DNA from: Cellulophaga sp. F20128
GTDB lineage: Bacteria > Bacteroidota > Bacteroidia > Flavobacteriales > Flavobacteriaceae
Direction: 5' to 3'
Assembly: GCF_023015805.1 (NCBI RefSeq)
Contig: NZ_JALKBA010000011.1
Location: forward strand, 62,001-126,000
Length of the DNA: 64,000 bases
Part shown: positions 1 to 64,000 of the stretch, piece by piece
Position numbering within the stretch: the stretch's first letter is position 1
Layout of the letters: each line of letters starts with the position of its first letter
Notes under the pieces: generated by a model
What the model saw: the letters and a program-made list of their open reading frames with translations, nothing else
Told to the model about the DNA's origin: nothing
Database searches by the model: none
Made by a program: the position numbers and the translations under genes

Positions 1-1
1 A

Positions 2-736
2 TTAGCGCGCGATCGGGCTAAAAAAGCGAGTTTGCACAATAAGAAATTACGAGATTGCCGGGTGCATTTGGGGGATTTAAAAAAAGATAGACGTTTAGAG
101 TCAACCTTATTTATTACTGAGGGAGATTCGGCTTCTGGATCCATTACAAAGTCTAGAGATGTAAATACCCAAGCGGTGTTTAGCTTGCGAGGGAAGCCCT
201 TAAATTCATACGGAATGTCTAAAAAGATCGTGTATGAAAACGAAGAGTTTAATCTGTTACAAGCAGCGTTAAGTATTGAGGAGTCAATGGAGGACTTGCG
301 CTACAATAATATTGTAATTGCAACGGATGCCGATGTGGATGGTATGCATATTCGATTGTTGTTAATCACCTTCTTTTTGCAGTTTTTTCCTGAATTGATC
401 AAAGAAAACCATCTGTATATCTTACAGACCCCTTTGTTTAGGGTGCGTAATAAAAAAGAAACTTTTTATTGCTACAGTCCTGAAGAAAAGGCTGAAGCGA
501 TGGGAAAATTAAGCGGGAAACCAGAAATTACCCGATTTAAAGGATTGGGAGAGATTTCTCCAGATGAGTTTCAACACTTTATAGGTGATGATATCCGCTT
601 AGAGCCAGTAATGCTAGATAAGGCAATGTCTATTGAGCAATTACTGAGTTTTTATATGGGGAAAAACACCCCGGACCGACAAAAATTTATTATAGAAAAT
701 CTTAAAGTAGAACTTGATATAATTGAGGAAAACTAA
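2..736 (+). CDS. parE: DNA topoisomerase IV subunit B, C-terminal part (truncated by window start)
   Basis: This is the ATPase/TOPRIM subunit of the type IIA topoisomerase that decatenates chromosomes. The reading frame is open back to base 2, and its first residues ([15 protein letters not shown]) are the conserved GyrB/ParE stretch before TOPRIM, so the N-terminal ATPase domain lies outside the window. Visible motifs are EGDSASGS (TOPRIM catalytic Glu), DADVDG (metal-binding Asp triad) and RFKGLGE near the C-terminus. The C-terminus is short, without the insertion typical of GyrB in many species. The neighbouring parC 30 bp downstream supports ParE over GyrB. Family assignment is certain; the ParE versus GyrB choice rests on context. 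Confidence 0.95.
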
Positions 737-766
737 TTATAAACCAATAAACACGAATCTTTCTTT

Positions 767-3403
767 ATGGAAGAGAATGAAGAAGTAAACGAAAACCTTA
801 CAAATGACACTGAAAATCCTCAAGAAGCCTTAACCAAGGTAACTGGGATGTATAAGGATTGGTTTTTAGATTACGCCTCTTATGTTATTTTAGAACGTGC
901 CGTGCCTGCCATCGAAGATGGTTTTAAGCCTGTGCAACGTAGAATTATGCATTCGCTTAAGGAGTTGGATGACGGAAGGTATAACAAAGTCGCTAATGTT
1001 GTAGGGCACACTATGCAGTATCACCCCCATGGTGATGCGAGTATTGCGGATGCAATGGTGCAAATTGGCCAAAAAGAGTTGTTGATAGATACCCAAGGGA
1101 ACTGGGGTAATATATTAACAGGGGATAGGGCTGCAGCATCGAGGTATATTGAAGCTCGACTGTCTAAATTTGCCTTGGAAGTTATTTTTAGTCCAAAAAT
1201 TACGGAATGGCAGCAATCTTATGATGGTCGTAAGAAAGAGCCTGTAAATCTTCCCGTTAAATTTCCTCTACTTCTAGCTCAGGGTGCCGAAGGGATCGCT
1301 GTTGGTTTGTCTACTAAAATTTTACCACATAACTTTATAGAGCTTATTGATGCGTCTGTTAAGCATCTTAAAGGTCAGAAATTTAAATTGTATCCAGACT
1401 TTCCAACCTCAGGAATTATAGATATTAGTGGGTATAATGACGGCTTGCGCGGCGGTAAAATTCGCGTAAGGGCAAAAATAGCACAATTAGACAAGAGTAC
1501 CTTGGTTATTAATGAGATACCCTATGGTACTAACACCTCTTCTTTAATAGATTCGATCCTTAAAGCAAACGAAAAAGGAAAGATAAAAGTTAAGAAAATT
1601 GAGGATAATACAGCTGCCGATGTGGAGATTCTTGTGCATTTGCCTTCTGGTATTTCGCCAGACAAAACAATAGATGCGCTGTATGCCTTTACGGCTTGTG
1701 AATCTTCCATATCTCCTTTAGGTTGTATTATAGAAGATAATAAGCCGCTATTTATTGGGGTCACCGAAATGCTAGAGCGTTCAACAGATTACACTGTAGA
1801 ATTATTAAAAGCGGAACTAGAAATTCAACTTGGAGAGCTAGAAGAGCAATGGCATTTTTCTTCCTTAGAACGAATTTTTATAGAAAACAGGATTTATCGC
1901 GACATTGAAGAAGAGGAAACTTGGGCAGGTGTTATTACGGCAATTGATAAGGGTTTGATGCCGTATACCAAACATTTAAAGCGCGCAGTAACAGAGGCAG
2001 ATATTTTGCGACTAACAGAAATACGTATCAAGCGGATCTCTAAGTTTGATTTAGATAAAGCCCAGCAATTACTGGATAGTTTAGAGGAAAGGATTGCTGA
2101 GGTTAAGCATCATTTGGAGCATCTTATTGAGTTTGCTATTGATTACTTTAAAAACTTAAAATCCACTTACGGAAAAGGAAGGGAGCGCAAGTCTGAAATT
2201 AGAATTTTTGATGATATCGAAGCGACTAAGGTAGCTATTCGGAACACTAAACTATATGTTAATAGGGAAGAAGGTTTTGTAGGTACCTCGCTTAAAAAAG
2301 ACGAATACGTTACGGATTGTAGTGATATTGATGATATAATTGTTTTTACACAAGATGGAAATATGATGGTTTCTAAAGTGGATTCAAAAATATTTGTAGG
2401 TAAAAATATCATTCATGTAGCCGTTTTTAAGAAGAAGGATAAGCGCACCATCTACAATTTAATATACAAAGACGGGAAAGGTGGAGCTAGTTATATTAAG
2501 CGTTTTAATGTTACGTCTATCACTAGGGATAAATTATATCCTCTAACCAATGGAAAGCCTAACTCTGATGTGTTGTATTTTTCCGCCAACCCTAATGGAG
2601 AGGCTGAGATTGTGACCGTACATTTAAGGCAGGTTGGTAGCGTTAAGAAACTAAAATGGGATATTGATTTCTCAGACGTTTTAATAAAAGGGAGAGCGTC
2701 TAAAGGGAATGTAGTGAGTAAATATGCTGTAAAACGGATTGACTTAAAAGAAAAAGGAGTGTCTACCTTAAAGCCACGTAAAATTTGGTTTGATGAGATA
2801 GTGGGCCGACTTAATTTGGATGGGCGAGGAGAGTTGCTAGGGGAATTTAAAGGAGATAATTTATTGTTGGTTGTAACTCAAAAAGGTGTTGTTAAAACCA
2901 TTAAGCCAGATGTCTCTACCCATTTTGATGATGACATGATTGTGTTGGAAAAATGGAACCCTAAAAAGCCTATTTCTGCCATTTATTTTGATGGTGTAAA
3001 GGAGCGATATTATATAAAACGCTTTCTGATAGAACATGAAAACAAAGAAGAATTGTTTATTTCTGAACACCCAAAATCTGTTTTGGAATTGGTTTCTACA
3101 GATTGGAGACCGGTAGTAGAATTGGAATTTGTGAAAGCGAAAGGCAAGGATGTTAAACCGAATCAAGAAATTGATATTGAAGATTTTATAGCGATTAAAG
3201 GAATTAAAGCTTTAGGTAATCAGTTAACCACTGATAGGTTAAAGTCTACCAATGTTTTGGAGTCATTACCTTATGAAGAAGAGGAGGAGTTGGCTCCTGA
3301 GGAAATGGAAGTGAATGAAGAAGAGGATTTGTCATCTTCTTCTGATGGAAATAAGAGTGATGATGAGGCTGATAGTGATTCTGAACAAACCACTTTATTT
3401 TAG
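767..3403 (+). CDS. parC: DNA topoisomerase IV subunit A
   Basis: This is the DNA-cleaving subunit of topoisomerase IV, 878 aa. The breakage-reunion domain is near the N-terminus, with the active-site tyrosine at about residue 127 (AAASRYIEARLS) and the conserved YHPHGD and EDGFKPVQRR motifs. A long coiled-coil segment (about 400-480) and a beta-propeller-like C-terminal domain follow. The last 40 residues are a strongly acidic, Ser/Asp/Glu-rich tail. It follows parE by 30 bp, so the two form an operon. The start is the ATG at 767; the variable acidic N-terminus of about 20 residues precedes conserved sequence. The replacement of the usual Met by Ser before the catalytic RY is common in ParC-like proteins. 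Confidence 0.96.
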   Translation: MEENEEVNENLTNDTENPQEALTKVTGMYKDWFLDYASYVILERAVPAIEDGFKPVQRRIMHSLKELDDGRYNKVANVVGHTMQYHPHGDASIADAMVQIGQKELLIDTQGNWGNILTGDRAAASRYIEARLSKFALEVIFSPKITEWQQSYDGRKKEPVNLPVKFPLLLAQGAEGIAVGLSTKILPHNFIELIDASVKHLKGQKFKLYPDFPTSGIIDISGYNDGLRGGKIRVRAKIAQLDKSTLVINEIPYGTNTSSLIDSILKANEKGKIKVKKIEDNTAADVEILVHLPSGISPDKTIDALYAFTACESSISPLGCIIEDNKPLFIGVTEMLERSTDYTVELLKAELEIQLGELEEQWHFSSLERIFIENRIYRDIEEEETWAGVITAIDKGLMPYTKHLKRAVTEADILRLTEIRIKRISKFDLDKAQQLLDSLEERIAEVKHHLEHLIEFAIDYFKNLKSTYGKGRERKSEIRIFDDIEATKVAIRNTKLYVNREEGFVGTSLKKDEYVTDCSDIDDIIVFTQDGNMMVSKVDSKIFVGKNIIHVAVFKKKDKRTIYNLIYKDGKGGASYIKRFNVTSITRDKLYPLTNGKPNSDVLYFSANPNGEAEIVTVHLRQVGSVKKLKWDIDFSDVLIKGRASKGNVVSKYAVKRIDLKEKGVSTLKPRKIWFDEIVGRLNLDGRGELLGEFKGDNLLLVVTQKGVVKTIKPDVSTHFDDDMIVLEKWNPKKPISAIYFDGVKERYYIKRFLIEHENKEELFISEHPKSVLELVSTDWRPVVELEFVKAKGKDVKPNQEIDIEDFIAIKGIKALGNQLTTDRLKSTNVLESLPYEEEEELAPEEMEVNEEEDLSSSSDGNKSDDEADSDSEQTTLF

Positions 3404-3425
3404 AATTATTACCTTTTAATATTGC

Positions 3426-3433
3426 TATATTTG
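3426..3433 (+). promoter_or_regulatory. Bacteroidota -7 promoter box (TATATTTG)
   Basis: This is a perfect match to the Bacteroidota housekeeping -7 consensus TAnnTTTG, 19 bp before the ATG of the fatty-acid hydroxylase-like gene. A convincing -33 TTTG partner was not seen. The assignment rests on motif and position only. Confidence 0.4.
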
Positions 3434-3452
3434 CAACTTAAAAATATTTTAT

Positions 3453-4412
3453 ATGGATTTTACTAACCCACTAGTTTATGGTGGTCCTGCTTTTATAATT
3501 TTTATTTTATTAGAATTAGCATATAGTAAAAATCATGAAGAACACCATGATTTATACGACTGGAAAGACCTCTTTGCAAGTGGATTTATGGGGCTTGGTT
3601 CTGCGGTATTAGCAGCTGGATTGAAAGTAGTATCGGCAATCGTAATATTCACCTATGTTTTTGAGCTTTTTAACCCTCTTGTTAATGGTGTTCATACCAA
3701 TATACTGGGGTATCAATCCTTTGGATATGCTTGGTATGTTTGGATTTTGTGTCAATTAGCTGATGATTTTACGTATTATTGGTTTCACAGAGCCAATCAT
3801 GAAATAAGAATTCTCTGGGCGGCTCATATTGTGCATCATTCATCAGATAATTTTAATTTAGGTACTGCTGTTAGAAACGGTTGGTTTACGCTAGTGTATA
3901 AGCCTTTCTTTTATATGTGGATGCCTGCTCTTGGGTTTGAGCCAGAAATGGTAGTTTTTTGCCTGGGAATAGAAGCTTTATGGCAGTTTCAGTTGCATAC
4001 TGTATTGCTTCCTAAGCTCGGTATTTTTGAGAAGTTTATGAATACACATACCATGCATCAGGTACATCATGCACAAAATGTAGAATATTTGGATAAAAAC
4101 CATGGTGGGTTTTTAAATATTTTTGATCGAATTTTTGGTACTTGGCTAGAGTTAGATGATAAAATTGATGTAAAGTATGGGGTTATACATGCTCCAAACT
4201 CTAACAACCCCATTGTGATTTTAACGCATGAGTTTAAAGATATTTGGATAGATTTAAAAAAATCAAAGAAATTATCACATAGGTTTATGTATATCTTTGG
4301 GCCTCCAGGCTGGAGTCACGACGGTAGTACAATGACTGTAAAGCAACAACAGAAGCAGTTTAATGAATATAAAAAGAATAGTCCTGAAGCTACCTTTGAA
4401 AGGCCTAATTAA
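3453..4412 (+). CDS. Sterol desaturase / fatty acid hydroxylase family membrane protein
   Basis: This 319-aa integral membrane protein belongs to the di-iron fatty acid hydroxylase superfamily (sterol desaturase, C4-methylsterol oxidase, ceramide/alkylglycerol hydroxylases). The histidine boxes are visible: HRANHE (H112, H116), HIVHHS (about 125-129), and HTMHQVHH followed later by KNHGG near residue 200. Hydrophobic segments cover about 10-22, 48-75, 92-110 and 145-180. The enzyme probably oxidises a lipid in the inner membrane; the substrate cannot be read from sequence. It has its own -7 box and is probably monocistronic. Confidence 0.85.
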   Translation: MDFTNPLVYGGPAFIIFILLELAYSKNHEEHHDLYDWKDLFASGFMGLGSAVLAAGLKVVSAIVIFTYVFELFNPLVNGVHTNILGYQSFGYAWYVWILCQLADDFTYYWFHRANHEIRILWAAHIVHHSSDNFNLGTAVRNGWFTLVYKPFFYMWMPALGFEPEMVVFCLGIEALWQFQLHTVLLPKLGIFEKFMNTHTMHQVHHAQNVEYLDKNHGGFLNIFDRIFGTWLELDDKIDVKYGVIHAPNSNNPIVILTHEFKDIWIDLKKSKKLSHRFMYIFGPPGWSHDGSTMTVKQQQKQFNEYKKNSPEATFERPN

Positions 4413-4463
4413 GTAATTAAAAGGTTCTAGCTTGGTTTATTTTAAGTTCAGGCGTATGTTTAA

Positions 4464-4859
4464 CTACTTGTTAAACTTTATTTTTAAGATGCTGTTGGTT
4501 AGTTCTATGACTTCAAATTCATAAACAGTGTTAGTTGTATTTGAAGTGACTGTAATTGTCTTTGTTAATTGGTTGACAAGCCATTTTCCTTCATCCATAT
4601 AGTGTGCATCTACAGGTGATAAAACACTATAATTACATTGGTAATTTTTCTTAAACTCAAACACTTGTCGGTACCTGCTTTCAGGAAAAACGAAAACCGT
4701 AGCGGGTCTGTAAATTTTATAATCGCTAGTATTCTCTTCTTCGTAAGAATTCATCCAAACTTGTTCTAATTCAGGAAGGTAATAATTCTGATCTTCATTG
4801 TCGCAACCTGTATTTAATAAGCTAAAGGTAAGGCATATAATGGCGTAGAGCGTCTTCAT
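4464..4859 (-). CDS. Small lipoprotein, lipocalin-like hypothetical protein
   Basis: This 131-aa predicted lipoprotein begins with a signal peptide and a lipobox ending in Cys (LLNTGC, residues 14-19), so it should be anchored in the outer or inner membrane facing the periplasm. The mature part is rich in alternating hydrophobic and aromatic residues and beta-strand-like repeats, resembling the lipocalin-like lipoproteins common in flavobacteria. No catalytic motif is visible. It is convergent with the upstream hydroxylase gene. Function unknown. Confidence 0.7.
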   Translation of the reverse strand: MKTLYAIICLTFSLLNTGCDNEDQNYYLPELEQVWMNSYEEENTSDYKIYRPATVFVFPESRYRQVFEFKKNYQCNYSVLSPVDAHYMDEGKWLVNQLTKTITVTSNTTNTVYEFEVIELTNSILKIKFNK

Positions 4860-5050
4860 TGCGGGGTGTTTAATGGTAAGATGTGTTCTAGCGGTTAAGG
4901 TTGCGTAGGCATCGTAAAATTATTGAAATCGCCTCTCGCGAGGTATACAACGATTTTGAGCTTTTGTTCTACAGTTTGCACGTTATAGGAGTGTAATAGT
5001 TATAATGCCTTACAAAGGGTTCTTGAGTCTTATGCGAGGCTTAGGGCGTA

Positions 5051-5070
5051 GGTATGGTTAGGTATGGTTA
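5051..5070. repeat. Two tandem copies of a 10-bp unit (GGTATGGTTA)
   Basis: Two exact consecutive copies of GGTATGGTTA lie in the 290-bp gap between two small lipoprotein genes. Nothing else recognisable is present in that gap. Confidence 0.6.
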
Positions 5071-5148
5071 TCTAGTTTATTGCTGCAGTAGAAGTGATCC
5101 TATTTAGCTTAGTTCGAATTTTTTGCTTAGCTAAGGGAGGTTATGAGC

Positions 5149-5526
5149 TTATAGGTCATTCCTAGTTGCTACTCCTTTCTTAATTATTAATTTCTTTTTT
5201 GTGTCTCTAGAGGCGTTGGTGTATTCAAACGTATAATTAGTTGCAGTTGTTTCAAGTATTTTAAAATGTATAGAAGATTGATTGTTTAATGATTTCAGGA
5301 TAAACTCACAATCATTAATCCACCGTACGGTAGAGCTGTCAATCTTATTTTCGTAGTACTCTACACTGTATTTTTCATCACGTGTAAAATGTCCTGTGTT
5401 TTTAACACCATCAATTTCATACTCAAAAGTAAAGCTTCCTGTTTTGTAGTCTTTACAGTTTCTTGTAGGGGTGTAACAAGAAACTAAAACAAGGGCAAGT
5501 GCTAGGTAAACGTATCTTATATTCAT
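5149..5526 (-). CDS. Small lipoprotein of the flavobacterial family often mislabelled 'DNA topoisomerase IV'
   Basis: This 125-aa lipoprotein has a signal peptide of about 16 residues and a lipobox (LVLVSC) with Cys at about 17. Its conserved core (NCKDYKTGSFTFEYEIDG, then VRWINDCEFILK) is typical of a short flavobacterial protein that databases sometimes call DNA topoisomerase IV because it lies near parC. Nothing in the sequence resembles a topoisomerase: it is exported and about 100 residues long. It sits about 1.7 kb downstream of parC, which fits that history. Function unknown. Confidence 0.75.
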   Translation of the reverse strand: MNIRYVYLALALVLVSCYTPTRNCKDYKTGSFTFEYEIDGVKNTGHFTRDEKYSVEYYENKIDSSTVRWINDCEFILKSLNNQSSIHFKILETTATNYTFEYTNASRDTKKKLIIKKGVATRNDL

Positions 5527-5592
5527 AGCTGCAAAATACTTAAATAAGAATGATATAACGAAGTATATATTGTAAAAAATTAATTTGTTTTT

Positions 5593-5955
5593 CTAATTTT
5601 TATCAAAAGTTTCAAAAGTCCCATCTGCATAGAAAATAATTACTTTACTAATGGTTTTTTGGGAAATTGAATTCACTGGTTTGGGCGCAACTTGTTGGGT
5701 TGGGGGAGTTAGATTTTCTTTTTTTCTAAGCTGAGGGAAGCTGCCTTTTCCGTTGAGAAGCCAATACAAATTTACATCAGGAAAGGCTTCAATTACCTTT
5801 AAAACAAATTCTAAGCTAGGCTTGTTTCTTCCGGATAAAAGGTGTGAAATACTAGAGCGCTGAACAGCAACTTTATCGGCAAAAGCAGCCGCAGTTAAGC
5901 TGTAGTATTGTATGATTTTTTCTAACCTTTTGATGAACTCTTCAGAATTTACCAT
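5593..5955 (-). CDS. XRE-family helix-turn-helix transcriptional regulator
   Basis: This 120-aa cytoplasmic DNA-binding protein has an N-terminal XRE/Cro-type HTH (about residues 5-65; the motif AFADKVAVQRSSISHLLSGRN includes the recognition helix), followed by NLYWLLNGKG. The C-terminal 50 residues are proline/lysine-rich and end in a short beta-like tail. This architecture is widespread in flavobacterial chromosomes as a stand-alone regulator. It is divergent from an M14 peptidase, and the 283-bp gap between them carries three copies of a 12-bp palindrome that could be its operators. Targets are inferred from context only. Confidence 0.88.
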   Translation of the reverse strand: MVNSEEFIKRLEKIIQYYSLTAAAFADKVAVQRSSISHLLSGRNKPSLEFVLKVIEAFPDVNLYWLLNGKGSFPQLRKKENLTPPTQQVAPKPVNSISQKTISKVIIFYADGTFETFDKN

Positions 5956-6119
5956 TGTAATTAATTTTTGCGCTATTTGTATTGATGATTACTTATGTAT
6001 TTCTAGTATAAGCTGCTTTTTTATTTAACCCAATATCTAGATGTGTTGTTTTAAGCTATTGAATTGTAAATAGTTAACACCAATGTATAGATATTTGTGA
6101 TTCTAAGCTATTCTTTTGA

Positions 6120-6195
6120 TTACAAATGTAATCATTTGCGGTCAAATCAAGCTTTTGGTATGTTACAAATGTAAATAATTAAGTTACAAATGTAA
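6120..6195. promoter_or_regulatory. Three phased copies of palindrome TTACAAATGTAA
   Basis: TTACAAATGTAA (dyad TTACA-NN-TGTAA) occurs exactly three times: 6120-6131, 6163-6174 and 6184-6195. The spacings of 43 and 21 bp are close to four and two helical turns, so the copies lie on one face of the DNA. The third copy lies about 14 bp upstream of a -7 box for the M14 peptidase gene, where a bound repressor would block the promoter. Each copy read on the minus strand also contains TACATTTG, a perfect -7 box pointing toward the divergent XRE gene. The XRE protein is the obvious candidate ligand, but this is inference. Confidence 0.65.
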
Positions 6196-6208
6196 TTTAT
6201 AATGCAGT

Positions 6209-6216
6209 TATATTTG
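6209..6216 (+). promoter_or_regulatory. -7 promoter box (TATATTTG) of the M14 peptidase gene
   Basis: This is a perfect TAnnTTTG match 22 bp before the ATG, immediately downstream of the third TTACAAATGTAA palindrome. Confidence 0.45.
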
Positions 6217-6238
6217 CAGTATATTTAGATGGATAGTA

Positions 6239-7348
6239 ATGATGAATTTTGAGAAAATATTTAGAAGTTGTAAGGTTAAAAGTACAACAGGTCGCTATGT
6301 AACAATAGCTACCGTTTATCCTTTTTTAGAGGGTACAATTTTTAGTGATAAGTTGAAAACTATTGGAAGTTCTGTTTTGGGTGCTCCAATAAAAATGCTA
6401 ACCCTTGGCCAGGGAAAAACAAAAATTTTAATGTGGTCACAAATGCATGGGAATGAATCTACAACTACCAAAGCTGTTTTAGATTTCATCAACTTTTTAT
6501 CGCAGCCAGGTACCGAATCGAAATTAATTTTGGAGCATTGTACTATTTGTATACTTCCTATTTTAAATCCAGATGGTGCTGAAGCTTACACAAGGGTAAA
6601 TGCAAATACTGTTGATTTAAATAGAGATGCTCAAGACAGGAGTCAGCCCGAGAGTAAAGTACTGCGGCAAGTTTATGATGCGTTTGCACCAGATTATTGT
6701 TTTAACCTACATGATCAGCGTACTATTTTTAATGTAGGGACAACTAATAAGCCTGCAACAGTTTCATTTTTAGCGCCTGCCTTTAATAAGGAACGTACTG
6801 TATCATTGACTAGAGCAAAAAGCATGCAGCTTATTGTTGCAATGAACACCGTTTTACAGCAATTTATTCCAGGTCAAGTTGGTAGATATGACGACGGATT
6901 TAATAGTAACTGTGTTGGAGATGCGTTTCAAATGTTAGACACCCCAACGGTTTTGTTTGAATCTGGACATTACCCAGAAGATTATGATCGAGAAAAAACT
7001 AGAGAGTATATATTTTATGCCTTGCTTACCGCGGTAACTACTATTGCAGAAAATTTAATTGAAAACTTTAAGGTGTCGGCCTATTTGGGGATTCCTGAAA
7101 ATGGAAAACAATTTCTGGATATTATAATCACTAATGCCCACCTAGTGCATTCTAAATATAAGGAAGGGGAATCTTTAGGAATTCTTTATAAGGAAGTACT
7201 GCGAGGGGATACATTGAATTTTGTTCCGGATATCACGGAAAAAGGCAACTTGGATCATTTTTTCGCACACAAAGAATACAACTGTTTGATTGATAGTGAT
7301 TTAATTGAGTTAAAAAATAATTCTGAATTGTACATTTATTTGTTTTAA
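6239..7348 (+). CDS. M14-family zinc carboxypeptidase
   Basis: This 369-aa protein has the M14 metallocarboxypeptidase signature: a zinc-binding HxxE (H70-G-N-E73), NPDG at about 110, the substrate-binding stretch DLNRD (126-130), the third zinc ligand in NLHDQ (H158) and a catalytic Glu in LFESGH (E241). No signal peptide is evident, so it is probably cytoplasmic, unlike digestive carboxypeptidases. It may trim peptides or cell-wall fragments. Two consecutive ATGs (6239 and 6242) make the start ambiguous by one residue. It is transcribed divergently from the XRE regulator and may be controlled by it. Confidence 0.85.
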   Translation: MMNFEKIFRSCKVKSTTGRYVTIATVYPFLEGTIFSDKLKTIGSSVLGAPIKMLTLGQGKTKILMWSQMHGNESTTTKAVLDFINFLSQPGTESKLILEHCTICILPILNPDGAEAYTRVNANTVDLNRDAQDRSQPESKVLRQVYDAFAPDYCFNLHDQRTIFNVGTTNKPATVSFLAPAFNKERTVSLTRAKSMQLIVAMNTVLQQFIPGQVGRYDDGFNSNCVGDAFQMLDTPTVLFESGHYPEDYDREKTREYIFYALLTAVTTIAENLIENFKVSAYLGIPENGKQFLDIIITNAHLVHSKYKEGESLGILYKEVLRGDTLNFVPDITEKGNLDHFFAHKEYNCLIDSDLIELKNNSELYIYLF

Positions 7349-7434
7349 AATTGAAATATTGATTTTTAATTGTAATATTATTACGTTATTGATAAAAAAA
7401 ACACATATTTTATAAGTATATTTCTATATTTTAT

Positions 7435-7442
7435 TATTTTTG
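7435..7442 (+). promoter_or_regulatory. -7 promoter box (TATTTTTG) of the Lrp-family gene
   Basis: This TAnnTTTG match lies 21 bp before the ATG of the Lrp/AsnC regulator, at the end of an extremely AT-rich intergenic stretch. Confidence 0.4.
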
Positions 7443-7463
7443 CCTAAAATATAATTACACATA

Positions 7464-7943
7464 ATGACTAAAGTTAAACTAGACGAAATTGACCATCAGA
7501 TTCTGGATATGTTAATAGACAATACCAGAACTCCTTTTACAGATATTGCAAAGAAATTATTAATTTCTGCAGGAACCGTTCATGTTAGGGTTAAAAAAAT
7601 GGAGGAGGCCGGAATTATTCAGGGTTCTTCATTAACGCTAGATTATGTTAAATTGGGGTATTCCTTCATTGCTTATGTAGGGATCTTTTTAGAGAAAACC
7701 CATCAAACCAAATTTGTTTTAGAGAGGTTGGCAGGTATTCCTTATGTTACAGTTGCACATATTACAACGGGTAAGTTTAATATATTTTGTAAAATTAGGG
7801 CTAGAGATACACATCATGCTAAAAACATAATTTTTAAGATTGATGATATTGATGGGATTAGTAGAACGGAAACAATGATTTCTTTAGAGGAAAGTATCAA
7901 TGATAAGAAAAGATTAATGCATACCATTTTTAATGAGTTGTAG
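7464..7943 (+). CDS. Lrp/AsnC-family transcriptional regulator
   Basis: This 159-aa regulator has an N-terminal winged HTH (about 5-60, including DIAKKLLISAGTVHVRVKKM) followed by an alpha/beta RAM ligand-binding domain (about 70-150). Lrp-family proteins form dimers to octamers and respond to amino acids. The next gene on the same strand is DinB-like, but a strong terminator separates them, so this is a single-gene unit. The effector cannot be inferred. Confidence 0.92.
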   Translation: MTKVKLDEIDHQILDMLIDNTRTPFTDIAKKLLISAGTVHVRVKKMEEAGIIQGSSLTLDYVKLGYSFIAYVGIFLEKTHQTKFVLERLAGIPYVTVAHITTGKFNIFCKIRARDTHHAKNIIFKIDDIDGISRTETMISLEESINDKKRLMHTIFNEL

Positions 7944-7968
7944 GTCTTAAAAAACACAATATATAAGG

Positions 7969-7995
7969 CCCAATGTTGTTGCATTGGGTTTTTTT
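7969..7995 (+). terminator. Rho-independent terminator after the Lrp-family gene
   Basis: A perfect 7-bp stem (CCCAATG / CATTGGG) with a 6-base loop is followed by seven T residues, 25 bp after the stop codon. It also shows that the downstream DinB gene starts at 8006, not at upstream in-frame codons. Confidence 0.85.
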
Positions 7996-8005
7996 ATTTC
8001 AATTT

Positions 8006-8527
8006 ATGAAAGCAATTGCCTTATCAGAACAAGAGTACAATATATATTATAAGCGTTATATTGACCTAGTAGCTTCGGTAGATTTACTAGATGCTTTGCA
8101 TCAAACTAAGAGTGAGTTTGAATCCCTTATGCTTCGTATTCCAGAGGATAAGGTTTATGTGGCTTATGCGGTAAACAAATGGACTATTGCAGAGGTGCTA
8201 GTACATATTATTGATACAGAAAGAGTTTTTCAATACAGAGCCTTGTGTTTTTCTCGTTTTGACGGCACTCCATTGCCAGGCTATGAGCAAGATGATTATG
8301 TGAATAACTCTAGGGCAGAGGCAAGAAGTAAAAATGAGTTGCTGGATGAATTTATAGCAGTTAGAGCATCTACAATTAAGTTGTTTGAAACCTTTAATGA
8401 AACACAGTTAAGGTTTATTGGAAATGCGAATAATTCCCCTTTGAGCGCTGCTGCTGCCGGATTTATTATATGTGGACATCAAATACATCACGCGCAGATT
8501 ATTACAGAAAAATACAGTATCGGATAA
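8006..8527 (+). CDS. DinB-family protein (putative metal-dependent hydrolase/transferase fold)
   Basis: This 173-aa protein has the DinB/YfiT four-helix bundle. The metal-binding histidines expected of the fold are visible: one in VLVHIIDTER (about residue 70) and a pair in GHQIHHAQ near the C-terminus. Members are thiol-S-transferase-like or stress-related; the specific reaction is unknown. ATG 8006 was chosen because the in-frame extension upstream (from 7973) runs through the terminator hairpin and has no similarity to the family. Confidence 0.85.
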   Translation: MKAIALSEQEYNIYYKRYIDLVASVDLLDALHQTKSEFESLMLRIPEDKVYVAYAVNKWTIAEVLVHIIDTERVFQYRALCFSRFDGTPLPGYEQDDYVNNSRAEARSKNELLDEFIAVRASTIKLFETFNETQLRFIGNANNSPLSAAAAGFIICGHQIHHAQIITEKYSIG

Positions 8528-8543
8528 TTAAAGTGTACATAGG

Positions 8544-8858
8544 TTAATCTTCCATTTCGTCTTCATAAATTGCATCAGAAGTTTCCAGTTCAGAAGTGTT
8601 GTTGACTTCAAGGGATGATAATTCCAATTCTTTTTCAATTTTATCATCAAAAGTGGCTATAAAATTTGAAAGACTTTTGCTTATTTTTACCAAATAAATA
8701 GTATTTTCTGTCCTTATTTCAACAGCTTCTACTGTTTCTCCGTTCGCATTTTTAAAAGTAATGATGTCGCTATCTCCATAACCATGTGGATAAGATTCAA
8801 TTAATTTTGCAGCAACAACATGATCTAACTTTTTGTAATCAACAAGTTTTCGTAACAT
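8544..8858 (-). CDS. Conserved hypothetical protein
   Basis: This 104-aa cytoplasmic protein has no signal peptide. The N-terminal 70 residues form a compact mixed alpha/beta region (YPHGYGDSDIITFKNANGE), and the last 25 residues are an acidic tail (ELETSDAIYEDEMED). It resembles a small protein family conserved next to aroB and proline dehydrogenase in flavobacteria. Function not known. It is about 100 bp upstream of aroB on the same strand but separated by AT-rich DNA. Confidence 0.65.
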   Translation of the reverse strand: MLRKLVDYKKLDHVVAAKLIESYPHGYGDSDIITFKNANGETVEAVEIRTENTIYLVKISKSLSNFIATFDDKIEKELELSSLEVNNTSELETSDAIYEDEMED

Positions 8859-8955
8859 AATTTTAAAAGGTTGGTTTGTATGATCTAAACTAAAACTTTT
8901 TTCTGTCGGAAAACGTAAAGAGTTGTAAAACAGCTATTTTATGTAGGTCAGCTTC

Positions 8956-10017
8956 TTAAACTTTGTAGTAAGCAAAAGATTCTCTTAATAAATCTTCAGA
9001 AACGATTACATCTATTTGGCATTCACCAATTGTTTTTAGCAGCACAAAATTAATATTGCCATGTGAATTTTTTTTGTCAAACTTTAAAAGACTTAGAATA
9101 TTAGTTATGTCTTCATCGTTAAAAGAGACTTTCCCGTATCTATTAATAAAGGTGGTTTTTATGTTTTCTAGCTGTGTGTCTGCTAGTCCCGTTAGCTTGT
9201 TGCTTAAAAAACCTTCCAATACCATTCCTACGGCAATAGCTTCCCCATGCAATAGTGTATTGTGGGTTTTGCTTTCTAAAAAATAGGACTCTATGGCATG
9301 ACCTAGAGTATGACCGAAATTTAATATTTTTCGGAGGTTTTGTTCTGTTGGATCTTGAATTACAACTTCGTTTTTTAGCAATACTGAATCATAGATGAAG
9401 GCATCTAAGTTGGTGAGGTCTGAAACTAAGTTGAGTTCATTCCAGTATTTTTTATCACGGATTAAACCGTGTTTCAACATTTCGGCAAAGCCACTTTGCA
9501 TTTGCCGTGATTCAAGGGTTTGTAAAAAAGAGCTTATGATGAGTACCATTTCTGGCTGGTTGATAACCCCAACTTGATTTTTTATACTACCCAAGTCAAC
9601 CCCTGTTTTTCCGCCTACAGAAGCATCGACCATAGAGAGTAGGGTGGTAGGGACATTTATGAATGCAATACCTCTTTTATAGGTAGAAGCAACAAAGCCG
9701 CCTAGGTCTGTAACAACACCACCTCCTAAATTAATAATCAAGCTTTTTCTATCCGCATCTAATTCAGACAAAGCATACCAGACTTGCGTGCAGGTTTCTA
9801 TGTTTTTGTTTATTTCGCCTTCTTCAATTTCAATAATTTCAAAATCATAATCCCCAGAAATCTGTGCCATAAAACTAGGCAAACAGTTTTGGTGTGTATT
9901 TTCATCAACCAGGATAAATACTTTAGAGTAATTCGATTTTTCTAAGTGGATGTTAAGTTCTGAATATGCTTTTTCGTTAAAATGAATCGCATAGGTATCA
10001 GATAAAATGGACTGCAT
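8956..10017 (-). CDS. aroB: 3-dehydroquinate synthase
   Basis: This is the second enzyme of the shikimate pathway, converting DAHP to 3-dehydroquinate with NAD and a divalent metal. The 353-aa length is normal. Motifs seen are GGGVVTDLGGFVASTYKRG (NAD-binding region, about 95-115), PTTLLSMVDASVGGKTGVD (about 122-140) and NFGHTLGHAIE (metal-binding histidines, about 233-243). It is divergent from the proline dehydrogenase gene across 95 bp. Confidence 0.96.
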   Translation of the reverse strand: MQSILSDTYAIHFNEKAYSELNIHLEKSNYSKVFILVDENTHQNCLPSFMAQISGDYDFEIIEIEEGEINKNIETCTQVWYALSELDADRKSLIINLGGGVVTDLGGFVASTYKRGIAFINVPTTLLSMVDASVGGKTGVDLGSIKNQVGVINQPEMVLIISSFLQTLESRQMQSGFAEMLKHGLIRDKKYWNELNLVSDLTNLDAFIYDSVLLKNEVVIQDPTEQNLRKILNFGHTLGHAIESYFLESKTHNTLLHGEAIAVGMVLEGFLSNKLTGLADTQLENIKTTFINRYGKVSFNDEDITNILSLLKFDKKNSHGNINFVLLKTIGECQIDVIVSEDLLRESFAYYKV

Positions 10018-10082
10018 AAATATTATTTTAGTTCACACAAAATAAAGACATATTTTAGTGATTAGAATACAAAATCTGTAAT

Positions 10083-10090
10083 TATATTTG
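10083..10090 (+). promoter_or_regulatory. -7 promoter box (TATATTTG) of proline dehydrogenase
   Basis: This is a perfect TAnnTTTG match 22 bp upstream of the ATG in the aroB/PRODH divergent gap. Confidence 0.45.
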
Positions 10091-10112
10091 CCGCTTTACG
10101 AAATTAATAAAA

Positions 10113-11282
10113 ATGAAACAAATTTTTGAAAATACAGCAACTGCTTTTGCATTAAAATCGGATTCGGAATTAGAGCGAGCGTATTTTTTGTTCAAATTAA
10201 TTGCTAACGAACCCTTGGTTCGCATTGGGACTGCAGTTACAAATTTTGCAATTAAAGCGCATTTGCCAGTGGAACGCTTAATAAGAGCTACTGTTTTTGA
10301 TCACTTTTGTGGTGGAGTGAGTGAGGAAGATTGTTTGGGGGTTATTGAACGAATGTATGAGAAGAAGGTGAGTACCATTCTTGATTATTCGGTAGAAGGT
10401 AAGGAAGTGGAAAAGCAGTTTGACCTAGCACTTGAAAAAATTCTAAATGTATTAAATTTTGTAAAGGAGAAAGAATCAATTCCTTTAGCGGTGTTTAAGC
10501 CAACTGGTTTTGGACGGTTTGCACTTTTTGTAAAAGTAGGAGAGGGTAAAGAGCTTACAGAAGAAGAGCAATTAGAATGGGATAGAGTAGTAGCTAGGTT
10601 TGATAAGGTTTGTAAAAAAGCATTTGATTTAGATGTGGCATTATTGGTTGATGGTGAGGAGAGTTGGATGCAAGACGCTGCAGATAATTTGTGTGCAGAA
10701 ATGATGAGCAAATACAATAAGAAAAAAGTTATAGTTTGTAATACTTTACAGATGTATCGGTGGGATCGGATGGACTATCTAAAAAAACTACATCAACAAG
10801 CCAAGGAGGAAGGATTTAAAATTGGGATGAAAGTGGTGCGTGGTGCTTATATGGAAAAAGAGAATGAAAGGGCCGAAGAAAAAGGGTACCCTACGCCAAT
10901 ATGTGAGTCTAAGTCGGCTACAGACCAAAATTTTGATGCTGCTATTGGGTATATCGTTGCTCATTTAGATGATTTTTTACTTTTTATGGGTACCCATAAT
11001 GAGAACAGCTGCTATGGGTTAATGGCCTTAATGGAGGAGACCAATATAGATAGAACTGATGATCGTATCTGGTTTGGGCAGTTGTTTGGAATGAGTGATC
11101 ATATTTCTTTTAATCTTGCAGATCAAGGCTATAACGTTGCAAAATATTTGCCTTTTGGACCTGTGAGAGATGTTATGCCGTATTTAATCCGTAGGGCTGA
11201 GGAGAATACCTCTGTAGCCGGACAAACCACAAGAGAGTTGTCGTTATTGAAAGCGGAGCGAATTCGAAGAAAAATTAATTAA
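10113..11282 (+). CDS. Proline dehydrogenase
   Basis: This 389-aa stand-alone FAD enzyme oxidises L-proline to pyrroline-5-carboxylate. Characteristic motifs are KVVRGAYMEKE (substrate/FAD-binding barrel strand, about 246), FMGTHNE (about 288), FGQLFGMSD (about 323) and the C-terminal YLIRRAEEN, whose arginines bind the proline carboxylate. The monofunctional form is usual in Bacteroidota, where P5C dehydrogenase is encoded elsewhere. A terminator follows directly, so it is monocistronic. Confidence 0.95.
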   Translation: MKQIFENTATAFALKSDSELERAYFLFKLIANEPLVRIGTAVTNFAIKAHLPVERLIRATVFDHFCGGVSEEDCLGVIERMYEKKVSTILDYSVEGKEVEKQFDLALEKILNVLNFVKEKESIPLAVFKPTGFGRFALFVKVGEGKELTEEEQLEWDRVVARFDKVCKKAFDLDVALLVDGEESWMQDAADNLCAEMMSKYNKKKVIVCNTLQMYRWDRMDYLKKLHQQAKEEGFKIGMKVVRGAYMEKENERAEEKGYPTPICESKSATDQNFDAAIGYIVAHLDDFLLFMGTHNENSCYGLMALMEETNIDRTDDRIWFGQLFGMSDHISFNLADQGYNVAKYLPFGPVRDVMPYLIRRAEENTSVAGQTTRELSLLKAERIRRKIN

Positions 11283-11285
11283 ATT

Positions 11286-11316
11286 AAAAGGTGATTCCTT
11301 ATAATCACCTTTTTTT
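11286..11316 (+). terminator. Rho-independent terminator after proline dehydrogenase
   Basis: An 11-bp stem (AAAAGGTGATT / AATCACCTTTT) with loop CCTTAT and a run of T residues lies just after the stop codon. The A-rich 5' arm makes it potentially active on the opposite strand too, for the convergent ald unit. Confidence 0.85.
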
Positions 11317-11330
11317 ATTCTCTTTGGCCT

Positions 11331-11717
11331 TTATTGGGGTATGCTGATATTTTTTACAACCACCTTGGCGTTGCAGTTGGTAACTGTTAAAACAGCCTCT
11401 TTTTCTTTGAGATAACCTTCAATTTTATATGTTTTACAAGGGGTAGACTTGGTGTCACTATTTTTAAAATCGATATCTCCTTCAGTTAAAAAATAGGCAA
11501 TTGCCGTAGAATCTAATGATTTGTTGGCGAAAAGTACTTTTATCTCATCAGAATAGGACAGTGGCTTGGAGCGCAAATCTTTTAAAACTCGGCAATTGGG
11601 GAAGTAACAGAATTCTGATCCAGTTTCTTCGGATTTCTTTTTTAGGAAAAAAGTTAAAAATACAATTCCGATAGATAGTCCAATCATGTACCATCCTAAT
11701 CGTTTGATAAACGCCAT
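11331..11717 (-). CDS. Membrane-anchored hypothetical protein (DUF4258-like) downstream of ald
   Basis: This 128-aa protein has one N-terminal membrane segment (about 8-26) and an extracytoplasmic domain with conserved RVLKDLRSK, TEGDIDFKNSDT and PCKTY motifs. Flavobacterial proteins of this type are often assigned to DUF4258 and sit directly behind alanine dehydrogenase, as here (3-bp gap). Three cysteines in the exported part could form disulfides. Function unknown. Confidence 0.7.
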   Translation of the reverse strand: MAFIKRLGWYMIGLSIGIVFLTFFLKKKSEETGSEFCYFPNCRVLKDLRSKPLSYSDEIKVLFANKSLDSTAIAYFLTEGDIDFKNSDTKSTPCKTYKIEGYLKEKEAVLTVTNCNAKVVVKNISIPQ

Positions 11718-11720
11718 AAA

Positions 11721-12920
11721 TTAAAAAATTAAAAAATTGATATCACTGTACTGCAGGTCGTACCATTCGCCTACAGATTTGTTGGTTAAAATTCCGTGGT
11801 ACATGTATAGGCCGTTGCGCAAGCCTTTGTCAAATCGCAAAGCGTTTTCCATTCCGCCATCCTCACCAATCTTTAATAAATACGGAGTAAAGATATTGCT
11901 AATAGAAATGGATGAAGTTTTAGGGTAGCGCGAAGGGATGTTAGGAACCCCGTAGTGCACTACGCCGTGTTTTGTAATGGTTGGTTTTTTATGTGTTGTA
12001 AGTTCAGATGTTTCAAAACATCCGCCAGTGTCTATACTTACATCTATGATTACAGCATCTTTTTTCATATTCTCTACCATTGTCTCCGTAACAATAATGG
12101 GTGCTCTATCCTTACCGCGAACCGCGCCAATAGCGACATCACATCTTTTTAGCGACTTTAGAAGGTTTTTAGGTTGCAAGGTAGAGGTATAGACCGTTTG
12201 TTTTAAGAGGGTCTGTATTTGACGTAGTTTTGTGATAGAATTATCAAATATTTTTACGTTTGCACCAAGGCCAATAGCAGATCTTGCTGCAAATTCTCCA
12301 ACCGTTCCGGCACCTATAATAACAACTTCTACTGGAGGAACGCCACTTATATTGCCAAACATTAAGCCATTGCCATTATTTGTAGTTGCCATTATTTCTG
12401 CTGCAATTAAAACTGAGGATATGCCGGCAATTTCACTAAGCGACCGTACTGCAGGATATTTTCCGTCTTCATCCTGTATGTATTCAAAAGCAATAGCTGT
12501 AATTCTCTTTTTTGCTAATCCTTCAAAATACTTTTTTGATTGTGTTTTTATCTGCAAAGCAGAGATTATCGTGGTTTGTGGGTTCAGCAGTTGCACCTCA
12601 GAAAGCGTGGGTGGTTCTACCTTTAAAATTATGGGGCACGAAAATACTTTTTTTGTGTCTTTGGTTACTTCGCCTCCAGCATTGGTATAATCAAGGTCTG
12701 AAAAATTTGCTCCCTCTCCAGCGCCAGATTCAATAAGAACTCTATGGCCATTGCAAGTTAGTGCGTTAACGGCATCGGGTGTTAGACATACTCTTTTTTC
12801 GAGAGATTGGTTTTCTTTTAAGATTCCAATAAATAGTTCTCCCTTCTTTCTTAGAATCTCTAGCTTTTCTTCTTGGGGTAATAATTGGTATTTGCTAAAA
12901 GGTGAAGAAGGCTGATTCAT
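11721..12920 (-). CDS. ald: Alanine dehydrogenase
   Basis: This 399-aa NAD-dependent enzyme of the alanine dehydrogenase/PNT family interconverts alanine with pyruvate and ammonia. The N-terminal substrate domain has GILKENQSLEKRVCLTPDAV (about 32-51), and the Rossmann motif is VVIIGAGTVGEFAARSA (about 198-214). The N-terminal 25-residue extension with a Pro/Ser-rich start is typical of the flavobacterial form. It is co-transcribed with the small membrane protein behind it. A transhydrogenase alpha-subunit alternative is less likely because the NADP/proton domains are absent. Confidence 0.92.
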   Translation of the reverse strand: MNQPSSPFSKYQLLPQEEKLEILRKKGELFIGILKENQSLEKRVCLTPDAVNALTCNGHRVLIESGAGEGANFSDLDYTNAGGEVTKDTKKVFSCPIILKVEPPTLSEVQLLNPQTTIISALQIKTQSKKYFEGLAKKRITAIAFEYIQDEDGKYPAVRSLSEIAGISSVLIAAEIMATTNNGNGLMFGNISGVPPVEVVIIGAGTVGEFAARSAIGLGANVKIFDNSITKLRQIQTLLKQTVYTSTLQPKNLLKSLKRCDVAIGAVRGKDRAPIIVTETMVENMKKDAVIIDVSIDTGGCFETSELTTHKKPTITKHGVVHYGVPNIPSRYPKTSSISISNIFTPYLLKIGEDGGMENALRFDKGLRNGLYMYHGILTNKSVGEWYDLQYSDINFLIF

Positions 12921-13016
12921 TAGTGTTTTAATTTGTTGGTATAACGACCAAAATTACAATTTTATTTTTAAAACTAAAGGCTGTTTTATTTTTAGAAATA
13001 TTCTAGTTTGTTGAAA

Positions 13017-13427
13017 TTACAAGATGTTGATTTTTCGCTCTTTATCACTGACAACTTCAAGTTTAATATTGGTTCTGTTGTCTGGCAGAAAAGAACTAAT
13101 TTTTTCTGGCCATTCTATAAACACCCATTTGCCTGCATAAAAATAATCTTCCACACCTATGTCTAGCGCTTCCATCTCATCTTCTAATCGGTAAAAATCA
13201 AAATGATAGGCAATGGTTTTGTTGGTTTTATCTTGATATTCATTTACAATTCCAAAACTGGGACTAGAGGTGTCTCCTATAGCACCTAGTTCTGCTACAA
13301 TCGCTTTTATAAGTGTTGTTTTTCCTGCACCCATACCCCCGTAAAAACAAAGGGTTTTTGTCGGGGCATTTTGTATAATTTCTTTAGCTAGATCCTTTAG
13401 TTCGCGGTACGTAAAAGTTTTATTCAT
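13017..13427 (-). CDS. tsaE: tRNA threonylcarbamoyladenosine biosynthesis ATPase
   Basis: TsaE (YjeE) is the P-loop ATPase that drives the TsaBD complex in making t6A37 on ANN-decoding tRNAs. The 136-aa length is normal; the Walker A is GGMGAGKTT (about 30-38), and the conserved IEWPEK follows near the C-terminus. It lies between porX (upstream on the same strand, 107-bp gap) and ald, a common flavobacterial order. Confidence 0.94.
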   Translation of the reverse strand: MNKTFTYRELKDLAKEIIQNAPTKTLCFYGGMGAGKTTLIKAIVAELGAIGDTSSPSFGIVNEYQDKTNKTIAYHFDFYRLEDEMEALDIGVEDYFYAGKWVFIEWPEKISSFLPDNRTNIKLEVVSDKERKINIL

Positions 13428-13534
13428 TGGGTAAATGACGGATTGAAATGAATTTTTTACAAAGATAAAAATTACAGCTTTCTTTTGGTGTTTTTTTAGG
13501 TGGGAATTAAAGTAAATAATTCAATAAGAATAGG

Positions 13535-15079
13535 CTACCTAGGTTCTAAAACGACAAAGGGTATTATCATTTCTTCCAAGGAAACCCCTCCGTGTTGATA
13601 GGTATTTCTGTAGTAGGTAACATAGTGATTGTAGTTGTTTGGATAAGCGAAAAACAAATCGTTCTTAGCAAAGATAAAAGAGCTACTCATATTTATTGTT
13701 GGCAATTGTAAATCTGACGGTTTCTTTGCAGCCAACACATCTTTGTCGTCATAAGAAAGACTTCTTCCAGTCTTGTATCTTAAATTTAAGCTAGTGTCTT
13801 TATCTCCCATTACCTTAGAGGGTTGCTTTACATTTATTGTTCCGTGATCTGTGGTTATTATTAGTTTTTGACCCATAGCCTGTGCCTGTTGTATAATCTC
13901 TAGTAAGGGAGAGTTTTTAAACCAACTTACGGTTAAGGAGCGGTATGCTTTATCGTTACTTGCCAGCTCTTTTATAACTTCCATTTCTGTTTTAGAATGA
14001 GAGAGCATATCTACAAAATTATAAACAATCACCGTAAGGTCATTGTCTTTTTGGGATTTGTAATTTTGTGATAGGTGTTTGCCTTGTTTAAGGCTGCTTA
14101 TCTTGTGGTATTCCCATTTTAAATTGAGCCCAAGTCTTTTTAGTTGTGCACCAAGAAATTTGTCCTCAAACAGATTTTTACCGCCTTCTTCGGTGTCATT
14201 TTTCCACCATTCCGGATGTTTCTTCTCCATTTCAAGCGGAGTTAAGCCAGAGAAAATAGAATTACGTGCATATTGGGTTGCTGTAGGTAAAATGCTAAAA
14301 TAAGGGACTTCCTTTGTTTTTTTGTAGAATGAATTAACAGTACTTTCAAAAGCCAACCATTGATCGTATCGTAAATTGTCTACAACAACTAATAGGGTTG
14401 CTTTGTTTTTTAACTCTGGTTGAATTAAGTTTTTAAAAAGGTTATGCGATAATACGGGAGCATCATCTCCAGAAAACCAATTTGGATAATTCTTGTCTAT
14501 AAATTTACCAAATTGGTTGTTTGCTTCTGTTTTTTGAGATTCTAGTATTTCAAACATACCAGAATCTTCTATTTCTTCCAATTGGAGTTCCCAGTGGATT
14601 AGTTTTTTATACAGATCCGTCCATTCTTCAAAAGAATTTACCATGGATAAATCCATCGCAATTTTACGAAATTCTTGTTGGTAGTTGGAGGTTGTTTTTT
14701 CAGAAATTAACCGCGAATGGTCTAAGCTTTTCTTTAAGCTGAGTAATATCTGGTGTGGATTAACGGGTTTTATAAGGTAATCCGCAATCTTAGAGCCTAT
14801 AGCTTCCTCCATTATAAGTTCCTCTTCACTTTTTGTAATCATTACAACCGGCAGGGTTGTATGTGTTTTTTTAATTTCAGAAAGTGTTTCCAAACCACTA
14901 ATACCGGGCATATTTTCATCCAAAAAAACAATATCTACTTTGGTGTTTTCTAGCTCTTCCAATGCTTCTCTTCCGCTTTTGCAGGTGACCACTTGGTAAT
15001 TTTTCTTTTCTAGAAAAATAATATGAGGTTTTAGTAAATCTATTTCATCATCTACCCAAAGTATTGTTATTTTATTCAT
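13535..15079 (-). CDS. porX: PorX: response regulator with PglZ domain, type IX secretion regulator
   Basis: This 514-aa protein has an N-terminal receiver domain (about 3-120; phosphoacceptor D54 in VFLDENMPG, conserved T/K switch residues MITKSEEE) and a C-terminal PglZ alkaline-phosphatase-like domain (about 200-514; LLVVVDNLRYDQW near 230 and ITTDHGT near 410). This fusion is the hallmark of PorX, which with PorY and SigP controls type IX secretion genes and hydrolyses cyclic oligonucleotides. The partner kinase PorY is not adjacent. Its presence implies a T9SS in this organism. Confidence 0.93.
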   Translation of the reverse strand: MNKITILWVDDEIDLLKPHIIFLEKKNYQVVTCKSGREALEELENTKVDIVFLDENMPGISGLETLSEIKKTHTTLPVVMITKSEEELIMEEAIGSKIADYLIKPVNPHQILLSLKKSLDHSRLISEKTTSNYQQEFRKIAMDLSMVNSFEEWTDLYKKLIHWELQLEEIEDSGMFEILESQKTEANNQFGKFIDKNYPNWFSGDDAPVLSHNLFKNLIQPELKNKATLLVVVDNLRYDQWLAFESTVNSFYKKTKEVPYFSILPTATQYARNSIFSGLTPLEMEKKHPEWWKNDTEEGGKNLFEDKFLGAQLKRLGLNLKWEYHKISSLKQGKHLSQNYKSQKDNDLTVIVYNFVDMLSHSKTEMEVIKELASNDKAYRSLTVSWFKNSPLLEIIQQAQAMGQKLIITTDHGTINVKQPSKVMGDKDTSLNLRYKTGRSLSYDDKDVLAAKKPSDLQLPTINMSSSFIFAKNDLFFAYPNNYNHYVTYYRNTYQHGGVSLEEMIIPFVVLEPR

Positions 15080-15119
15080 TTAGTACCTATATTTGTGATT
15101 GTAAAGAAAGAAGATTTTG

Positions 15120-16349
15120 GTGAAATCTAATAAACTTAAAATATTCAATGATCCAATTTACGGATTTATTGGCATTCCTAGTACTCTAATTTTTGATATT
15201 ATTGCGCATCCTTATTTCCAGAGATTGCGAAGGATTTCTCAAATGGGGCTCTCTTATTTGGTGTACCCTGGGGCGCATCACACAAGGTTTCAGCATGCTT
15301 TGGGTAGTATGCATTTAATGACGCAAGCGGTTCAAATACTTCGTTTCAAGGGAGTTGTAATTTCTGAAGAGGAAGAGCAGGGACTTTTATGTGCTATTTT
15401 ATTGCATGATATTGGACACGGACCTTTTTCACATGCTATGGAGCGTACCATTGTAGAAGGGGTAGATCATGAGGCGATTTCGCTGGTTTTTATGGAGGAG
15501 TTAAATAAGAAATTTAACGGAAGTTTAACTATTGCGATTTCTATTTTTAAAAGGGAACACCCTAAGAAATTTCTAAATGAACTGGTATCTAGTCAGTTAG
15601 ATATGGATCGGTTAGACTACCTAAAGCGTGATAGTTTTTATACCGGTGTTGCAGAGGGGAATATTAACGCCGAACGTCTCATAACGATGTTGAATGTTGT
15701 GGATGGTTGTTTGGTCATTGAAGAGAAGGGAATTTATTCTGTTGAAAAATTTCTAATGGCGCGTCGCTTTATGTATTGGCAGGTGTACCTGCATAAAACG
15801 GGCTTGGTTGCGGAACAATTACTAATAAAAACCCTACAGCGGGCAAAACTTCTAATAAGTCAAGGGGAGTCTGTTTACTGTAGTTCCACCTTAAGCTATT
15901 TTGTAAACACCAAAGTTTCATTGAAAGATTTTACGGGAGATGTGATCCAAAAATTTGCATTGTTAGACGATGTAGATATTATGTCTGCCGTTAAGGAATG
16001 GCAAAATCATCCTGATTTTGTATTGTCTTCCTTGAGTAAAATGATATTGAATAGAGAATTGCTACATATTAAATTGAAGAAAAAACCTGTAGCCAGTACT
16101 AAGTTTAACAAAGAATTTAAAAGATGCAAAGAAAAATATAGACTAACAGATGCTGAAACTGAATATTTTGTTTTTACAGGAGAAATAGAAAATACAGCAT
16201 ACAATCAACTAAAACAACCAATTAAAGTATTGCGAGACAACGGAAAAATTTCAGATGTTTCTAGAATTTCAGATCAATTAAATAGTAAAACCTTAGGGAA
16301 GACTGTGACAAAGTACTATGTATGTTATCCAAAAGATACTAATTTCTAG
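15120..16349 (+). CDS. HD-domain phosphohydrolase (dNTPase-like)
   Basis: This protein of about 409 aa has a full HD-domain metal site: HTRFQHALG (first His), LLHDIGHGPFSHAME (HD pair) and DMDRLDYLKRD (distal Asp). It resembles SAMHD1/dGTPase-like phosphohydrolases in bacteria; the true substrate is unknown. The start is a non-ATG codon: TTG at 15117 or GTG at 15120. GTG was chosen as more usual. It is divergent from porX across about 40 bp, so the two share a very small promoter region. Confidence 0.85.
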   Translation: MKSNKLKIFNDPIYGFIGIPSTLIFDIIAHPYFQRLRRISQMGLSYLVYPGAHHTRFQHALGSMHLMTQAVQILRFKGVVISEEEEQGLLCAILLHDIGHGPFSHAMERTIVEGVDHEAISLVFMEELNKKFNGSLTIAISIFKREHPKKFLNELVSSQLDMDRLDYLKRDSFYTGVAEGNINAERLITMLNVVDGCLVIEEKGIYSVEKFLMARRFMYWQVYLHKTGLVAEQLLIKTLQRAKLLISQGESVYCSSTLSYFVNTKVSLKDFTGDVIQKFALLDDVDIMSAVKEWQNHPDFVLSSLSKMILNRELLHIKLKKKPVASTKFNKEFKRCKEKYRLTDAETEYFVFTGEIENTAYNQLKQPIKVLRDNGKISDVSRISDQLNSKTLGKTVTKYYVCYPKDTNF

Positions 16350-16468
16350 TCTATTTTGTGTGTGGATGTATAGCTTAGCGGTGAAGTTTAGCTGATGTTG
16401 GATAAAAAATGTACATTTAATGATGTTATTGTGTTTAACTAAACTCAAAAATATTTCACTATTTTTCT

Positions 16469-16476
16469 TACTTTTG
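16469..16476 (+). promoter_or_regulatory. -7 promoter box (TACTTTTG) before the lpx operon
   Basis: This TAnnTTTG match lies in the 215-bp gap before lpxD, 87 bp from the start codon. It would give a leader of about 80 nt for the lpxD-lpxC/fabZ-lpxA operon. Confidence 0.4.
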
Positions 16477-16563
16477 TCGGCATGAAGAGTAAAACCATTT
16501 AAACTTTCGGTTTTTAAAAAAAATTGTTAGAGATAAAATTCCCTAAAAATAAATTAATAAAAC

Positions 16564-17589
16564 GTGAAGTTTACAGCTAGTCAGATTGCAGGTATTTTAG
16601 AAGGAGAAGTTCAGGGTGATCCTGAAATTGCTGTAGATACACTTGCAAAAATTGAAGAGGGCAAGGCAGGGTCACTAACATTCTTGTCAAATCCAAAGTA
16701 CACCCCTTATTTATATACAACAGAAGCTTCTATAACAATAGTTAACAAGGACTTTGTTCCTGAAAAAGAGTATTCTACCACCTTGATCAAGGTGATAGAC
16801 GCGTACCAATCTTTCTCAAAATTACTAACCTACTATGATCGGGCAAAGAGTAATAAAATTGGTATAGAGCAACCGGCACATATTGATGAGACCGTAAAAT
16901 ACGGTTCCGACTTGTATTTGGGAGCATTTTCATATCTTGGAAAAAATGTAATTTTAGGGAACAATGTTAAGATATATCCAAATGTCTACGTTGCCGAAAA
17001 TGTAATTATTGGGGACAATGTAATCTTGTATTCTGGAGCAAAAATAGGTTCTGATTCGGTAATTGGTAACAATTGTGTGATTCATTACGGGGTTGTTGTA
17101 GGTTCGGATGGTTTTGGTTTTTCGCCAACAGAAAAAGGGACATTTACTAAAATTCCCCAAATCGGTAATGTAATTTTGGAAGAAGATGTAGATGTGGGAG
17201 CAGGTACTACAATAGATAGAGCAACTATGGGTTCTACTATCATTAGAAAAGGAGTTAAATTAGACAACCAAATACAAATTGCTCACAATGTGGAAATTGG
17301 TGAAAATACGGTCATTGCTGCTCAGACAGGAATTGCGGGTTCTTCCAAAATCGGAAAAAATTGCATGATAGGAGGACAAGTAGGTATTGTTGGTCATATA
17401 ATAATTGGTGATAATGTACGAATCCAAGCGCAAGCGGGTATAGGTAGAAATGTTAAAGATGGAGAAGTACTACAAGGATCGCCAGCTTTTAACTATGGTG
17501 ATTTTAATAAATCCTATGTGCATTTTAAAAATTTACCTAAAATAGTGAACGGAATAAATAACATTGAAAAGAAATTTGATGGAGAATAA
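16564..17589 (+). CDS. lpxD: UDP-3-O-acylglucosamine N-acyltransferase
   Basis: This enzyme adds the N-linked hydroxyacyl chain in lipid A synthesis, 341 aa. An N-terminal uridine-binding domain (1-100) is followed by left-handed beta-helix hexapeptide repeats (about 105-320) and a short C-terminal helix. The catalytic His is in IAHNVEIGENT (about 239). The start codon is GTG at 16564. It overlaps lpxC-fabZ by 11 bp at its 3' end, so the two are translationally coupled. Confidence 0.96.
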   Translation: MKFTASQIAGILEGEVQGDPEIAVDTLAKIEEGKAGSLTFLSNPKYTPYLYTTEASITIVNKDFVPEKEYSTTLIKVIDAYQSFSKLLTYYDRAKSNKIGIEQPAHIDETVKYGSDLYLGAFSYLGKNVILGNNVKIYPNVYVAENVIIGDNVILYSGAKIGSDSVIGNNCVIHYGVVVGSDGFGFSPTEKGTFTKIPQIGNVILEEDVDVGAGTTIDRATMGSTIIRKGVKLDNQIQIAHNVEIGENTVIAAQTGIAGSSKIGKNCMIGGQVGIVGHIIIGDNVRIQAQAGIGRNVKDGEVLQGSPAFNYGDFNKSYVHFKNLPKIVNGINNIEKKFDGE

Positions 17590-18982
17590 ATCCAATAATA
17601 AGCAAAGAACCATTGCAAAAGAAATAACCCTAACTGGGGTTGGTTTGCATACAGGTGAAAAAGTAACTATGAAATTCTTGCCAGCAGCTGAAAACTTTGG
17701 TTATGCATTTAAACGCATTGATTTAGAGGGAGAGCCAGTGATAGAGGCTGATGTGAATTATGTAGAAAATACACAGCGCGGTACGAATTTAGAAAAGAAT
17801 GGCGTTAAAATTCAAACTCCAGAACACGTATTGGCTGCCTTGGTGGGACTAGAGATAGACAACGTTTTAATAGAGTTGAATTCACCAGAACTTCCTATTA
17901 TGGATGGTTCGTCTAAATTTTTTGTAGAAGCTTTGGAAAAAGCTGGAATCGTTACACAAGAAGTTGAGCGTGAAGACTATATTATAAAGGATGTTATTTC
18001 ATATAGAGATGAAGAAACAGGAAGTGAAATTACAATTATTCCATCCGAAGAATACCAAGTAACCACAATGGTAGATTTTGGCACCAAAGTTTTGGGAACC
18101 CAAAATGCGACATTATTAACCCTTGCAGATTTTAAGGATGAGATTTCTAAGGCCAGAACTTTTAGTTTTTTACACGAACTAGAAGCATTGTTGGAACATG
18201 GTTTAATAAAAGGCGGAGACCTTAATAATGCTATTGTTTACGTAGATAAGGAAATTTCAGAAAGCACTATGAAGAAGCTTGAAAAGGCTTTTAATAAAGA
18301 GAAATTATCTGTAAAACCAAACGGCATATTAGATAATTTAACCTTACATCAACCCAATGAAGCCGCACGGCACAAGCTATTGGATGTCATTGGTGATTTA
18401 TCTTTAATTGGCACAAGAATTCGTGGTAAAGTTATCGCGAATAAGCCAGGGCATTACGTGAATACGCAATTTGCCAAAAAATTAGCCAAAATAATAAAGG
18501 CAGAGAAAAGAAATAGTGTTCCAAAATACGATCTGAGTTTACCTCCATTGATGGATATTCATCAAATTATGGATATGCTGCCTCATAGACCCCCTTTTTT
18601 ATTAATAGATAGGGTGTTAGAGCTTTCAAAGAATCATGTGGTGGGTATGAAAAATGTAACCATGAATGAACCCTTCTTTGTTGGGCATTTTCCAGGAGCA
18701 CCTGTTATGCCAGGTGTTTTACAAGTGGAGGCAATGGCACAAACCGGAGGAGTTTTGGTCCTTAGTACCGTTCCAGATCCAGAAAATTACCTCACTTTTT
18801 TTATGAAAATAGATAAAGTGAAGTTTAAGCAAAAGGTTTTACCGGGAGATACGTTAATCTTTCACTGTAGCCTTATTACACCAATACGCAGAGGAATATG
18901 TCATATGCAAGCCTACGCTTATGCTAATGATAAATTAGTTTGTGAAGCCGAAATGATGGCGCAAATAGCAAAAAAACAATAG
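17579..18982 (+). CDS. lpxC-fabZ: Bifunctional UDP-3-O-acyl-GlcNAc deacetylase / 3-hydroxyacyl-ACP dehydratase
   Basis: This natural fusion, usual in Bacteroidota, is 467 aa. The N-terminal LpxC (about 1-310) catalyses the committed zinc-dependent deacetylation of lipid A synthesis ([16 protein letters not shown] with zinc His, [10 protein letters not shown]). The C-terminal FabZ (about 320-467) dehydrates 3-hydroxyacyl-ACP ([13 protein letters not shown] with catalytic His, [20 protein letters not shown] with catalytic Glu). The fusion ties the shared 3-hydroxyacyl-ACP pool to one polypeptide. ATG 17579 was chosen over an in-frame TTG at 17564. Confidence 0.96.
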
Positions 18983-18983
18983 G

Positions 18984-19769
18984 ATGAATCAACCTTTAGC
19001 GTATATACACCCAGGAGCTAAAATCGCAAAAAATGTAGTTGTAGAACCGTTTACAACCATACATAACAATGTTATAATAGGGGAAGGAACCTGGATAGGT
19101 TCTAATGTAACTATTATGGAAGGTGCTAGAATCGGAAAAAATTGCAATATTTTTCCCGGAGCAATTATTTCAGCTACACCTCAAGATTTAAAATATGCGG
19201 GTGAAGAAACTATTGTAGAAATAGGGGATAATACTACTATTCGAGAATGTGCTACTATAAATAGAGGTACCTCGGACAGACAAAAAACAAAAATCGGAAA
19301 AAACTGCCTAATTATGGCGTATTGCCATATTGCACACGATTGTTTTGTTGGTGATAATTGTATTTTTTCAAACAATTCTACCTTGGCAGGCCATGTAACT
19401 GTAGGTGACAATGTTGTATTGGCAGGATTGGTTGCTGTGCATCAATTTGTATCTATAGGGAATCATGCCTTTGTAACAGGAGGTTCTTTAGTGCGTAAAG
19501 ATGTACCGCCCTTTGTAAAAGCAGCAAGAGAACCTTTATCTTATGTAGGGATCAATTCTGTTGGTTTGCGTAGAAGAGGAATATCTTCTGAAAAAATAAG
19601 AGAAGTTCAGAATATTTACCGAATATTATATCAAAAAAATTATAACAATAGCCAGGCTGTTGAGATCATTGAAGCAGAAATGGAAGCAACTCCAGAACGC
19701 GATGAAATTTTACAGTTTATCAGGGATTCTCAAAGAGGAATAATGAAAGGCTACGTTAGTACAAATTAA
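18984..19769 (+). CDS. lpxA: Acyl-ACP--UDP-N-acetylglucosamine O-acyltransferase
   Basis: This is the first enzyme of lipid A synthesis, 261 aa. Hexapeptide repeats build a left-handed beta-helix (about 5-190), with the catalytic His in CHIAHDCFVGD (about 115-125), followed by a C-terminal helical domain. It begins 1 bp after lpxC-fabZ ends, so the three genes form a tight operon. Confidence 0.96.
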   Translation: MNQPLAYIHPGAKIAKNVVVEPFTTIHNNVIIGEGTWIGSNVTIMEGARIGKNCNIFPGAIISATPQDLKYAGEETIVEIGDNTTIRECATINRGTSDRQKTKIGKNCLIMAYCHIAHDCFVGDNCIFSNNSTLAGHVTVGDNVVLAGLVAVHQFVSIGNHAFVTGGSLVRKDVPPFVKAAREPLSYVGINSVGLRRRGISSEKIREVQNIYRILYQKNYNNSQAVEIIEAEMEATPERDEILQFIRDSQRGIMKGYVSTN

Positions 19770-19777
19770 ATAAAAGT

Positions 19778-20344
19778 ATGGCATCAACATCAGACATTAG
19801 AAAAGGATTGTGTATAAAATACAATCATGATATTTTTAAAATCATTGAATTTTTACACGTAAAACCGGGTAAAGGTCCAGCTTTTGTAAGAACCAAATTA
19901 AAGAGTGTAACCACAGGTAAGGTAATTGATAATACCTTTTCTGCCGGTCATAAAATTGAAGACGTTCGTGTAGAAACACGGTCCTATCAGTTTTTGTATG
20001 CAGATGGGGAAACCTATCATTTTATGAATACAGACGATTACAATCAAATTACGTTGCAAGAGAGTAGTTTGGATGCACCAGGTTTATTAAAAGAAGGGGA
20101 GGTTGTAACTATTTTGTTTAATACAGAAGATAGTATGCCACTTTCAGTAGATATGCCTGCAAGTGTAGTTTTAGAAATTACGTATACAGAACCAGGAGTT
20201 AAAGGGAATACAGCAACAAATGCTACCAAACCTGCAAAAGTAGAAACAGGAGCAGAGGTTAACGTTCCACTTTTTATTAACGAAGGGGATAAAATAAAAG
20301 TAGATACGGAAAAAGGTTCTTATATGGAACGTGTGAAGGAGTAG
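19778..20344 (+). CDS. efp: Translation elongation factor P
   Basis: EF-P relieves ribosome stalling at polyproline. The 188-aa length is normal, with three beta-barrel domains. The tip loop KPGKGPAFVRTK carries the Lys (about 32) that is modified in some bacteria. It starts 8 bp after lpxA, so it is part of the lipid A operon, a gene order common in Flavobacteriia. Confidence 0.96.
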   Translation: MASTSDIRKGLCIKYNHDIFKIIEFLHVKPGKGPAFVRTKLKSVTTGKVIDNTFSAGHKIEDVRVETRSYQFLYADGETYHFMNTDDYNQITLQESSLDAPGLLKEGEVVTILFNTEDSMPLSVDMPASVVLEITYTEPGVKGNTATNATKPAKVETGAEVNVPLFINEGDKIKVDTEKGSYMERVKE

Positions 20345-20435
20345 TAGAAGGGTGTATCTTTCCTTTTTTATACAACCCCTTATGCTAGATGCAATGGGGT
20401 TACTACTGAATTTTGATAGCTCAATACTATAAACC

Positions 20436-21371
20436 ATGAAATTTCCCATTCCACATACGTTAAAACAAATTGCTTCCATAATTGATTCTAGTTATGTAGG
20501 TGAAGATGATTTTTTGGTTTTGGGGATGAACGAGATTCATGTGGTTACCATTGGCGATATTGTTTTTGTAGATCATCCTAAATATTACGATAAAGCCTTA
20601 GCATCTAAAGCAACCATTGTTTTAATCAATAAGGAAGTAGCGTGTCCGGAGGGGAAGGCTTTGTTAATTTCAGACGATCCATTCCGTGATTTCAATAAGC
20701 TAACCGCTTATTTTAAGCCATTTCAAAAATCAGTCTCCATACAATCTAAAACTGCAAAAATCGGTAAAAACACTATCATTCAGCCCAATGTATTTATTGG
20801 GAATAATGTTATTATTGGCGCCAATTGTGTGCTACATCCAAATGTTACAATTTATGACAACTGTGTAATTGGGGATAATGTTACCATACATGCAGGTTCT
20901 GTTTTAGGTGCAGATGCATTCTATTATAAGAATAGACCAACAGGTTTTGATAAACTATTATCGGGAGGAAGGGTAGTTATTGAAAATAATGTAGATATTG
21001 GGGCTTTGTGCACTATAGATAAGGGTGTTACGGGAGATACAACTATTGGGGAAGGCACAAAGTTAGACAATCAGGTTCATGTAGGTCATGATACTGTAAT
21101 TGGAAAAAAATGTTTGATTGCTTCCCAAACCGGTATCGCTGGTTGTGTAATTATAGAGGATGAAGTTACGCTATGGGGGCAGGTGGGTACCACGAGTGGA
21201 ATTACAATTGGTAAAAAAGCTGTTGTCATGGGGCAAACAGGAGTAACAAAATCCATTTCAGGAGGTAAAAGTTATTTTGGGACACCCATAGAAGAATCTA
21301 GGGAAAAATTGAGGCAATTGGCCAATGTGAAAAAAATCCCGGCTATTTTGCAAAAGATTGAAAATAAATAA
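20436..21371 (+). CDS. Second LpxD-like hexapeptide acyltransferase
   Basis: This 311-aa paralogue of LpxD has an N-terminal UDP-sugar-binding-like domain (1-95), a left-handed beta-helix (about 100-285) with repeated [I/V]G-N-N-V hexads, and a His in VHVGHDTVIG where LpxD has its catalytic His. It is shorter and diverged from the lpxD in the same cluster. It may use another acyl chain or sugar; substrate unknown. It follows efp by 91 bp. Confidence 0.85.
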   Translation: MKFPIPHTLKQIASIIDSSYVGEDDFLVLGMNEIHVVTIGDIVFVDHPKYYDKALASKATIVLINKEVACPEGKALLISDDPFRDFNKLTAYFKPFQKSVSIQSKTAKIGKNTIIQPNVFIGNNVIIGANCVLHPNVTIYDNCVIGDNVTIHAGSVLGADAFYYKNRPTGFDKLLSGGRVVIENNVDIGALCTIDKGVTGDTTIGEGTKLDNQVHVGHDTVIGKKCLIASQTGIAGCVIIEDEVTLWGQVGTTSGITIGKKAVVMGQTGVTKSISGGKSYFGTPIEESREKLRQLANVKKIPAILQKIENK

Positions 21372-21405
21372 ACAAAGATTACTTTAATAATCGCTGGTAA
21401 AGCTA

Positions 21406-21413
21406 TATTTTTG
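21406..21413 (+). promoter_or_regulatory. -7 promoter box (TATTTTTG) before sucD
   Basis: This perfect TAnnTTTG match lies 27 bp before the sucD ATG and suggests that sucD can be transcribed separately from the upstream operon. Confidence 0.4.
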
Positions 21414-21440
21414 TACAGCGAAAAAATAACAAACGATATA

Positions 21441-22316
21441 ATGAGTGTTTTAGTAAATAAAGATTCCAAAATAATTGTACAAGGTTTTACAGGTAGTGAA
21501 GGTACTTTTCACGCTGAACAAATGATTGAATATGGTACCAACGTAGTTGGTGGTGTAACTCCAGGAAAAGGAGGACAAGAACATTTAGGTAGACCTGTTT
21601 TTAATACAGTTTTAGAAGCTGTTGAAAAAGTAGGAGCAGATACTACAATTATTTTTGTTCCGCCAGCATTTGCTGCAGATGCAATTATGGAAGCTGCTAA
21701 TGCAGGTATCAAAGTTATAATTACAATTACGGAAGGAATTCCAGTAGCAGACATGGTTAAGGCTGCTGATTATATAAAAGATAAAGATTGTCGCTTGGTA
21801 GGTCCTAACTGCCCTGGTGTTATTACGCCCGGAGAGGCTAAAGTAGGTATTATGCCTGGTTTTGTCTTTAAAAAGGGAACGGTAGGTATTGTATCTAAAT
21901 CGGGTACTTTAACCTATGAAGCTGCTGATCAGGTTGTGCGTCAAGGCTTAGGTATTACTACAGCTATTGGTATTGGGGGTGACCCAATTATTGGAACGAC
22001 AACAAAAGAAGCTGTTGAATTGTTAATCAATGACCCCGAAACGGAATGTGTGGTTATGATTGGTGAAATTGGAGGTCAATTAGAAGCTGATGCTGCCCAA
22101 TGGTATAAAAACAGTGGAAGTAAAAAACCAATTGTAGGTTTTATAGCTGGTGAAACTGCTCCTGCTGGTAGAACAATGGGACATGCAGGTGCTATTGTAG
22201 GAGGTAGTGATGATACGGCGCAAGCCAAAAAACGTATCATGAGAGAATGTGGAATTCACGTTGTAGATTCTCCTGCTGAGATAGGGTTAAAGGTAAAAGA
22301 AGTTATGAGTAAATAA
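21441..22316 (+). CDS. sucD: Succinyl-CoA synthetase alpha subunit
   Basis: This TCA-cycle enzyme subunit is 291 aa. A CoA-binding Rossmann domain ([13 protein letters not shown], about 15) is followed by the ligase domain with the phospho-His in [10 protein letters not shown] (about 246). It is encoded away from sucC, as usual in flavobacteria. ATG 21441 was chosen: it starts the conserved [10 protein letters not shown] sequence, and the longer TTG-initiated frame from 21411 overlaps the promoter box. Confidence 0.96.
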
Positions 22317-22346
22317 AATGACTCTACTATTTCTTCACAATATAAG

Positions 22347-22373
22347 AGTGTCTGTTTTACAGGCACTTTTTTT
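22347..22373 (+). terminator. Rho-independent terminator after sucD
   Basis: A 9-bp stem (AGTGTCTGT / ACAGGCACT, one G-T pair) with a TTT loop is followed by a T run, 30 bp after the sucD stop. Confidence 0.85.
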
Positions 22374-22427
22374 ATACCTGAATTTTAGCGTAAATTAGAC
22401 TTCTCAATCAAAAAAAAATTATAGGCA

Positions 22428-22880
22428 ATGAAGAACCTCTTTACTAAAAATGATGTCAATGAAACTATTGTAAGAATAAATAGTCTTACCGCAGATACTC
22501 CTGGCTTGTGGGGAAAAATGACTGTAGATCAAATGTTGGCGCATTGTAATGTAGCTTATGATATGGTGTATACAGACAATTATCCAAAAATAGGAGGTTT
22601 TCAAAAATTTATGATTAAGCTCTTTGCAAAATCTACTGTTATCGGATTAAAACCCTATACTAAAAATGGGAGGACAGCACCTGAGTTTATTATAAAAGAA
22701 AGAAAAGATTTTGAAGCCGAGAAAACCAAATTGATTCAGAATATAGAGAAAACATTAGCATTGGGCACAGCTCATTTTAACAACAAAGAAAATAGAGCCT
22801 TTGGAAAATTAAGTGGTGCAGAATGGAATACCTTATTTTCTAAACATTTAGATCACCATTTAAGGCAATTTGGGGTTTAA
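22428..22880 (+). CDS. DUF1569-family protein (DinB-like fold)
   Basis: This 150-aa cytoplasmic protein resembles DUF1569/DinB-like proteins. A conserved MTVDQMLAHC (His at about 45) and the C-terminal HLDHHLRQFG supply histidines in the spacing of the DinB metal site. Biochemical role unknown. It sits alone between sucD and a FabG-like gene. Confidence 0.75.
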   Translation: MKNLFTKNDVNETIVRINSLTADTPGLWGKMTVDQMLAHCNVAYDMVYTDNYPKIGGFQKFMIKLFAKSTVIGLKPYTKNGRTAPEFIIKERKDFEAEKTKLIQNIEKTLALGTAHFNNKENRAFGKLSGAEWNTLFSKHLDHHLRQFGV

Positions 22881-22974
22881 ATATGATAAATTATTGAAAG
22901 TGACTTTTCATTTATTTTTTAACCATCATTTTTAAAAATTGAAGACATATCTTTTAAAGGTCTAAAACAAAACC

Positions 22975-22982
22975 TATATTTG
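22975..22982 (+). promoter_or_regulatory. -7 promoter box (TATATTTG) of fabG
   Basis: This is a perfect TAnnTTTG match 27 bp before the ATG. Confidence 0.45.
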
Positions 22983-23009
22983 AATAGCAAGAACACAAAA
23001 TTTTAATAC

Positions 23010-23756
23010 ATGAGACTGTTAGAAGGAAAAAACGTAATTATAACTGGTGCCAGTAGAGGTATTGGAATGGGAATTGCAAAAGTATTTGCCGAAAATGGTG
23101 CAAATATAGCGTTTACTTATAGTTCTAGTGAAACACCTGCTTTGGAGTTAGAAAAAGAGTTAATAGCTAGTGGAGTTAAGGCAAAAGCTTATAAGAGTAA
23201 TGCGGCAAGTTTTACGCAGGCAGAAGAGTTGGTTGCCAAAGTATTGGAAGATTTTGGAGGTATAGATGTGTTGATTAACAATGCAGGAATTACCAAAGAT
23301 AATCTACTAATGCGTATGGGAGAGGCTGATTTTGATACTGTGATAGAAATTAATTTGAAGTCTGTTTTTAACATGACCAAAGCAGTGCAGCGCACTATGC
23401 TAAAACAGCGTAAAGGATCTATTATCAATATGAGTAGTGTAGTGGGTGTTAAAGGGAACGCCGGTCAGACAAACTATGCGGCATCCAAGGCTGGAATGAT
23501 TGGTTTTACCAAATCTGTGGCCTTAGAATTAGGGTCTAGAAACATTCGCTGTAATGCAATTGCTCCAGGGTTTATAGAGACAGAAATGACAGATAAATTA
23601 GATGCTAAAGTTGTACAAGGTTGGAGAGATGGAATTCCATTGAAAAGGGGAGGTTCTCCTGATGATGTTGCCAATGCTTGTCTGTTTTTTGCGTCAGATT
23701 TGTCGGGGTATATTACAGGGCAAGTGCTTAATGTAGATGGCGGAATGTTAACCTAA
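23010..23756 (+). CDS. fabG: 3-oxoacyl-[acyl-carrier-protein] reductase
   Basis: This 248-aa short-chain dehydrogenase catalyses the NADPH-dependent first reduction of fatty-acid elongation. It has the cofactor motif TGASRGIG (about 13-20), NNAG (about 90), catalytic Ser in NMSSVVG (about 141), YAASK (Tyr/Lys, about 154-158) and the C-terminal GQVLNVDGGM typical of FabG. It is a single-gene unit here. FabG is favoured over other SDRs by overall motif agreement. Confidence 0.92.
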   Translation: MRLLEGKNVIITGASRGIGMGIAKVFAENGANIAFTYSSSETPALELEKELIASGVKAKAYKSNAASFTQAEELVAKVLEDFGGIDVLINNAGITKDNLLMRMGEADFDTVIEINLKSVFNMTKAVQRTMLKQRKGSIINMSSVVGVKGNAGQTNYAASKAGMIGFTKSVALELGSRNIRCNAIAPGFIETEMTDKLDAKVVQGWRDGIPLKRGGSPDDVANACLFFASDLSGYITGQVLNVDGGMLT

Positions 23757-23861
23757 TTGATAATTAAAGATGGTAAGAGGTAAGTAAAATGTTTATAAAG
23801 TAACTATTGCTTTTTTAAACACGAATGCCTTGAAGCTTCTTAACACTTAAATGGAATACTA

Positions 23862-24176
23862 ATGATATATGTTTCAACAAAAGATATAGCAGGTAAAGAA
23901 ATAGAAGCACACTTAGGCATTGTACGTGGTAGTACGGTAAGAGCCAGAAGTGTGGGTCGCGATATTTTTGCAGGTTTAAAAAACCTAGTAGGCGGAGAGA
24001 TTTCTGAGTACACTAAGTTATTGGCAGATGCCAGAGAGCAGGCTATTAAAAGAATGTTGGATGATGCACAACGTCATGGTGCCGATGCGGTAGTAAATGT
24101 CAGGTTTACGACCTCTCAGGTTATGCAAGGCGCAGCAGAAATGTTAGCCTATGGAACTGCTGTTAAACTAAAATAG
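23862..24176 (+). CDS. YbjQ-family (UPF0145) heavy-metal-binding-domain protein
   Basis: This 104-aa pentamer-forming YbjQ-like protein has the conserved core GIVRGSTVRARSVGRDI and ADAVVNVRF. Despite the family name there are no cysteines, so metal binding is not apparent. Its stop codon is followed without a gap by a 42-codon membrane-protein ORF, and then by a VWA membrane protein. Role unknown. Confidence 0.85.
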   Translation: MIYVSTKDIAGKEIEAHLGIVRGSTVRARSVGRDIFAGLKNLVGGEISEYTKLLADAREQAIKRMLDDAQRHGADAVVNVRFTTSQVMQGAAEMLAYGTAVKLK

Positions 24177-24305
24177 ATGTCTACTCTTATTCCTATTTTT
24201 ATTATGATATTGATATATGGTTCTGTTTTTATGATCTTAATATACCTTATTGTGAAACGAATAGCGGATAAGAAAAAGGAGAATTTTGAGAAAAGAGATA
24301 ACTAA
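24177..24305 (+). CDS. 42-aa single-span membrane protein
   Basis: This short ORF begins at the base after the YbjQ stop codon and ends 3 bp before the VWA gene. It encodes one long hydrophobic helix (about residues 4-25) followed by a positively charged tail (KRIADKKKENFEKRDN). The perfect packing between two real genes, sensible start and typical membrane-peptide composition support it being real. It could be an accessory subunit of one of its neighbours. Too short for family recognition. Confidence 0.65.
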   Translation: MSTLIPIFIMILIYGSVFMILIYLIVKRIADKKKENFEKRDN

Positions 24306-24308
24306 TAC

Positions 24309-26345
24309 ATGCAGATTGAAACCGTACTGTGGATTATTTTAGCAGCGATTTTTGCGTTGTCATTAGCCCTTTTTCAATATTATTACAAAACTAAGAGGAG
24401 AGATAAACTTATTGTTTTACTCTCCTTTTTTCGTTTTTTAGGTGTTTTTGGAATACTCTTATTAGTGATTAACCTCAAGTTTGTTAAGAAAGAATACAGT
24501 GTGGTAAAGCCCAAACTTGTGCTTTTGGTGGATAATTCTAGTTCTATAAAAAATGCGGATGCTGGGGCAAGCGCAACAAGGGTTTTAAAAGAATTTAATA
24601 AAAACACGAGTCTAAAGGACCGATTTACCATTTCTCAATATAATTTTGGGGAAGGACTTAGCGAGTTTAATGATTCTTTAACTTTTTCTGATAAGAATAC
24701 AAATATCGGGGCAGCCTTAAAGTCTGTAAAAGATATCTATAGAGGTGGCAATACAGCTATTGTATTGCTTACCGATGGAAATCAAACCTTGGGCGAGGAC
24801 TATGAGTTTTTTGGAAACACTTCAAAGTTCCCTGTATTTCCAGTTGTATTGGGGGACACTACTAGGTATGAAGATCTAAAAATAACCCAAATTAATAGAA
24901 ATAAATACGCCTTTTTAAAGAATAAATACCCCTTGGAGGTACATGTTTCATATGAAGGGAAAAAAACGGTTCAAGCTGTTCTTACGGTTTCTGAGAACGG
25001 TAAAACCATATATCGAAAAAATTTAAATTTCACAGCGACTGATAATAGTAAAGTAATTGAAACAAACATAACTGCTACATCTGTTGGAATTAAAAAATTA
25101 AAAGCTACAATTAGTGTTTTAGAAAACGAAAAAAATACCGTTAATAATAGTAAAACTGTAGCACTAGAAGTAATTGATGAAAAAACCAATATAGCCATAG
25201 TTTCTGCAATTGCGCATCCCGATATTGGCGCCCTTAAAAAAGCTATTGAAAGTAATGAACAGCGTTCTGTACATGTTCTAAAGCCAACGAGTAATGCTAA
25301 AGCATGGGAAGATATTGATTTGTTTATTCTGTATCAGCCCATATTATCTTTTCAGAATATTTTTAAATATTGCAACATGGCTAGGAAGAATTCACTTGTA
25401 ATCACCGGAACCAAAACAGATTGGAGGTTTTTAAATACAGTGCAATCTGAATATGTATTTGAGGAAGGATATCCTGTGCAAGAAGTAATTCCATTATTAA
25501 ATGCTACTTTTTCTAAGTTTGATTTGTCAGACTTTGAGGTAACAGATTTTCCTCCGCTTCAGAGTAATTTAAGTCCGCTTATTACTATTAAAGCCGATGA
25601 AGTTATCTTAAATACGAGTATCAGAGGCATTCAAATTGAAACTCCTTTGTTAACTGTCTCTGAAAGTGAAAATAGCAAAGCGGGGTTTTTATTTGGAGAG
25701 GATTTATGGAAATGGAGAATGCAAAGCTTTCGAAATCAACAAAACTTTAAAAAGTTTGATGCATTTATTGGGAAATTGATGTTGTATTTGGTGTCTACCA
25801 AGCAAAAAAATCGATTTATCCTAGATTATGAGCAAATCTATCTTGGCCAAAATGAAGCCATTATTAAAGCTTCTGTTTTTGATGAAGCATTTGTTTTTGA
25901 TGGGAATGCAACGATCGACTTAAAAATTAAAGGAAAAGACAATTCAGTGAATAAGGAAGTGTCTATGTTGATGAATGCATTAAGTTATGAGGCAGATTTA
26001 AGTGATTTGCCGGCTGGGGATTATAATTTTACAGCAAGGGTAAAAAATACCAATAATGTTAAATCTGGAGCCTTTTCAATTCTTGAATATGATGTGGAGC
26101 AACAGTTTCTATTTAGTAATGAACTTAAATTAAATAGGTTGGCAACTTCTACAAATGGAGAATTGTATTACCCCAATGAAATCAATAAGTTAAATAAGGT
26201 TTTATTAGAAGAAAACAGGTTCACCCCAGTACAGCAGAGCAAAGAAAATGTTGTATCTTTGGTGGAATTTAAAATTTTACTTGCGCTCATTTTATTAGCT
26301 TTTGCGATAGAGTGGTTTTTAAGAAAATTTAACGGACTAACATAA
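24309..26345 (+). CDS. VWA-domain membrane protein
   Basis: This 678-aa protein has two N-terminal membrane helices (about 5-25 and 36-57), a von Willebrand A-like domain starting at about 68 with a MIDAS DxSxS (D75, S77, S79) and LLTDGNQT, a long extracytoplasmic beta-rich region, and a C-terminal helix (about 650-670). This layout matches Bacteroidota membrane VWA proteins related to the Bat/aerotolerance group, though no MoxR ATPase is nearby. It lies between the 42-aa ORF and the prohibitin-like gene, spaced 3 and 14 bp, so the four form an operon. Confidence 0.85.
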   Translation: MQIETVLWIILAAIFALSLALFQYYYKTKRRDKLIVLLSFFRFLGVFGILLLVINLKFVKKEYSVVKPKLVLLVDNSSSIKNADAGASATRVLKEFNKNTSLKDRFTISQYNFGEGLSEFNDSLTFSDKNTNIGAALKSVKDIYRGGNTAIVLLTDGNQTLGEDYEFFGNTSKFPVFPVVLGDTTRYEDLKITQINRNKYAFLKNKYPLEVHVSYEGKKTVQAVLTVSENGKTIYRKNLNFTATDNSKVIETNITATSVGIKKLKATISVLENEKNTVNNSKTVALEVIDEKTNIAIVSAIAHPDIGALKKAIESNEQRSVHVLKPTSNAKAWEDIDLFILYQPILSFQNIFKYCNMARKNSLVITGTKTDWRFLNTVQSEYVFEEGYPVQEVIPLLNATFSKFDLSDFEVTDFPPLQSNLSPLITIKADEVILNTSIRGIQIETPLLTVSESENSKAGFLFGEDLWKWRMQSFRNQQNFKKFDAFIGKLMLYLVSTKQKNRFILDYEQIYLGQNEAIIKASVFDEAFVFDGNATIDLKIKGKDNSVNKEVSMLMNALSYEADLSDLPAGDYNFTARVKNTNNVKSGAFSILEYDVEQQFLFSNELKLNRLATSTNGELYYPNEINKLNKVLLEENRFTPVQQSKENVVSLVEFKILLALILLAFAIEWFLRKFNGLT

Positions 26346-26359
26346 AAATAAAGATAAAA

Positions 26360-27175
26360 ATGGATAAATTACCCAAGATTGCATTGCCCGTAATATTTGT
26401 AGCAGTACTCGTTATTGTTTTAATTTCTAAATCTGCTGTGACAATCGACTCAGGTAAAGCTGGAGTTTTGTATAAAACATTTTCAGATGGTGTTGTTACT
26501 GATGAGCCTCCTATGGGAGAAGGTTTTCATATTGTTGCGCCATGGAACAGAGTATTTATATACGAAGTTAGACAGCAAGAAGTAATGGAAAAAATGAGTG
26601 CACTATCTAGCAACGGATTGGATATAAAATTAGAAGCTTCAGCTTGGTTTCAGCCTGTTCGTAGTGAGTTAGGAAAATTACACCAAGAAAAAGGAGAAGA
26701 TTATATTCAACGTGTTTTATTGCCAACCATAAGATCAGCTGCACGTTCAGTTGTAGGTCGTTATACACCAGAACAATTGTATTCTAGTAAAAGAGATGCT
26801 ATTCAACAAGAAATTTTTGACGAAACTCAAAAAATAGTAAAAGGGGAGTATATTCAATTAAACGAAATACTTGTTCGTGATGTTACTTTACCACCAACTA
26901 TAAAAGACGCTATTGAACGTAAATTAAAGCAAGAGCAAGAGTCTTTAGAGTATGAATTCCGTTTGGTAACAGCTAAGAAAGAAGCTGAAAAAGTAACCAT
27001 TGAAGCCCAGGGTAAAGCAGATGCTAACCGTATTTTAAGTGCTTCCTTAAACGATCAGATCCTTAAAGATAAAGGGATAGATGCTACATTAAAATTAGCT
27101 GAATCTCCAAACTCTAAAGTAATTGTTGTTGGAGGAGGAGAAGGTGGTTTGCCATTGATTTTAGGGAATAACTAA
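26360..27175 (+). CDS. SPFH/prohibitin-family membrane protein
   Basis: This 271-aa band-7 protein has an N-terminal membrane helix (about 7-27), an SPFH domain (about 30-190; GEGFHIVAPWNRV is characteristic of prohibitins), then a charged helix with alternating Lys/Glu that mediates oligomerisation, and a Gly-rich C-terminus (VVGGGEGGLPLILG). Such proteins form ring scaffolds that regulate membrane proteases such as FtsH. It ends the YbjQ-VWA operon, upstream of the his leader. Confidence 0.9.
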   Translation: MDKLPKIALPVIFVAVLVIVLISKSAVTIDSGKAGVLYKTFSDGVVTDEPPMGEGFHIVAPWNRVFIYEVRQQEVMEKMSALSSNGLDIKLEASAWFQPVRSELGKLHQEKGEDYIQRVLLPTIRSAARSVVGRYTPEQLYSSKRDAIQQEIFDETQKIVKGEYIQLNEILVRDVTLPPTIKDAIERKLKQEQESLEYEFRLVTAKKEAEKVTIEAQGKADANRILSASLNDQILKDKGIDATLKLAESPNSKVIVVGGGEGGLPLILGNN

Positions 27176-27268
27176 TTTTAATATCAAAATGTAAGAAACT
27201 AGCAATAGTTTGTGAAATTTGAAATTTATATTTTTTTTAATAAAAATTAATTTTACTTTTACACCATC

Positions 27269-27322
27269 ATGAGAAACAATAACACACATCATCATTTTTT
27301 AACTTGCTATCAAGCGAGCTAG
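27269..27322 (+). CDS. his operon leader peptide
   Basis: This 17-codon ORF encodes MRNNNTHHHFLTCYQAS, with three consecutive histidine codons at positions 7-9. It lies 105 bp before hisG and immediately before a strong terminator-like hairpin. This is the classic layout of a histidine attenuator: ribosome stalling on the CAT codons when charged tRNA-His is scarce would prevent terminator formation. The sequence, place and following hairpin agree; its use in this organism is inferred. Confidence 0.85.
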   Translation: MRNNNTHHHFLTCYQAS

Positions 27323-27351
27323 AAATGTTTTGCAGTGTTTAAACATAAATC

Positions 27352-27382
27352 TAACCCGTTTGAGAAATCAAACGGGTTTTGT
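27352..27382 (+). terminator. his operon attenuator hairpin
   Basis: A perfect 11-bp stem AACCCGTTTGA / TCAAACGGGTT (27352-27362 and 27367-27377) closes a GAAA tetraloop and is followed by TTG and a T-rich tail. It stands 30 bp after the leader peptide stop and 46 bp before hisG. The leader segment just upstream (CTTGCTATCAAGCGAGCTAG region) can form alternative helices, as needed for an anti-terminator. Confidence 0.85.
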
Positions 27383-27427
27383 ATTTAATCACGTTTGGGT
27401 TTCTTAAACCATCAAAGTGAAAACAAA

Positions 27428-28285
27428 ATGACAAAAATTAGAATTGCAATTCAAAAAAGTGGACGCCTTAATGAGGACTCCATCGCCATATTAAAAGATT
27501 GTGGCATATCAATAGATAATGGTAAAGATCAATTAAAAGCTTCTTCTAGAAATTTCCCAATGGAAGTTTTTTACCTTCGAAATGGTGACATCCCTCAGTA
27601 TTTAAGAGACGGAGTTGTTGATATTGCTATAATTGGTGAAAATGTATTGTTGGAAAAGGGTGGGGATATCACCTTTTCAGAGCGCTTGGGTTTTTCTAAG
27701 TGTAAAGTCTCTTTGGCAGTACCGAAATCGGTTAAATACAATTCAGTACAGGATTTTGAAGGAAAGCGTATAGCCACCTCTTATCCAAATACGGTAAAGA
27801 ACTATCTGGACAGTAAAGGTGTAACTGCAGACTTGCATATTATTAATGGTTCTGTAGAAATTGCTCCCAATATTGGTTTGGCAGATGCTATCTGTGATAT
27901 AGTCTCTAGTGGTAGTACTCTTTTTAAGAATAACCTTAAGGAGGTGGAGGTTATGTTAACCAGCGAGGCTGTTTTGGCAGTTTCACCTAAAATAACAGAA
28001 GAGCGTAAGGAGATTTTAGCACAACTAGAGTTTAGGATTCAATCTGTTTTAAGAGCTAGACAGTCTAAGTATGTATTGCTAAATGCTCCCAATGAAAAAT
28101 TAGATTCAATTATTTCCTTGCTGCCAGGAATGCGAAGTCCCACAGTATTGCCATTGGCAGACGAAGGTTGGAGCTCTGTGCATACGGTAATAAATAAAGA
28201 TAAATTTTGGGAAGTAATTCAAGAATTGAAAAAAGCAGGTGCCGAAGGTATTTTGGTTTGTCCAATTGAAAAAATGGTGCTCTAA
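27428..28285 (+). CDS. hisG: ATP phosphoribosyltransferase (long form)
   Basis: This first enzyme of histidine synthesis is 285 aa, the long HisG form with a C-terminal ACT-like regulatory domain (about 215-285) that binds histidine. Motifs include GSVEIAPNIGLADAICDIVSSGSTL (PRPP-binding loop, about 150-175). ATG 27428 starts the conserved MTKIRIAIQKSGRL; the longer frame from 27395 is an upstream extension without support. Confidence 0.96.
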   Translation: MTKIRIAIQKSGRLNEDSIAILKDCGISIDNGKDQLKASSRNFPMEVFYLRNGDIPQYLRDGVVDIAIIGENVLLEKGGDITFSERLGFSKCKVSLAVPKSVKYNSVQDFEGKRIATSYPNTVKNYLDSKGVTADLHIINGSVEIAPNIGLADAICDIVSSGSTLFKNNLKEVEVMLTSEAVLAVSPKITEERKEILAQLEFRIQSVLRARQSKYVLLNAPNEKLDSIISLLPGMRSPTVLPLADEGWSSVHTVINKDKFWEVIQELKKAGAEGILVCPIEKMVL

Positions 28286-28298
28286 TTTTTGTTTTGTT

Positions 28299-28733
28299 AT
28301 GAATAAGAATTTTAAAATAGCCTTAATTCCTTATGCGGAAATGGAGACTATTCTTCCTTTGGTAATTCAGCTTAATAAAGGCAAGTATCCCGTAGCTGTT
28401 TTAAGAAGTCGCTTAAAAGATATGTTAGCTATGGGCGGTTACCAATGTATTGGGGTTTATGACAATCATAAACTAATTGCCTGCTGTGGATTTTGGGTAT
28501 TAAATAAATTATATGCGGGTAAACATGTGGAAGCAGACAATGTATTTGTTGAAGAAGAATATCGCAGTAATAAAATTGGAGAGCTAATGATGAATTGGCT
28601 TTTTGAGTATGCAAAAAGTATAGATTGTATAGGTGCAGAAGTAAATTGTTATAAGCATAATGAGCAAGGTAAAAAGTTTTGGGAGCGTCATGGGTTTGTT
28701 GCTTTAGGGTATCACATGATTAAAAAAATTTGA
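28299..28733 (+). CDS. GNAT-family N-acetyltransferase inside the his operon
   Basis: This 144-aa GNAT protein has the acetyl-CoA-binding core around VEEEYRSNKIGELMMNWLFEYAKS (about 85-110) and C-terminal YKHNEQGKKFWERHGF. It lies between hisG (13-bp gap) and hisD (TGATG overlap), so it is co-transcribed with histidine genes. It has no known role in the pathway; acting on a histidine intermediate or on tRNA/protein is only speculation. ATG 28299 was chosen, as the longer frame from 28239 overlaps hisG and lacks similarity. Confidence 0.85.
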   Translation: MNKNFKIALIPYAEMETILPLVIQLNKGKYPVAVLRSRLKDMLAMGGYQCIGVYDNHKLIACCGFWVLNKLYAGKHVEADNVFVEEEYRSNKIGELMMNWLFEYAKSIDCIGAEVNCYKHNEQGKKFWERHGFVALGYHMIKKI

Positions 28734-30028
28734 TGAACACAGAAATGAATAAAATATATAATCCTAAAAAGGAAAACTGGAAGGCTATTTTAGAAAGACC
28801 AACCCAAACTGTAGCAGATATAGAAGATACGGTGGTTTCTGTTTTTAATGAGGTAAAGCAAAACGGTGATCGTGCGATTAAAAAGTATACGAGTAAGTTT
28901 GATAAGGTTTCTTTGGATTCTAGCATCGTTTCTTTAGAAGAATTAAGCCAAGCAGAAGAATTAGTTTCAGCTGAGCTTAAAGAAGCTATTCAATTAGCGA
29001 AAAAAAACATTGAAACTTTCCACAAAGCACAGCGAACAGAAAGAGTAAGTGTGCAAACGGCAAATGGGGTAAATTGTTGGCAAGAAAAAAGACCAATTCA
29101 GAAGGTGGGTTTGTATATTCCAGGAGGTACAGCGCCATTATTTTCAACAATTTTAATGTTAGCAACTCCAGCAAATTTAGCAGGATGTACAGAAATAGTA
29201 CTGTGTTCACCTCCTAATATAGAAGGAAAAATAAACCCGGCTATCTTGTATGCTGCGAATTTATGTGGGGTTACTAAAATATATAAAGTTGGTGGTATAC
29301 AGGCTATTGCGGCGATGACCTTTGGTACAGAAACAATACCACAAGTATATAAAATATTTGGACCAGGAAATCAATTTGTTACTGTAGCTAAGCAAATTGC
29401 AACAAAGTACGGTGTAGCTATAGACATGCCAGCAGGGCCAAGTGAATTGTTGGTTTTAGCAGATGATACCGCCAATGCGGCTTTTGTGGCATCAGATTTA
29501 TTAAGTCAGTCAGAGCACGGAACAGATAGTCAGGTTGTTTTAGTTACAACTTCCAAAGAAATGATTGAAGCTGTGGAAACCGAAGTTGAAAAACAGTTAG
29601 TGGTTTTACCTCGGGTTGCAATTGCTACAAAAGCAATTGCAAATAGCAAGCTTATCTACATAGAAGAGATAGAGACGGCAATGCAGTTGATCAATGAATA
29701 CGCTCCGGAACACTTTATAGTTTGTGTTAAAGAGGAAGATTATGTCTTAGGAGCCATTGAAAATGCTGGCTCGGTTTTTATAGGTAATTATACGCCTGAA
29801 AGCGCTGGAGATTATGCTTCTGGAACAAATCATACGTTGCCAACTAATGGGTATGCTAAACAATATAGTGGTGTAAACTTAGATAGTTTTATGAAGAGTA
29901 TTACATTTCAGAAAATATCGGAACAAGGAATACAAGAAATAGGAGTAGCCATAGAGTTAATGGCAGCTGCCGAAGGTTTACAGGCCCACAAAAATGCCGT
30001 AACATTACGATTAAAGAGTTTAGAATAA
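28733..30028 (+). CDS. hisD: Histidinol dehydrogenase
   Basis: This enzyme catalyses the last two oxidations to L-histidine using zinc and NAD, 431 aa from ATG 28733 (427 aa if the ATG at 28745 is used). Motifs are QKVGLYIPGGTAPLFST (about 123-140), GPGNQFV, DMPAGPSELLVLAD (about 230), LLSQSEHG (zinc His) and ASGTNHTLPTNG. The start overlaps the stop of the GNAT gene, indicating coupling. Confidence 0.96.
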   Translation: MNTEMNKIYNPKKENWKAILERPTQTVADIEDTVVSVFNEVKQNGDRAIKKYTSKFDKVSLDSSIVSLEELSQAEELVSAELKEAIQLAKKNIETFHKAQRTERVSVQTANGVNCWQEKRPIQKVGLYIPGGTAPLFSTILMLATPANLAGCTEIVLCSPPNIEGKINPAILYAANLCGVTKIYKVGGIQAIAAMTFGTETIPQVYKIFGPGNQFVTVAKQIATKYGVAIDMPAGPSELLVLADDTANAAFVASDLLSQSEHGTDSQVVLVTTSKEMIEAVETEVEKQLVVLPRVAIATKAIANSKLIYIEEIETAMQLINEYAPEHFIVCVKEEDYVLGAIENAGSVFIGNYTPESAGDYASGTNHTLPTNGYAKQYSGVNLDSFMKSITFQKISEQGIQEIGVAIELMAAAEGLQAHKNAVTLRLKSLE

Positions 30029-31083
30029 TGAAAGATTTTAACTTAGATGCGTTAACGCGAGAGAATGTAAAAGGGCTTCAGCCGTATTCTTCAGCAAGAG
30101 ACGAATATGTTTCTGATGGTACAGAAATGGTGTTTTTAGACGCTAATGAAAACCCGTATCAAAATGGTGTTAATAGGTATCCAGATCCACAACAACGTAC
30201 TTTAAAAGCTATTTTAGCGGAACAAAAAGGTGTTGGGGTAGAAAATTTATTGCTGGGAAATGGTAGTGATGAAGTTTTAGACTTACTCTACAGAGCATTT
30301 TGTGAACCAAAGGTAGATAATGTCATCACCCTACCGCCAACCTACGGAATGTATAAGGTGCTCTCGGCTATTAATAATGTAGAAAATAGAGAAGTTTTAC
30401 TAACAGCAGATTTTGAACCTAATGTGTCGGCTATAGCGGCTATTACAGATGCAAAAAGTAAGATTTTATTTTTGTGCTCCCCGAACAACCCAACGGGTAA
30501 TAGTTTTGCGACTGAAACAATGCACCAATTGTTAGAAAATTTCAAAGGTTTGGTGGTTGTAGATGAGGCCTATATCGATTTTTCTTCTACCCAAAGTTGG
30601 GTTTCTCAATTGAAAAAATACCCGAATTTAATTGTAACACAAACACTTTCTAAGGCTTATGGTTTGGCAGGTATCCGATTAGGAATTTGTATTGCATCAA
30701 AGGAAATCATTTCGGTTTTAAATAAAATAAAACCTCCTTACAATGTAAATGAATTAACACAGCAAAGAGCCAAAGAACGAGTCTTAGATATAAATTCTGT
30801 AAAACAGGAAGTATCTAATATAATGGAAGAAAAGAAGACTTTATCTAAAGTATTGCTTGAGGTAGAGTATGTGTCTAAAGTTTATACTTCTGATGCTAAT
30901 TTTATCCTTGCTAAAGTGGATGACGCAACAAAAAGATACAATCAACTCCTTAAAAAAGGCATTGTAATACGGAATAGAACAACACAGCCATTGTGTGAAA
31001 ATACATTGCGATTTACAGTAGGTACGCCAAATGAAAATACCCAACTAATAAACGCACTAAATCAAATGAATACTGAATTGTAA
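30028..31083 (+). CDS. hisC: Histidinol-phosphate aminotransferase
   Basis: This PLP enzyme is 351 aa. Motifs are FLDANENPY (about 32), GNGSDEVLDLLYRAF, SPNNPTGN, VVDEAYIDFS (PLP-binding Asp and Tyr), and TLSKAYGLAGIRLG with the Schiff-base Lys (about 210). Its ATG overlaps the hisD stop (TAATG), so translation is coupled. Confidence 0.96.
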   Translation: MKDFNLDALTRENVKGLQPYSSARDEYVSDGTEMVFLDANENPYQNGVNRYPDPQQRTLKAILAEQKGVGVENLLLGNGSDEVLDLLYRAFCEPKVDNVITLPPTYGMYKVLSAINNVENREVLLTADFEPNVSAIAAITDAKSKILFLCSPNNPTGNSFATETMHQLLENFKGLVVVDEAYIDFSSTQSWVSQLKKYPNLIVTQTLSKAYGLAGIRLGICIASKEIISVLNKIKPPYNVNELTQQRAKERVLDINSVKQEVSNIMEEKKTLSKVLLEVEYVSKVYTSDANFILAKVDDATKRYNQLLKKGIVIRNRTTQPLCENTLRFTVGTPNENTQLINALNQMNTEL

Positions 31084-31176
31084 TGGGAGCAGCCCCCTTA
31101 CACTGAATTTTATAAAATTTTTAGGCAGTATAACGCATATTACAATTTTGCAGTAGAACACTAACGAACTTGAAAA

Positions 31177-32310
31177 ATGAAAAAAGTATTATTTATAGAT
31201 AGAGACGGTACCATTATCAAAGAAACCATTGATGAGCAAATAGATGCATTTGAAAAAATGATCTTTTATCCAAAGGCATTTACATTTTTAGGTAAAATAG
31301 CGAAGGAATTGGATTATGAATTGGTTATGATTACCAATCAAGATGGCTTAGGTACCGATGTTTTTCCAGAAGATACCTTTTGGCCAGTGCAAAATTTTAT
31401 TCTAAAATCCTTTGAGAACGAAGGTGTAGTTTTTAATAAAGTATTTTTAGATCGAACATTTCCACATGAGAATGCCAATACGCGTAAACCAGGGATAGGC
31501 TTATTGACAGAATATTTTTCGGGAGAATATGACCTGGCAAATTCGTTTGTAATTGGGGATCGACTAACAGATATTGAACTCGCAAAAAACTTGGGTTCTA
31601 AAGGAATTTTTATTAATGATGATACGAACTTAGGTACCGGTGAAATCACTGTAAAAAGGGAAGAATTGGATGATGTTATTGCTTTAGAAAGTAGTGATTG
31701 GGAAAAAATATATGAATTTTTAAAGTTAAAAGATAGAGTTTCTGAAATTACTCGTAAAACCAACGAAACCGATATTTACATCAATGTAAATTTAGATGGT
31801 ACCGGTAAAAGCGATATAAAAACAGGCTTGTCTTTCTTTGATCATATGCTAGACCAATTGGCACGTCACGGTCAAATGGACTTGGAAATTAAAGTAAATG
31901 GTGATTTAGAGGTAGATGAGCACCATACCATTGAAGATACAGCGATTGCTTTAGGAGAAGTGTTCGGAAAGGCTTTGGGAACTAAATTGGGTATTGAACG
32001 TTATGGTTTTTGTTTGCCTATGGACGACTGTTTAGCTCAGGTTGCTATTGATTTTGGAGGTCGTAATTGGTTGGTTTGGGAAGCCGATTTTAAACGTGAA
32101 ATGGTTGGTGATATGCCAACGGAAATGTTTTTACACTTCTTTAAATCATTTTCTGATGGTGCAAAAGCCAATTTAAATGTAAAGGCCCAAGGTGTAAACG
32201 AACATCATAAAATAGAAGCCATTTTTAAGGCATTCGCCAAAGCAATTAAAATGGCGGTAAAAAGAGATGTAGAAAAAATGGTTTTACCTAGTACTAAAGG
32301 AATGCTGTAA
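31177..32310 (+). CDS. hisB: Bifunctional histidinol-phosphatase / imidazoleglycerol-phosphate dehydratase
   Basis: The 377-aa fusion has an N-terminal HAD phosphatase (about 1-165; FIDRDGT nucleophile motif near 6-12, GDRLTDIE) and a C-terminal IGP dehydratase (about 185-377; [26 protein letters not shown] and [14 protein letters not shown] metal-binding histidines). A 93-bp gap separates it from hisC. Confidence 0.96.
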
Positions 32311-32353
32311 TCTGAAATAGCAATAAATAAGTTGAATAACTTTTTACTTTGCC

Positions 32354-32371
32354 CTTATTACTTAATACTAA
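32354..32371. repeat. 18-bp sequence shared by two his intergenic gaps (copy 1)
   Basis: CTTATTACTTAATACTAA just before hisH is repeated exactly at 33752-33769 before hisF. No function is apparent. Confidence 0.6.
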
Positions 32372-32378
32372 AATTGAA

Positions 32379-32966
32379 ATGAAAATAGTAATTATAAATT
32401 ACGGAGCAGGAAACATACAGAGTATAAAATTCGCCATAAAACGCCTTGGTTTTGAGGCTGTTCTAACCGATGATGTAAATGAAATTATAGCTGCAGATAA
32501 AGTGATCTTCCCAGGGGTTGGTGAAGCTAGCAGTGCCATGAATAAACTACGAGCAAGTGGTTTAGATACTTTAATTCCGACTTTAAAGCAACCGGTTTTA
32601 GGGATTTGTTTGGGTATGCAACTCATGTGCAATTCATCAGAAGAAGGGGGTACAAAAGGATTGGGCATTTTTAATGTTGATGTAGTAAAATTTACAAATA
32701 AGGTAAAAGTACCACAGATTGGCTGGAATGAAATATCAAACTTAAAAACGAATCTGTTTACTAGTGTAAAAGAAAATTCACATATTTATATGGTACATAG
32801 TTTTTATGCGCCACTGTCCAATGAGACTATTGCAACGTCCAATTACGATGTTGACTATAGTGCTGCTTTACAGAAAAATAATTTTTATGGGACACAATTT
32901 CACCCAGAAAAAAGTAGTGTAGTAGGAGAACAGATTTTGAGAAACTTTTTAACTTCAAACTTTTAA
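32379..32966 (+). CDS. hisH: Imidazole glycerol phosphate synthase glutamine amidotransferase subunit
   Basis: This class I glutaminase supplies ammonia to HisF, 195 aa. The nucleophile Cys is in GICLGMQLM (about 77), and the His/Glu pair is in QFHPEKS near the C-terminus. ATG 32379 begins the conserved [12 protein letters not shown]; the in-frame extension from 32349 is intergenic repeat sequence. Confidence 0.96.
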
Positions 32967-32974
32967 TTTTACAA

Positions 32975-33706
32975 ATGAGAATAATACCAGCAATAGATAT
33001 TATAGACGGCAAATGTGTTAGGTTGTCTAAGGGTGATTACAATACTAAAAAAATATACAATGAGAACCCTTTAGAAGTTGCTAAAGAATTTGAAGCACAC
33101 GGCATAGAGTATTTACATTTAGTGGACTTAGACGGCGCCAAATCCAAGCACATAGTAAATCATAAGGTATTGGAGCAAATAGCTTCTAAAACAAACTTAA
33201 AAATAGATTTTGGAGGCGGATTAAAGTCGGATGACGATTTGCGAATTGCATTTGAGAACGGTGCTCGGCAAATTACAGGAGGAAGTGTTGCAGTGAAGGA
33301 TAGGGCTATGTTTTCCTCCTGGTTGGAAAAATTTGGAGCAGATAAGATTATATTAGGGGCAGATGCTTTGGATGAAAAAGTAGCTGTTTCTGGCTGGTTA
33401 GAAGAATCTAAAGAAGAGTTGGTTCCCTTTATTCAAGAATACCAAAAGCAAGGAGTTAGCTACGTGATTTGCACGGATATTAGTAAAGATGGGATGTTAG
33501 AAGGCCCGTCGTTTGATTTGTATGCAAAAATAATAGCAGAAACAACAAGTGGATTAAAATTGATTGCCAGCGGCGGAATTTCTACTTTTGATGAATTACC
33601 CAAGCTTGCAGAAATTGGTTGTGAGGGAACTATTATTGGGAAAGCAATCTATGAGAATAGAATTTCAATGAAACAGTTGGAAGAATTTATATTAAACAGT
33701 AAATAG
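32975..33706 (+). CDS. hisA: ProFAR isomerase
   Basis: This (beta/alpha)8 isomerase of histidine synthesis is 243 aa. The catalytic Asp is in [14 protein letters not shown] (D8), the phosphate loop is IDFGGGLKS (about 76), and the second Asp is in [10 protein letters not shown] (about 129). It starts 8 bp after hisH. Confidence 0.96.
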
Positions 33707-33751
33707 TATAAAGCAAGACGTACAAAGTTTCTTATTAGAGCTTAAATAGTA

Positions 33752-33769
33752 CTTATTACTTAATACTAA
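33752..33769. repeat. 18-bp sequence shared by two his intergenic gaps (copy 2)
   Basis: This is an exact second copy of the sequence at 32354-32371, in the 82-bp gap between hisA and hisF, followed by related AT-rich words (AATTACTCAATAC). Confidence 0.6.
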
Positions 33770-33788
33770 TTACTCAATACTTTGATTA

Positions 33789-34544
33789 ATGTTAACAAAA
33801 AGAATAATACCCTGCTTAGACATTAAAGATGGCCGTACCGTTAAGGGCGTAAATTTTGTGGATTTGCGCGACGCCGGTGATCCTGTGGAATTAGCAGAAA
33901 TTTATGCTAAAACTGGAGCAGATGAACTTGTTTTCTTGGATATTTCTGCTACCGAAGAACGCAGAAAAACATTGGCAGATCTGGTGTTACGGGTTGCAGA
34001 AAAAGTTAATATTCCATTTACTGTTGGAGGAGGTATATCTTCAGTAGAAGATGTAGATGTCTTATTGCAAAACGGTGCAGATAAGGTGTCTATAAATTCC
34101 TCAGCCGTTAAAAATCCGCAACTAATAAATGATTTGGCAGCTAAATTTGGATCGCAATGTGTGGTTGTGGCCATTGATGCGAAAAACATAGACGGTAAAT
34201 GGATTGTTCATTTGGTAGGAGGAAAAGTACCAACCGAATTAAATTTATTTGATTGGGCGAAGGAAGTAGAAGAAAGAGGGGCAGGAGAAATTCTATTCAC
34301 TTCTATGGATAATGATGGTACCAAAGACGGTTTTGCAAATGAAGCCTTGGCGCGATTATCGACGGAATTGAATATTCCAATTATTGCTTCTGGAGGAGCA
34401 GGAACTATGCAACATTTTACAGATACCTTTAAAGATGGTAAGGCCGATGCTGCTTTGGCGGCCAGTGTTTTTCACTTTAAAGAAATAGAAATAAAAGACT
34501 TGAAAAAAGAATTGAAAAATAACGGTATTCCTGTTAGATTATAA
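33789..34544 (+). CDS. hisF: Imidazole glycerol phosphate synthase cyclase subunit
   Basis: This TIM-barrel cyclase partners HisH, 251 aa. Catalytic Asp residues are D11 in [16 protein letters not shown] and D130 in VAIDAK, with the phosphate loop TVGGGISS (about 80) and [12 protein letters not shown] (about 175). Confidence 0.96.
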
Positions 34545-34561
34545 TAGTAAAACGCACAAAA

Positions 34562-35158
34562 ATGACAATAAATTTCACAAAAAGTACGGACGGATTAGTC
34601 CCTGCAATTATACAAGATGCAACTACCAAAACGGTTTTAATGCTAGGGTATATGAACCAAGAAGCTGTTGATAAAACGAAGGAAACGAAAAAAGTTACGT
34701 TTTATAGCAGAAGTAAAAATAGGTTGTGGACTAAAGGAGAAGAGAGTGGTAACTTTTTAAACTTGGTTAGTATGATGGTCGACTGCGATAACGATTCTTT
34801 ATTAATTACTGCCAATCCAGTTGGGCCAACTTGTCATACAGGTACAGATACATGTTGGAAAGAAGAGAATATATCTAGCTATGGATTTTTGTCGGAACTA
34901 GAAAATATAATTACAGATCGCAAGGATAATCCCGAAAACAAGAACAGCTATGTTGCATCGCTATTTAGAGACGGAATTAACAAAGTGGCTCAAAAAGTAG
35001 GAGAAGAAGCTGTTGAAGTAGTAATTGAGGCAAAGGATGATAATGACCACTTATTCAAGGACGAAAGTGCAGACTTATTGTTTCATTACCTAATTTTATT
35101 ACAGGCAAAAGGTTTTAAATTAAACGATATTGTAACGGTTTTAAAAAGTAGACATTAG
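34562..35158 (+). CDS. hisI: Bifunctional phosphoribosyl-AMP cyclohydrolase / phosphoribosyl-ATP pyrophosphatase
   Basis: This 198-aa HisIE fusion catalyses steps two and three of the pathway. The N-terminal HisI (about 1-110) carries the zinc/magnesium motif MVDCDNDSLLITANPVGPTCHTGTD region, and the C-terminal HisE (about 115-198) has QKVGEEAVEVVIEAK and DESADLLFHYL. It is the last his gene. Its stop overlaps tail to tail by 4 nt with the histidine kinase on the other strand. Confidence 0.96.
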   Translation: MTINFTKSTDGLVPAIIQDATTKTVLMLGYMNQEAVDKTKETKKVTFYSRSKNRLWTKGEESGNFLNLVSMMVDCDNDSLLITANPVGPTCHTGTDTCWKEENISSYGFLSELENIITDRKDNPENKNSYVASLFRDGINKVAQKVGEEAVEVVIEAKDDNDHLFKDESADLLFHYLILLQAKGFKLNDIVTVLKSRH

Positions 35159-36642
35159 TGAACAGGTAATGTAAAAGTAAAGGTGCTACCTTCTTTTGGT
35201 TTGCTAAGTACAGTAATGGTGGTATTGTGTAGTTCCATTATTTTCTTAACGATAGCTAAGCCTAAACCAGCACCCCTTTTCTTTTCGGATTTGTCTAGTT
35301 GTTTGTATCTATCAAAAATATAGGGTTGTTCATTGATGGGTATCCCAGCTCCGGTATCTGTAATATTAATTTCTACGTTTTTAGATTGTTTTTTAATGGC
35401 AAGTGTAACTTTACCATTGGGTTCTGTATATTTTATGGCATTTTCTAAAATGTTTTGCAAAGCACGTTCTACCATACTCACATCTGCAAATACAAAGTTA
35501 TTTTCATTTGAAGCATCCATGACCAGCGTAATCTGTTTTTTTTCAGCAATGACTTTAAACTTCTCAATTAAATCAAACGATAACTCTGTAATAGAAAATG
35601 GTTCCTTTGTTGGCGTAATTTGCTCTGATTCTAATTTAGAATACTCAAATAATTGGTTTATTAATTTTGATAATCGATCTATATTATTGTGGGTAATGTG
35701 TAAATACTCTTCTTTTTGACGCTCAGTTAGGGTATCCTTTTTTATTTGAAGGGTTTCTACATATCCCTTTAAAATGGCAAGGGGAGTTCTTAAATCGTGT
35801 GATACATTGGCAATAAGCTCTCTGCGTAACATGTCTACAGATTGTATTTTATCCATATTACTAACTATAGTATCTGCCATATCATTAAAAGAATTAGCAA
35901 AAACTTCAATATCAGATCCTTTTGGATTTTTAATACGCGCTGTACGGTCTCCTTCTTGAAATTTGTTAATGGTACTGATCATTACACGTAGGTTTTTTGT
36001 TAAAAACCAAATGCTTAATAGTCCAAGTAAAGCCGCAAATACCATAGTAAGTAAGGTAGCACCAATACCAAGTTTCATAAAGTATTGAGATAATAGTCCG
36101 CTACTTATAGTTTGAAATTCCTTACCAGCGAGAATTATATAAATATAACCTTCTTTGTCACCACTTTTAAACGGAGCTGCAGAGAATATCTTTTGTTGCC
36201 CCGGATTTCTTGGGTCGTCACCTAGAATATAGTTCTCACCATCTGCCTTAATAAATTCATTTATTGGACCAAGAGAAACATGCTTAATGGGTTCATTTGC
36301 ACCATGTTTTAAAACGACCGAATACAGAACAGAACCAGCTTTATCCAACAAATAAACCTCTATGCTTCTGTTAACTGCCATCATATCATGCATTAAATCA
36401 CCAAAAAGGGGTTTGTTAACATTACCATCTTCTAAAAACGGAGAAGCATTTTGGAATTTTTCTTCAATAAGATGGCTTGCTACTTTCGCATTTACTTTTT
36501 GAATGGTAGCTTCATTGTATTTGTTGGCAAAATATCCTGTGATAAGAATATAGCAAGCCCCCATTAGTAAAATAATTAAGATAAAGGCAAGCCATAATTT
36601 CTTTATTAGATTATTTCCTACTATTTTTTTTGAGGTTCCCAT
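35155..36642 (-). CDS. Sensor histidine kinase
   Basis: This 495-aa membrane kinase has a first TM at about 15-35, an extracytoplasmic sensor domain of about 150 residues, a second TM (about 185-215), HAMP (about 215-265), the H-box NVSHDLRTPLAILKGY (His at about 280), N-box NILENAIKYTEP, DTGAGI and GAGLGLAIVKK. Start ATG 36642, 2 bp after the response regulator stop, is preferred to an in-frame TTG at 36648. It forms a two-component pair with the upstream regulator. The signal is unknown. Confidence 0.92.
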   Translation of the reverse strand: MGTSKKIVGNNLIKKLWLAFILIILLMGACYILITGYFANKYNEATIQKVNAKVASHLIEEKFQNASPFLEDGNVNKPLFGDLMHDMMAVNRSIEVYLLDKAGSVLYSVVLKHGANEPIKHVSLGPINEFIKADGENYILGDDPRNPGQQKIFSAAPFKSGDKEGYIYIILAGKEFQTISSGLLSQYFMKLGIGATLLTMVFAALLGLLSIWFLTKNLRVMISTINKFQEGDRTARIKNPKGSDIEVFANSFNDMADTIVSNMDKIQSVDMLRRELIANVSHDLRTPLAILKGYVETLQIKKDTLTERQKEEYLHITHNNIDRLSKLINQLFEYSKLESEQITPTKEPFSITELSFDLIEKFKVIAEKKQITLVMDASNENNFVFADVSMVERALQNILENAIKYTEPNGKVTLAIKKQSKNVEINITDTGAGIPINEQPYIFDRYKQLDKSEKKRGAGLGLAIVKKIMELHNTTITVLSKPKEGSTFTFTLPVH

Positions 36643-36644
36643 GA

Positions 36645-37337
36645 TCAAATATCTTCATTAAATTTATAGCCAACTCCCCAAGTGGTAAGTATATACCTGG
36701 GTTGTGCCATATTAGTTTCTATTTTTGCACGTAATCTGTTTATATGAGAATTAACGGTATGCTCATATCCTTCAAAGTTATACCCCCAAATAATGTTAAG
36801 AAGTTCTGTTCTAGAGTAATTTCTCCCTGGATTAGAGGCCATCAAAATTAGGAGTTCAAATTCTTTTGGAGACAAATCAATTTTTTGCGTATCAAGAAGT
36901 ACTTTTCGTTTATCAATATCTATAAATAGACCTTCAAAATTTAAAGAAGTAGAGTTGATTTCCTCTATTTTAGGTGTAGTAGATCTTCTTAATACTGCTT
37001 TTATTCGCGCTAATAATTCACGGATGCTAAATGGTTTTGTTAAATAGTCATCTGCCCCAATTTCTAAGCCGAGTACACGATCTATCTCTTCTGATTTAGC
37101 AGTAAGCATTATAATAGGTGTGTTTTTTTTAGCTCTTAGTTTTTTGCAAACTTCTAAACCATCCATAATGGGCAAGGTAAGGTCCAGTAAAATAAGACTA
37201 TAGTCGTTCTCAAGAGCTAAATTAAGGCCAGTTTCACCATCCATCGCTTTAGATGTGTTATAGACCATATCTGTTAAATGGATTTCCAGTAATTGTATAA
37301 TCTCTGGATCGTCTTCTATGATTAATATCTGTTTCAT
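36645..37337 (-). CDS. OmpR/PhoB-type response regulator
   Basis: This 230-aa protein has a receiver domain (about 1-118; acidic pocket EDD, phosphoacceptor Asp in ILLDLTLPIMDG, Lys in MLTAKSEE) and a C-terminal winged helix (about 130-230, LSPKEFELLILMASNPGRNYSR and HINRLRAKI). ATG 37337 begins the conserved MKQILIIEDD. It is the first gene of the pair with the kinase and is divergent from a lipoprotein gene across about 220 bp, a likely target. Confidence 0.94.
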   Translation of the reverse strand: MKQILIIEDDPEIIQLLEIHLTDMVYNTSKAMDGETGLNLALENDYSLILLDLTLPIMDGLEVCKKLRAKKNTPIIMLTAKSEEIDRVLGLEIGADDYLTKPFSIRELLARIKAVLRRSTTPKIEEINSTSLNFEGLFIDIDKRKVLLDTQKIDLSPKEFELLILMASNPGRNYSRTELLNIIWGYNFEGYEHTVNSHINRLRAKIETNMAQPRYILTTWGVGYKFNEDI

Positions 37338-37557
37338 AATATAAGGTGCAAAGAAGTTAATAGATATCACAAAGCTATCACAAACTGAGAAAGTTTGTTA
37401 AGTCAATGAAATTAAGCTTTTAACAACGATATGACTATTAGGAGGTAGTAAATATCACAAATACCTTACAAAAGTAGCTGTAAAGTTTACTTTTCTGTGA
37501 TTTTAGCGTTACAAACAAGCAGTTTATTTGTAGTCTAATCTTAAAAACTCTAAAAAT

Positions 37558-38442
37558 ATGAAAAAGTTACTTTTATTAATTATGGCTACAACACTTGCAG
37601 TTGGCTGTAATTCAGATGATGAAAACAACGAACCACTAACCAAAAATTTAATTATTGACATTGATGGTTTAGAAGACTTGGGGTCAGATTTTGTTTATGA
37701 AGGATGGATTATAGTGAACGGAGCTCCAATATCTACAGGTGTTTTTAATGTAAATTTGAATGGCATGCTATCTCAAACTTCTTTTTCTGTAGAAACAGAA
37801 ATGCTAGATCTAGCCACAGCTTATGTGTTATCTATAGAGCCTTCTGTAGATACTGACCCTGCACCAGCAGCAACCAAGCTATTATCTGGTGTTTTTTCGG
37901 GTGAAGTTGCCACTATTAGTAGTACAGATCTCCTAGGTGACTTTACAAATGCTAATGGAACTTTCTTTTTAAGAACCCCAACAGACGAGGCAGACGGTAT
38001 GAATAATGGAAATGATGAATTTGGAATTTGGTTTGGTACCCCAGGAGCACCACCAACTCCTAATTTTAACCTACCAATATTACCAGATGGATGGGTTTAC
38101 GAAGGTTGGGTTGTAGGAACTGAGGGGCCTTTAACTACAGGAACGTTTACAGATCCAACGGTACAGACAGCAGATTTAAATGACCCTTTTAGTGGTGAAA
38201 ACCCAGGTCCTCCAATTCCTGGAGAAGATTTTTTTAACAATGCTCCAACAGGATTTATATTTCCTTTAGATTTAAGAGGAAGAACTGTAGTTATTTCTAT
38301 AGAACCATCCCCTGATAATAGTCCATCTCCATTTTTGTTAAAACCTTTGGTAGGCATGTCAGGACAAGATACGGCACCAACAACCTATGAATTAAGCTTA
38401 AATAGTGATTCGTTTCCTACAGGACAGGTAAAACGAAACTAA
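37558..38442 (+). CDS. Lipoprotein with two tandem anti-sigma-like repeats
   Basis: This 294-aa lipoprotein has a signal peptide and lipobox (LAVGC, Cys17), then Asp/Asn-rich sequence. Two related halves are visible: YEGWIIVNGAPISTGVF...SIEPSVDTDPAP (about 46-105) and YEGWVVGTEGPLTTGTF...SIEPSPDNSPSP (about 180-260). The YEGW...SIEP pattern resembles the extracytoplasmic domain of anti-sigma-K (RskA) proteins, but there is no HTH or membrane helix. It is transcribed divergently from a two-component system and ends at a strong hairpin terminator. Function unknown. Confidence 0.75.
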   Translation: MKKLLLLIMATTLAVGCNSDDENNEPLTKNLIIDIDGLEDLGSDFVYEGWIIVNGAPISTGVFNVNLNGMLSQTSFSVETEMLDLATAYVLSIEPSVDTDPAPAATKLLSGVFSGEVATISSTDLLGDFTNANGTFFLRTPTDEADGMNNGNDEFGIWFGTPGAPPTPNFNLPILPDGWVYEGWVVGTEGPLTTGTFTDPTVQTADLNDPFSGENPGPPIPGEDFFNNAPTGFIFPLDLRGRTVVISIEPSPDNSPSPFLLKPLVGMSGQDTAPTTYELSLNSDSFPTGQVKRN

Positions 38443-38455
38443 AATCATTACAATT

Positions 38456-38490
38456 AAAAAGAGCTGTTAGAAATTCTAACAGCTCTTTTT
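38456..38490. terminator. Bidirectional terminator hairpin
   Basis: A long perfect stem (AAAAAGAGCTGTTAG / CTAACAGCTCTTTTT) with a 5-base loop is A-rich on one side and T-rich on the other. It stands between the convergent lipoprotein and membrane protein genes and can terminate both. Confidence 0.9.
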
Positions 38491-38510
38491 AATTGATTGT
38501 TGTCCTAGGT

Positions 38511-38996
38511 TCAAGACCAAATATCTAATTCTTCTTCACGAATAGAATCAATAGAATAAGAACCAAGCTTATTTTTTCGAATAGTAAATAGTTGAAGTGT
38601 AAGTAGGCATAACAAAAGATAACTCAATACAATTCCTATTCCTACAGCTAAAAAAGTTTCTGGTAAAATTAAATCCTTATAAGTAGCATACCCAAATAGT
38701 AAACTGGCGGTATCTATAATTTTATACAAGTATACTCCAAATACGACATAAAAGGAGTATTCTAAATTTCTTAAATCTGTATCTGGATATTCATTTTCCT
38801 TCAATTTAAACCAAATGGCATATAAGTACACAAAGTGCACAAGGGTGAGAATTGCAAATAAATAACTGTCAATTTTATTAAAGTAAAACTTATCTATTAA
38901 CAATCCATAAAAATTGGATACAATAACAACAGCCAATAAGAGAACTGACATTATAATTACTGCTTTCCAGCTAAATATAGGTGTAGGCTTTTTCAT
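38511..38996 (-). CDS. Multi-pass membrane protein, unknown
   Basis: This 161-aa protein has four predicted membrane helices (about 12-32, 40-62, 82-102 and 118-142) and a charged C-terminus (SIRE-EELDIWS). No family is recognised. It is convergent with the repeat-containing lipoprotein. A 190-bp gap on its upstream side holds nothing recognisable. Confidence 0.65.
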   Translation of the reverse strand: MKKPTPIFSWKAVIIMSVLLLAVVIVSNFYGLLIDKFYFNKIDSYLFAILTLVHFVYLYAIWFKLKENEYPDTDLRNLEYSFYVVFGVYLYKIIDTASLLFGYATYKDLILPETFLAVGIGIVLSYLLLCLLTLQLFTIRKNKLGSYSIDSIREEELDIWS

Positions 38997-39185
38997 TGTT
39001 CTTTTTAGAATTAAGATTTGGATACTGTATTCTAATTTGAAAAAACAAAGTAAGTATCTTACTACAAATACTAAAAAAATACTCGCTTAAAGCCTTAAAT
39101 AACAGTGATAATGTAGGGATGTAAGATAAAAGGTATTCTAGATCCGTTGACCGGAAAACCCCACAAATCTAGAATTTGTACATTT

Positions 39186-39623
39186 TTACGACAACCAACC
39201 TTTTTTAAGTGCCGTTTGAGCAAAAATGACCAAGGCTATGGCAACTAAAATCACCAGAATAGGAAAATATAAGGCCTGATTGCCCATAACTTCTAAGGTA
39301 TTACTCATAAAGAAAGCATATATATTTTGAGCCAATACCCCCAATAGTGATACTAGAAATACGGTTTTGGCTAGCTTTTTCCGTAAAAGCAATAGTATAC
39401 AACCCAAAACTCCTGCAAAAACAGCGATGGCAAATGCGGCTGTTACCCAGGGAGGTCTAGCGGCATAAAGTTCTTGTTGGGTTGCAGGAAGTGCGGTTAA
39501 AACCTCTTGGGGCATATAGGCATCTGCCAAATAGGCCATAACCCCCATAATATTCCAGAGTAATGCAACAATAGACAGTATCCAAAACCATACGGGTATT
39601 TTGTTTGTTGAAATTTGAGTCAT
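39186..39623 (-). CDS. Small membrane protein, unknown
   Basis: This 145-aa protein has four hydrophobic helices (about 11-30, 58-78, 85-105 and 118-138). It resembles a widespread bacterial family of short sugar-transport or DoxX-like hypothetical membrane proteins (IPVWFWILSIVALLWNIMGVMAYLADAYM at the start is characteristic). It is divergent from the TruA-like gene. Role unknown. Confidence 0.7.
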   Translation of the reverse strand: MTQISTNKIPVWFWILSIVALLWNIMGVMAYLADAYMPQEVLTALPATQQELYAARPPWVTAAFAIAVFAGVLGCILLLLRKKLAKTVFLVSLLGVLAQNIYAFFMSNTLEVMGNQALYFPILVILVAIALVIFAQTALKKGWLS

Positions 39624-39697
39624 TGTATTTTAAGTTTGGTTAATAGTATAGTAAAGTACAAAAAAATCAGATATCACTTATATTCTTATTATTGGTG

Positions 39698-39705
39698 TAT
39701 TTTTG
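39698..39705 (+). promoter_or_regulatory. -7 promoter box (TATTTTTG) abutting the TruA-like start
   Basis: This perfect TAnnTTTG ends 5 bp before the GTG start codon. If used, transcription would begin at or within a few bases of the start codon, giving a leaderless mRNA. Confidence 0.4.
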
Positions 39706-39710
39706 ATGCA

Positions 39711-40508
39711 GTGAAAAAACAAAAACAATATTACTTAATTAGATTGCAATTTTTGGGCTATCGCTTTAGTGGGTGGCAAAAGCAGCCAGGACAAAAAACC
39801 ATTGAGAGTATGCTTTTAAAAACTTTAAAGTTTGTCCTTCCAGACCGACAGTATAAAATACTAGGGGCAGGCCGTACAGATGCTAAAGTGTCTGCACTGG
39901 ATGCTGCTTTTGAGTTGTTTTTAGACGGAGAACCTATAGCTTTAATTGAAGATTTTAAAGTTCATTTTAATAAAAATTTACCTTCAGATATTCGAATTAT
40001 AAGTATTGAACACATCAAGGAAAAGTTCAATATAATTCAGCATAGTAAGGAGAAGGAGTATGTGTATTTGTTTTCTTTTGGTAAAAAAAACCATCCGTAT
40101 GCAGCGCCTTTTATGGCAAACATTCAAGAAGCTTTAAATGTAGAAGAAATGGAGAAGGCTGCTCAACTGTTCCAAGGAACACATAATTTTAAAAGTTACA
40201 CCGCTAAACCAAAAGAAAACGGAAAATTTATTAGGACTATATCTCTATCGGAAATACGGGAGAATACCATTTTAAAAGCCAACTTTTTTCCAAAAAAATC
40301 CTATGCTTATCATATTAGAGGAGAGGGTTTTATGCGCTATCAGGTCCGTATGATTATGGGGGTTCTAATACAGATAGGTAAAGGAGAATTACAACTTTCT
40401 GATATCGAAAAATCCCTAAAAGAAACGTCTGAAATTAAGTTTAAATCTGTAGCTCCAGGTTCTGGTTTAATGCTGCATTCACTGGCTTTTAATTTTGATG
40501 AGGACTAA
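39711..40508 (+). CDS. TruA-like tRNA pseudouridine synthase
   Basis: This 265-aa pseudouridine synthase of the TruA family has the catalytic Asp in GAGRTDAKVSA (about 52-62), an N-terminal RLQFLGYRFSGWQKQPGQKT and a C-terminal RGEGFMRYQVRMIMG. TruA modifies U38-40 in the anticodon arm. The length and motifs agree; a second TruA paralogue elsewhere cannot be excluded, so the symbol is left blank. GTG 39711 was chosen, as the upstream frame to 39615 overlaps the divergent gene and lacks similarity. Confidence 0.88.
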   Translation: MKKQKQYYLIRLQFLGYRFSGWQKQPGQKTIESMLLKTLKFVLPDRQYKILGAGRTDAKVSALDAAFELFLDGEPIALIEDFKVHFNKNLPSDIRIISIEHIKEKFNIIQHSKEKEYVYLFSFGKKNHPYAAPFMANIQEALNVEEMEKAAQLFQGTHNFKSYTAKPKENGKFIRTISLSEIRENTILKANFFPKKSYAYHIRGEGFMRYQVRMIMGVLIQIGKGELQLSDIEKSLKETSEIKFKSVAPGSGLMLHSLAFNFDED

Positions 40509-40550
40509 ATACTTCGCATATTTTTTGTAATTTGTTTAGAAACGAGTCAA

Positions 40551-41426
40551 ATGCAATATTGGATATCCTTTTTGTTGATTATTCTTTCTATGTATATTGT
40601 CATTAGTGTTTTACTCTATTTTCTTCAAGACCTCTTATTGTTTAAACCAGAAAAGCTAGCCAAGGATTTTCAATTTCACTATGAAAACCAAGAAATAGAC
40701 GAATATAACATTACTACCAGAGATGGGGCCATTATTAATGGGCTACACTTTAAGGCCAAGAATTCCAAGGGTGTTGTTTTTTATTTAAAAGGCAATTCAA
40801 AAAGTATTAAAGGGTGGGGAAAATTTGCTGTAGACTTTACCAGACTTAATTATGATGTTATTATGGTAGATTATCGGGGTTTTGGAAAAAGCACAGGTAG
40901 ACGAACCCAAAAGAGCATCAAGAGAGACTTACAGGTTGTATACAACAAGATTAAGGAGAATATCAAGGAAAAGCACATCATTCTCTATGGTCGTTCATTA
41001 GGCTCTGGTTTTGCTGCTAAATTAGCTTCTATGAATAATCCGAAAATGTTAATTTTAGATGCACCCTACTATAGTTTAAGCAAGGTGGCGAAACGTTATA
41101 TTCCTTTTATGCCCTTGTCATTATTAATTAAATTTCCAATGCCCACCTATAAATGGTTAAAATATGTGAATTGCCCCATTCATATTATTCACGGCACCGA
41201 CGATAAGTTGATTCCCTACAAAACCAGTATAAAATTATCTAAGATTAAACCAAAGTCCACGACACTTTATACCGTAATAGGAGGCGGACATAAGAATTTA
41301 AATACCTTTGAATCGTATCATAAAATGCTGATTGAAATTATTACAACGTTTCCAAAACCCAATAATTTGGAAAACACGAGCATAAAGGTGATGCGCAACG
41401 CAAAACAAAGGAATGAAAAAATTTAA
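40551..41426 (+). CDS. Alpha/beta hydrolase, copy 1
   Basis: This 291-aa protein has an N-terminal membrane anchor (about 4-25) and an alpha/beta hydrolase domain: nucleophile in GRSLGSG (Ser at about 150), acid in HGTDDKLIPY (about 225) and His in GGGHKNL (about 248). It is similar to the BEM46/YqkD type. The usual oxyanion motif HGN is LKGN here (YLKGNSKS), unlike in the neighbouring paralogue. It overlaps the second copy by 14 bp. Substrate unknown. Confidence 0.85.
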   Translation: MQYWISFLLIILSMYIVISVLLYFLQDLLLFKPEKLAKDFQFHYENQEIDEYNITTRDGAIINGLHFKAKNSKGVVFYLKGNSKSIKGWGKFAVDFTRLNYDVIMVDYRGFGKSTGRRTQKSIKRDLQVVYNKIKENIKEKHIILYGRSLGSGFAAKLASMNNPKMLILDAPYYSLSKVAKRYIPFMPLSLLIKFPMPTYKWLKYVNCPIHIIHGTDDKLIPYKTSIKLSKIKPKSTTLYTVIGGGHKNLNTFESYHKMLIEIITTFPKPNNLENTSIKVMRNAKQRNEKI

Positions 41427-42210
41427 GAAGCTTGTTAAAATCCTAGTCGCGCTATTTATTACAATTGTACTAATGTTATATTTTTTACAGGAGAAACTCA
41501 TTTTTATGCCCACTACATTGGCGCATGATTATGAATATACTTTTTCAAAACCCTTTCAAGAATTTAACCTATTCGCAGAGGATGGTGCCCAGCTAAACGG
41601 ATTACATTTTAAAGCAGAACGGCCCAAAGGGGTTATCTTGTATTTTCATGGTAATGCTGGTGATTTGTCGCGTTGGGGAGAAATAGCGTCATTTTTTGTA
41701 GATAAGCAGTATGATGTTATTGTTATGGATTATCGTAAATATGGAAAAAGTACCGGTAAACTAAGTGAAAAGGTGTTGTATACAGATGCGCAACTTTTTT
41801 ACGACTACAGTTTACAACATTATGAGGAACATGAAATTACAGTCTACGGTAGATCCTTGGGAACAGGAATAGCAACCCAAATTGCCTCGGTAAACAAGCC
41901 AAACAAACTAATTTTAGAAACCCCTTACTACAGCTTAGTATCCCTAGCTAAAAATAGGTTTTCCTTTTTACCCATTGAAAGCTTGCTAAAATATAAAATA
42001 CCATCCCATAAGTTTATACAGCAGGTAGCTTGTGCTATTGTTATTTTTCATGGAACTGATGACCGTATTGTGCCTTATTCCTCGGGAAAACGATTGTATG
42101 AGTCAATTCCTCATTCTAAAAAACAAATGATTACTATTAATGGGGGGGCACATAATAATTTGATACAGTTTGATGCTTATTTACAAAACAGCACAAAAGT
42201 TTTGGAGTAA
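41413..42210 (+). CDS. Alpha/beta hydrolase, copy 2
   Basis: This 265-aa paralogue of the preceding gene has an N-terminal membrane anchor (about 8-26), oxyanion motif FHGNAGDLSRW, nucleophile GRSLGTG, acid in HGTDDRIVPY and His in GGAHNNL. The two genes are a tandem duplication, translationally coupled, and this copy keeps the complete motif set. Probably a membrane-tethered esterase or peptidase-like enzyme with its active site in the cytoplasm or periplasm. Confidence 0.85.
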   Translation: MKKFKKLVKILVALFITIVLMLYFLQEKLIFMPTTLAHDYEYTFSKPFQEFNLFAEDGAQLNGLHFKAERPKGVILYFHGNAGDLSRWGEIASFFVDKQYDVIVMDYRKYGKSTGKLSEKVLYTDAQLFYDYSLQHYEEHEITVYGRSLGTGIATQIASVNKPNKLILETPYYSLVSLAKNRFSFLPIESLLKYKIPSHKFIQQVACAIVIFHGTDDRIVPYSSGKRLYESIPHSKKQMITINGGAHNNLIQFDAYLQNSTKVLE

Positions 42211-42271
42211 ATACGGCTATTGCTTCCTGATTGTCACATTTTACATTCCAAACCATTTGGAGAACAACCTA

Positions 42272-43291
42272 TTATTGCCATGAATTAGATTCAAAACTAA
42301 CTTTTGCTGTATTTCTAAAGTGGGTATCTTTTTTATTGGCTGTTGCCGTGTTGGAGTGAACCAATCCGTCTAAAATATTGGCTAACCGGATACCTATATC
42401 ACCATTGTTGGTACAGATATTGTGGGCTATCTCTATTTGGTTAATTCGGTAACCTCGTTCCCCCTCAACCCTGAGTCCACGAAAGAAATTACCATAGCAT
42501 TCATTGTTTGTTAAAGTGATTTCCTCCGATTGAGAAATATTAATTCCATTGCCGGTAGGGGAGTTGTACATTTTGGAATCGGAAATAAGACACTTAAAAA
42601 CGCGTCTAAAATAAAGATTGTGATAGTAGCTTTCTATCATTCCATTGGTATGCAGGTTCATATTCGTTAAAGTAACATCTCTTGCTCCTTTGATATGAAT
42701 TCCCATTGCACAATTAGAAACTTCTATATTTTTCATTGTAATATGTGCACTTTTGGCATTGGCATAGCTACTGCCGTCTGCCGTAAGCAATATTCCTAAT
42801 AAGGAATTCCGAATGCCTGGAATATTTTTAGCTTTTCCTTTAGAATGATAGGTAGGATCTAAATGTTGCTCCGCGTCTTTTAGATTTCCTTGCACCTTAA
42901 AATTTTCGAAATGGAGGTTATGTATTCCCTTCTTACTATGGATAATAGGTTTGTTAAAAGAGAGGTCCTCAACGGTTATAACAACCCCTGAAGGGTCTTT
43001 GTCAGAATAACCTTTTATGGTTATATTGGAATAAACAGTTAGAGATTTATTGACTACATAGGTCCCTTTTCCCAAAACAATAGTGCCTCCATTTTGGCTA
43101 TTTAATTGATGAATTGCGGCTTGAATATTATCCCCTGGAACCAACTGTAGTGTTACTAGAGTGTCTATAACATCACCTTTAAATGCATGAGGTTGTGTTT
43201 TGACATTTTGAGTGCTAAAATTGGCAAATAAAAAAACACAAACTACCCCAGTTATGACAGTTAACAGTAACCTATTAGTTTGCATTATCAT
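42272..43291 (-). CDS. Right-handed parallel beta-helix protein
   Basis: This 339-aa exported protein has an N-terminal hydrophobic signal/anchor (about 7-24) and then repeating N-x-x-I/V coils (SNITIKGYSD, ISQSEEITLTNNECYGN, GYRINQIEIAHNICTNNGD) typical of pectate-lyase-like beta-helices (PbH1 repeats). It could bind or cleave a polysaccharide. It lies 33 bp after cysM on the same strand and may be co-transcribed with cysE-cysM, without an obvious link to cysteine synthesis. Confidence 0.8.
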   Translation of the reverse strand: MIMQTNRLLLTVITGVVCVFLFANFSTQNVKTQPHAFKGDVIDTLVTLQLVPGDNIQAAIHQLNSQNGGTIVLGKGTYVVNKSLTVYSNITIKGYSDKDPSGVVITVEDLSFNKPIIHSKKGIHNLHFENFKVQGNLKDAEQHLDPTYHSKGKAKNIPGIRNSLLGILLTADGSSYANAKSAHITMKNIEVSNCAMGIHIKGARDVTLTNMNLHTNGMIESYYHNLYFRRVFKCLISDSKMYNSPTGNGINISQSEEITLTNNECYGNFFRGLRVEGERGYRINQIEIAHNICTNNGDIGIRLANILDGLVHSNTATANKKDTHFRNTAKVSFESNSWQ

Positions 43292-43323
43292 ATTCAGTAG
43301 TATTTAATTTTAGCCTTCAAAAG

Positions 43324-44208
43324 TTATTTGTCAAACAAACCCGAGGACAAATACCTGTCGCCTCTATCACAGATGATAGAAACAATGGTGCCGCTTTCTA
43401 GACTATTTGCCAATTGAATGGCAGCATAAGCAGCGCCACCACTACTAATACCAGAAAAAACACCTTCCTCTGTAGCCAGTCGCACAGCGGTTTCTTCTGC
43501 TTGTTTTTGGCTCACCTCCATAATTTTATCAATCTTACTGGCGTTAAATATTTTTGGTAAATACGCTTCTGGCCATTTGCGTATCCCTGGTATTTTTGCA
43601 CCATCCTTGGGTTGTACGCCTACAATTTGAATGTCGCTATTTTTTTCTTTGAGATAGGTTGATGTCCCCATTATGGTACCCGTTGTACCCATAGCCGATA
43701 CAAAATGTGTTATTTCTTTATGGGTATCTCTCCATATCTCTGGACCCGTAGTTTTATAGTGAGCTTTCCAGTTATCATCATTTGCAAATTGGTTTAATAA
43801 GAAGGCACCGTTTGCAACCTGCTTTTCTGCATAGTCTCTAGCCCCTTCAATACCTACGGCTTCAGAAGTTAAGGTCACTTTAGCGCCATAGGCTCGCATG
43901 GTCTGTATGCGTTCTATTGTAGAATTTTCTGGCATCACCAATTCAATATCTAATCCGTAAATACCCGCAATCATAGCCAAAGCAATTCCTGTATTACCAC
44001 TCGTTGCTTCTATTAACTTGGTTTTTTTTGTAATATCACCACGTTCTAAGGCACTTTTAATCATATTATAGGCGGCTCTATCTTTAACACTGCCTCCAGG
44101 GTTATTGCCTTCTAATTTAAAAAGTAAGGTAACCTTAGGGTTGGTGTTTAAAACCTTTGAGACGACTAAGGGTGTATTTCCTATTAGGTCTAAAATATTA
44201 GGATACAT
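43324..44208 (-). CDS. cysM: Cysteine synthase
   Basis: This PLP-dependent O-acetylserine sulfhydrylase is 294 aa. The PLP Lys is in [12 protein letters not shown] (about 42), the substrate loop is [13 protein letters not shown] (about 65-77), and GTTGTIMG binds phosphate (about 175). Its start overlaps the end of cysE by 11 bp, an arrangement that matches the CysE/CysK-M complex. The CysM type is suggested by length and by SGISSGGA. Confidence 0.93.
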
Positions 44209-44992
44209 TATGTGTTGTTTTTATTTTGATTTCTGTTTGATGAAATACCTTAGAGTTGGGAGGGATGGAAGTAGTTACCCACGCATTACCTCCAATGATG
44301 CTGTTTTCACCAATTATGGTTTCTCCCCCAAGAATAGTAGCATTGGCGTATATAGTGACATTGTTTTTAATTGTGGGATGCCTTTTTGTTTTTTTGAGAT
44401 CCTTGGCAACAAACAAGGCCCCTAAGGTTACCCCTTGATATATTTTTACATGGTCTTCTATGATAGCAGTTTCTCCAATTACAACCCCAGTTGCATGATC
44501 TATAAAGAAAGAGTTTCCAATTTTTGCACCAGGATTAATATCTACACCGGTTAATCTATGTGCATATTCTGTCATTAAGCGTGGTACCATAGGAAAACCA
44601 ATGGTATTTAATTCATGGGCTAATCTGTATATGGCTATGGCGTAAAAACCAGGATAGGCCATATAAACTTCTTCAATAGATATGGATGCAGGATCACAAT
44701 TTACAAAAGCTTCGGCATCTAAATTTAGTTTTTTTAAAATATCGGGTAGTTGAACAACATATAATTCCCATATTTTTTTACAGGGTTTATTTACTTCCCA
44801 ACAGGCAAGATTTACCAATTCGTCAAATAGGGACTCTAAAAGTAAAAGATTTTCTTCTACAGGAGTTTGGGTGTCAAACAAGGTATAAAAAAGTTTTTGG
44901 GTAAAAACTTCTGTTTTCTCCTTAAGACTAAAGTTTAAATTTGGCTGCTTTTTATACAACTCAATTTCTTTAATTACAGATTTTAGCATCAT
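44198..44992 (-). CDS. cysE: Serine O-acetyltransferase
   Basis: This enzyme makes O-acetylserine for cysteine synthesis, 264 aa (EpsC-type). The N-terminal helical domain (about 1-140) is followed by a left-handed beta-helix with the catalytic motif [28 protein letters not shown] (about 152-180). It is the first gene of the cysE-cysM unit. Confidence 0.93.
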
Positions 44993-45090
44993 AAATCATA
45001 AATTCTACTCTCAAAATTAACCATAAATTCTAGATGAAGAATTTTAAAACAGTTAACTTTCGCATAAAATAGTTGATTAGTGATTTTTTT

Positions 45091-45771
45091 ATGGAAAATG
45101 TAGGTATATCCAAAAATACGCTTGATTTTTTAAATAAATTAAAGCGAAATAATACGCGAGAATGGTTTTTAGAGCATAAAACCGAATTTAAAATACATGA
45201 AACTAAGTTTAAAGAGTTTGTAGCCGTATTGAATGAAGCATTAAATGCACACGATGAAATTGAGAAATCTAAAGTTTTTAGAATTTACAGAGATGTGCGT
45301 TTTTCAAAAGATAAAACCCCGTATAAAACCCATTTGGCGGCTTCGTATACTAGGTCTGGCACAAAGTTAAGAGGTGGTTACTACCTACAGATAAAAGAGG
45401 GGGAGAGTTTTATTGCTACGGGATTTTGGGAACCGAATAAAGAAGATTTATTTCGAATTCGTAAAGAATTCGAAGTAGATGCATCTGAATTTCGGGAGAT
45501 AATAGAAGCGAAAGACTTTGTAAATGTTTGGGGCAGCTTGGTAGGGGATGAGTTAAAAAAAGCCCCCAAAGGCTTTGATGCAACCCATCCAAATATTGAT
45601 TTGATTAAGAAAAAACAATACATCTTTGTACGTAAATTCACTGACAAGGAAGTGTTGTCTCCCAATTTCTTAGCGATAGTAAATGAATCTTTTAAAGCCA
45701 TTAGGCCCTATTTTGATATCATGAGCGATATTTTAACGACAAACCTCAACGGAGAGTCTTTGTTAGACTAA
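45091..45771 (+). CDS. DUF2461-family protein
   Basis: This 226-aa protein shows the DUF2461 signature: FLNKLKRNNTREWFLEHK near the N-terminus, then RIYRDVRFSKDKTPYKTHLAA and GYYLQIKEGESFIATGFW. The biochemical role of the family is unknown. ATG 45091 was chosen over an in-frame TTG at 45073. Its 3' end overlaps the convergent gene by 9 bp. Confidence 0.88.
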   Translation: MENVGISKNTLDFLNKLKRNNTREWFLEHKTEFKIHETKFKEFVAVLNEALNAHDEIEKSKVFRIYRDVRFSKDKTPYKTHLAASYTRSGTKLRGGYYLQIKEGESFIATGFWEPNKEDLFRIRKEFEVDASEFREIIEAKDFVNVWGSLVGDELKKAPKGFDATHPNIDLIKKKQYIFVRKFTDKEVLSPNFLAIVNESFKAIRPYFDIMSDILTTNLNGESLLD

Positions 45772-46170
45772 AACATCTTCTTCAAAAAATTGCAGCTGAT
45801 TTTTTAATCGGGCAATGACTATAGACATCATTCTTTTATTAAGGGCGGAAGAGTCTTGAATATAAATTTCATATTCCTCAATAGTAAACTGACCGATGAT
45901 CATTCCCTTAAGGGAGTTTCTAAATTTTATGTCTCTTTGAAGTGCGTTTTCTATATACTCCATCCTTTTTTCAAGGGAGAGTGTATAAAATTTGTTTTTG
46001 TGCTTTTTTGTGTAATTTTTAAAGGCAAATAGGAGTAATTCATTTTGCAACTTCACTATGGGCCGTATTGTTTTGTTTTGAAAAAGTTCATTGGTACTTA
46101 TCCCGTCAGCTATTTTTGTAGCCTTCATCTCTGGTCTTAGTCGCAAGAGATCTATTGATCTTTGGTTCAT
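45763..46170 (-). CDS. Conserved flavobacterial protein of unknown function
   Basis: This 135-aa all-helical cytoplasmic protein resembles a short family found across Flavobacteriaceae, sometimes labelled glyoxalase without evidence. Recognisable blocks are TIRPIVKLQNELLL, ALQRDIKFRNSLKGMIIGQFT and LNKRMMSIVIARL. No metal site or catalytic motif can be seen. It overlaps the DUF2461 gene tail to tail. Confidence 0.7.
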   Translation of the reverse strand: MNQRSIDLLRLRPEMKATKIADGISTNELFQNKTIRPIVKLQNELLLFAFKNYTKKHKNKFYTLSLEKRMEYIENALQRDIKFRNSLKGMIIGQFTIEEYEIYIQDSSALNKRMMSIVIARLKNQLQFFEEDVLV

Positions 46171-46339
46171 ACGAATCGTTTTACTAAAGATACAATATGT
46201 AATAAAGTAGACTTTTAAAGCTTCAATTAGTTTTTAACGGTCTTATGAACATTTGGCCTAGTGAATATCTAAACCTATGGCTAAATAAACTTTTTCAATC
46301 TTTATACTATGGACTTAATTCCCCAGCGATGATTATTTA

Positions 46340-48193
46340 TTATACACCAAACCCCAACAACCCATCTATAGTATTTGCAGTTACAGCATGATAATTTGGG
46401 CGTGCTTTTTTATAGATTAGTAATGCTTCATTAAGGCGGTCTGCTCTTTTAAATGCCTTAAATAACGTGGTAACATACCAACGTCTACCTACTGTATTTA
46501 AGAACTCTGAAATTTTAGAATCTACCTGGTTGCCATGATAGTTATTTAAAATGGACTGCTCATACCAAACCATACTGATATAAGAATTGGTAGACCCTGT
46601 AAAATTAAAGGTGTCGTCTAACTGTTGCAGCTGTTCAATTTTGATGTCTTCTTGGAAATTTCGGATAAAATGCACCCATTCCTGGGGTGTCCATTGTTTG
46701 GTTATGTTCGTATCTATGCCGTTGGTGTCTACAAATGATTGTAGCGTCTTTTCTACAGTTGAAAAAGCATTCGATTGAATGATAGCGGCATTACTAGGAA
46801 CCCCCGGTTGGTATATCCATTCGTCTGTATTAAAAGTAATCGAATTCTTTTCTAGTAAATTGGTGTTTAGATAGGTGATGAAATCTTCAGTATTTGTAGT
46901 AGAAAAGGCGTTCTTCTTAAAATATGATTTTAAAAAGGCATCCATTTTTTCACGACCTACTTTTTCTTCCAGCGTTCTTAAGAATAAATAACCTTTATCA
47001 TAAGCAATACTGTTCATGCCATCATCAGGACTTCTACCTTTTAAATCTAATTTTAGTTTGGTGTCGTTAGGAGTTTCTTTTAAGGATTCCAACTCTTCAT
47101 CTAAATCCTGACGTCCAATAAGTGCCAGCATATTGGCCCGTTCTTTTCCATAAAGTGCTTCCATAATCCTAATTTCAAAATAAACAGTAAAACCTTCATT
47201 CAGCCAAAAGTCGTTCCAAGTGGCATTGGTTACTAAATTTCCGGACCATGAATGCGCCAATTCATGGGCTACCAGCGAGGTTAAACTTTTATCACCTGCA
47301 ATAACCGTAGGTGTGGCAAAGGTTAATCTTGGGTTTTCCATACCTCCAAATGGGAAACTCGGCGGCAATACAATAACATCAAATTGTTCCCAGGAATAAG
47401 CTCCGTATAAATTCTCGGCGGCAACGACCATTTTTTCCATATCTGAAAATTCAGCCTGTACCTTATCAATCATTGATTTTTCAGCATACACACCAGTTCT
47501 ACTGCTTATGGCCTTATATTCAATATCTCCTATGGCAAGCGCAATAAGGTAAGCTGGTATGGGTTGGGCCATTTTAAAATGATACATACCATCTGCTGTT
47601 TTTTCCTGTGGATTTTGGGCACTCATTACGGCCATTAGGTTTTTAGGTACTTTAACCGTTGCATTGTAAGTGATCCGAATCTGGGGACTATCTTGAATTG
47701 GAATCCAAGTGCGTGTTAAAATTGCCTGACCTTGGGTAAAGAGAAATGGATTTGTTTTATCTGCCGTTTGTTGGGCATTTAACCATTGCAAGGCTTCGGT
47801 TTTTGCTGTAGTCCTATACTTGATTGCAATTTTTTGGGTGGTTTCCTTAATACTAATAGCCAGAGGTTGACCAAGGTTCTCATCGAAAGAACCTAAAGTA
47901 AAGGTTGTTTTTTTACCATCAGCTGTTATGGCTTCAATATCTAAATATTTGCTATCTAAAATGATTTCCGAGGCACCGTTGTTTGCAATGTTATAGGTTG
48001 CTGTTCCACTAATAATATGGGTATCAAAATTAACATCGATATTTAAATCCAAATGAGTGATAACTGCCTTATTGGGTTGCGCGAAGGAATGTAGTTCTTC
48101 CTCATAAGTCTTTAGCGTCATAGGTGTTTTGGGTTGTTTACAATTGGTAAGAATACACAAGCAGCTCACTGCTAAAATAATTGCTTTTTTCAT
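46340..48193 (-). CDS. M1-family zinc aminopeptidase (LTA4-hydrolase type), lipoprotein
   Basis: This 617-aa exported metallopeptidase has a signal peptide with lipobox (LCILTNC, Cys about 19), an N-terminal beta-sandwich, the substrate loop GGMENPRLTF (about 280), the zinc site HELAHSW (about 311-317) plus NEGFTVYFE (Glu ligand), and a C-terminal helical repeat domain as in leukotriene A4 hydrolases. It removes N-terminal residues from peptides in the periplasm or at the cell surface. Confidence 0.93.
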   Translation of the reverse strand: MKKAIILAVSCLCILTNCKQPKTPMTLKTYEEELHSFAQPNKAVITHLDLNIDVNFDTHIISGTATYNIANNGASEIILDSKYLDIEAITADGKKTTFTLGSFDENLGQPLAISIKETTQKIAIKYRTTAKTEALQWLNAQQTADKTNPFLFTQGQAILTRTWIPIQDSPQIRITYNATVKVPKNLMAVMSAQNPQEKTADGMYHFKMAQPIPAYLIALAIGDIEYKAISSRTGVYAEKSMIDKVQAEFSDMEKMVVAAENLYGAYSWEQFDVIVLPPSFPFGGMENPRLTFATPTVIAGDKSLTSLVAHELAHSWSGNLVTNATWNDFWLNEGFTVYFEIRIMEALYGKERANMLALIGRQDLDEELESLKETPNDTKLKLDLKGRSPDDGMNSIAYDKGYLFLRTLEEKVGREKMDAFLKSYFKKNAFSTTNTEDFITYLNTNLLEKNSITFNTDEWIYQPGVPSNAAIIQSNAFSTVEKTLQSFVDTNGIDTNITKQWTPQEWVHFIRNFQEDIKIEQLQQLDDTFNFTGSTNSYISMVWYEQSILNNYHGNQVDSKISEFLNTVGRRWYVTTLFKAFKRADRLNEALLIYKKARPNYHAVTANTIDGLLGFGV

Positions 48194-48254
48194 TTGGAAT
48201 CGTATAAGTACTGCTAAAGTAAGGAAAAGCGTATCGTATAAAAAGTAATATTCT

Positions 48255-48306
48255 TTAGAGAATAGGACTAGGGCTTTTCATAGGAGACAATGTTGTGCTG
48301 TCGTTA
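48255..48306. repeat. Intergenic repeat, copy A (relative of 56592-56643)
   Basis: This approximately 50-bp stretch just before the stop codon of the amino-acid permease closely matches the cassette-array element at 56592-56643, including GGACTAGGGCTTTTCATAGG and a terminal GTTGTGCT. It suggests that array-type boundaries once reached this far left. Confidence 0.65.
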
Positions 48307-48307
48307 A

Positions 48308-49585
48308 TTATTTTTCTTCTGTCTTTTTATAAATCCATTCAATTGTAAAGCAAAATACAATAATTATAAGAGCAATAATAACACCAATCCTATTTGAGCT
48401 GTATTGTTGATTAATTAAGATTACTGTAGCAATTATACATAAAACAAAACCTATTAAAGGAATTAGTGTGTTACTAGCTGTTTCTTTTGATAATCGATAT
48501 CCAACAAGATTAACCACAGCAAAAATGAGTAAAAAGCCAACACTACCTGCAGTTGATATACTTTCTAGTTTAAGTACGTTTACTAAAATTAAAGTAGCTA
48601 CTGCTGTAATCATTAAGCCAATGGGCTTCTTCCAAAGTTTTGCTAAAAAGTGATGTGGCAGTTCATCGTCTTCCGCAATTTCATAATTAACTTTACTTCC
48701 TCCATAAAGGGATGCGTTAATTGCTGAAAACGTAGAAATTAAGGCAGCAATAGTAATAATAGAAAAACCAACTTTTCCTAACATTGGTTTTGCTGCTTCA
48801 GCCAAAACATAATCTTGTGCATTTGCAATTTTCGCAAATGGTAGTGAGCCTACAGTTACAAAAGCAATAATGACATATAATACAATCACGAAAATTACGG
48901 AATAATAATACGCTTTTGGTATGTTCTTTTCTGGATTAATAATATCAGGTGTTGCGTTTGCTATCAGTTCAAATCCTTCATAGGCAACAAAAATAACCAT
49001 TCCTCCGGCAAATAATTGAATAGGTGCTTCCCACTGTGAAACTGCAAGTTGAGCAACATTTGGGTTTCCAATTAAACCATAAGCCCCAATAAAAATAAAG
49101 GAAATTAGAATGACCAATTTGATAATAACCGCGTAGGATTCTATTTTGCCAACTACAGCAATACTATAATAATTAATGGCGGTAGCCAAAATAATTATGG
49201 CACTTGCATAAATGTGTGAATCCGTTATTTTGTCATGCGTTAACTCTAATAGGTTTGGTGCATAAGACCCAAATGCTGAAGCATAAAGGGAAAGCATAAT
49301 AATATAGCTTATCCACAAAAGATTATTGATTCCGCCACTAAAAATGGTTTTCCCAAAACCTTGGTTGATAAATTTGACAGTTCCGCCTCTGTCAGGATAC
49401 TTTTTTGATAACTTTACATAGCTGTAAGAAGTGATTAACGCCAAAATACCAGCCAATAAAAAGGCGATTGGTGTTCCGCCTTTGGCTAATGAAACGGCAA
49501 GTCCGAGGACTGCAAAAATTCCTCCACCAACCATTCCTCCAATTCCGATAGCAATAGCTTCTTTTAAACCTATTTTTTTATTCAT
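48308..49585 (-). CDS. APC-superfamily amino acid permease
   Basis: This 425-aa transporter has about 12 membrane helices. The first unwound helix motif GIGGMVGGGIFAVLG (about 12-26) is typical of the APC fold and of amino acid/polyamine permeases. Substrate unknown. ATG 49585 begins MNKKIGLKEAI; an upstream ATG at 49612 adds nine unsupported residues. It lies in the all-minus-strand accessory block, with an array-like repeat at its 3' end. Confidence 0.88.
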   Translation of the reverse strand: MNKKIGLKEAIAIGIGGMVGGGIFAVLGLAVSLAKGGTPIAFLLAGILALITSYSYVKLSKKYPDRGGTVKFINQGFGKTIFSGGINNLLWISYIIMLSLYASAFGSYAPNLLELTHDKITDSHIYASAIIILATAINYYSIAVVGKIESYAVIIKLVILISFIFIGAYGLIGNPNVAQLAVSQWEAPIQLFAGGMVIFVAYEGFELIANATPDIINPEKNIPKAYYYSVIFVIVLYVIIAFVTVGSLPFAKIANAQDYVLAEAAKPMLGKVGFSIITIAALISTFSAINASLYGGSKVNYEIAEDDELPHHFLAKLWKKPIGLMITAVATLILVNVLKLESISTAGSVGFLLIFAVVNLVGYRLSKETASNTLIPLIGFVLCIIATVILINQQYSSNRIGVIIALIIIVFCFTIEWIYKKTEEK

Positions 49586-49742
49586 ATTGTAGGGTTGTTT
49601 TATAATACCCAAGGGTGCCGGCTGTGCAGAATTGAGTGGTATTGTATTTCACTATGCATAGTACGGAACATAAGTAGTAAACTTTTGATAAAGCCCTGAG
49701 CCACCGGCTGATGACTTAATTGCGGTATAACTTTAATGCCTT

Positions 49743-49753
49743 GTTGGTAACTG
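49743..49753. repeat. Cassette-boundary-like motif (relic)
   Basis: GTTGGTAACTG lies 7 bp before the following gene's stop codon and fits the GTT-N7-G pattern of stop-side boundaries in the 54-64 kb array, preceded by the similar TAATGCCTT. No matching partner was found at the gene's 5' side. Confidence 0.4.
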
Positions 49754-49759
49754 TCTTGC

Positions 49760-50245
49760 TTATAGTTGTTTGGTCATTTTTCCAAGGTTAATTTTTTCTG
49801 CTTTTGTAAATTCAATATCCCGAACAAATTCCATCGTTTTCCACAAATACGTATTTCCTTTTAGTCCGTTAGTGGCTTTCATTCGTCTGTTTAATCGGCT
49901 AATTTCTTTTTCTGTTGCCTTTCTCTTTTCCCCTAACTTTCCATAAAGTTTAATTGCTGGGTACTTGGAAAAAGTTCCTGTAAACAACGCTTTAATCCAA
50001 AAAAAGCGTCCGCTATTCACAGCTAAAAGACAAACATTTGGATTTTCTGTGGCGTGTTTTGGTAATTTCGATGGAAATTTCTCAAAATAAAATCCAGTTT
50101 GGTTGTCATTCAGAAATAAGGAGCCAATTGGTGTCACTGTGGGATTATTTTCAGCATCTACTGAAGCTACAGCTACATGAAAATTAGAGCTAAAACTTGT
50201 ATTAAAATGCTTGCGGATTTCATTCCAATCATTTTCTATATCCAT
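49760..50245 (-). CDS. Pyridoxamine 5'-phosphate oxidase-family (FMN split-barrel) protein
   Basis: This 161-aa flavin split-barrel protein has an N-terminal FHVAVASVDAENNPTVTPIGSLF and central KLPKHATENPNVCLLAV matching the PNPOx-like fold. Such proteins bind FMN or F420 and reduce varied substrates; the function here is unknown. It carries a boundary-like motif after its stop codon. Confidence 0.8.
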   Translation of the reverse strand: MDIENDWNEIRKHFNTSFSSNFHVAVASVDAENNPTVTPIGSLFLNDNQTGFYFEKFPSKLPKHATENPNVCLLAVNSGRFFWIKALFTGTFSKYPAIKLYGKLGEKRKATEKEISRLNRRMKATNGLKGNTYLWKTMEFVRDIEFTKAEKINLGKMTKQL

Positions 50246-50282
50246 ACGTTTTCTTAATAATACTCAGATTTTAATTGCTTGT

Positions 50283-50293
50283 GTTGCCTACTG
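50283..50293. repeat. Cassette-boundary-like motif (relic)
   Basis: GTTGCCTACTG abuts the stop codon of the following gene and fits the GTT-N7-G stop-side pattern. No complementary partner was found upstream of the gene. Confidence 0.4.
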
Positions 50294-50986
50294 TTATTTA
50301 TTTTTAGCGTCGTTTTTAAACACCTTTAGCTTTAGTGCTTTTTCAGGATCTTCCAAAATCAAAATTTCATAATCTTTCCAGGCTAGCGATAGTTCCTTTC
50401 CAACTTGTATATCTAGAGATACGAATGTCATGGTTTCTTGCTCCTTTTCTTCTGATACCAAAATAGTATAGGTGTTAAAGGCATCGGTCTGATTTCCATC
50501 AATATCCTCGGACCATTCTCCAATATAACCTTCAAACTGTATGCTGAGATTTTCGATAACCGCGGTCTGCCCTAAATCAATAAATATTGCTTTTCCAAAG
50601 TCTAATTTTTCAACAACTAGCGCAACGGCTGCTTGATTAATTTTTAAATCAAAAGCATAGTTTTGATATGCCTTGGGAAAGTTGTTTTTTTGACGATCAC
50701 CCGACCCATCATAATTTCTGAGAAACGTAGTATAGCTACTATTGTTTTCAATGATTTTTAATTCCAGTTGAATAGGGGTAAAGGCCTTGGTTGTTGGATT
50801 TGATTGAATAAATAAATTGGCAGGTTCTATGAAAAATGTCTCAAATTGAGTGCTAGGGTTTTTTCCAATTTTTAGAGGTATTGTAATAGAATGGTTTCTC
50901 ATCTTTTTTTCTGATTGCCCATAGCCCGAGACTTGTATACAAACAAGGAATAGCATTAACGGGATATTAAATTCAAAAACCTTCAT
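50294..50986 (-). CDS. Secreted hypothetical protein
   Basis: This 230-aa protein has an N-terminal signal peptide (about 1-24, ending near VSGYGQS). The mature part is beta-rich with many polar residues and ends in a basic KVFKNDAKNK. No family is recognised. It is in the accessory minus-strand block. Confidence 0.65.
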   Translation of the reverse strand: MKVFEFNIPLMLFLVCIQVSGYGQSEKKMRNHSITIPLKIGKNPSTQFETFFIEPANLFIQSNPTTKAFTPIQLELKIIENNSSYTTFLRNYDGSGDRQKNNFPKAYQNYAFDLKINQAAVALVVEKLDFGKAIFIDLGQTAVIENLSIQFEGYIGEWSEDIDGNQTDAFNTYTILVSEEKEQETMTFVSLDIQVGKELSLAWKDYEILILEDPEKALKLKVFKNDAKNK

Positions 50987-51053
50987 TTCACTATGTATTT
51001 TATGGCAGTGTTGCTACTTAAAATCGTTATGGATTCAACGGGATAATTCATAG

Positions 51054-51431
51054 TTAAAAGAGTTTGTCCAGTTTAAATGTGGTTAGGAAATACAGCATTC
51101 CTGATGTAGCCAATACATGCATCCCAAAGCCAATATAATTGATTGCTTTTATATAGGTTTTTGTATGCCTACTAAAGATGGTGTACAAGGCAAATAGTAT
51201 AATACAAACTTCCAAACCGAGTACAACCAATTCACTAACCTCTAAAGTATGTGGCTTTACGGTAAGACCATCAATAGCCCAAAAAACAATTAAACCGACG
51301 CCCATTACCGCATTTAAATACGAAATGAATACGGATGTTCTTTGCTTTTTGTACCCGACAATAAGGGTTGCCAAATGACAAATTAAGACAACAATCAGTA
51401 TTGTACTTACGGTTAGATCATTTAGAACCAT
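51054..51431 (-). CDS. Small membrane protein, unknown
   Basis: This 125-aa protein has four predicted membrane helices (about 8-24, 32-52, 66-86 and 98-118) and short connecting loops. No family is recognised. It is probably an inner-membrane protein. Confidence 0.6.
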   Translation of the reverse strand: MVLNDLTVSTILIVVLICHLATLIVGYKKQRTSVFISYLNAVMGVGLIVFWAIDGLTVKPHTLEVSELVVLGLEVCIILFALYTIFSRHTKTYIKAINYIGFGMHVLATSGMLYFLTTFKLDKLF

Positions 51432-51583
51432 TCATTAGTGTTTTTTGAGCGTATGTACCGTTAAATATAACAAATGTTACCGACCTAGAGTATAACTTTG
51501 TTTGGTCTCTACTATTGTGGTTTATTTTTAATTCGATATACTAAGCATCGAGAATCAAATTTTATATTGTTTTTTACCCTAAA

Positions 51584-52303
51584 TTAAGGATTAGTAGACC
51601 ATAAAGCGGCACTTTTAAGCATTGCTCTTCTGGGTAGTTTTAATCCGGCTACTATTAATTCTGCAAAATCTTCAGGCTGTAACACACTGTCTTCAGAATC
51701 TTTAGATGCAATTCCTAATTCAATAGACATATCAGATGCAATGGTGCTTGGTGTTAATGTACACACCCTAATATTGTTTTTACGCACTTCTTTCATTAAA
51801 GATTCAGACATTCCAATAACTGCAAATTTTGACGCAGAATAGGCAGAGGTGCTTGCATTTCCACTTAATCCAGCGGTAGAGGAAACATTAATAATGTCAC
51901 CCTCATTTTTATTTATTAGGTAAGGTAAAACTTCTTTGGTCACATAATACATTCCCATAACGTTGGTTTGAATTATTTGACTCCATTGGTCAACTTTCAT
52001 TTCATTAAAAGTGCCAAAGGCTGCAATTCCGGCGTTATTTACTAAAATATCTACAGTACCTAGTTCGTTTATGATATTTTTAATTCCTTTTTTAACGGCT
52101 TCATAATCACCTATATCAAATACGGAATAAATAGCCTTTATGCCCAATGCCTCTAATTCTGAGACTGTTTCTTTTAGAACGGCTTCATTTCTACCGGTTA
52201 TAGCAATGTCTATTCCTTCTTTTGCAAATGCCACAGCAGTCGCTTTTCCAAGGCCTCTTCCGCCGCCAGTAATTATTGCTTTTTTATTTTTCAAGTTTGT
52301 CAT
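51584..52303 (-). CDS. Short-chain dehydrogenase/reductase
   Basis: This 239-aa SDR has the NADPH motif GGGRGLGKA (about 12-20), NNAG (about 89), catalytic Ser in NVSSTAG and SAYSASKF (Tyr/Lys, about 152-157). It is related to FabG-type 3-ketoacyl reductases, but the organism already has a core fabG at 23 kb, so a different substrate is likely. Confidence 0.88.
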   Translation of the reverse strand: MTNLKNKKAIITGGGRGLGKATAVAFAKEGIDIAITGRNEAVLKETVSELEALGIKAIYSVFDIGDYEAVKKGIKNIINELGTVDILVNNAGIAAFGTFNEMKVDQWSQIIQTNVMGMYYVTKEVLPYLINKNEGDIINVSSTAGLSGNASTSAYSASKFAVIGMSESLMKEVRKNNIRVCTLTPSTIASDMSIELGIASKDSEDSVLQPEDFAELIVAGLKLPRRAMLKSAALWSTNP

Positions 52304-52379
52304 AGTAGTTTATAGTATTCGTGATTTTTTAATTTGTGTACTGTTTTTAACAAGGTGTAGTTAAGAATTTCAAGCGTTA

Positions 52380-52430
52380 GCGAGAACAAGCAATTGCGTA
52401 TAGCCCTTGTTAAGCTTACGTTGTTTCTAG
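52380..52430. repeat. Array-type intergenic element (relic, left part)
   Basis: GCGAGAACAAGCAATTGCG and the following TATAGCCCTTGT (52380-52410) closely match 55604-55634. It is followed by GTTGTTTCTAG, a GTT-N7-G boundary motif, before the stop of the DUF6090 gene. Confidence 0.55.
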
Positions 52431-53188
52431 AGTTCTTGTTCAATTTCCATTATAATAGTCTCTATTTCAGCCTTTATGCGTCCTAAAAATCGTGGTCCAT
52501 TTGTTGCTTTAGCCACTAAATAGTAAGACAGCAGATAATTTTCTAATTCAGCTGATGTAAACATTAACTTATTATCAATCTTTTTGGATATGGACTCGTG
52601 TTCAAAATCCATAAAATTAATATCCAATACAATGTTTCGGATACTTCCTTTTTTAAAAAAGATACTGCGTAATTTTTCGTCTGTGAATTTTGCTCCATTT
52701 AACTGAATGTTTAAAAAATTCAATGAACTTTCAAAAGAGGCCAGGTTTTGCCTTAAATTTCTATTTAAAATGATATTGAGCTTACCTGAACTAATGATGT
52801 CATTTAAAACTCCTGTTGATGGAAAATAGCTTATTTCAGCGCCGAAAATAGGGGCTAACAATTGAGAAATTCTCTGATTACTTATGGTATCAAGGACATT
52901 GCTGTCAAAAAGGGTCAATAGTTGTTTAAGGGCCTGTTCCCGTCCCTCATTTTCTTCAATAGAGGCATTTACCTTCGTTAAATTAATTTTAAATTCTTCT
53001 TGCAGTGACAATAAATATTCCTTTTCTATGCTTCTTTGTTCGTTATAATTATTGTTATTATTAATCTGTAAAGCAATTAAGATCCCAATAACCACAAGCA
53101 CAATTTCTCCAATTGCATAAAGCAGATATTTGCTGAACTTGTTTTCGAATAGCTTTTTTTGGCGGATTTTACGAAAGAATTTTATCAT
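52427..53188 (-). CDS. DUF6090-family membrane protein, copy 1
   Basis: This 253-aa protein has the hallmark DUF6090 N-terminus: basic FFRKIRQK, then SKYLLYAIGEIVLVVIGILIALQINN (one membrane helix, about 20-42), followed by a long extracytoplasmic helical domain. The family is common and multicopy in Bacteroidota, with unknown function. A paralogue lies at 56.6-57.4 kb. Its 5' flank carries GAAGCACAAC (53211-53220), close to the flank of the paralogue (AAAGCACAAT). Confidence 0.8.
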   Translation of the reverse strand: MIKFFRKIRQKKLFENKFSKYLLYAIGEIVLVVIGILIALQINNNNNYNEQRSIEKEYLLSLQEEFKINLTKVNASIEENEGREQALKQLLTLFDSNVLDTISNQRISQLLAPIFGAEISYFPSTGVLNDIISSGKLNIILNRNLRQNLASFESSLNFLNIQLNGAKFTDEKLRSIFFKKGSIRNIVLDINFMDFEHESISKKIDNKLMFTSAELENYLLSYYLVAKATNGPRFLGRIKAEIETIIMEIEQEL

Positions 53189-53210
53189 TTCCTTAGTGGT
53201 TGGTTATAAT

Positions 53211-53220
53211 GAAGCACAAC
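53211..53220. repeat. Cassette-boundary-like motif upstream of DUF6090 copy 1
   Basis: GAAGCACAAC followed by GG fits the start-side boundary pattern (N7-AAC, T/A before it). Its complement at the 3' side (GTTGTTTCTA) matches only partly, so the pair looks decayed. The rest of the 470-bp gap to 53660 holds only AT-rich sequence and the terminator below. Confidence 0.4.
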
Positions 53221-53606
53221 GGTTTCCTGAATAAAAAGTGATGTGTTTACGCACCTAATGTAGTAAATAATAACCGAATAGAATTCTGAAGTCTCGGAAC
53301 GCTAGTCCATATGCCTATGGGTTCCTAAGTAGGCTTGCAATAGCTAAATCAGGATTATTATATGAAGATAGTTATAAAAGTGTATGGGCTAATAATTAAG
53401 CGAATTTTATTTGTTTTTTACTACAGTACTTGATTGACAGGAGTTATTTTTTAAAGTCAAATTTTTCTTGTTTACTTGTCAATTCCGCTTTTTTCTCAAT
53501 TTTGTATTCAAAAACTTATTAATTCACGAAACAACTTATTTTGAACATAATAGACTATAGGTAAGCATTCTTAAAAAGAAGAATTATTCACTTACTTAAA
53601 AAATTA

Positions 53607-53645
53607 AAAAAGAGTCTTTGCATTATTAAAACAAAGACTCTTTTT
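53607..53645 (-). terminator. Rho-independent terminator after the GreA/Rnk-like gene
   Basis: A perfect 14-bp stem (AAAAAGAGTCTTTG / CAAAGACTCTTTTT) with an 11-base loop lies 15 bp past the stop codon on the minus strand, with a T-rich tail in that direction. Confidence 0.9.
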
Positions 53646-53659
53646 CTTGTTTTTGAAGG

Positions 53660-54034
53660 TTAAATATTTTCAACCATTAAAATTTCAAGTTTTCTTTCAC
53701 CATCCTTAAAAGGCCAATTTATTATATCGCCTACCTGTCTTCCAATTGTGGCAACGGCAACATCACATAAAATAGATAATTTACCTTTTTTATTGTTTGT
53801 TTTGGTGGTTGACACAAACATATATTCTTTTTCTTTGTTTTCCGTATGATCTTTAATTTTTATACGTCTGTTTACCGTAACAATATCATCTGGTAAGTCT
53901 CGCCTAAGTAATTGTTGGGCGTTTTTTAATTCTAAAAGTAAAAGTTCTTCTTCTTGTTTGGTTACTTTTTTTCTTCGAACATGATCCTTAAGCATATTGT
54001 ATATTCCGGTAGTTAAAATTACATTTTTTGACAT
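53660..54034 (-). CDS. GreA/GreB C-terminal-domain (Rnk-like) protein
   Basis: This 124-aa protein consists of a short N-terminal helical part and the FKBP-like GreA/GreB C-terminal domain (about 45-124), with VATIGRQVGDIINWPFKDGERKLEIL. This architecture matches Rnk-type proteins that bind RNA polymerase without the GreA coiled coil and its acidic tip. It may compete with Gre factors at the secondary channel; inferred from the family. Confidence 0.8.
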   Translation of the reverse strand: MSKNVILTTGIYNMLKDHVRRKKVTKQEEELLLLELKNAQQLLRRDLPDDIVTVNRRIKIKDHTENKEKEYMFVSTTKTNNKKGKLSILCDVAVATIGRQVGDIINWPFKDGERKLEILMVENI

Positions 54035-54207
54035 AATATTTTTTTTTGAATATCCTTCTTAATACTATGTAGTGGTGACTCAATCATTCAAAATAGTTCG
54101 CAGTATATTGAACTCCTGTTTTTGAATGCTAATAGTAGTGTTAAGAAGAAAATAAGATTATAATTTGAGAATAATAAAGAGTAGCCCTGTTTTGAGTCGA
54201 ACAGGGA

Positions 54208-54321
54208 TTAATTTATAAACTCTTTTGAATTATTTAAAAAAATATCGTCATGTAAGTATGGTAATGACACAGCTAACCCTAAAGGATTGTTTTCAGTATA
54301 TTCAAAGTAAACTGCTGCCAT
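54208..54321 (-). CDS. Possible 37-aa ORF in a long intergenic gap
   Basis: This short ORF (MAAVYFEYTENNPLGLAVSL at the start) lies in the 513-bp gap between the Gre-like and NTF2-like genes. It is followed by a hairpin (CCCTGTT / AACAGGG) just past its stop codon. Codon use looks ordinary, but the length is too short to be sure. It may be a remnant. Confidence 0.3.
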   Translation of the reverse strand: MAAVYFEYTENNPLGLAVSLPYLHDDIFLNNSKEFIN

Positions 54322-54388
54322 TTGTATTAAAAATTAAGGAGTTACAAAGCTAATCATTATATATGATATTAACAATGTTAAAGCCATT

Positions 54389-54412
54389 AAGGTGTACTAT
54401 AAGGTGTACTAT
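54389..54412. repeat. Two tandem copies of a 12-bp unit (AAGGTGTACTAT)
   Basis: Two exact adjacent copies lie in the gap before the NTF2-like gene's 3' end. Confidence 0.6.
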
Positions 54413-54476
54413 AAATAATTGTTCTATAGGCCTACCCAAGGCATCCTATTTTTGAATTTGGACTGTTTTTTTTAAT

Positions 54477-54506
54477 TACTGGCAACGGTTACCCTTGTTG
54501 GCAGCA
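54477..54506. repeat. Minimal array element (two boundary motifs 10 bp apart)
   Basis: A start-side motif (TACTGGCAAC, then GG) is separated by only 10 bp from a stop-side motif (GTTGGCAGCA, then G). Both fit the array consensus, but neither finds its partner on the other side of a gene, so the flanking cassettes appear broken here, the left limit of the clear array. Confidence 0.5.
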
Positions 54507-54546
54507 GTTATTTTTTGTCTGTGCCAAATTTAAGTTGCCTCTCGTA

Positions 54547-55437
54547 TTATTTATTGTCAAAATAGCTTTTTGATTCTTGGATTAACCCTTCCTCATTTAT
54601 AGTCCATTCTTCAAAGCCGTTAAAACGTACTTTGTTCCCATTTCCATCTGGTCCATTATTAGTTCCAGTAAATGTCCAATGAAATTTTGTTTTGTCTTTG
54701 TTGGTAGTAAGACTGTCCATTGAAACAACCATATCAGGAAAAGCCTCCATAAAACTTTTAACAATATTTGTTATTGCTTTTGTACCTTCTGCTGGTATAC
54801 CATCATTTATTTGTAGAACGCCATCTTCAGCGAAAAAGTAGGAGACAAAATTGGGTCTTTGGCTGCTCCATACTTGGGCATAACTCTTGGCAAAAGCCTC
54901 TAAATCAAATTTTTGCAGTTCTTCTGGTAAGCGTGTATTTGTAAATGAAATATTAATGAATTTCCATTCACCATCTTCCTTGATTAGGGTGAAATTATCG
55001 ATGTTATTTGTACGTGGAACACCATATTTATACAGCGTAGCATCGGCCCAAACAAAAGCAATTTGGTCTTGATTTATAAGGATTTTGTATTCATTTACGG
55101 GTTCGTAAAAGGGCTGCCGTTCTCTGTTTTTTTGTGTTTCAAAATATTCGCCAATTGTGATAACGGAATTTTTGGAGACGCCATCTCTAATTGTTGCACT
55201 TCCCAAGTTTGCCTTGTTTGAAACTATGGAATCCAAAGTCTGCCAATCAGAATTACCTACAGCAAACAATAGCTTTTCTACAAGGGCTTTTAATTCTTTT
55301 TCTTCTGGATTTCGTGTTTTTACTTCTTCAATACCCTTTTCGGTTAATTCAGTTTTATTTGGATTGGACTGGCAACTAAAAAATAAGCTAGAAACGGTTA
55401 CAAGAAATAATAGGGTAAAACTCAATGTTCTTTTCAT
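54547..55437 (-). CDS. Lipoprotein with two NTF2-like (SnoaL-type) domains
   Basis: This 296-aa protein has a signal peptide with lipobox (LFFSC, Cys about 22), then two cone-shaped NTF2-like domains (about 45-170 and 180-296; the second has YAQVWSSQRPNFVSYFFAEDGV and FNGFEEWTINEEGLI). Such domains often act as ketosteroid-isomerase-like enzymes or as binding modules; function unknown. Its 3' flank has a valid array boundary (54497), but no matching 5' boundary was found. Confidence 0.75.
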   Translation of the reverse strand: MKRTLSFTLLFLVTVSSLFFSCQSNPNKTELTEKGIEEVKTRNPEEKELKALVEKLLFAVGNSDWQTLDSIVSNKANLGSATIRDGVSKNSVITIGEYFETQKNRERQPFYEPVNEYKILINQDQIAFVWADATLYKYGVPRTNNIDNFTLIKEDGEWKFINISFTNTRLPEELQKFDLEAFAKSYAQVWSSQRPNFVSYFFAEDGVLQINDGIPAEGTKAITNIVKSFMEAFPDMVVSMDSLTTNKDKTKFHWTFTGTNNGPDGNGNKVRFNGFEEWTINEEGLIQESKSYFDNK

Positions 55438-55529
55438 AATTGGATTTTTTAATGTCTTGTCCTGAAATAGGGCTACAGCTTAAAATTGATTTACGCTGTT
55501 TATTGATAGACCATATTTGGTGAATGCTT

Positions 55530-55638
55530 AGTTGTGTGTTTAAGCAACTAACTTACTAAAAATGGAACGAACTGGAGGGAAATACGTAGGGTTTTCCAAG
55601 TAGGCGAGAACAAGCAATTACTTATAGCCATTGTGGTG
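55530..55638. repeat. Array element between the NTF2-like and SdpI/DUF3784 cassettes
   Basis: This non-coding element has a left part (GTGTTTAAGCAACTAA) shared with the element at 59543-59683 and a right part (GCGAGAACAAGCAATTA) shared with 52380. It ends in ATTGTGGTG (55630-55638), which is exactly complementary to CACCACAAT at 56357-56365 on the far side of the next two genes. Confidence 0.65.
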
Positions 55639-55647
55639 GTGTCGTTA

Positions 55648-56004
55648 TTATTCGTTCGTAAATTTATTCTTAATTGCTCTTTCAACTCGTATTAATAAAA
55701 ATACGACCATCAATATCATTAATACCAATCCTAAAAACATTCCTATTTTGCCTTCAGGTTTAAATATTAATCCAATAATTGAACTTAAAGTCAAAAGCGC
55801 GCCAAGTTTAACCATTTCAATGGAAGAGTATTTTTGAGAAAAATCCCATCTTTCTTGATTTTTCATCGAGCTTGAAGTTCTGTATCCATAAAGTCCATTT
55901 ATTTTTTTCGGTGGAAATTTTAGCATTAAAAATCCTGCGAGCATAAAAATTATTCCAGACGATGACGGAATTAGAAATAAGGGATTGTCAAAGGGCAAAT
56001 TCAT
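55648..56004 (-). CDS. SdpI-family membrane protein
   Basis: This 118-aa protein has three predicted membrane helices (about 12-28, 58-78 and 84-106) and the SdpI signature NGLYGYRTSSSMKNQERWDFSQKYS (about 36-60). In Bacillus, SdpI gives immunity to the SdpC toxin; in other bacteria homologues are of unknown role. It starts 2 bp after the DUF3784 gene, and the two share one pair of boundary repeats, so they form a two-gene cassette. Confidence 0.85.
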   Translation of the reverse strand: MNLPFDNPLFLIPSSSGIIFMLAGFLMLKFPPKKINGLYGYRTSSSMKNQERWDFSQKYSSIEMVKLGALLTLSSIIGLIFKPEGKIGMFLGLVLMILMVVFLLIRVERAIKNKFTNE

Positions 56005-56006
56005 TA

Positions 56007-56315
56007 TTAATTTTTGATTTTATATTTGTTCGAGTTTGATTTTATTAACAAGTATGGTATTCCGATAATCATTGAAGTCCAAAAAGCATAATTTTGAATA
56101 TTGGGATTTTCAGTCAATTCAGCTATTAGATACCCAGAAATGATAATTAAAGCCATACCGAACATTACATTTCGAAATAAATTTGCTATTCCTTCAATGT
56201 TGTATTTTTCTTTTTCTTCTTTCGGCATTGTATTGTAGCCAGCAATCAGCCAGTACATTTTTCCATATTTTATTAAAATTCCGAGTATGATAAATATTAT
56301 AGCTGCTACAATCAT
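56007..56315 (-). CDS. DUF3784-family membrane protein
   Basis: This 102-aa protein has helices at about 3-16, 48-66 and 74-92, and the DUF3784 core WLIAGYNTMPKEEKEKYN. DUF3784 proteins are often next to SdpI-like genes, as here. Function unknown. It is the upstream gene of the two-gene cassette. Confidence 0.82.
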   Translation of the reverse strand: MIVAAIIFIILGILIKYGKMYWLIAGYNTMPKEEKEKYNIEGIANLFRNVMFGMALIIISGYLIAELTENPNIQNYAFWTSMIIGIPYLLIKSNSNKYKIKN

Positions 56316-56356
56316 AGTAATCTATCTTTCTGAATTTTGACGTTTCGTTTTTAATG

Positions 56357-56640
56357 CACCACAATATACGGCTATCGGTCTGTGTACTGTTATTTCTTTT
56401 ATAGGGGGAGTACTAATCTAGTGGATTTTTTAGTATTATAAAAGTATTTGTAGTCACACCCTATTAACATTCAGGTGTATAACCAGATCTATGACCCATA
56501 AAGTAGGTTCAGGCTATTATTGAAAAAAAACAGGAAGAGCGCGATTTATAAAACACCGAAAGACTCAATTCACAAAGAAACTATTAATTAGCTGTAGAGA
56601 ACTGGACTAGGGCTTTTCATAGGAGCCATTGTTGTGCTTT
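56357..56640. repeat. Array element between the SdpI/DUF3784 and DUF6090 cassettes
   Basis: This 284-bp non-coding element, the longest in the array, begins with CACCACAAT (56357-56365, partner of 55630-55638) and ends with GTTGTGCTTT (56631-56640, partner of 57555-57564). Its right end matches the repeat at 48255-48306. Confidence 0.7.
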
Positions 56641-56642
56641 CG

Positions 56643-57401
56643 TTATTTTTTAATTTCGGTTTCCAAGAGGTTAATTATTTCCTTATTCAGTTCAATACAT
56701 TTTTCGTGTCTATCAAGTAATAATGATTTATATACAATCAGGTTTTCAACGATATTTTCGAATTCAATGTTTTTGAGTAGATCATTATTGTTTATTTCAA
56801 ATCCTGATTTAGGAAATCTTATTTTAGTAATTTCTTCGTCATTGGTTTTTTCATCAGAATTTAACCAACTGCCATTTTTAATAATGTATCTAATAAAGTC
56901 ATCAGAAAAATCAATTACAGATTTTTCTCTGTCTTTTAATGTTTCAAGTGTTGGTAACCAAGAAGAAAGTTTATTCCGTAAAATATCGTTTTTTATTATA
57001 CCGAGATTACCCGAGTTAATTAAATCCAATAAAAACCCATTTTGAGGGTAGTATTTTGGAACGTTTCCAACCGATTGCAGTAAACTATCGATATCGAATG
57101 AAGCTTGATATTTACTACCTGTATTATCAAGAATTATGAAACTATTTTTTTTAATTTCTTTTAGTTCTGCAATAGATTTATTTAATTCTGATTGATTGTA
57201 CTCAAAATCCAGTTTAAGATTAAGAAGGGCCTTTCGTTCAAAATCATTTTTATTTAAGGCATCATTATAATTATTCAATTGCAATGCAATCAAAATTCCG
57301 ATAACCACAAGAATTATTTCTCCAATAGCATAAATCAAATACTTACTGAATTTGTTTTCAGTCAGCATTTTTTGGCGGATTTTTCTAAAAAAATTGATCA
57401 T
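56643..57401 (-). CDS. DUF6090-family membrane protein, copy 2
   Basis: This 252-aa paralogue of the gene at 52.4 kb has the same basic N-terminus (FFRKIRQK), one membrane helix (SKYLIYAIGEIILVVIGILIALQLNN, about 20-42) and a long helical extracytoplasmic region. Its boundaries are GTTGTGCTTT after the stop and AAAGCACAAT at 57555-57564, 154 bp upstream of the start; the pair has a single mismatch (G at the first position). The 5' leader contains a hairpin AAACATCTACTAGATGTTT. Confidence 0.82.
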   Translation of the reverse strand: MINFFRKIRQKMLTENKFSKYLIYAIGEIILVVIGILIALQLNNYNDALNKNDFERKALLNLKLDFEYNQSELNKSIAELKEIKKNSFIILDNTGSKYQASFDIDSLLQSVGNVPKYYPQNGFLLDLINSGNLGIIKNDILRNKLSSWLPTLETLKDREKSVIDFSDDFIRYIIKNGSWLNSDEKTNDEEITKIRFPKSGFEINNNDLLKNIEFENIVENLIVYKSLLLDRHEKCIELNKEIINLLETEIKK

Positions 57402-57554
57402 AATTTCTCTGTTTTAAATTCTCTGCAAGCGGGTATATCAAGCAAATGTTCTCTTAGCCCTTCGGGGTGCTTCCATCAAACATCTACTAGATGTTTGGTA
57501 TCGCTTCACGATACTTCATTTCAGCAATATCATTGGTTAGCGGTTTGTCATAAT

Positions 57555-57694
57555 AAAGCACAATGGTTATATAAAGTGTCGTGCGACGTAAGGCGATCGA
57601 CAGGATTCCCGGCAGGGAATCCACGAGTAAATATACATTTACTTTGCAAATTAGGGCTAAGCCTAAGCATGCATTTTATATGTTGTTGTAAGTA
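57555..57694. repeat. Array element between cassettes DUF6090 and 57700 gene
   Basis: This element is bounded by AAAGCACAAT and GTTGTAAGTA (57685-57694, partner of 58329-58338). It contains a perfect hairpin GGATTCCC-GGCA-GGGAATCC and ends in the conserved TTATATGTT context before the boundary. Confidence 0.75.
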
Positions 57695-57699
57695 GTTTT

Positions 57700-58320
57700 T
57701 TATTGTAATACATTCAGTTCTAAATTCACTTCTTTAAAATAGTCAAGATAAATATATATACTATTTTTTTTATTATTTGAAGTATAACTCTGCACAATTC
57801 CAGTTCCTATGTTTTTTTTCTCTACAGCATCTTCGTAAGGATGTAAGCAACTAAATCTAAAGACTGGAAATAAGTTATGTGAATATTTTTTGATTTTTAA
57901 TTCTGAATTATTTATTATTTTTTGTCTCTTATTAATTGTAGACATTTTTACAATTTTGGATAAACTGTCTGATTTTTCAGTTTCAAATTTAAAATAGTTA
58001 TCCTTGAATGGGTTATTTATGTAATAAATATCTGTGTCTAAATACACAAATTGAAAAAATATTTCGTTTAACTTTCCTTTACTTTCTATTACTTTAAATC
58101 TGTGTTTTTTTAAATTTTTCAAATCAGTAAGGTATGCAATCGTTTCATTTTTATATTTTTTTAACTTTAAGAAATAGTTGTCATTTTCTTTGTTAGAATA
58201 AACGACAGTTTCTAAATAGCCATTAGAGGATTTATATCTTGTTAAAATATTAAATTTATAATTTTGAGTATAACAAAATATTGAATTGCAAAGAAATAAT
58301 AATATTATAGTTTTTTTCAT
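57700..58320 (-). CDS. Secreted hypothetical protein (cassette gene)
   Basis: This 206-aa protein has a signal peptide (about 1-18, IFCYTQ) and a Lys/Asn/Tyr-rich mature part with beta-strand-like alternation. It is strikingly A-rich in codon choice. No family is recognised. It is flanked by GTTGTAAGTA and TACTTACAAC, a perfect 10-bp pair. The start codon is 8 bp from the boundary repeat. Confidence 0.7.
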   Translation of the reverse strand: MKKTIILLFLCNSIFCYTQNYKFNILTRYKSSNGYLETVVYSNKENDNYFLKLKKYKNETIAYLTDLKNLKKHRFKVIESKGKLNEIFFQFVYLDTDIYYINNPFKDNYFKFETEKSDSLSKIVKMSTINKRQKIINNSELKIKKYSHNLFPVFRFSCLHPYEDAVEKKNIGTGIVQSYTSNNKKNSIYIYLDYFKEVNLELNVLQ

Positions 58321-58328
58321 ATTTAAAT

Positions 58329-58398
58329 TACTTACAACGGCAGTCTGTCTAATAACCTATCGAATCCGCCGTAATTGCGGTTATACATTGTTGGCAGC
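58329..58398. repeat. Shortest complete array element
   Basis: This 70-bp element runs from TACTTACAAC (58329-58338) to GTTGGCAGC (58390-58398, partner of 58930-58938), with a small internal hairpin (CCGC...GCGG) and TTATACATT before the right boundary. It overlaps the last codons of the next gene. Confidence 0.75.
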
Positions 58399-58911
58399 TG
58401 GCATTAGTATATTTCTTATTAACTTCTCGTTTAATTTATTTTCTCCACTTGAAATTCTAATAGCAAGATCTGAATCAAAATCATTAACGCTTTTATAATA
58501 TATTAATGGATTATCGATTTTCACGTAAATTTTTTCACAATAATTTTTTTTCAAAAAATCATTTCTTTCAAATTTATCGTAGCGATTGGTTTTTAAAATA
58601 TAATAGTAAGAATTGATTTCGTTTATTTCCCATTCATTTTCCTCGGCAGTCTTAAGTAATCTATTTTTAAATTCAGTTTTTTCTATTTTAAATTGAGATT
58701 TTAAATAATAAAGATTTCTATGAAGATAAATTAAGTTTAACATTCCAATAGTTATAACTGCAATACCAATTTTTCCCAAAGTGCCAATTTCTCTAATCTC
58801 AAAATTAAAATTTTCGATTTCTGAAGTCAGACAACAAACTCCAATAAATATAAAAATCAAAGTGATTTTGTAATATTTTAATTTTTCTTTGAAGTCTAAA
58901 TTTATTTTCAA
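58381..58911 (-). CDS. Membrane hypothetical protein (cassette gene)
   Basis: This 176-aa protein has two N-terminal membrane helices (about 12-28 and 44-64) and a cytoplasmic alpha/beta domain of about 100 residues (WEINEINSYYYILKTNRYDKFERNDFL). No family is recognised. The frame runs through its 3' boundary repeat, which encodes the last residues AANNV and the stop. Flanks GTTGGCAGC / GCTGCCAAC match over 9 bp. Confidence 0.7.
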   Translation of the reverse strand: MKINLDFKEKLKYYKITLIFIFIGVCCLTSEIENFNFEIREIGTLGKIGIAVITIGMLNLIYLHRNLYYLKSQFKIEKTEFKNRLLKTAEENEWEINEINSYYYILKTNRYDKFERNDFLKKNYCEKIYVKIDNPLIYYKSVNDFDSDLAIRISSGENKLNEKLIRNILMPAANNV

Positions 58912-58929
58912 TTTCTGTGTTTTTTGCTT

Positions 58930-59065
58930 GCTGCCAACGGTTCGGCTATGATTTCGGTCTGGGAAATCCGTTAGGATTTTTCAGAATCGGAATCGAGCCA
59001 GATTAAAAGTACTAAATTTTATTTTACGAAACAGTAAGACTGAATTATAGGCATTGTTAGCTTTA
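58930..59065. repeat. Array element, family 1 copy 1
   Basis: This element is bounded by GCTGCCAAC and GTTAGCTTTA (59056-59065, partner of 59543-59552). It contains a 77-bp block (58944-59020) that is identical to 61072-61148, including hairpin GGAAATCC-GTTA-GGATTTTTC. Confidence 0.8.
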
Positions 59066-59071
59066 GTTTTT

Positions 59072-59515
59072 TTATTTACAATCACTTTTTTCCGTTATAA
59101 TTCGTCTTTGATTTCGCCAATATTCAATGAATTCTTTCGAACCCGTTTTGCTATTATAAAGTACGTCGCCAATCAAGAAATGAAATTTTTGATTATCCCT
59201 TTTAATAAAAAGTGTGTCCGAGCATTTATTTTTTTCCAAAAAATCTCCTTTCAGTAAAAAATCGGCAATAAAAGGCTCGGAATAGTCATAATTTTTGCTA
59301 CCATCTATTTTCCAATACTCATTTTCATGTTCGAGAAGAATATAAGTGAATCCTTTGTACTGGTTTAGGTCGTTGATAACTCCAGTAATTGGAGTTTCAA
59401 AGATAATTGGTTTCGAGTTTTGAAAAATTCCAAAAGATAGGTGTCCAAACCATACTAATAATGAGGCAAATCCAATTAAAGTCATGGATATGATTAAAAT
59501 TTCATCTCGTTTCAT
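59072..59515 (-). CDS. Membrane-anchored hypothetical protein (cassette gene)
   Basis: This 147-aa protein has an N-terminal membrane helix (about 8-28) and an extracytoplasmic domain of about 110 residues with aromatic beta-strands (GFTYILLEHENEYWKIDGSKNYDYS). No family is recognised. Flanks GTTAGCTTTA / TAAAGCTAAC match over 10 bp. Confidence 0.7.
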   Translation of the reverse strand: MKRDEILIISMTLIGFASLLVWFGHLSFGIFQNSKPIIFETPITGVINDLNQYKGFTYILLEHENEYWKIDGSKNYDYSEPFIADFLLKGDFLEKNKCSDTLFIKRDNQKFHFLIGDVLYNSKTGSKEFIEYWRNQRRIITEKSDCK

Positions 59516-59542
59516 CCTCTTCCTTCAACGATTTTTCAAAAT

Positions 59543-59683
59543 TAAAGCTAACTGTTTTGTGTATGATTAGTGGCGTGTTTTAAGCAACTAATTTAGTAAA
59601 TAAAACACAAACCAAGAAAGTCCGCGAGGACTTTCGCAAGTGAGTAAAAAGCCAGCAATAAAGTTTATACGGTGTTGGCAATA
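59543..59683. repeat. Array element between cassettes 59072 and 59665
   Basis: This element is bounded by TAAAGCTAAC and GTTGGCAATA (59674-59683, partner of 60285-60294). It has a perfect hairpin GAAAGTCC-GCGA-GGACTTTC and a segment (GTGTTTTAAGCAACTAA) shared with 55530-55638. Confidence 0.75.
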
Positions 59684-60276
59684 GTTATTTCTTTTTTGAA
59701 TTTCTGAATTTCATTATAATTTTCAATGTTTAAAATATTCAATAATTCTAACCAGCTAATAATTCCATTTTTATGATAATTCGTTAACACATCTTTATAG
59801 AATTTAAGTTGTTCAGATTTGGTTTGTAAAAAATTGTATTCAATTTGTTTTCCGTTTTTCAAAGTCAAAATAAAACGATTATTCAAGCCATTTGAAAGGT
59901 GAGGAGTAAATTCTAAAAGATTGTTTGTAAAATCTCCTTTAACATCAAAAGTTGAGAAAAATTCCAATTTCTGTATTTCCTCAAGACTATATTCATTATT
60001 TTGAATTTCTACCCGATTTTCGTAAAAAGTTATTCTCCCACGATATTCTCCTATTTCTCTTTCATATCTAAAAAAAGTACTAATCATAAGTCCGATTATG
60101 TAAATTGTTCCAAGAATAAGAATTCCAGTTTCGAAACCTTTAAAATTAAATCCGAATGATTCTTTTAAATAATAAATTAGAAATATTAAAGCAGTCCAAG
60201 AAATCGCAACAATATTTTCTGGAGAAATATAAATTCCTTTCTTTTTTTCAAATATTCTTAATCTTCTCGGGTTCAT
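59665..60276 (-). CDS. Membrane protein with PH-like domain (cassette gene)
   Basis: This 203-aa protein has two membrane helices (about 20-36 and 46-66), followed by a beta-rich segment (RGRITFYENRVEIQNNEYSLEEIQKLEFF) resembling bacterial PH-like domains, and a helical C-terminus. Its frame reads through the boundary repeat, giving the C-terminus TIANTV. Flanks GTTGGCAATA / TATTGCCAAC match over 10 bp; the ATG is 8 bp from the 5' boundary. Confidence 0.7.
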   Translation of the reverse strand: MNPRRLRIFEKKKGIYISPENIVAISWTALIFLIYYLKESFGFNFKGFETGILILGTIYIIGLMISTFFRYEREIGEYRGRITFYENRVEIQNNEYSLEEIQKLEFFSTFDVKGDFTNNLLEFTPHLSNGLNNRFILTLKNGKQIEYNFLQTKSEQLKFYKDVLTNYHKNGIISWLELLNILNIENYNEIQKFKKEITIANTV

Positions 60277-60284
60277 TTTTTAAT

Positions 60285-60486
60285 TATTGCCAACGGCTGG
60301 GCTAAGCGTAGTGCGGAGGCAAGGAAACTTTTCGTTTCCGTCTGCCGACGTAGCTAAAGCTTATTGTTTTGCTTTTTCTTTTTTGTTCCAAAGCTAAATC
60401 CATAAGATTTAGCGACATCATAAATATACACAGACCTTTCGATTTAGCTCAAAAGCCCGCATTACGTTTAGGCATTGTTGTATGCC
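60285..60486. repeat. Array element, family 2 copy 1
   Basis: This element is bounded by TATTGCCAAC and GTTGTATGCC (60477-60486, partner of 61057-61066). It contains a 28-bp module (60318-60345, with GGAAAC-TTTTC-GTTTCC hairpin) identical to 61713-61740, and a second hairpin GCTAAATC-CATAA-GATTTAGC (60393-60413). Confidence 0.8.
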
Positions 60487-60495
60487 GTTTTTATT

Positions 60496-61047
60496 TCAGG
60501 AGACCCATAAGGATTCAACTTTTTCGATTTTCCATTTGTCCGTTTTCGTAAAGAGAAATACTAGTCCTTCTCCACATTCCCCGCCACAATAGTAAACGGT
60601 ATATATTAATGCTTTGTCTAAATCTTGATTGAAGATGATTGATGAAAATTGTATTGTCCCGATGTATCGACTGTCGTTATTTTTGTCGGAATCAGTTTCT
60701 AAACGGTAACGATTATATTCTTTGATTTTTTTAATATCCCACTCCTTGTAATTTTGAAAATCTTCAATAGCAAACTCTGACAATTTATTGAAATTAAGAT
60801 AATCGTTCAATATATTGATATCTAGCTCTCTAAGATTTGTATGATTTCTTACACGAAGAGAATTATAAGATTCTGATGTGTCAATCCAACCTAGTCCGTT
60901 TTCATCGTCGGTTTCGTGTCCGTAAGAGTGATTTAAGATTTCTGAAATAATTTGATATTCCTCTGATTCATTTAATACTGGTTTACACGAAAAAAGAAGT
61001 AAGGTTAAAAAAATAAGTCCCAGATAAAATGTGGTTCGTTTGTTCAT
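60496..61047 (-). CDS. Lipoprotein, hypothetical (cassette gene)
   Basis: This 183-aa lipoprotein has a signal peptide and lipobox (LLLFSC, Cys21). The C-terminus has YYCGGECGEGLVFLFTKTDKWKIEKVESLW, a pattern shared by a group of small exported Bacteroidota proteins of unknown role, with two Cys that could pair. Flanks GTTGTATGCC / GGCATACAAC match over 10 bp, and the start codon is 9 bp from the 5' repeat. Confidence 0.75.
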   Translation of the reverse strand: MNKRTTFYLGLIFLTLLLFSCKPVLNESEEYQIISEILNHSYGHETDDENGLGWIDTSESYNSLRVRNHTNLRELDINILNDYLNFNKLSEFAIEDFQNYKEWDIKKIKEYNRYRLETDSDKNNDSRYIGTIQFSSIIFNQDLDKALIYTVYYCGGECGEGLVFLFTKTDKWKIEKVESLWVS

Positions 61048-61056
61048 TTTTTAAAT

Positions 61057-61194
61057 GGCATACAACGTTTAGGCTATGATTTCGGTCTGGGAAATCCGTT
61101 AGGATTTTTCAGAATCGGAATCGAGCCAGATTAAAAGTACTAAATTTTCTTTATAGAAAAATGCAAGACTGAATTATAGGCATTGTTGGCATTA
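61057..61194. repeat. Array element, family 1 copy 2
   Basis: This element is bounded by GGCATACAAC and GTTGGCATTA (61185-61194, partner of 61679-61688). It contains the 77-bp block 61072-61148 identical to 58944-59020; the flanking boundary words differ completely between the copies, while the block and the final ATAGGCATT are the same. Confidence 0.82.
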
Positions 61195-61665
61195 GTTTTT
61201 AATTCTTTTTATCTCGTTCAGCTTTTCAGTTGTTTCTTTCAAGAATTCAAGTGTCCAGCCGTCTGTTTTATATTGCTTTATTATCGTGTATCCTTTTCGG
61301 TCAATTCTCATATGGTCACTGACAAGTGATGAAATCCCTATACCATTTCCATAATATTCAACTGTTAATTCATTTATTGGGATATCAGTAATTTTCCTTT
61401 CCATTTTAGAATTGTAGTATGTAAACTCTATAGAATTATCTTTCAATTCAGCTTTCGTAATAAAATGTTCCGTTGCTTTATAATTCATAAGAATAAAAGT
61501 CACCACAAAAAGGGTCGCCATTATCCATAAAAACGAGATTTGAAAAGAAAAGAATACCAAAAGTCCAATCCATATAAAAACCCAAGGAGCGACCAACGAT
61601 TTTAAAAACCTTTGTTTAAAGTCAATCACATCTTTTGTAAATATTGGTTTTGTGTCGTTTATCAA
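61192..61665 (-). CDS. Membrane hypothetical protein (cassette gene)
   Basis: This 157-aa protein has two adjacent membrane helices (about 24-44 and 46-62) and a cytoplasmic beta-rich domain resembling YcxB/PH-like modules (AELKDNSIEFTYYNSKMERKITDIPI). The stop codon TAA lies inside the 3' boundary repeat. Flanks GTTGGCATTA / TAATGCCAAC match over 10 bp. Confidence 0.7.
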   Translation of the reverse strand: MINDTKPIFTKDVIDFKQRFLKSLVAPWVFIWIGLLVFFSFQISFLWIMATLFVVTFILMNYKATEHFITKAELKDNSIEFTYYNSKMERKITDIPINELTVEYYGNGIGISSLVSDHMRIDRKGYTIIKQYKTDGWTLEFLKETTEKLNEIKRIKN

Positions 61666-61678
61666 CGTTTTTCTAAAT

Positions 61679-61884
61679 TAATGCCAACGGTGCGGCTATG
61701 GCAAGTAGGGCAGGCAAGGAAACTTTTCGTTTCCGTCTGCGCTCGCAGCCAAAGCTTTTTGTTTTGTTTTTATCTTTTTCATTTTAAAAGCCAAATCCAA
61801 AAGATTTGGCGGACTTAGTAAACAAGACCAAGCAATTAAATTTAACACTTTATGCCCTATTTGCTATAGGTTGTGTTGTGTAGC
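61679..61884. repeat. Array element, family 2 copy 2
   Basis: This element is bounded by TAATGCCAAC and GTTGTGTAGC (61875-61884, partner of 62314-62323). It carries the 28-bp module (61713-61740) identical to 60318-60345, and hairpin GCCAAATC-CAAAA-GATTTGGC (61790-61810), equivalent in place to the second hairpin of 60285-60486. Confidence 0.8.
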
Positions 61885-61890
61885 GTTTTT

Positions 61891-62301
61891 TTACAGTCGA
61901 ATAGTCGTGTCTTTTTTTAACTCACTCAATATTTCGATTTCCATACCAGTCTGGAAAACTAATTCCATAACGGTTCCAGATGATTTTTTAAATCTTTTTT
62001 CAAGTGCTGTTGAGTTCCGAACCATTAGTGCTGTATCACTAATTTTTTCAATCATTTCTTTTATCAATTCCAAAGCTCTTTCATCATCTATTTTATTCCA
62101 GTTCTCCAATTCAGGCATTGCTAAAGTCCGAACAAATTCATCAAGTCCTTCACTTCTCCAATAATTGCATAAATCATATTCAGTAATTTCTTTATCCGAT
62201 AACTTTTTAATTTGAAATAACGCCGTCGCAACGTCCAATTTACCGTTCTCCAAATCGAGTATGATTTTCTTTATTGGCTCAAAATTTTCGAGATACATCA
62301 T
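61891..62301 (-). CDS. Acidic helical hypothetical protein (cassette gene)
   Basis: This 136-aa cytoplasmic, mainly alpha-helical acidic protein has no signal peptide. Size, charge and solitary position are like immunity proteins of polymorphic toxin systems, but no family is recognised. Flanks GTTGTGTAGC / GCTACACAAC match over 10 bp; the start codon is 12 bp from the repeat. Confidence 0.65.
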   Translation of the reverse strand: MMYLENFEPIKKIILDLENGKLDVATALFQIKKLSDKEITEYDLCNYWRSEGLDEFVRTLAMPELENWNKIDDERALELIKEMIEKISDTALMVRNSTALEKRFKKSSGTVMELVFQTGMEIEILSELKKDTTIRL

Positions 62302-62313
62302 ATTTTTTTAAAT

Positions 62314-62516
62314 GCTACACAACGTCTCGTATATGAAAAGTAGCGCTGAAAATAAGCGATAATTTTCGGATTATTCACGAGCCGAATTTTTAAATTTTAC
62401 TAATTATTTTATTTTTGGGAATTTGTCAAATTTAAAATTTGGCGACTTTCCAAAAATGCACTAGCCTCCGTGTTAGCAACGACTTGCGCTATTTTTTATA
62501 TACATTGTTACCCAAC
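62314..62516. repeat. Array element, family 3 copy 1, with an internal boundary scar
   Basis: This element is bounded by GCTACACAAC and GTTACCCAAC (62507-62516, partner of 63138-63147). It has hairpins TTCGG...CCGAA and CAAATTT-AAA-ATTTG, with layout similar to 63687-63884. Inside, GTTAGCAAC (62472-62480) looks like two boundary motifs fused without a gene. Confidence 0.72.
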
Positions 62517-62520
62517 GTAT

Positions 62521-63135
62521 TTATTCGGTTAATGAGTTTCTAAAGTTATTATCTAATATTTCATAAACCCTTTTGTCCGTATAATTAATTGAAATACTAA
62601 ATAAATTTTCTCCAACAAAACTGTTGTAAATCAATTGCGTTAAAACTAGTTCATTTGTTTTTGCATTATATATTTTCGTTTCTATACTGTAAAAATCATA
62701 TTTTCCAATTTTTTCAGTATTCAAACTATTTTCAAATTGGATTCCATTAATTTTTGAGTAAGTGTTTGAAAGAAGTTCGTCAACAAATTTTTGGTGTTCC
62801 ATAAGAGACATTTTCTTTGTTCCTTCCAATGATTCAAAAGACGATGAGAAATAATTTCTTTCGTCAATTTCAAATCCGATTAGGTCTGACCTGTTCTTAC
62901 GTACTTCAATTCCGTCTGGTGTATTGCCTTTGACTTTTTCGTAACCAACATCTTCGAGGTCTTCTTTTTGTTTTAAAGTTCTAACTTTGAAATTTTCGGG
63001 AATTTTAATGTTCCAATCGATTAGATTGCATTTATATATTCCGTTTTCAATAATTCCATTTTCAGTGTGACTTTGAGAACAAGAATTAAAGGATAATAAA
63101 AGAAGTATACAAATAAGCAATATCGTTTTTTTCAT
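62521..63135 (-). CDS. Lipoprotein, hypothetical (cassette gene)
   Basis: This 204-aa lipoprotein has a signal peptide and lipobox (LLSFNSC, Cys19). The mature part has an alpha/beta pattern (GFEIDERNYFSSSFESLEGTKKM, LIYNSFVGENLFSISINYTD) like small exported Bacteroidota proteins of unknown role. Flanks GTTACCCAAC / GTTGGGTAAC match over 10 bp, and the ATG lies only 2 bp after the 5' boundary repeat. Confidence 0.72.
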   Translation of the reverse strand: MKKTILLICILLLLSFNSCSQSHTENGIIENGIYKCNLIDWNIKIPENFKVRTLKQKEDLEDVGYEKVKGNTPDGIEVRKNRSDLIGFEIDERNYFSSSFESLEGTKKMSLMEHQKFVDELLSNTYSKINGIQFENSLNTEKIGKYDFYSIETKIYNAKTNELVLTQLIYNSFVGENLFSISINYTDKRVYEILDNNFRNSLTE

Positions 63136-63137
63136 AT

Positions 63138-63275
63138 GTTGGGTAACGGTTTTGTAAATGGAAAGTTGCGTGTTTGCGTGCGAGGATTTTCCGAAGGAAA
63201 ATCAGACGTAGCAAACGTGCAACGACCTTTGTTTTAGCAAGAAACCAGCAATTTTTTATATACGTTGTTGGCAAC
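63138..63275. repeat. Array element between cassettes 62521 and 63256
   Basis: This element is bounded by GTTGGGTAAC and GTTGGCAAC (63267-63275, partner of 63687-63695). It has a perfect hairpin GATTTTCC-GAA-GGAAAATC and ends with TTATATACGTT, the conserved context of the right boundary. Confidence 0.75.
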
Positions 63276-63669
63276 TGGCTTTTATTTTTTCATTTATTCG
63301 GTCAAATTTATTTTCTCCGAGTTCATTTTTTATTAATTCCGAATTCCGTTCCACAATATTTTTAAAAGTCAGAAATTCAGTTTTATTTTCATTCCAAAAT
63401 TCATTCGATAAATTCGAAACTGCAACAAGTAAATCGCCTTCATAAAAATCACATTCGGTCAAAATATTCCGTTCGAGTTTTTCGAGTGCGATTCCGATTA
63501 GATATTCAATTCCGATTTTTTGAGAAATCAGAAGTCTTATCTGTTCGTTTGTCAATACCGCAATACTGATTTTCCGATAATGATAACATTTTTCAACCAA
63601 ATCAGTCGGAAATTCGGAAGGATTTTTCCAAATATCTTTTTCTAATTGTTCGATTGATTTTGTTTCCAT
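63256..63669 (-). CDS. CdiI_3-like contact-dependent inhibition immunity protein (cassette gene)
   Basis: This 137-aa cytoplasmic helical protein matches the CdiI_3-type immunity family in its key blocks: LVEKCYHYRKISIAVLTNEQ, IRLLISQKIGIEYLIGIALEKLE and FYEGDLLVAV, then EFW. Such proteins neutralise a cognate CdiA-type toxin, but no toxin gene is next to it, so it may be an orphan immunity gene. The boundary repeat encodes its C-terminus (CQQRI). Flanks GTTGGCAAC / GTTGCCAAC match over 9 bp. Confidence 0.75.
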   Translation of the reverse strand: METKSIEQLEKDIWKNPSEFPTDLVEKCYHYRKISIAVLTNEQIRLLISQKIGIEYLIGIALEKLERNILTECDFYEGDLLVAVSNLSNEFWNENKTEFLTFKNIVERNSELIKNELGENKFDRINEKIKASCQQRI

Positions 63670-63686
63670 AAGAGTGATTTCAGCTT

Positions 63687-63884
63687 GTTGCCAACGGTTA
63701 GTATATGAAACGTAGCGTGCAAATAGACGCTAACTTTTCGGATTATACACAAGCCGAATTTTTATGTTTTGTTTTTGCTTTTTTATTTTAAAAGCCAAAT
63801 TTAAAAATTTGGTGACTTTACAAATACACACAAACCTCTCGTAAAGCCTATAATAGCTATGTTTTATATACATTGTTAGCTATA
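63687..63884. repeat. Array element, family 3 copy 2
   Basis: This element is bounded by GTTGCCAAC and GTTAGCTATA (63875-63884; the partner lies beyond the window). Its layout resembles 62314-62516: TTCGG...CCGAA hairpin, then GCCAAATTT-AAA-AATTTGGT, then TTATATACATT before the boundary. Confidence 0.78.
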
Positions 63885-63889
63885 GTGTT

Positions 63890-64000
63890 TTATTCAGTCA
63901 GCTTTAATTCATATCGAACATAATGTATACTTTTTATTGACTTTCCACCTTTTAAAGCAGGTTCAAATTTTAATTCAGACATACTTGATTTTACTTGCTC
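63890..64000 (-). CDS. TonB C-terminal-like protein, partial (cassette gene cut by window end)
   Basis: The last 36 codons of a minus-strand gene are visible; the frame is open to the window edge. The sequence LKFEPALKGGKSIKSIHYVRYELKL resembles the end of TonB-like C-terminal domains (FxPAxKxGKxV pattern). The stop codon follows the boundary GTTAGCTATA by 5 bp, exactly as in the other cassettes. Too short for certainty. Confidence 0.6.
   Translation of the reverse strand, partial: EQVKSSMSELKFEPALKGGKSIKSIHYVRYELKLTE

Follow-up and report, generated by a model that had tools for sequence, protein, structure and literature searches.

Paired cassette ends with a recurrent position-11 mismatch in Cellulophaga sp. 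F20128: a probable integron-like array with an apparently I2-less integrase

The window, i.e., the whole stretch of 64,000 nt analysed here, carries on its minus strand an array of units that each comprise a GTT-word, a gene, the complementary word ending in AAC, and a spacer, with nine complete cassettes at 57685–63695. Cassettes 1 (57685–58338, gene 57700–58320, words GTTGTAAGTA), 3 (59056–59552, gene 59072–59515, words GTTAGCTTTA), 5 (60477–61066, gene 60496–61047, words GTTGTATGCC), 6 (61185–61688, gene 61192–61665, words GTTGGCATTA), 7 (61875–62323, gene 61891–62301, words GTTGTGTAGC), and 8 (62507–63147, gene 62521–63135, words GTTACCCAAC) are accompanied by three in which the ORF ends inside the spacer. 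These are cassette 2 (58390–58938, 9-bp words GTTGGCAGC), where the ORF at 58381–58911 reads through the stop-side word, cassette 4 (59674–60294, ORF 59665–60276, words GTTGGCAATA), and cassette 9 (63267–63695, 9-bp words GTTGGCAAC) with a CdiI_3-like ORF at 63256–63669. Cassette 10 (63876–64000) has the stop-side word GTTAGCTATA-G and continues into L041, which covers the contig end.

The cassettes are separated by attC-like spacers, likewise on the minus strand. In gene sense, a short one of 51 nt (58339–58389) follows cassette 2, and those at 58939–59055, 59553–59673, 60295–60476, 61067–61184, 61689–61874, 62324–62506, 63148–63266, and 63696–63875 follow cassettes 3 to 10, respectively. The L arms after cassettes 5 and 8 read CTAA[A/G]CGTA[A/G]TGCGG and GTATAT[A/G]AAAA[A/G]TAGCGC, and a repeat starting at 61048 is 88% identical to the one at 58920–59031. 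Two probable decayed older cassettes, recognised by eye, lie on the same strand at 56631–57564 (gene 56643–57401, stop word GTTGTGCTTT-CG, start word ATTGTGCTTT-A) and at 55633–56365 (two genes, 55648–56004 and 56007–56315, with degenerate words). The further words reported in the initial annotation are present, both at 54477–54506, where a start-type (GTTGCCAGTA-A) and a stop-type word (GTTGGCAGCA-G) flank a 10-nt mini-spacer with no strand assigned, and at 49743 and 50283 (each with G); for the words at 49743 and 50283 no partner could be identified, which leaves it unproven that they belong to the array.

In all nine complete cassettes the inverted end words (GTT plus seven nucleotides) pair across the gene, seven perfectly over 10 bp and two over 9 bp, as described initially. 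When both words are read GTT-first, position 11 is G on the stop side and A on the start side in 9/9 cassettes, including the two 9-bp ones (stop-side words at 58390 and 63267), which have T/A at position 10. The initial claim that the repeat stops at position 10 has to be abandoned, however, since pairing resumes at positions 12–14 in every one of the nine (TTT, GCA, TTT, TTA, TTT, TTT, TTT, TAT, and GCT for cassettes 1–9, respectively). Instead of a strict 10-bp length, the words follow a scheme of 10 bp, a mismatch, and about 3 bp, with additional one-base-insertion and T/A-at-10 classes.

A larger set was obtained from recombinase-anchored arrays, where 67 non-redundant loci with downstream sequence gave 306 cassettes (up to 26 per locus), or 293 distinct ones after merging entries duplicated in both words. 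Cassettes were called only from 9-mer word pairs linked to the recombinase/attI or to a neighbouring cassette, so the 9-mer match is built in; an earlier, looser call, which required both flanks and retained 119 of the 928 raw pairs of words, still included chance pairs. Among the distinct cassettes position 11 is G/A (stop/start) in 231 and matched in 10, while matches at positions 10, 12, 13, 14, and 15 number 207, 247, 253, 217, and 72, respectively; where position 10 is matched, G/A follows in 193/207. According to class, G/A occurs in 226 of the 240 standard cassettes (33 of the 226 having been admitted for showing T/A then G/A) and, once realigned, in 27 of the 33/293 that bear an extra stop-side base. 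Another 20/293 fall in neither class, several of them looking like chance word matches and others having T/A at position 11. The triple match at positions 12–14 is found in 179/240 standard cassettes, compared with a mean of 45.6 and a maximum of 63 in 2000 permutations. The G/A rule is thus strong, not absolute; with the mismatch recurring in many genomes, the initial view that it is not accidental stands, and position 11 was not seen to vary freely.

As for the remaining word positions, position 4 is a purine in 234/240 cassettes and position 5 is T in 114, G in 82, and C in 44, i.e., the GTTRRRY box is not kept. Of the 293 cassettes, 232 have their longer ORF in the forward direction and 24 in reverse; 37 have no ORF of 40 residues. 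The idea that the word is a private tag of each cassette was dropped, identical words within an array (14 vs 11.7 expected) being at chance level. The pattern CATTGTTR-N7-G showed no excess in the own genome (75 vs 68 in the control); for a longer pattern at least 22 matches were listed in 60 genomes of the family and few in the control.

The spacers have the form of attC-like hairpins that bear two further fixed A/G mismatches, at L columns 7 and 12. In 118/206 spacers the L arms keep the usual offsets, and of these 108 have A/G at column 7 and 115 have it at column 12; in 16/206 no clear L pairing is seen. All three marks (R11, L7, and L12) are A.C in the gene-sense strand and T.G wobbles in the opposite strand. 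An extra base on one L arm gives the best alignment in 72/206 spacers (11 on the classical R''-L'' arm and 61 on the other), so extra bases are not absent. With DNA folding parameters, 73 of the 76 reconstructed sites are predicted to fold more stably as the bottom strand, the mean difference being −4.0 kcal/mol. Closing the A.C positions in silico lowers this bias by only 1.7 of the 4.0 kcal/mol, and the bottom strand is still favoured in 65/76; folding as modelled thus accounts for only part of the strand bias. Sites embedded in the array are predicted to fold worse in 73/76 cases, by a mean of 6.4 kcal/mol. Since neighbouring words also differ within the array, cassette excision is not explained by a folded-site model.

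The tyrosine recombinase gene of the same genome (L042:9694–10836) is followed by a dyad, GTTGTAAAACA, and cassettes, and 49 related recombinase loci were found. A GTTN7A word follows the recombinase in 64/67 loci, in 44 of them with a paired first-cassette end, the other 20 words having been found by that pattern itself. The attI dyad is palindromic, with a median score of 10.0 against a shuffled mean of 4.5, and ends 3–7 nt before GTT in 54/64. Similarity between closely related loci breaks off exactly at the GTT of attI: 15 locus pairs are at least 80% identical from the 3' end of the recombinase gene as far as GTT (attI itself being at least 80% identical in 14 of them), and in all 15 the next 150 nt are only 45–54% identical, random pairs having a mean of 50% and a 95th percentile of 55%. 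The sequence after attI in L105, which also occurs after the last L042 spacer, was rejected as an empty site. This repeat opens with the start-type word GTTAGAGGCC-A-TT and has the stop-type word GTTATTGGCC-G at its other end, which makes it an ORF-poor repeated cassette and no proof of an empty site. The integrase lies on contig C35 and the window on contig C17, for which no IntI-type match was reported; their shared repeat ends suggest that the C17 array and the C35 integrase may be one broken integron.

According to the IntI profile TIGR02249, five integrases of this group score 196–209 bits, under the curated cut-off of 265, and no protein of the own genome exceeds it. The two catalytic motifs are 85–87 residues apart, compared with 127 in nine IntI, and the alignment with IntI4 (2a3v) is split at 178/243. 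Judging by these alignments, some 42 residues across the region of the IntI-specific insertion (I2) are missing from the integrase, which appears to be I2-less. In the tree it forms its own clade (100/98) separate from IntI (100/99), with the deep branching order unsure because IntI sits on a long branch. NCBIfam NF040815 (XerA) is passed by 4/5 integrases (233.6–241.1 bits, cut-off 220; L115 has 216.6), XerA 5hxy is the top Foldseek match, and an additional N-terminal stretch of some 110 residues has no Pfam match in three proteins. The 298-aa recombinase on C44 was rejected as the array integrase; it directly precedes a 377-aa putative transposase, which we take to be of the IS91 type. Two other contigs, C114 and C38, carry Xer-type proteins that fall in different parts of the tree. 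Nor are all recombinases matching the integrase profile integron integrases: among 20 lower-scoring ones (five with <250 nt of sequence remaining), six (L193, L195, L201, L202, L203, and L205) have a first cassette that obeys the rule, 12 have no clear first cassette, and two (L190 and L192) give odd matches.

Cassettes homologous to those of the window occur in other genomes, e.g., for cassette 4 in L117 (82%), while L118 has a 90% identical copy of cassette 9 in a different sequence context on either side (with 85 nt available upstream in L118). Ownership of the spacer is mixed. The downstream spacer is common to 6/9 homologous pairs (118–189 nt, three of them being one trio) and not to the other 3; among 10 homologues of two cassettes from the window, the shared downstream sequence never exceeds 24 nt, and one homologue, in L138, has 154 nt of the upstream spacer in common, of a type that recurs within the L138 array. 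Of 397 genomes in the family, 264 contain matches to DNA of the window array, and 66 have the integrase at E ≤ 1e-120. The literature searched contained no description of such a system, and the part of the IntegronFinder 2.0 paper drawn on here (PMC9024848) gives one complete integron, from Salinibacter, for Bacteroidetes proper.

Based on these comparisons, the window array probably (about 0.8) belongs to an integron-like system of gene capture whose integrase is I2-less and whose attC sites are marked by wobbles. By analogy with integrons, an excised circular cassette would fold as a single-stranded attC hairpin, its two words forming the R stem and the spacer arms the L stem, and the recombinase would insert the folded cassette at CG^TT of attI. 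The most likely role of the three marks would be to keep the hairpin from being palindromic and so to have the bottom strand used, which forms a nearly unbroken helix; they may thus take the place of the extrahelical bases that canonical IntI reads with its I2 helix. Recombination of the cassettes is, like a part for the wobbles in choosing the strand, an inference.

The initial annotation had proposed a protein-recognised site, and the words are very likely part of one, yet a plain double-stranded site is not the best reading. If A/G at position 11 were contacted directly and the cross-gene pairing reflected two half-sites, the near fixation of A/G and the attI, which looks like a double-stranded dyad, would be expected. 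A half-site, however, does not need words that vary between cassettes to match within one, and pairing that resumes at 12–14 and mismatches of the same chemistry in the L arms also speak against this reading. Canonical arrays share the cross-gene pairing, for which folding is the known reason according to a section of PMC2727003, and sequence-read double-stranded recognition is therefore unlikely. Word pairing across the gene, the L-arm mismatches, and the preference of the fold for one strand instead suggest that what is recognised is a folded single strand, on which the position-11 mismatch would be one of three asymmetry marks. It is quite improbable, too, that this is an ordinary canonical integron or CALIN in which only the host is new. 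The cassette anatomy does fit the classical description, which in the same section gives GTT/AAC boundaries and R''/R' self-pairing over 9–11 nt (PMC2727003), and 84 of the 296 genomes from the GTDB phylum encode an IntI above the cut-off. On the other hand, the integrase fails that cut-off and has no insertion, and the window's family is not represented among the 85 genomes in which TIGR02249 matches at E ≤ 1e-60. In the canonical control (26 cassettes from 4/12 loci, the other 8 giving no chain of at least 4), cross-gene pairing is present, with A/G at position 11 in 0/26 cassettes and a triple 12–14 match in 3.

Still less likely is that each gene is a small transposon-like element with the words as terminal inverted repeats. 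Inverted ends and the 90% identical unit between other flanks in L118 would suit such elements, but the ends differ from unit to unit, the arrays start at a recombinase-adjacent attI, and homologous pairs often have the downstream spacer in common. Least plausible is a role of hairpins and words in RNA, as terminators or mRNA ends, rather than in recombination. Although the spacers are hairpins between genes, and no Rfam family reaches the gathering score within the window, the transcript carries the gene-sense strand, i.e., the one with the less stable predicted fold; moreover, the words pair across whole genes and the arrays are linked to attI.

In comparison with canonical integrons, the system retains a recombinase gene adjoining attI, arrays of mostly one-gene cassettes with GTT/AAC boundaries, self-pairing R''/R' ends of one cassette, L''/L' arms, and proteins largely without a Pfam family (8/9 in the window). 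It differs in an integrase that scores under the IntI cut-off, lies outside the IntI clade, and misses the residues around the insertion, with its gene upstream of the cassettes and codirectional, in the palindromic attI, and in the fixed A/G marks, an extrahelical base on the R''-L'' arm being rare here. Passages of PMC4792948 describe integration of CTXphi by host XerCD, in which a Xer-type recombinase acts on a folded single-stranded site whose stem without extrahelical bases mimics a duplex. An I2-less Xer-type recombinase and a folded single-stranded site, here predicted, are common to both; CTXphi, however, encodes no recombinase, whereas the flavobacterial one sits beside attI and serves gene cassettes. 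XerA, as defined by NF040815 ('site-specific tyrosine recombinase/integron integrase'), is matched above cut-off by most of these integrases, which differ from it in the extra N-terminal region, the linked attI, and the arrays. As for CALIN, in which attC sites cluster without an integrase, the window contig resembles one in having no reported IntI-type match, but an integrase is present in the same genome.

Integron integrases are held to need the 20-residue I2 domain, which reads extrahelical bases in the folded attC. The joint origin of I2 and extrahelical bases is presented in passages of PMC4792948 as a chicken-and-egg problem, one to which intermediate forms could be the answer. With integron anatomy lacking the insertion, and wobble-type marks mostly replacing extrahelical bases, the question of the I2/attC origin would become directly testable. 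Such a system would also mean that searches for IntI and canonical attC miss a large reservoir of gene capture in a major group of marine bacteria. A bolder reading, held tentatively and at somewhat less than even odds, is that of a separate integron lineage widespread in Flavobacteriaceae, in which an I2-less Xer-type integrase acts on folded sites and the strand is picked by three T.G wobbles and not by extrahelical bases; it might be either a missing evolutionary intermediate or an independent invention of the integron.

In the window, positions 57685-63695 hold nine complete units, each a minus-strand gene flanked by two inverted words, with GTT opening the stop-side word and AAC closing the start-side word. 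The words pair over 10 bp in seven cassettes and over 9 bp in two, position 11 (counted from GTT) is G on the stop side and A on the start side in 9/9, and positions 12-14 pair again in 9/9, non-TTT triples (GCA, TTA, TAT, GCT) included. Thus, the inverted GTT words and the G/A mismatch described in the initial annotation hold, but the repeat does not end at position 10 as it proposed. A tenth unit, beginning at 63876, has its end within the contig's last 1.7 kb (piece L041). Three ORFs read through the stop-side word (58381-58389, 59665-59673, and 63256-63266) and end in the spacer, so that the end of the attC-like cassette site supplies the stop codon. The product of cassette 9 (63259-63669) is a CdiI_3 (CDI immunity) protein, and 5 other genomes have homologous cassettes (81-90% DNA identity); the other 8 cassette proteins have no match in Pfam or PADLOC. 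To the left of the clean array, 54477-57564 contains decayed cassettes whose cut triplets are mutated (ATT or GTG instead of GTT) and a 10-nt mini-spacer; similar mini-spacers (AACGGTTACCGTT) are found 5' of cassettes in two other loci, L098 and L099.

Cassettes were called downstream of integrase relatives by 9-mer word pairs and linkage to a recombinase or neighbouring cassette, with no criterion at position 10 or beyond; the 67 non-redundant loci yielded 306 cassettes, of which 293 have distinct words. Position 11 is G/A in 231 of these 293 and matched in 10, the fraction being 193/207 where position 10 is matched. A second class (33 cassettes) has one additional stop-side base, mostly T (27), and shows G/A in 27/33 once realigned. 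Positions 12, 13, and 14 match in 247, 253, and 217 of 293, respectively, and position 15 in only 72. The 12-14 triple matches in 179/240 cassettes versus a mean of 45.6 with shuffled partners (maximum 63, 2000 permutations), whereas matches at positions 15, 16, and 17 (62, 35, and 53) are close to permuted means (47.8, 30.4, and 56.3). The element therefore consists of 10 bp, a fixed mismatch, and 3 bp: the mismatch first noticed in the window is real and recurs, and the 10-bp length rule is corrected. In these recombinase-anchored arrays, 37/293 cassettes lack an ATG-initiated ORF of 40 residues on either strand.

Cross-gene pairing alone is integron behaviour, since canonical cassettes likewise pair across the gene. 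Among 12 IntI regions of the same phylum, 4 gave chains of at least 4 cassettes (26 in total). The fixed mismatch, however, is absent from this 26-cassette sample: A/G at position 11 occurs in 0/26, with the position matched in 19, and the 12-14 triple matches in 3/26. For the R box of canonical cassette ends, PMC2727003 gives self-pairing of 9-11 nt.

As for the recombinase, contig C35 of the same genome carries a 380-aa tyrosine recombinase (L042:9694-10836), followed by a dyad, GTTGTAAAACA, and two cassettes. Most of the 49 related loci come from Flavobacteriaceae or other Flavobacteriales; Marivirga (L115) lies outside these groups, and one related locus, on a Terrihalobacillus contig, has only 25% identity. 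A GTTN7A word follows the recombinase in 64/67 loci; 44 of these words belong to a called cassette as its paired end, and 20 were identified by the pattern itself. In 54 of the 64 loci, a dyad ends 3-7 nt ahead of the word. Fifteen locus pairs share at least 80% identity as far as GTT and 45-54% over the 150 nt beyond it, the level of random pairs (mean 50%), which places array turnover at GTT. In L173, L174, L164, and L217 a tandem pair of dyads lies between recombinase and first cassette, as if attI, the array start, had been duplicated.

In L105, from 2258, an ORF-poor repeated cassette of about 490 bp has GTTAGAGGCC-A as its start word and GTTATTGGCC-G as its stop word; it also occurs at L042:12335-12546, at the left end of L043 (contig C44 of the same genome), and at the right end of L041. 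At contig ends it probably broke the assembly, and we infer the order integrase-c1-c2-repeat-C44-repeat-window array. Within the C44 array, L043:1080-3200 holds a recombinase frame of 298 aa together with the gene for a 377-aa, presumably IS91-like protein.

As in integrons, the first cassette abuts attI and every further one follows a spacer. Spacers are mostly 110-129 or 170-189 nt long, and their ends form inverted arms. Homology comparisons gave mixed results. In 6 of 9 homologous cassette pairs (three being one trio), 118-189 nt of the downstream spacer but no more than 45 nt of the upstream spacer are shared. For two window cassettes, by contrast, the 10 homologues share at most 24 nt downstream, and the one in L138 shares 154 nt upstream, of a spacer type that recurs in L138. 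Within genomes, spacers may undergo exchange or homogenisation.

Among 206 anchored-array spacers, 118 align gap-free, 72 with one extra base (11 in the R''-L'' arm, 61 in the L'-R' arm), and 16 show no clear arms. According to a separate column count on 118 spacers at the two usual offsets, arm columns 3-15 match in at least 91/118, except columns 7 and 12, which are A/G in 108/118 and 115/118, respectively; an earlier, partly overlapping 76-spacer set gave A/G 130 versus G/A 2. The three fixed mismatches are A.C on the gene-sense strand and T.G wobbles on the other. Circular sites were reconstructed in 76 cases by joining the spacer to the stop and start words of one and the same cassette; the bottom strand has the more stable predicted fold in 73 of them (mean 4.0 kcal/mol), and the array-embedded site, where neighbouring words differ, is less stable in 73 (mean 6.4 kcal/mol). 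When the A.C positions are replaced in silico by regular pairs, 2.3 kcal/mol of the bias remain; the bottom strand is then favoured in 65 of the 76 sites and the top strand in 10. The mismatches thus account for under half of the asymmetry in predicted folding, and we offer their role as strand marks as a hypothesis.

The integrases differ from IntI. Five score 196-209 bits with the IntI model TIGR02249, below its cut-off of 265, and 4/5 pass the XerA model NF040815, named by NCBI 'site-specific tyrosine recombinase/integron integrase'. GLRxxE-HxLRH spacing is 85-87 residues, compared with 127 for nine IntI from the same GTDB phylum, and a phmmer alignment to IntI4 (2a3v) is split in two, leaving out residues 179-242 of IntI4; for the IntI-specific insertion I2 and its role we follow PMC4792948. 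In a tree, these integrases form one clade (100/98), separate from IntI (100/99), although the IntI branch is long. For the predicted integrase model (pLDDT 81.8, pTM 0.50), Foldseek ranks XerA first, closely followed by IntI4. The N-terminal region of about 110 residues (L042:9694-10020 and relatives), predicted to mix strands and helices, has no Pfam match in three proteins scanned.

Window-array DNA matches 264/397 family genomes (E<=1e-10, mostly spacers). The integrase profile is found in 66/397 at E<=1e-120 and, with a mixed set of matches, in 254 at E<=1e-60, the former threshold giving 17/395 genomes from seven families in the class. TIGR02249 exceeds its cut-off in 84/296 phylum genomes; of the 85 phylum genomes at E<=1e-60, one is in the same class and none in the same family. 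Six of 20 lower-scoring recombinases examined precede such cassettes; since these distant enzymes (L193, L195, L201, L202, L203, and L205, about 36-46% identical) share the position-11 rule, the system predates the main clade. Within open PMC full texts, no account of flavobacterial integrons of this kind was found, so novelty is provisional. We consider it probable (about 0.8) that the position-11 pattern is a mark of an integron-like system whose integrase is unusual. More tentatively, and with somewhat less than even odds, the arrays may represent a separate flavobacterial integron lineage with an I2-less Xer-type integrase, in which the strand would be chosen by three T.G wobbles and not by extrahelical bases.
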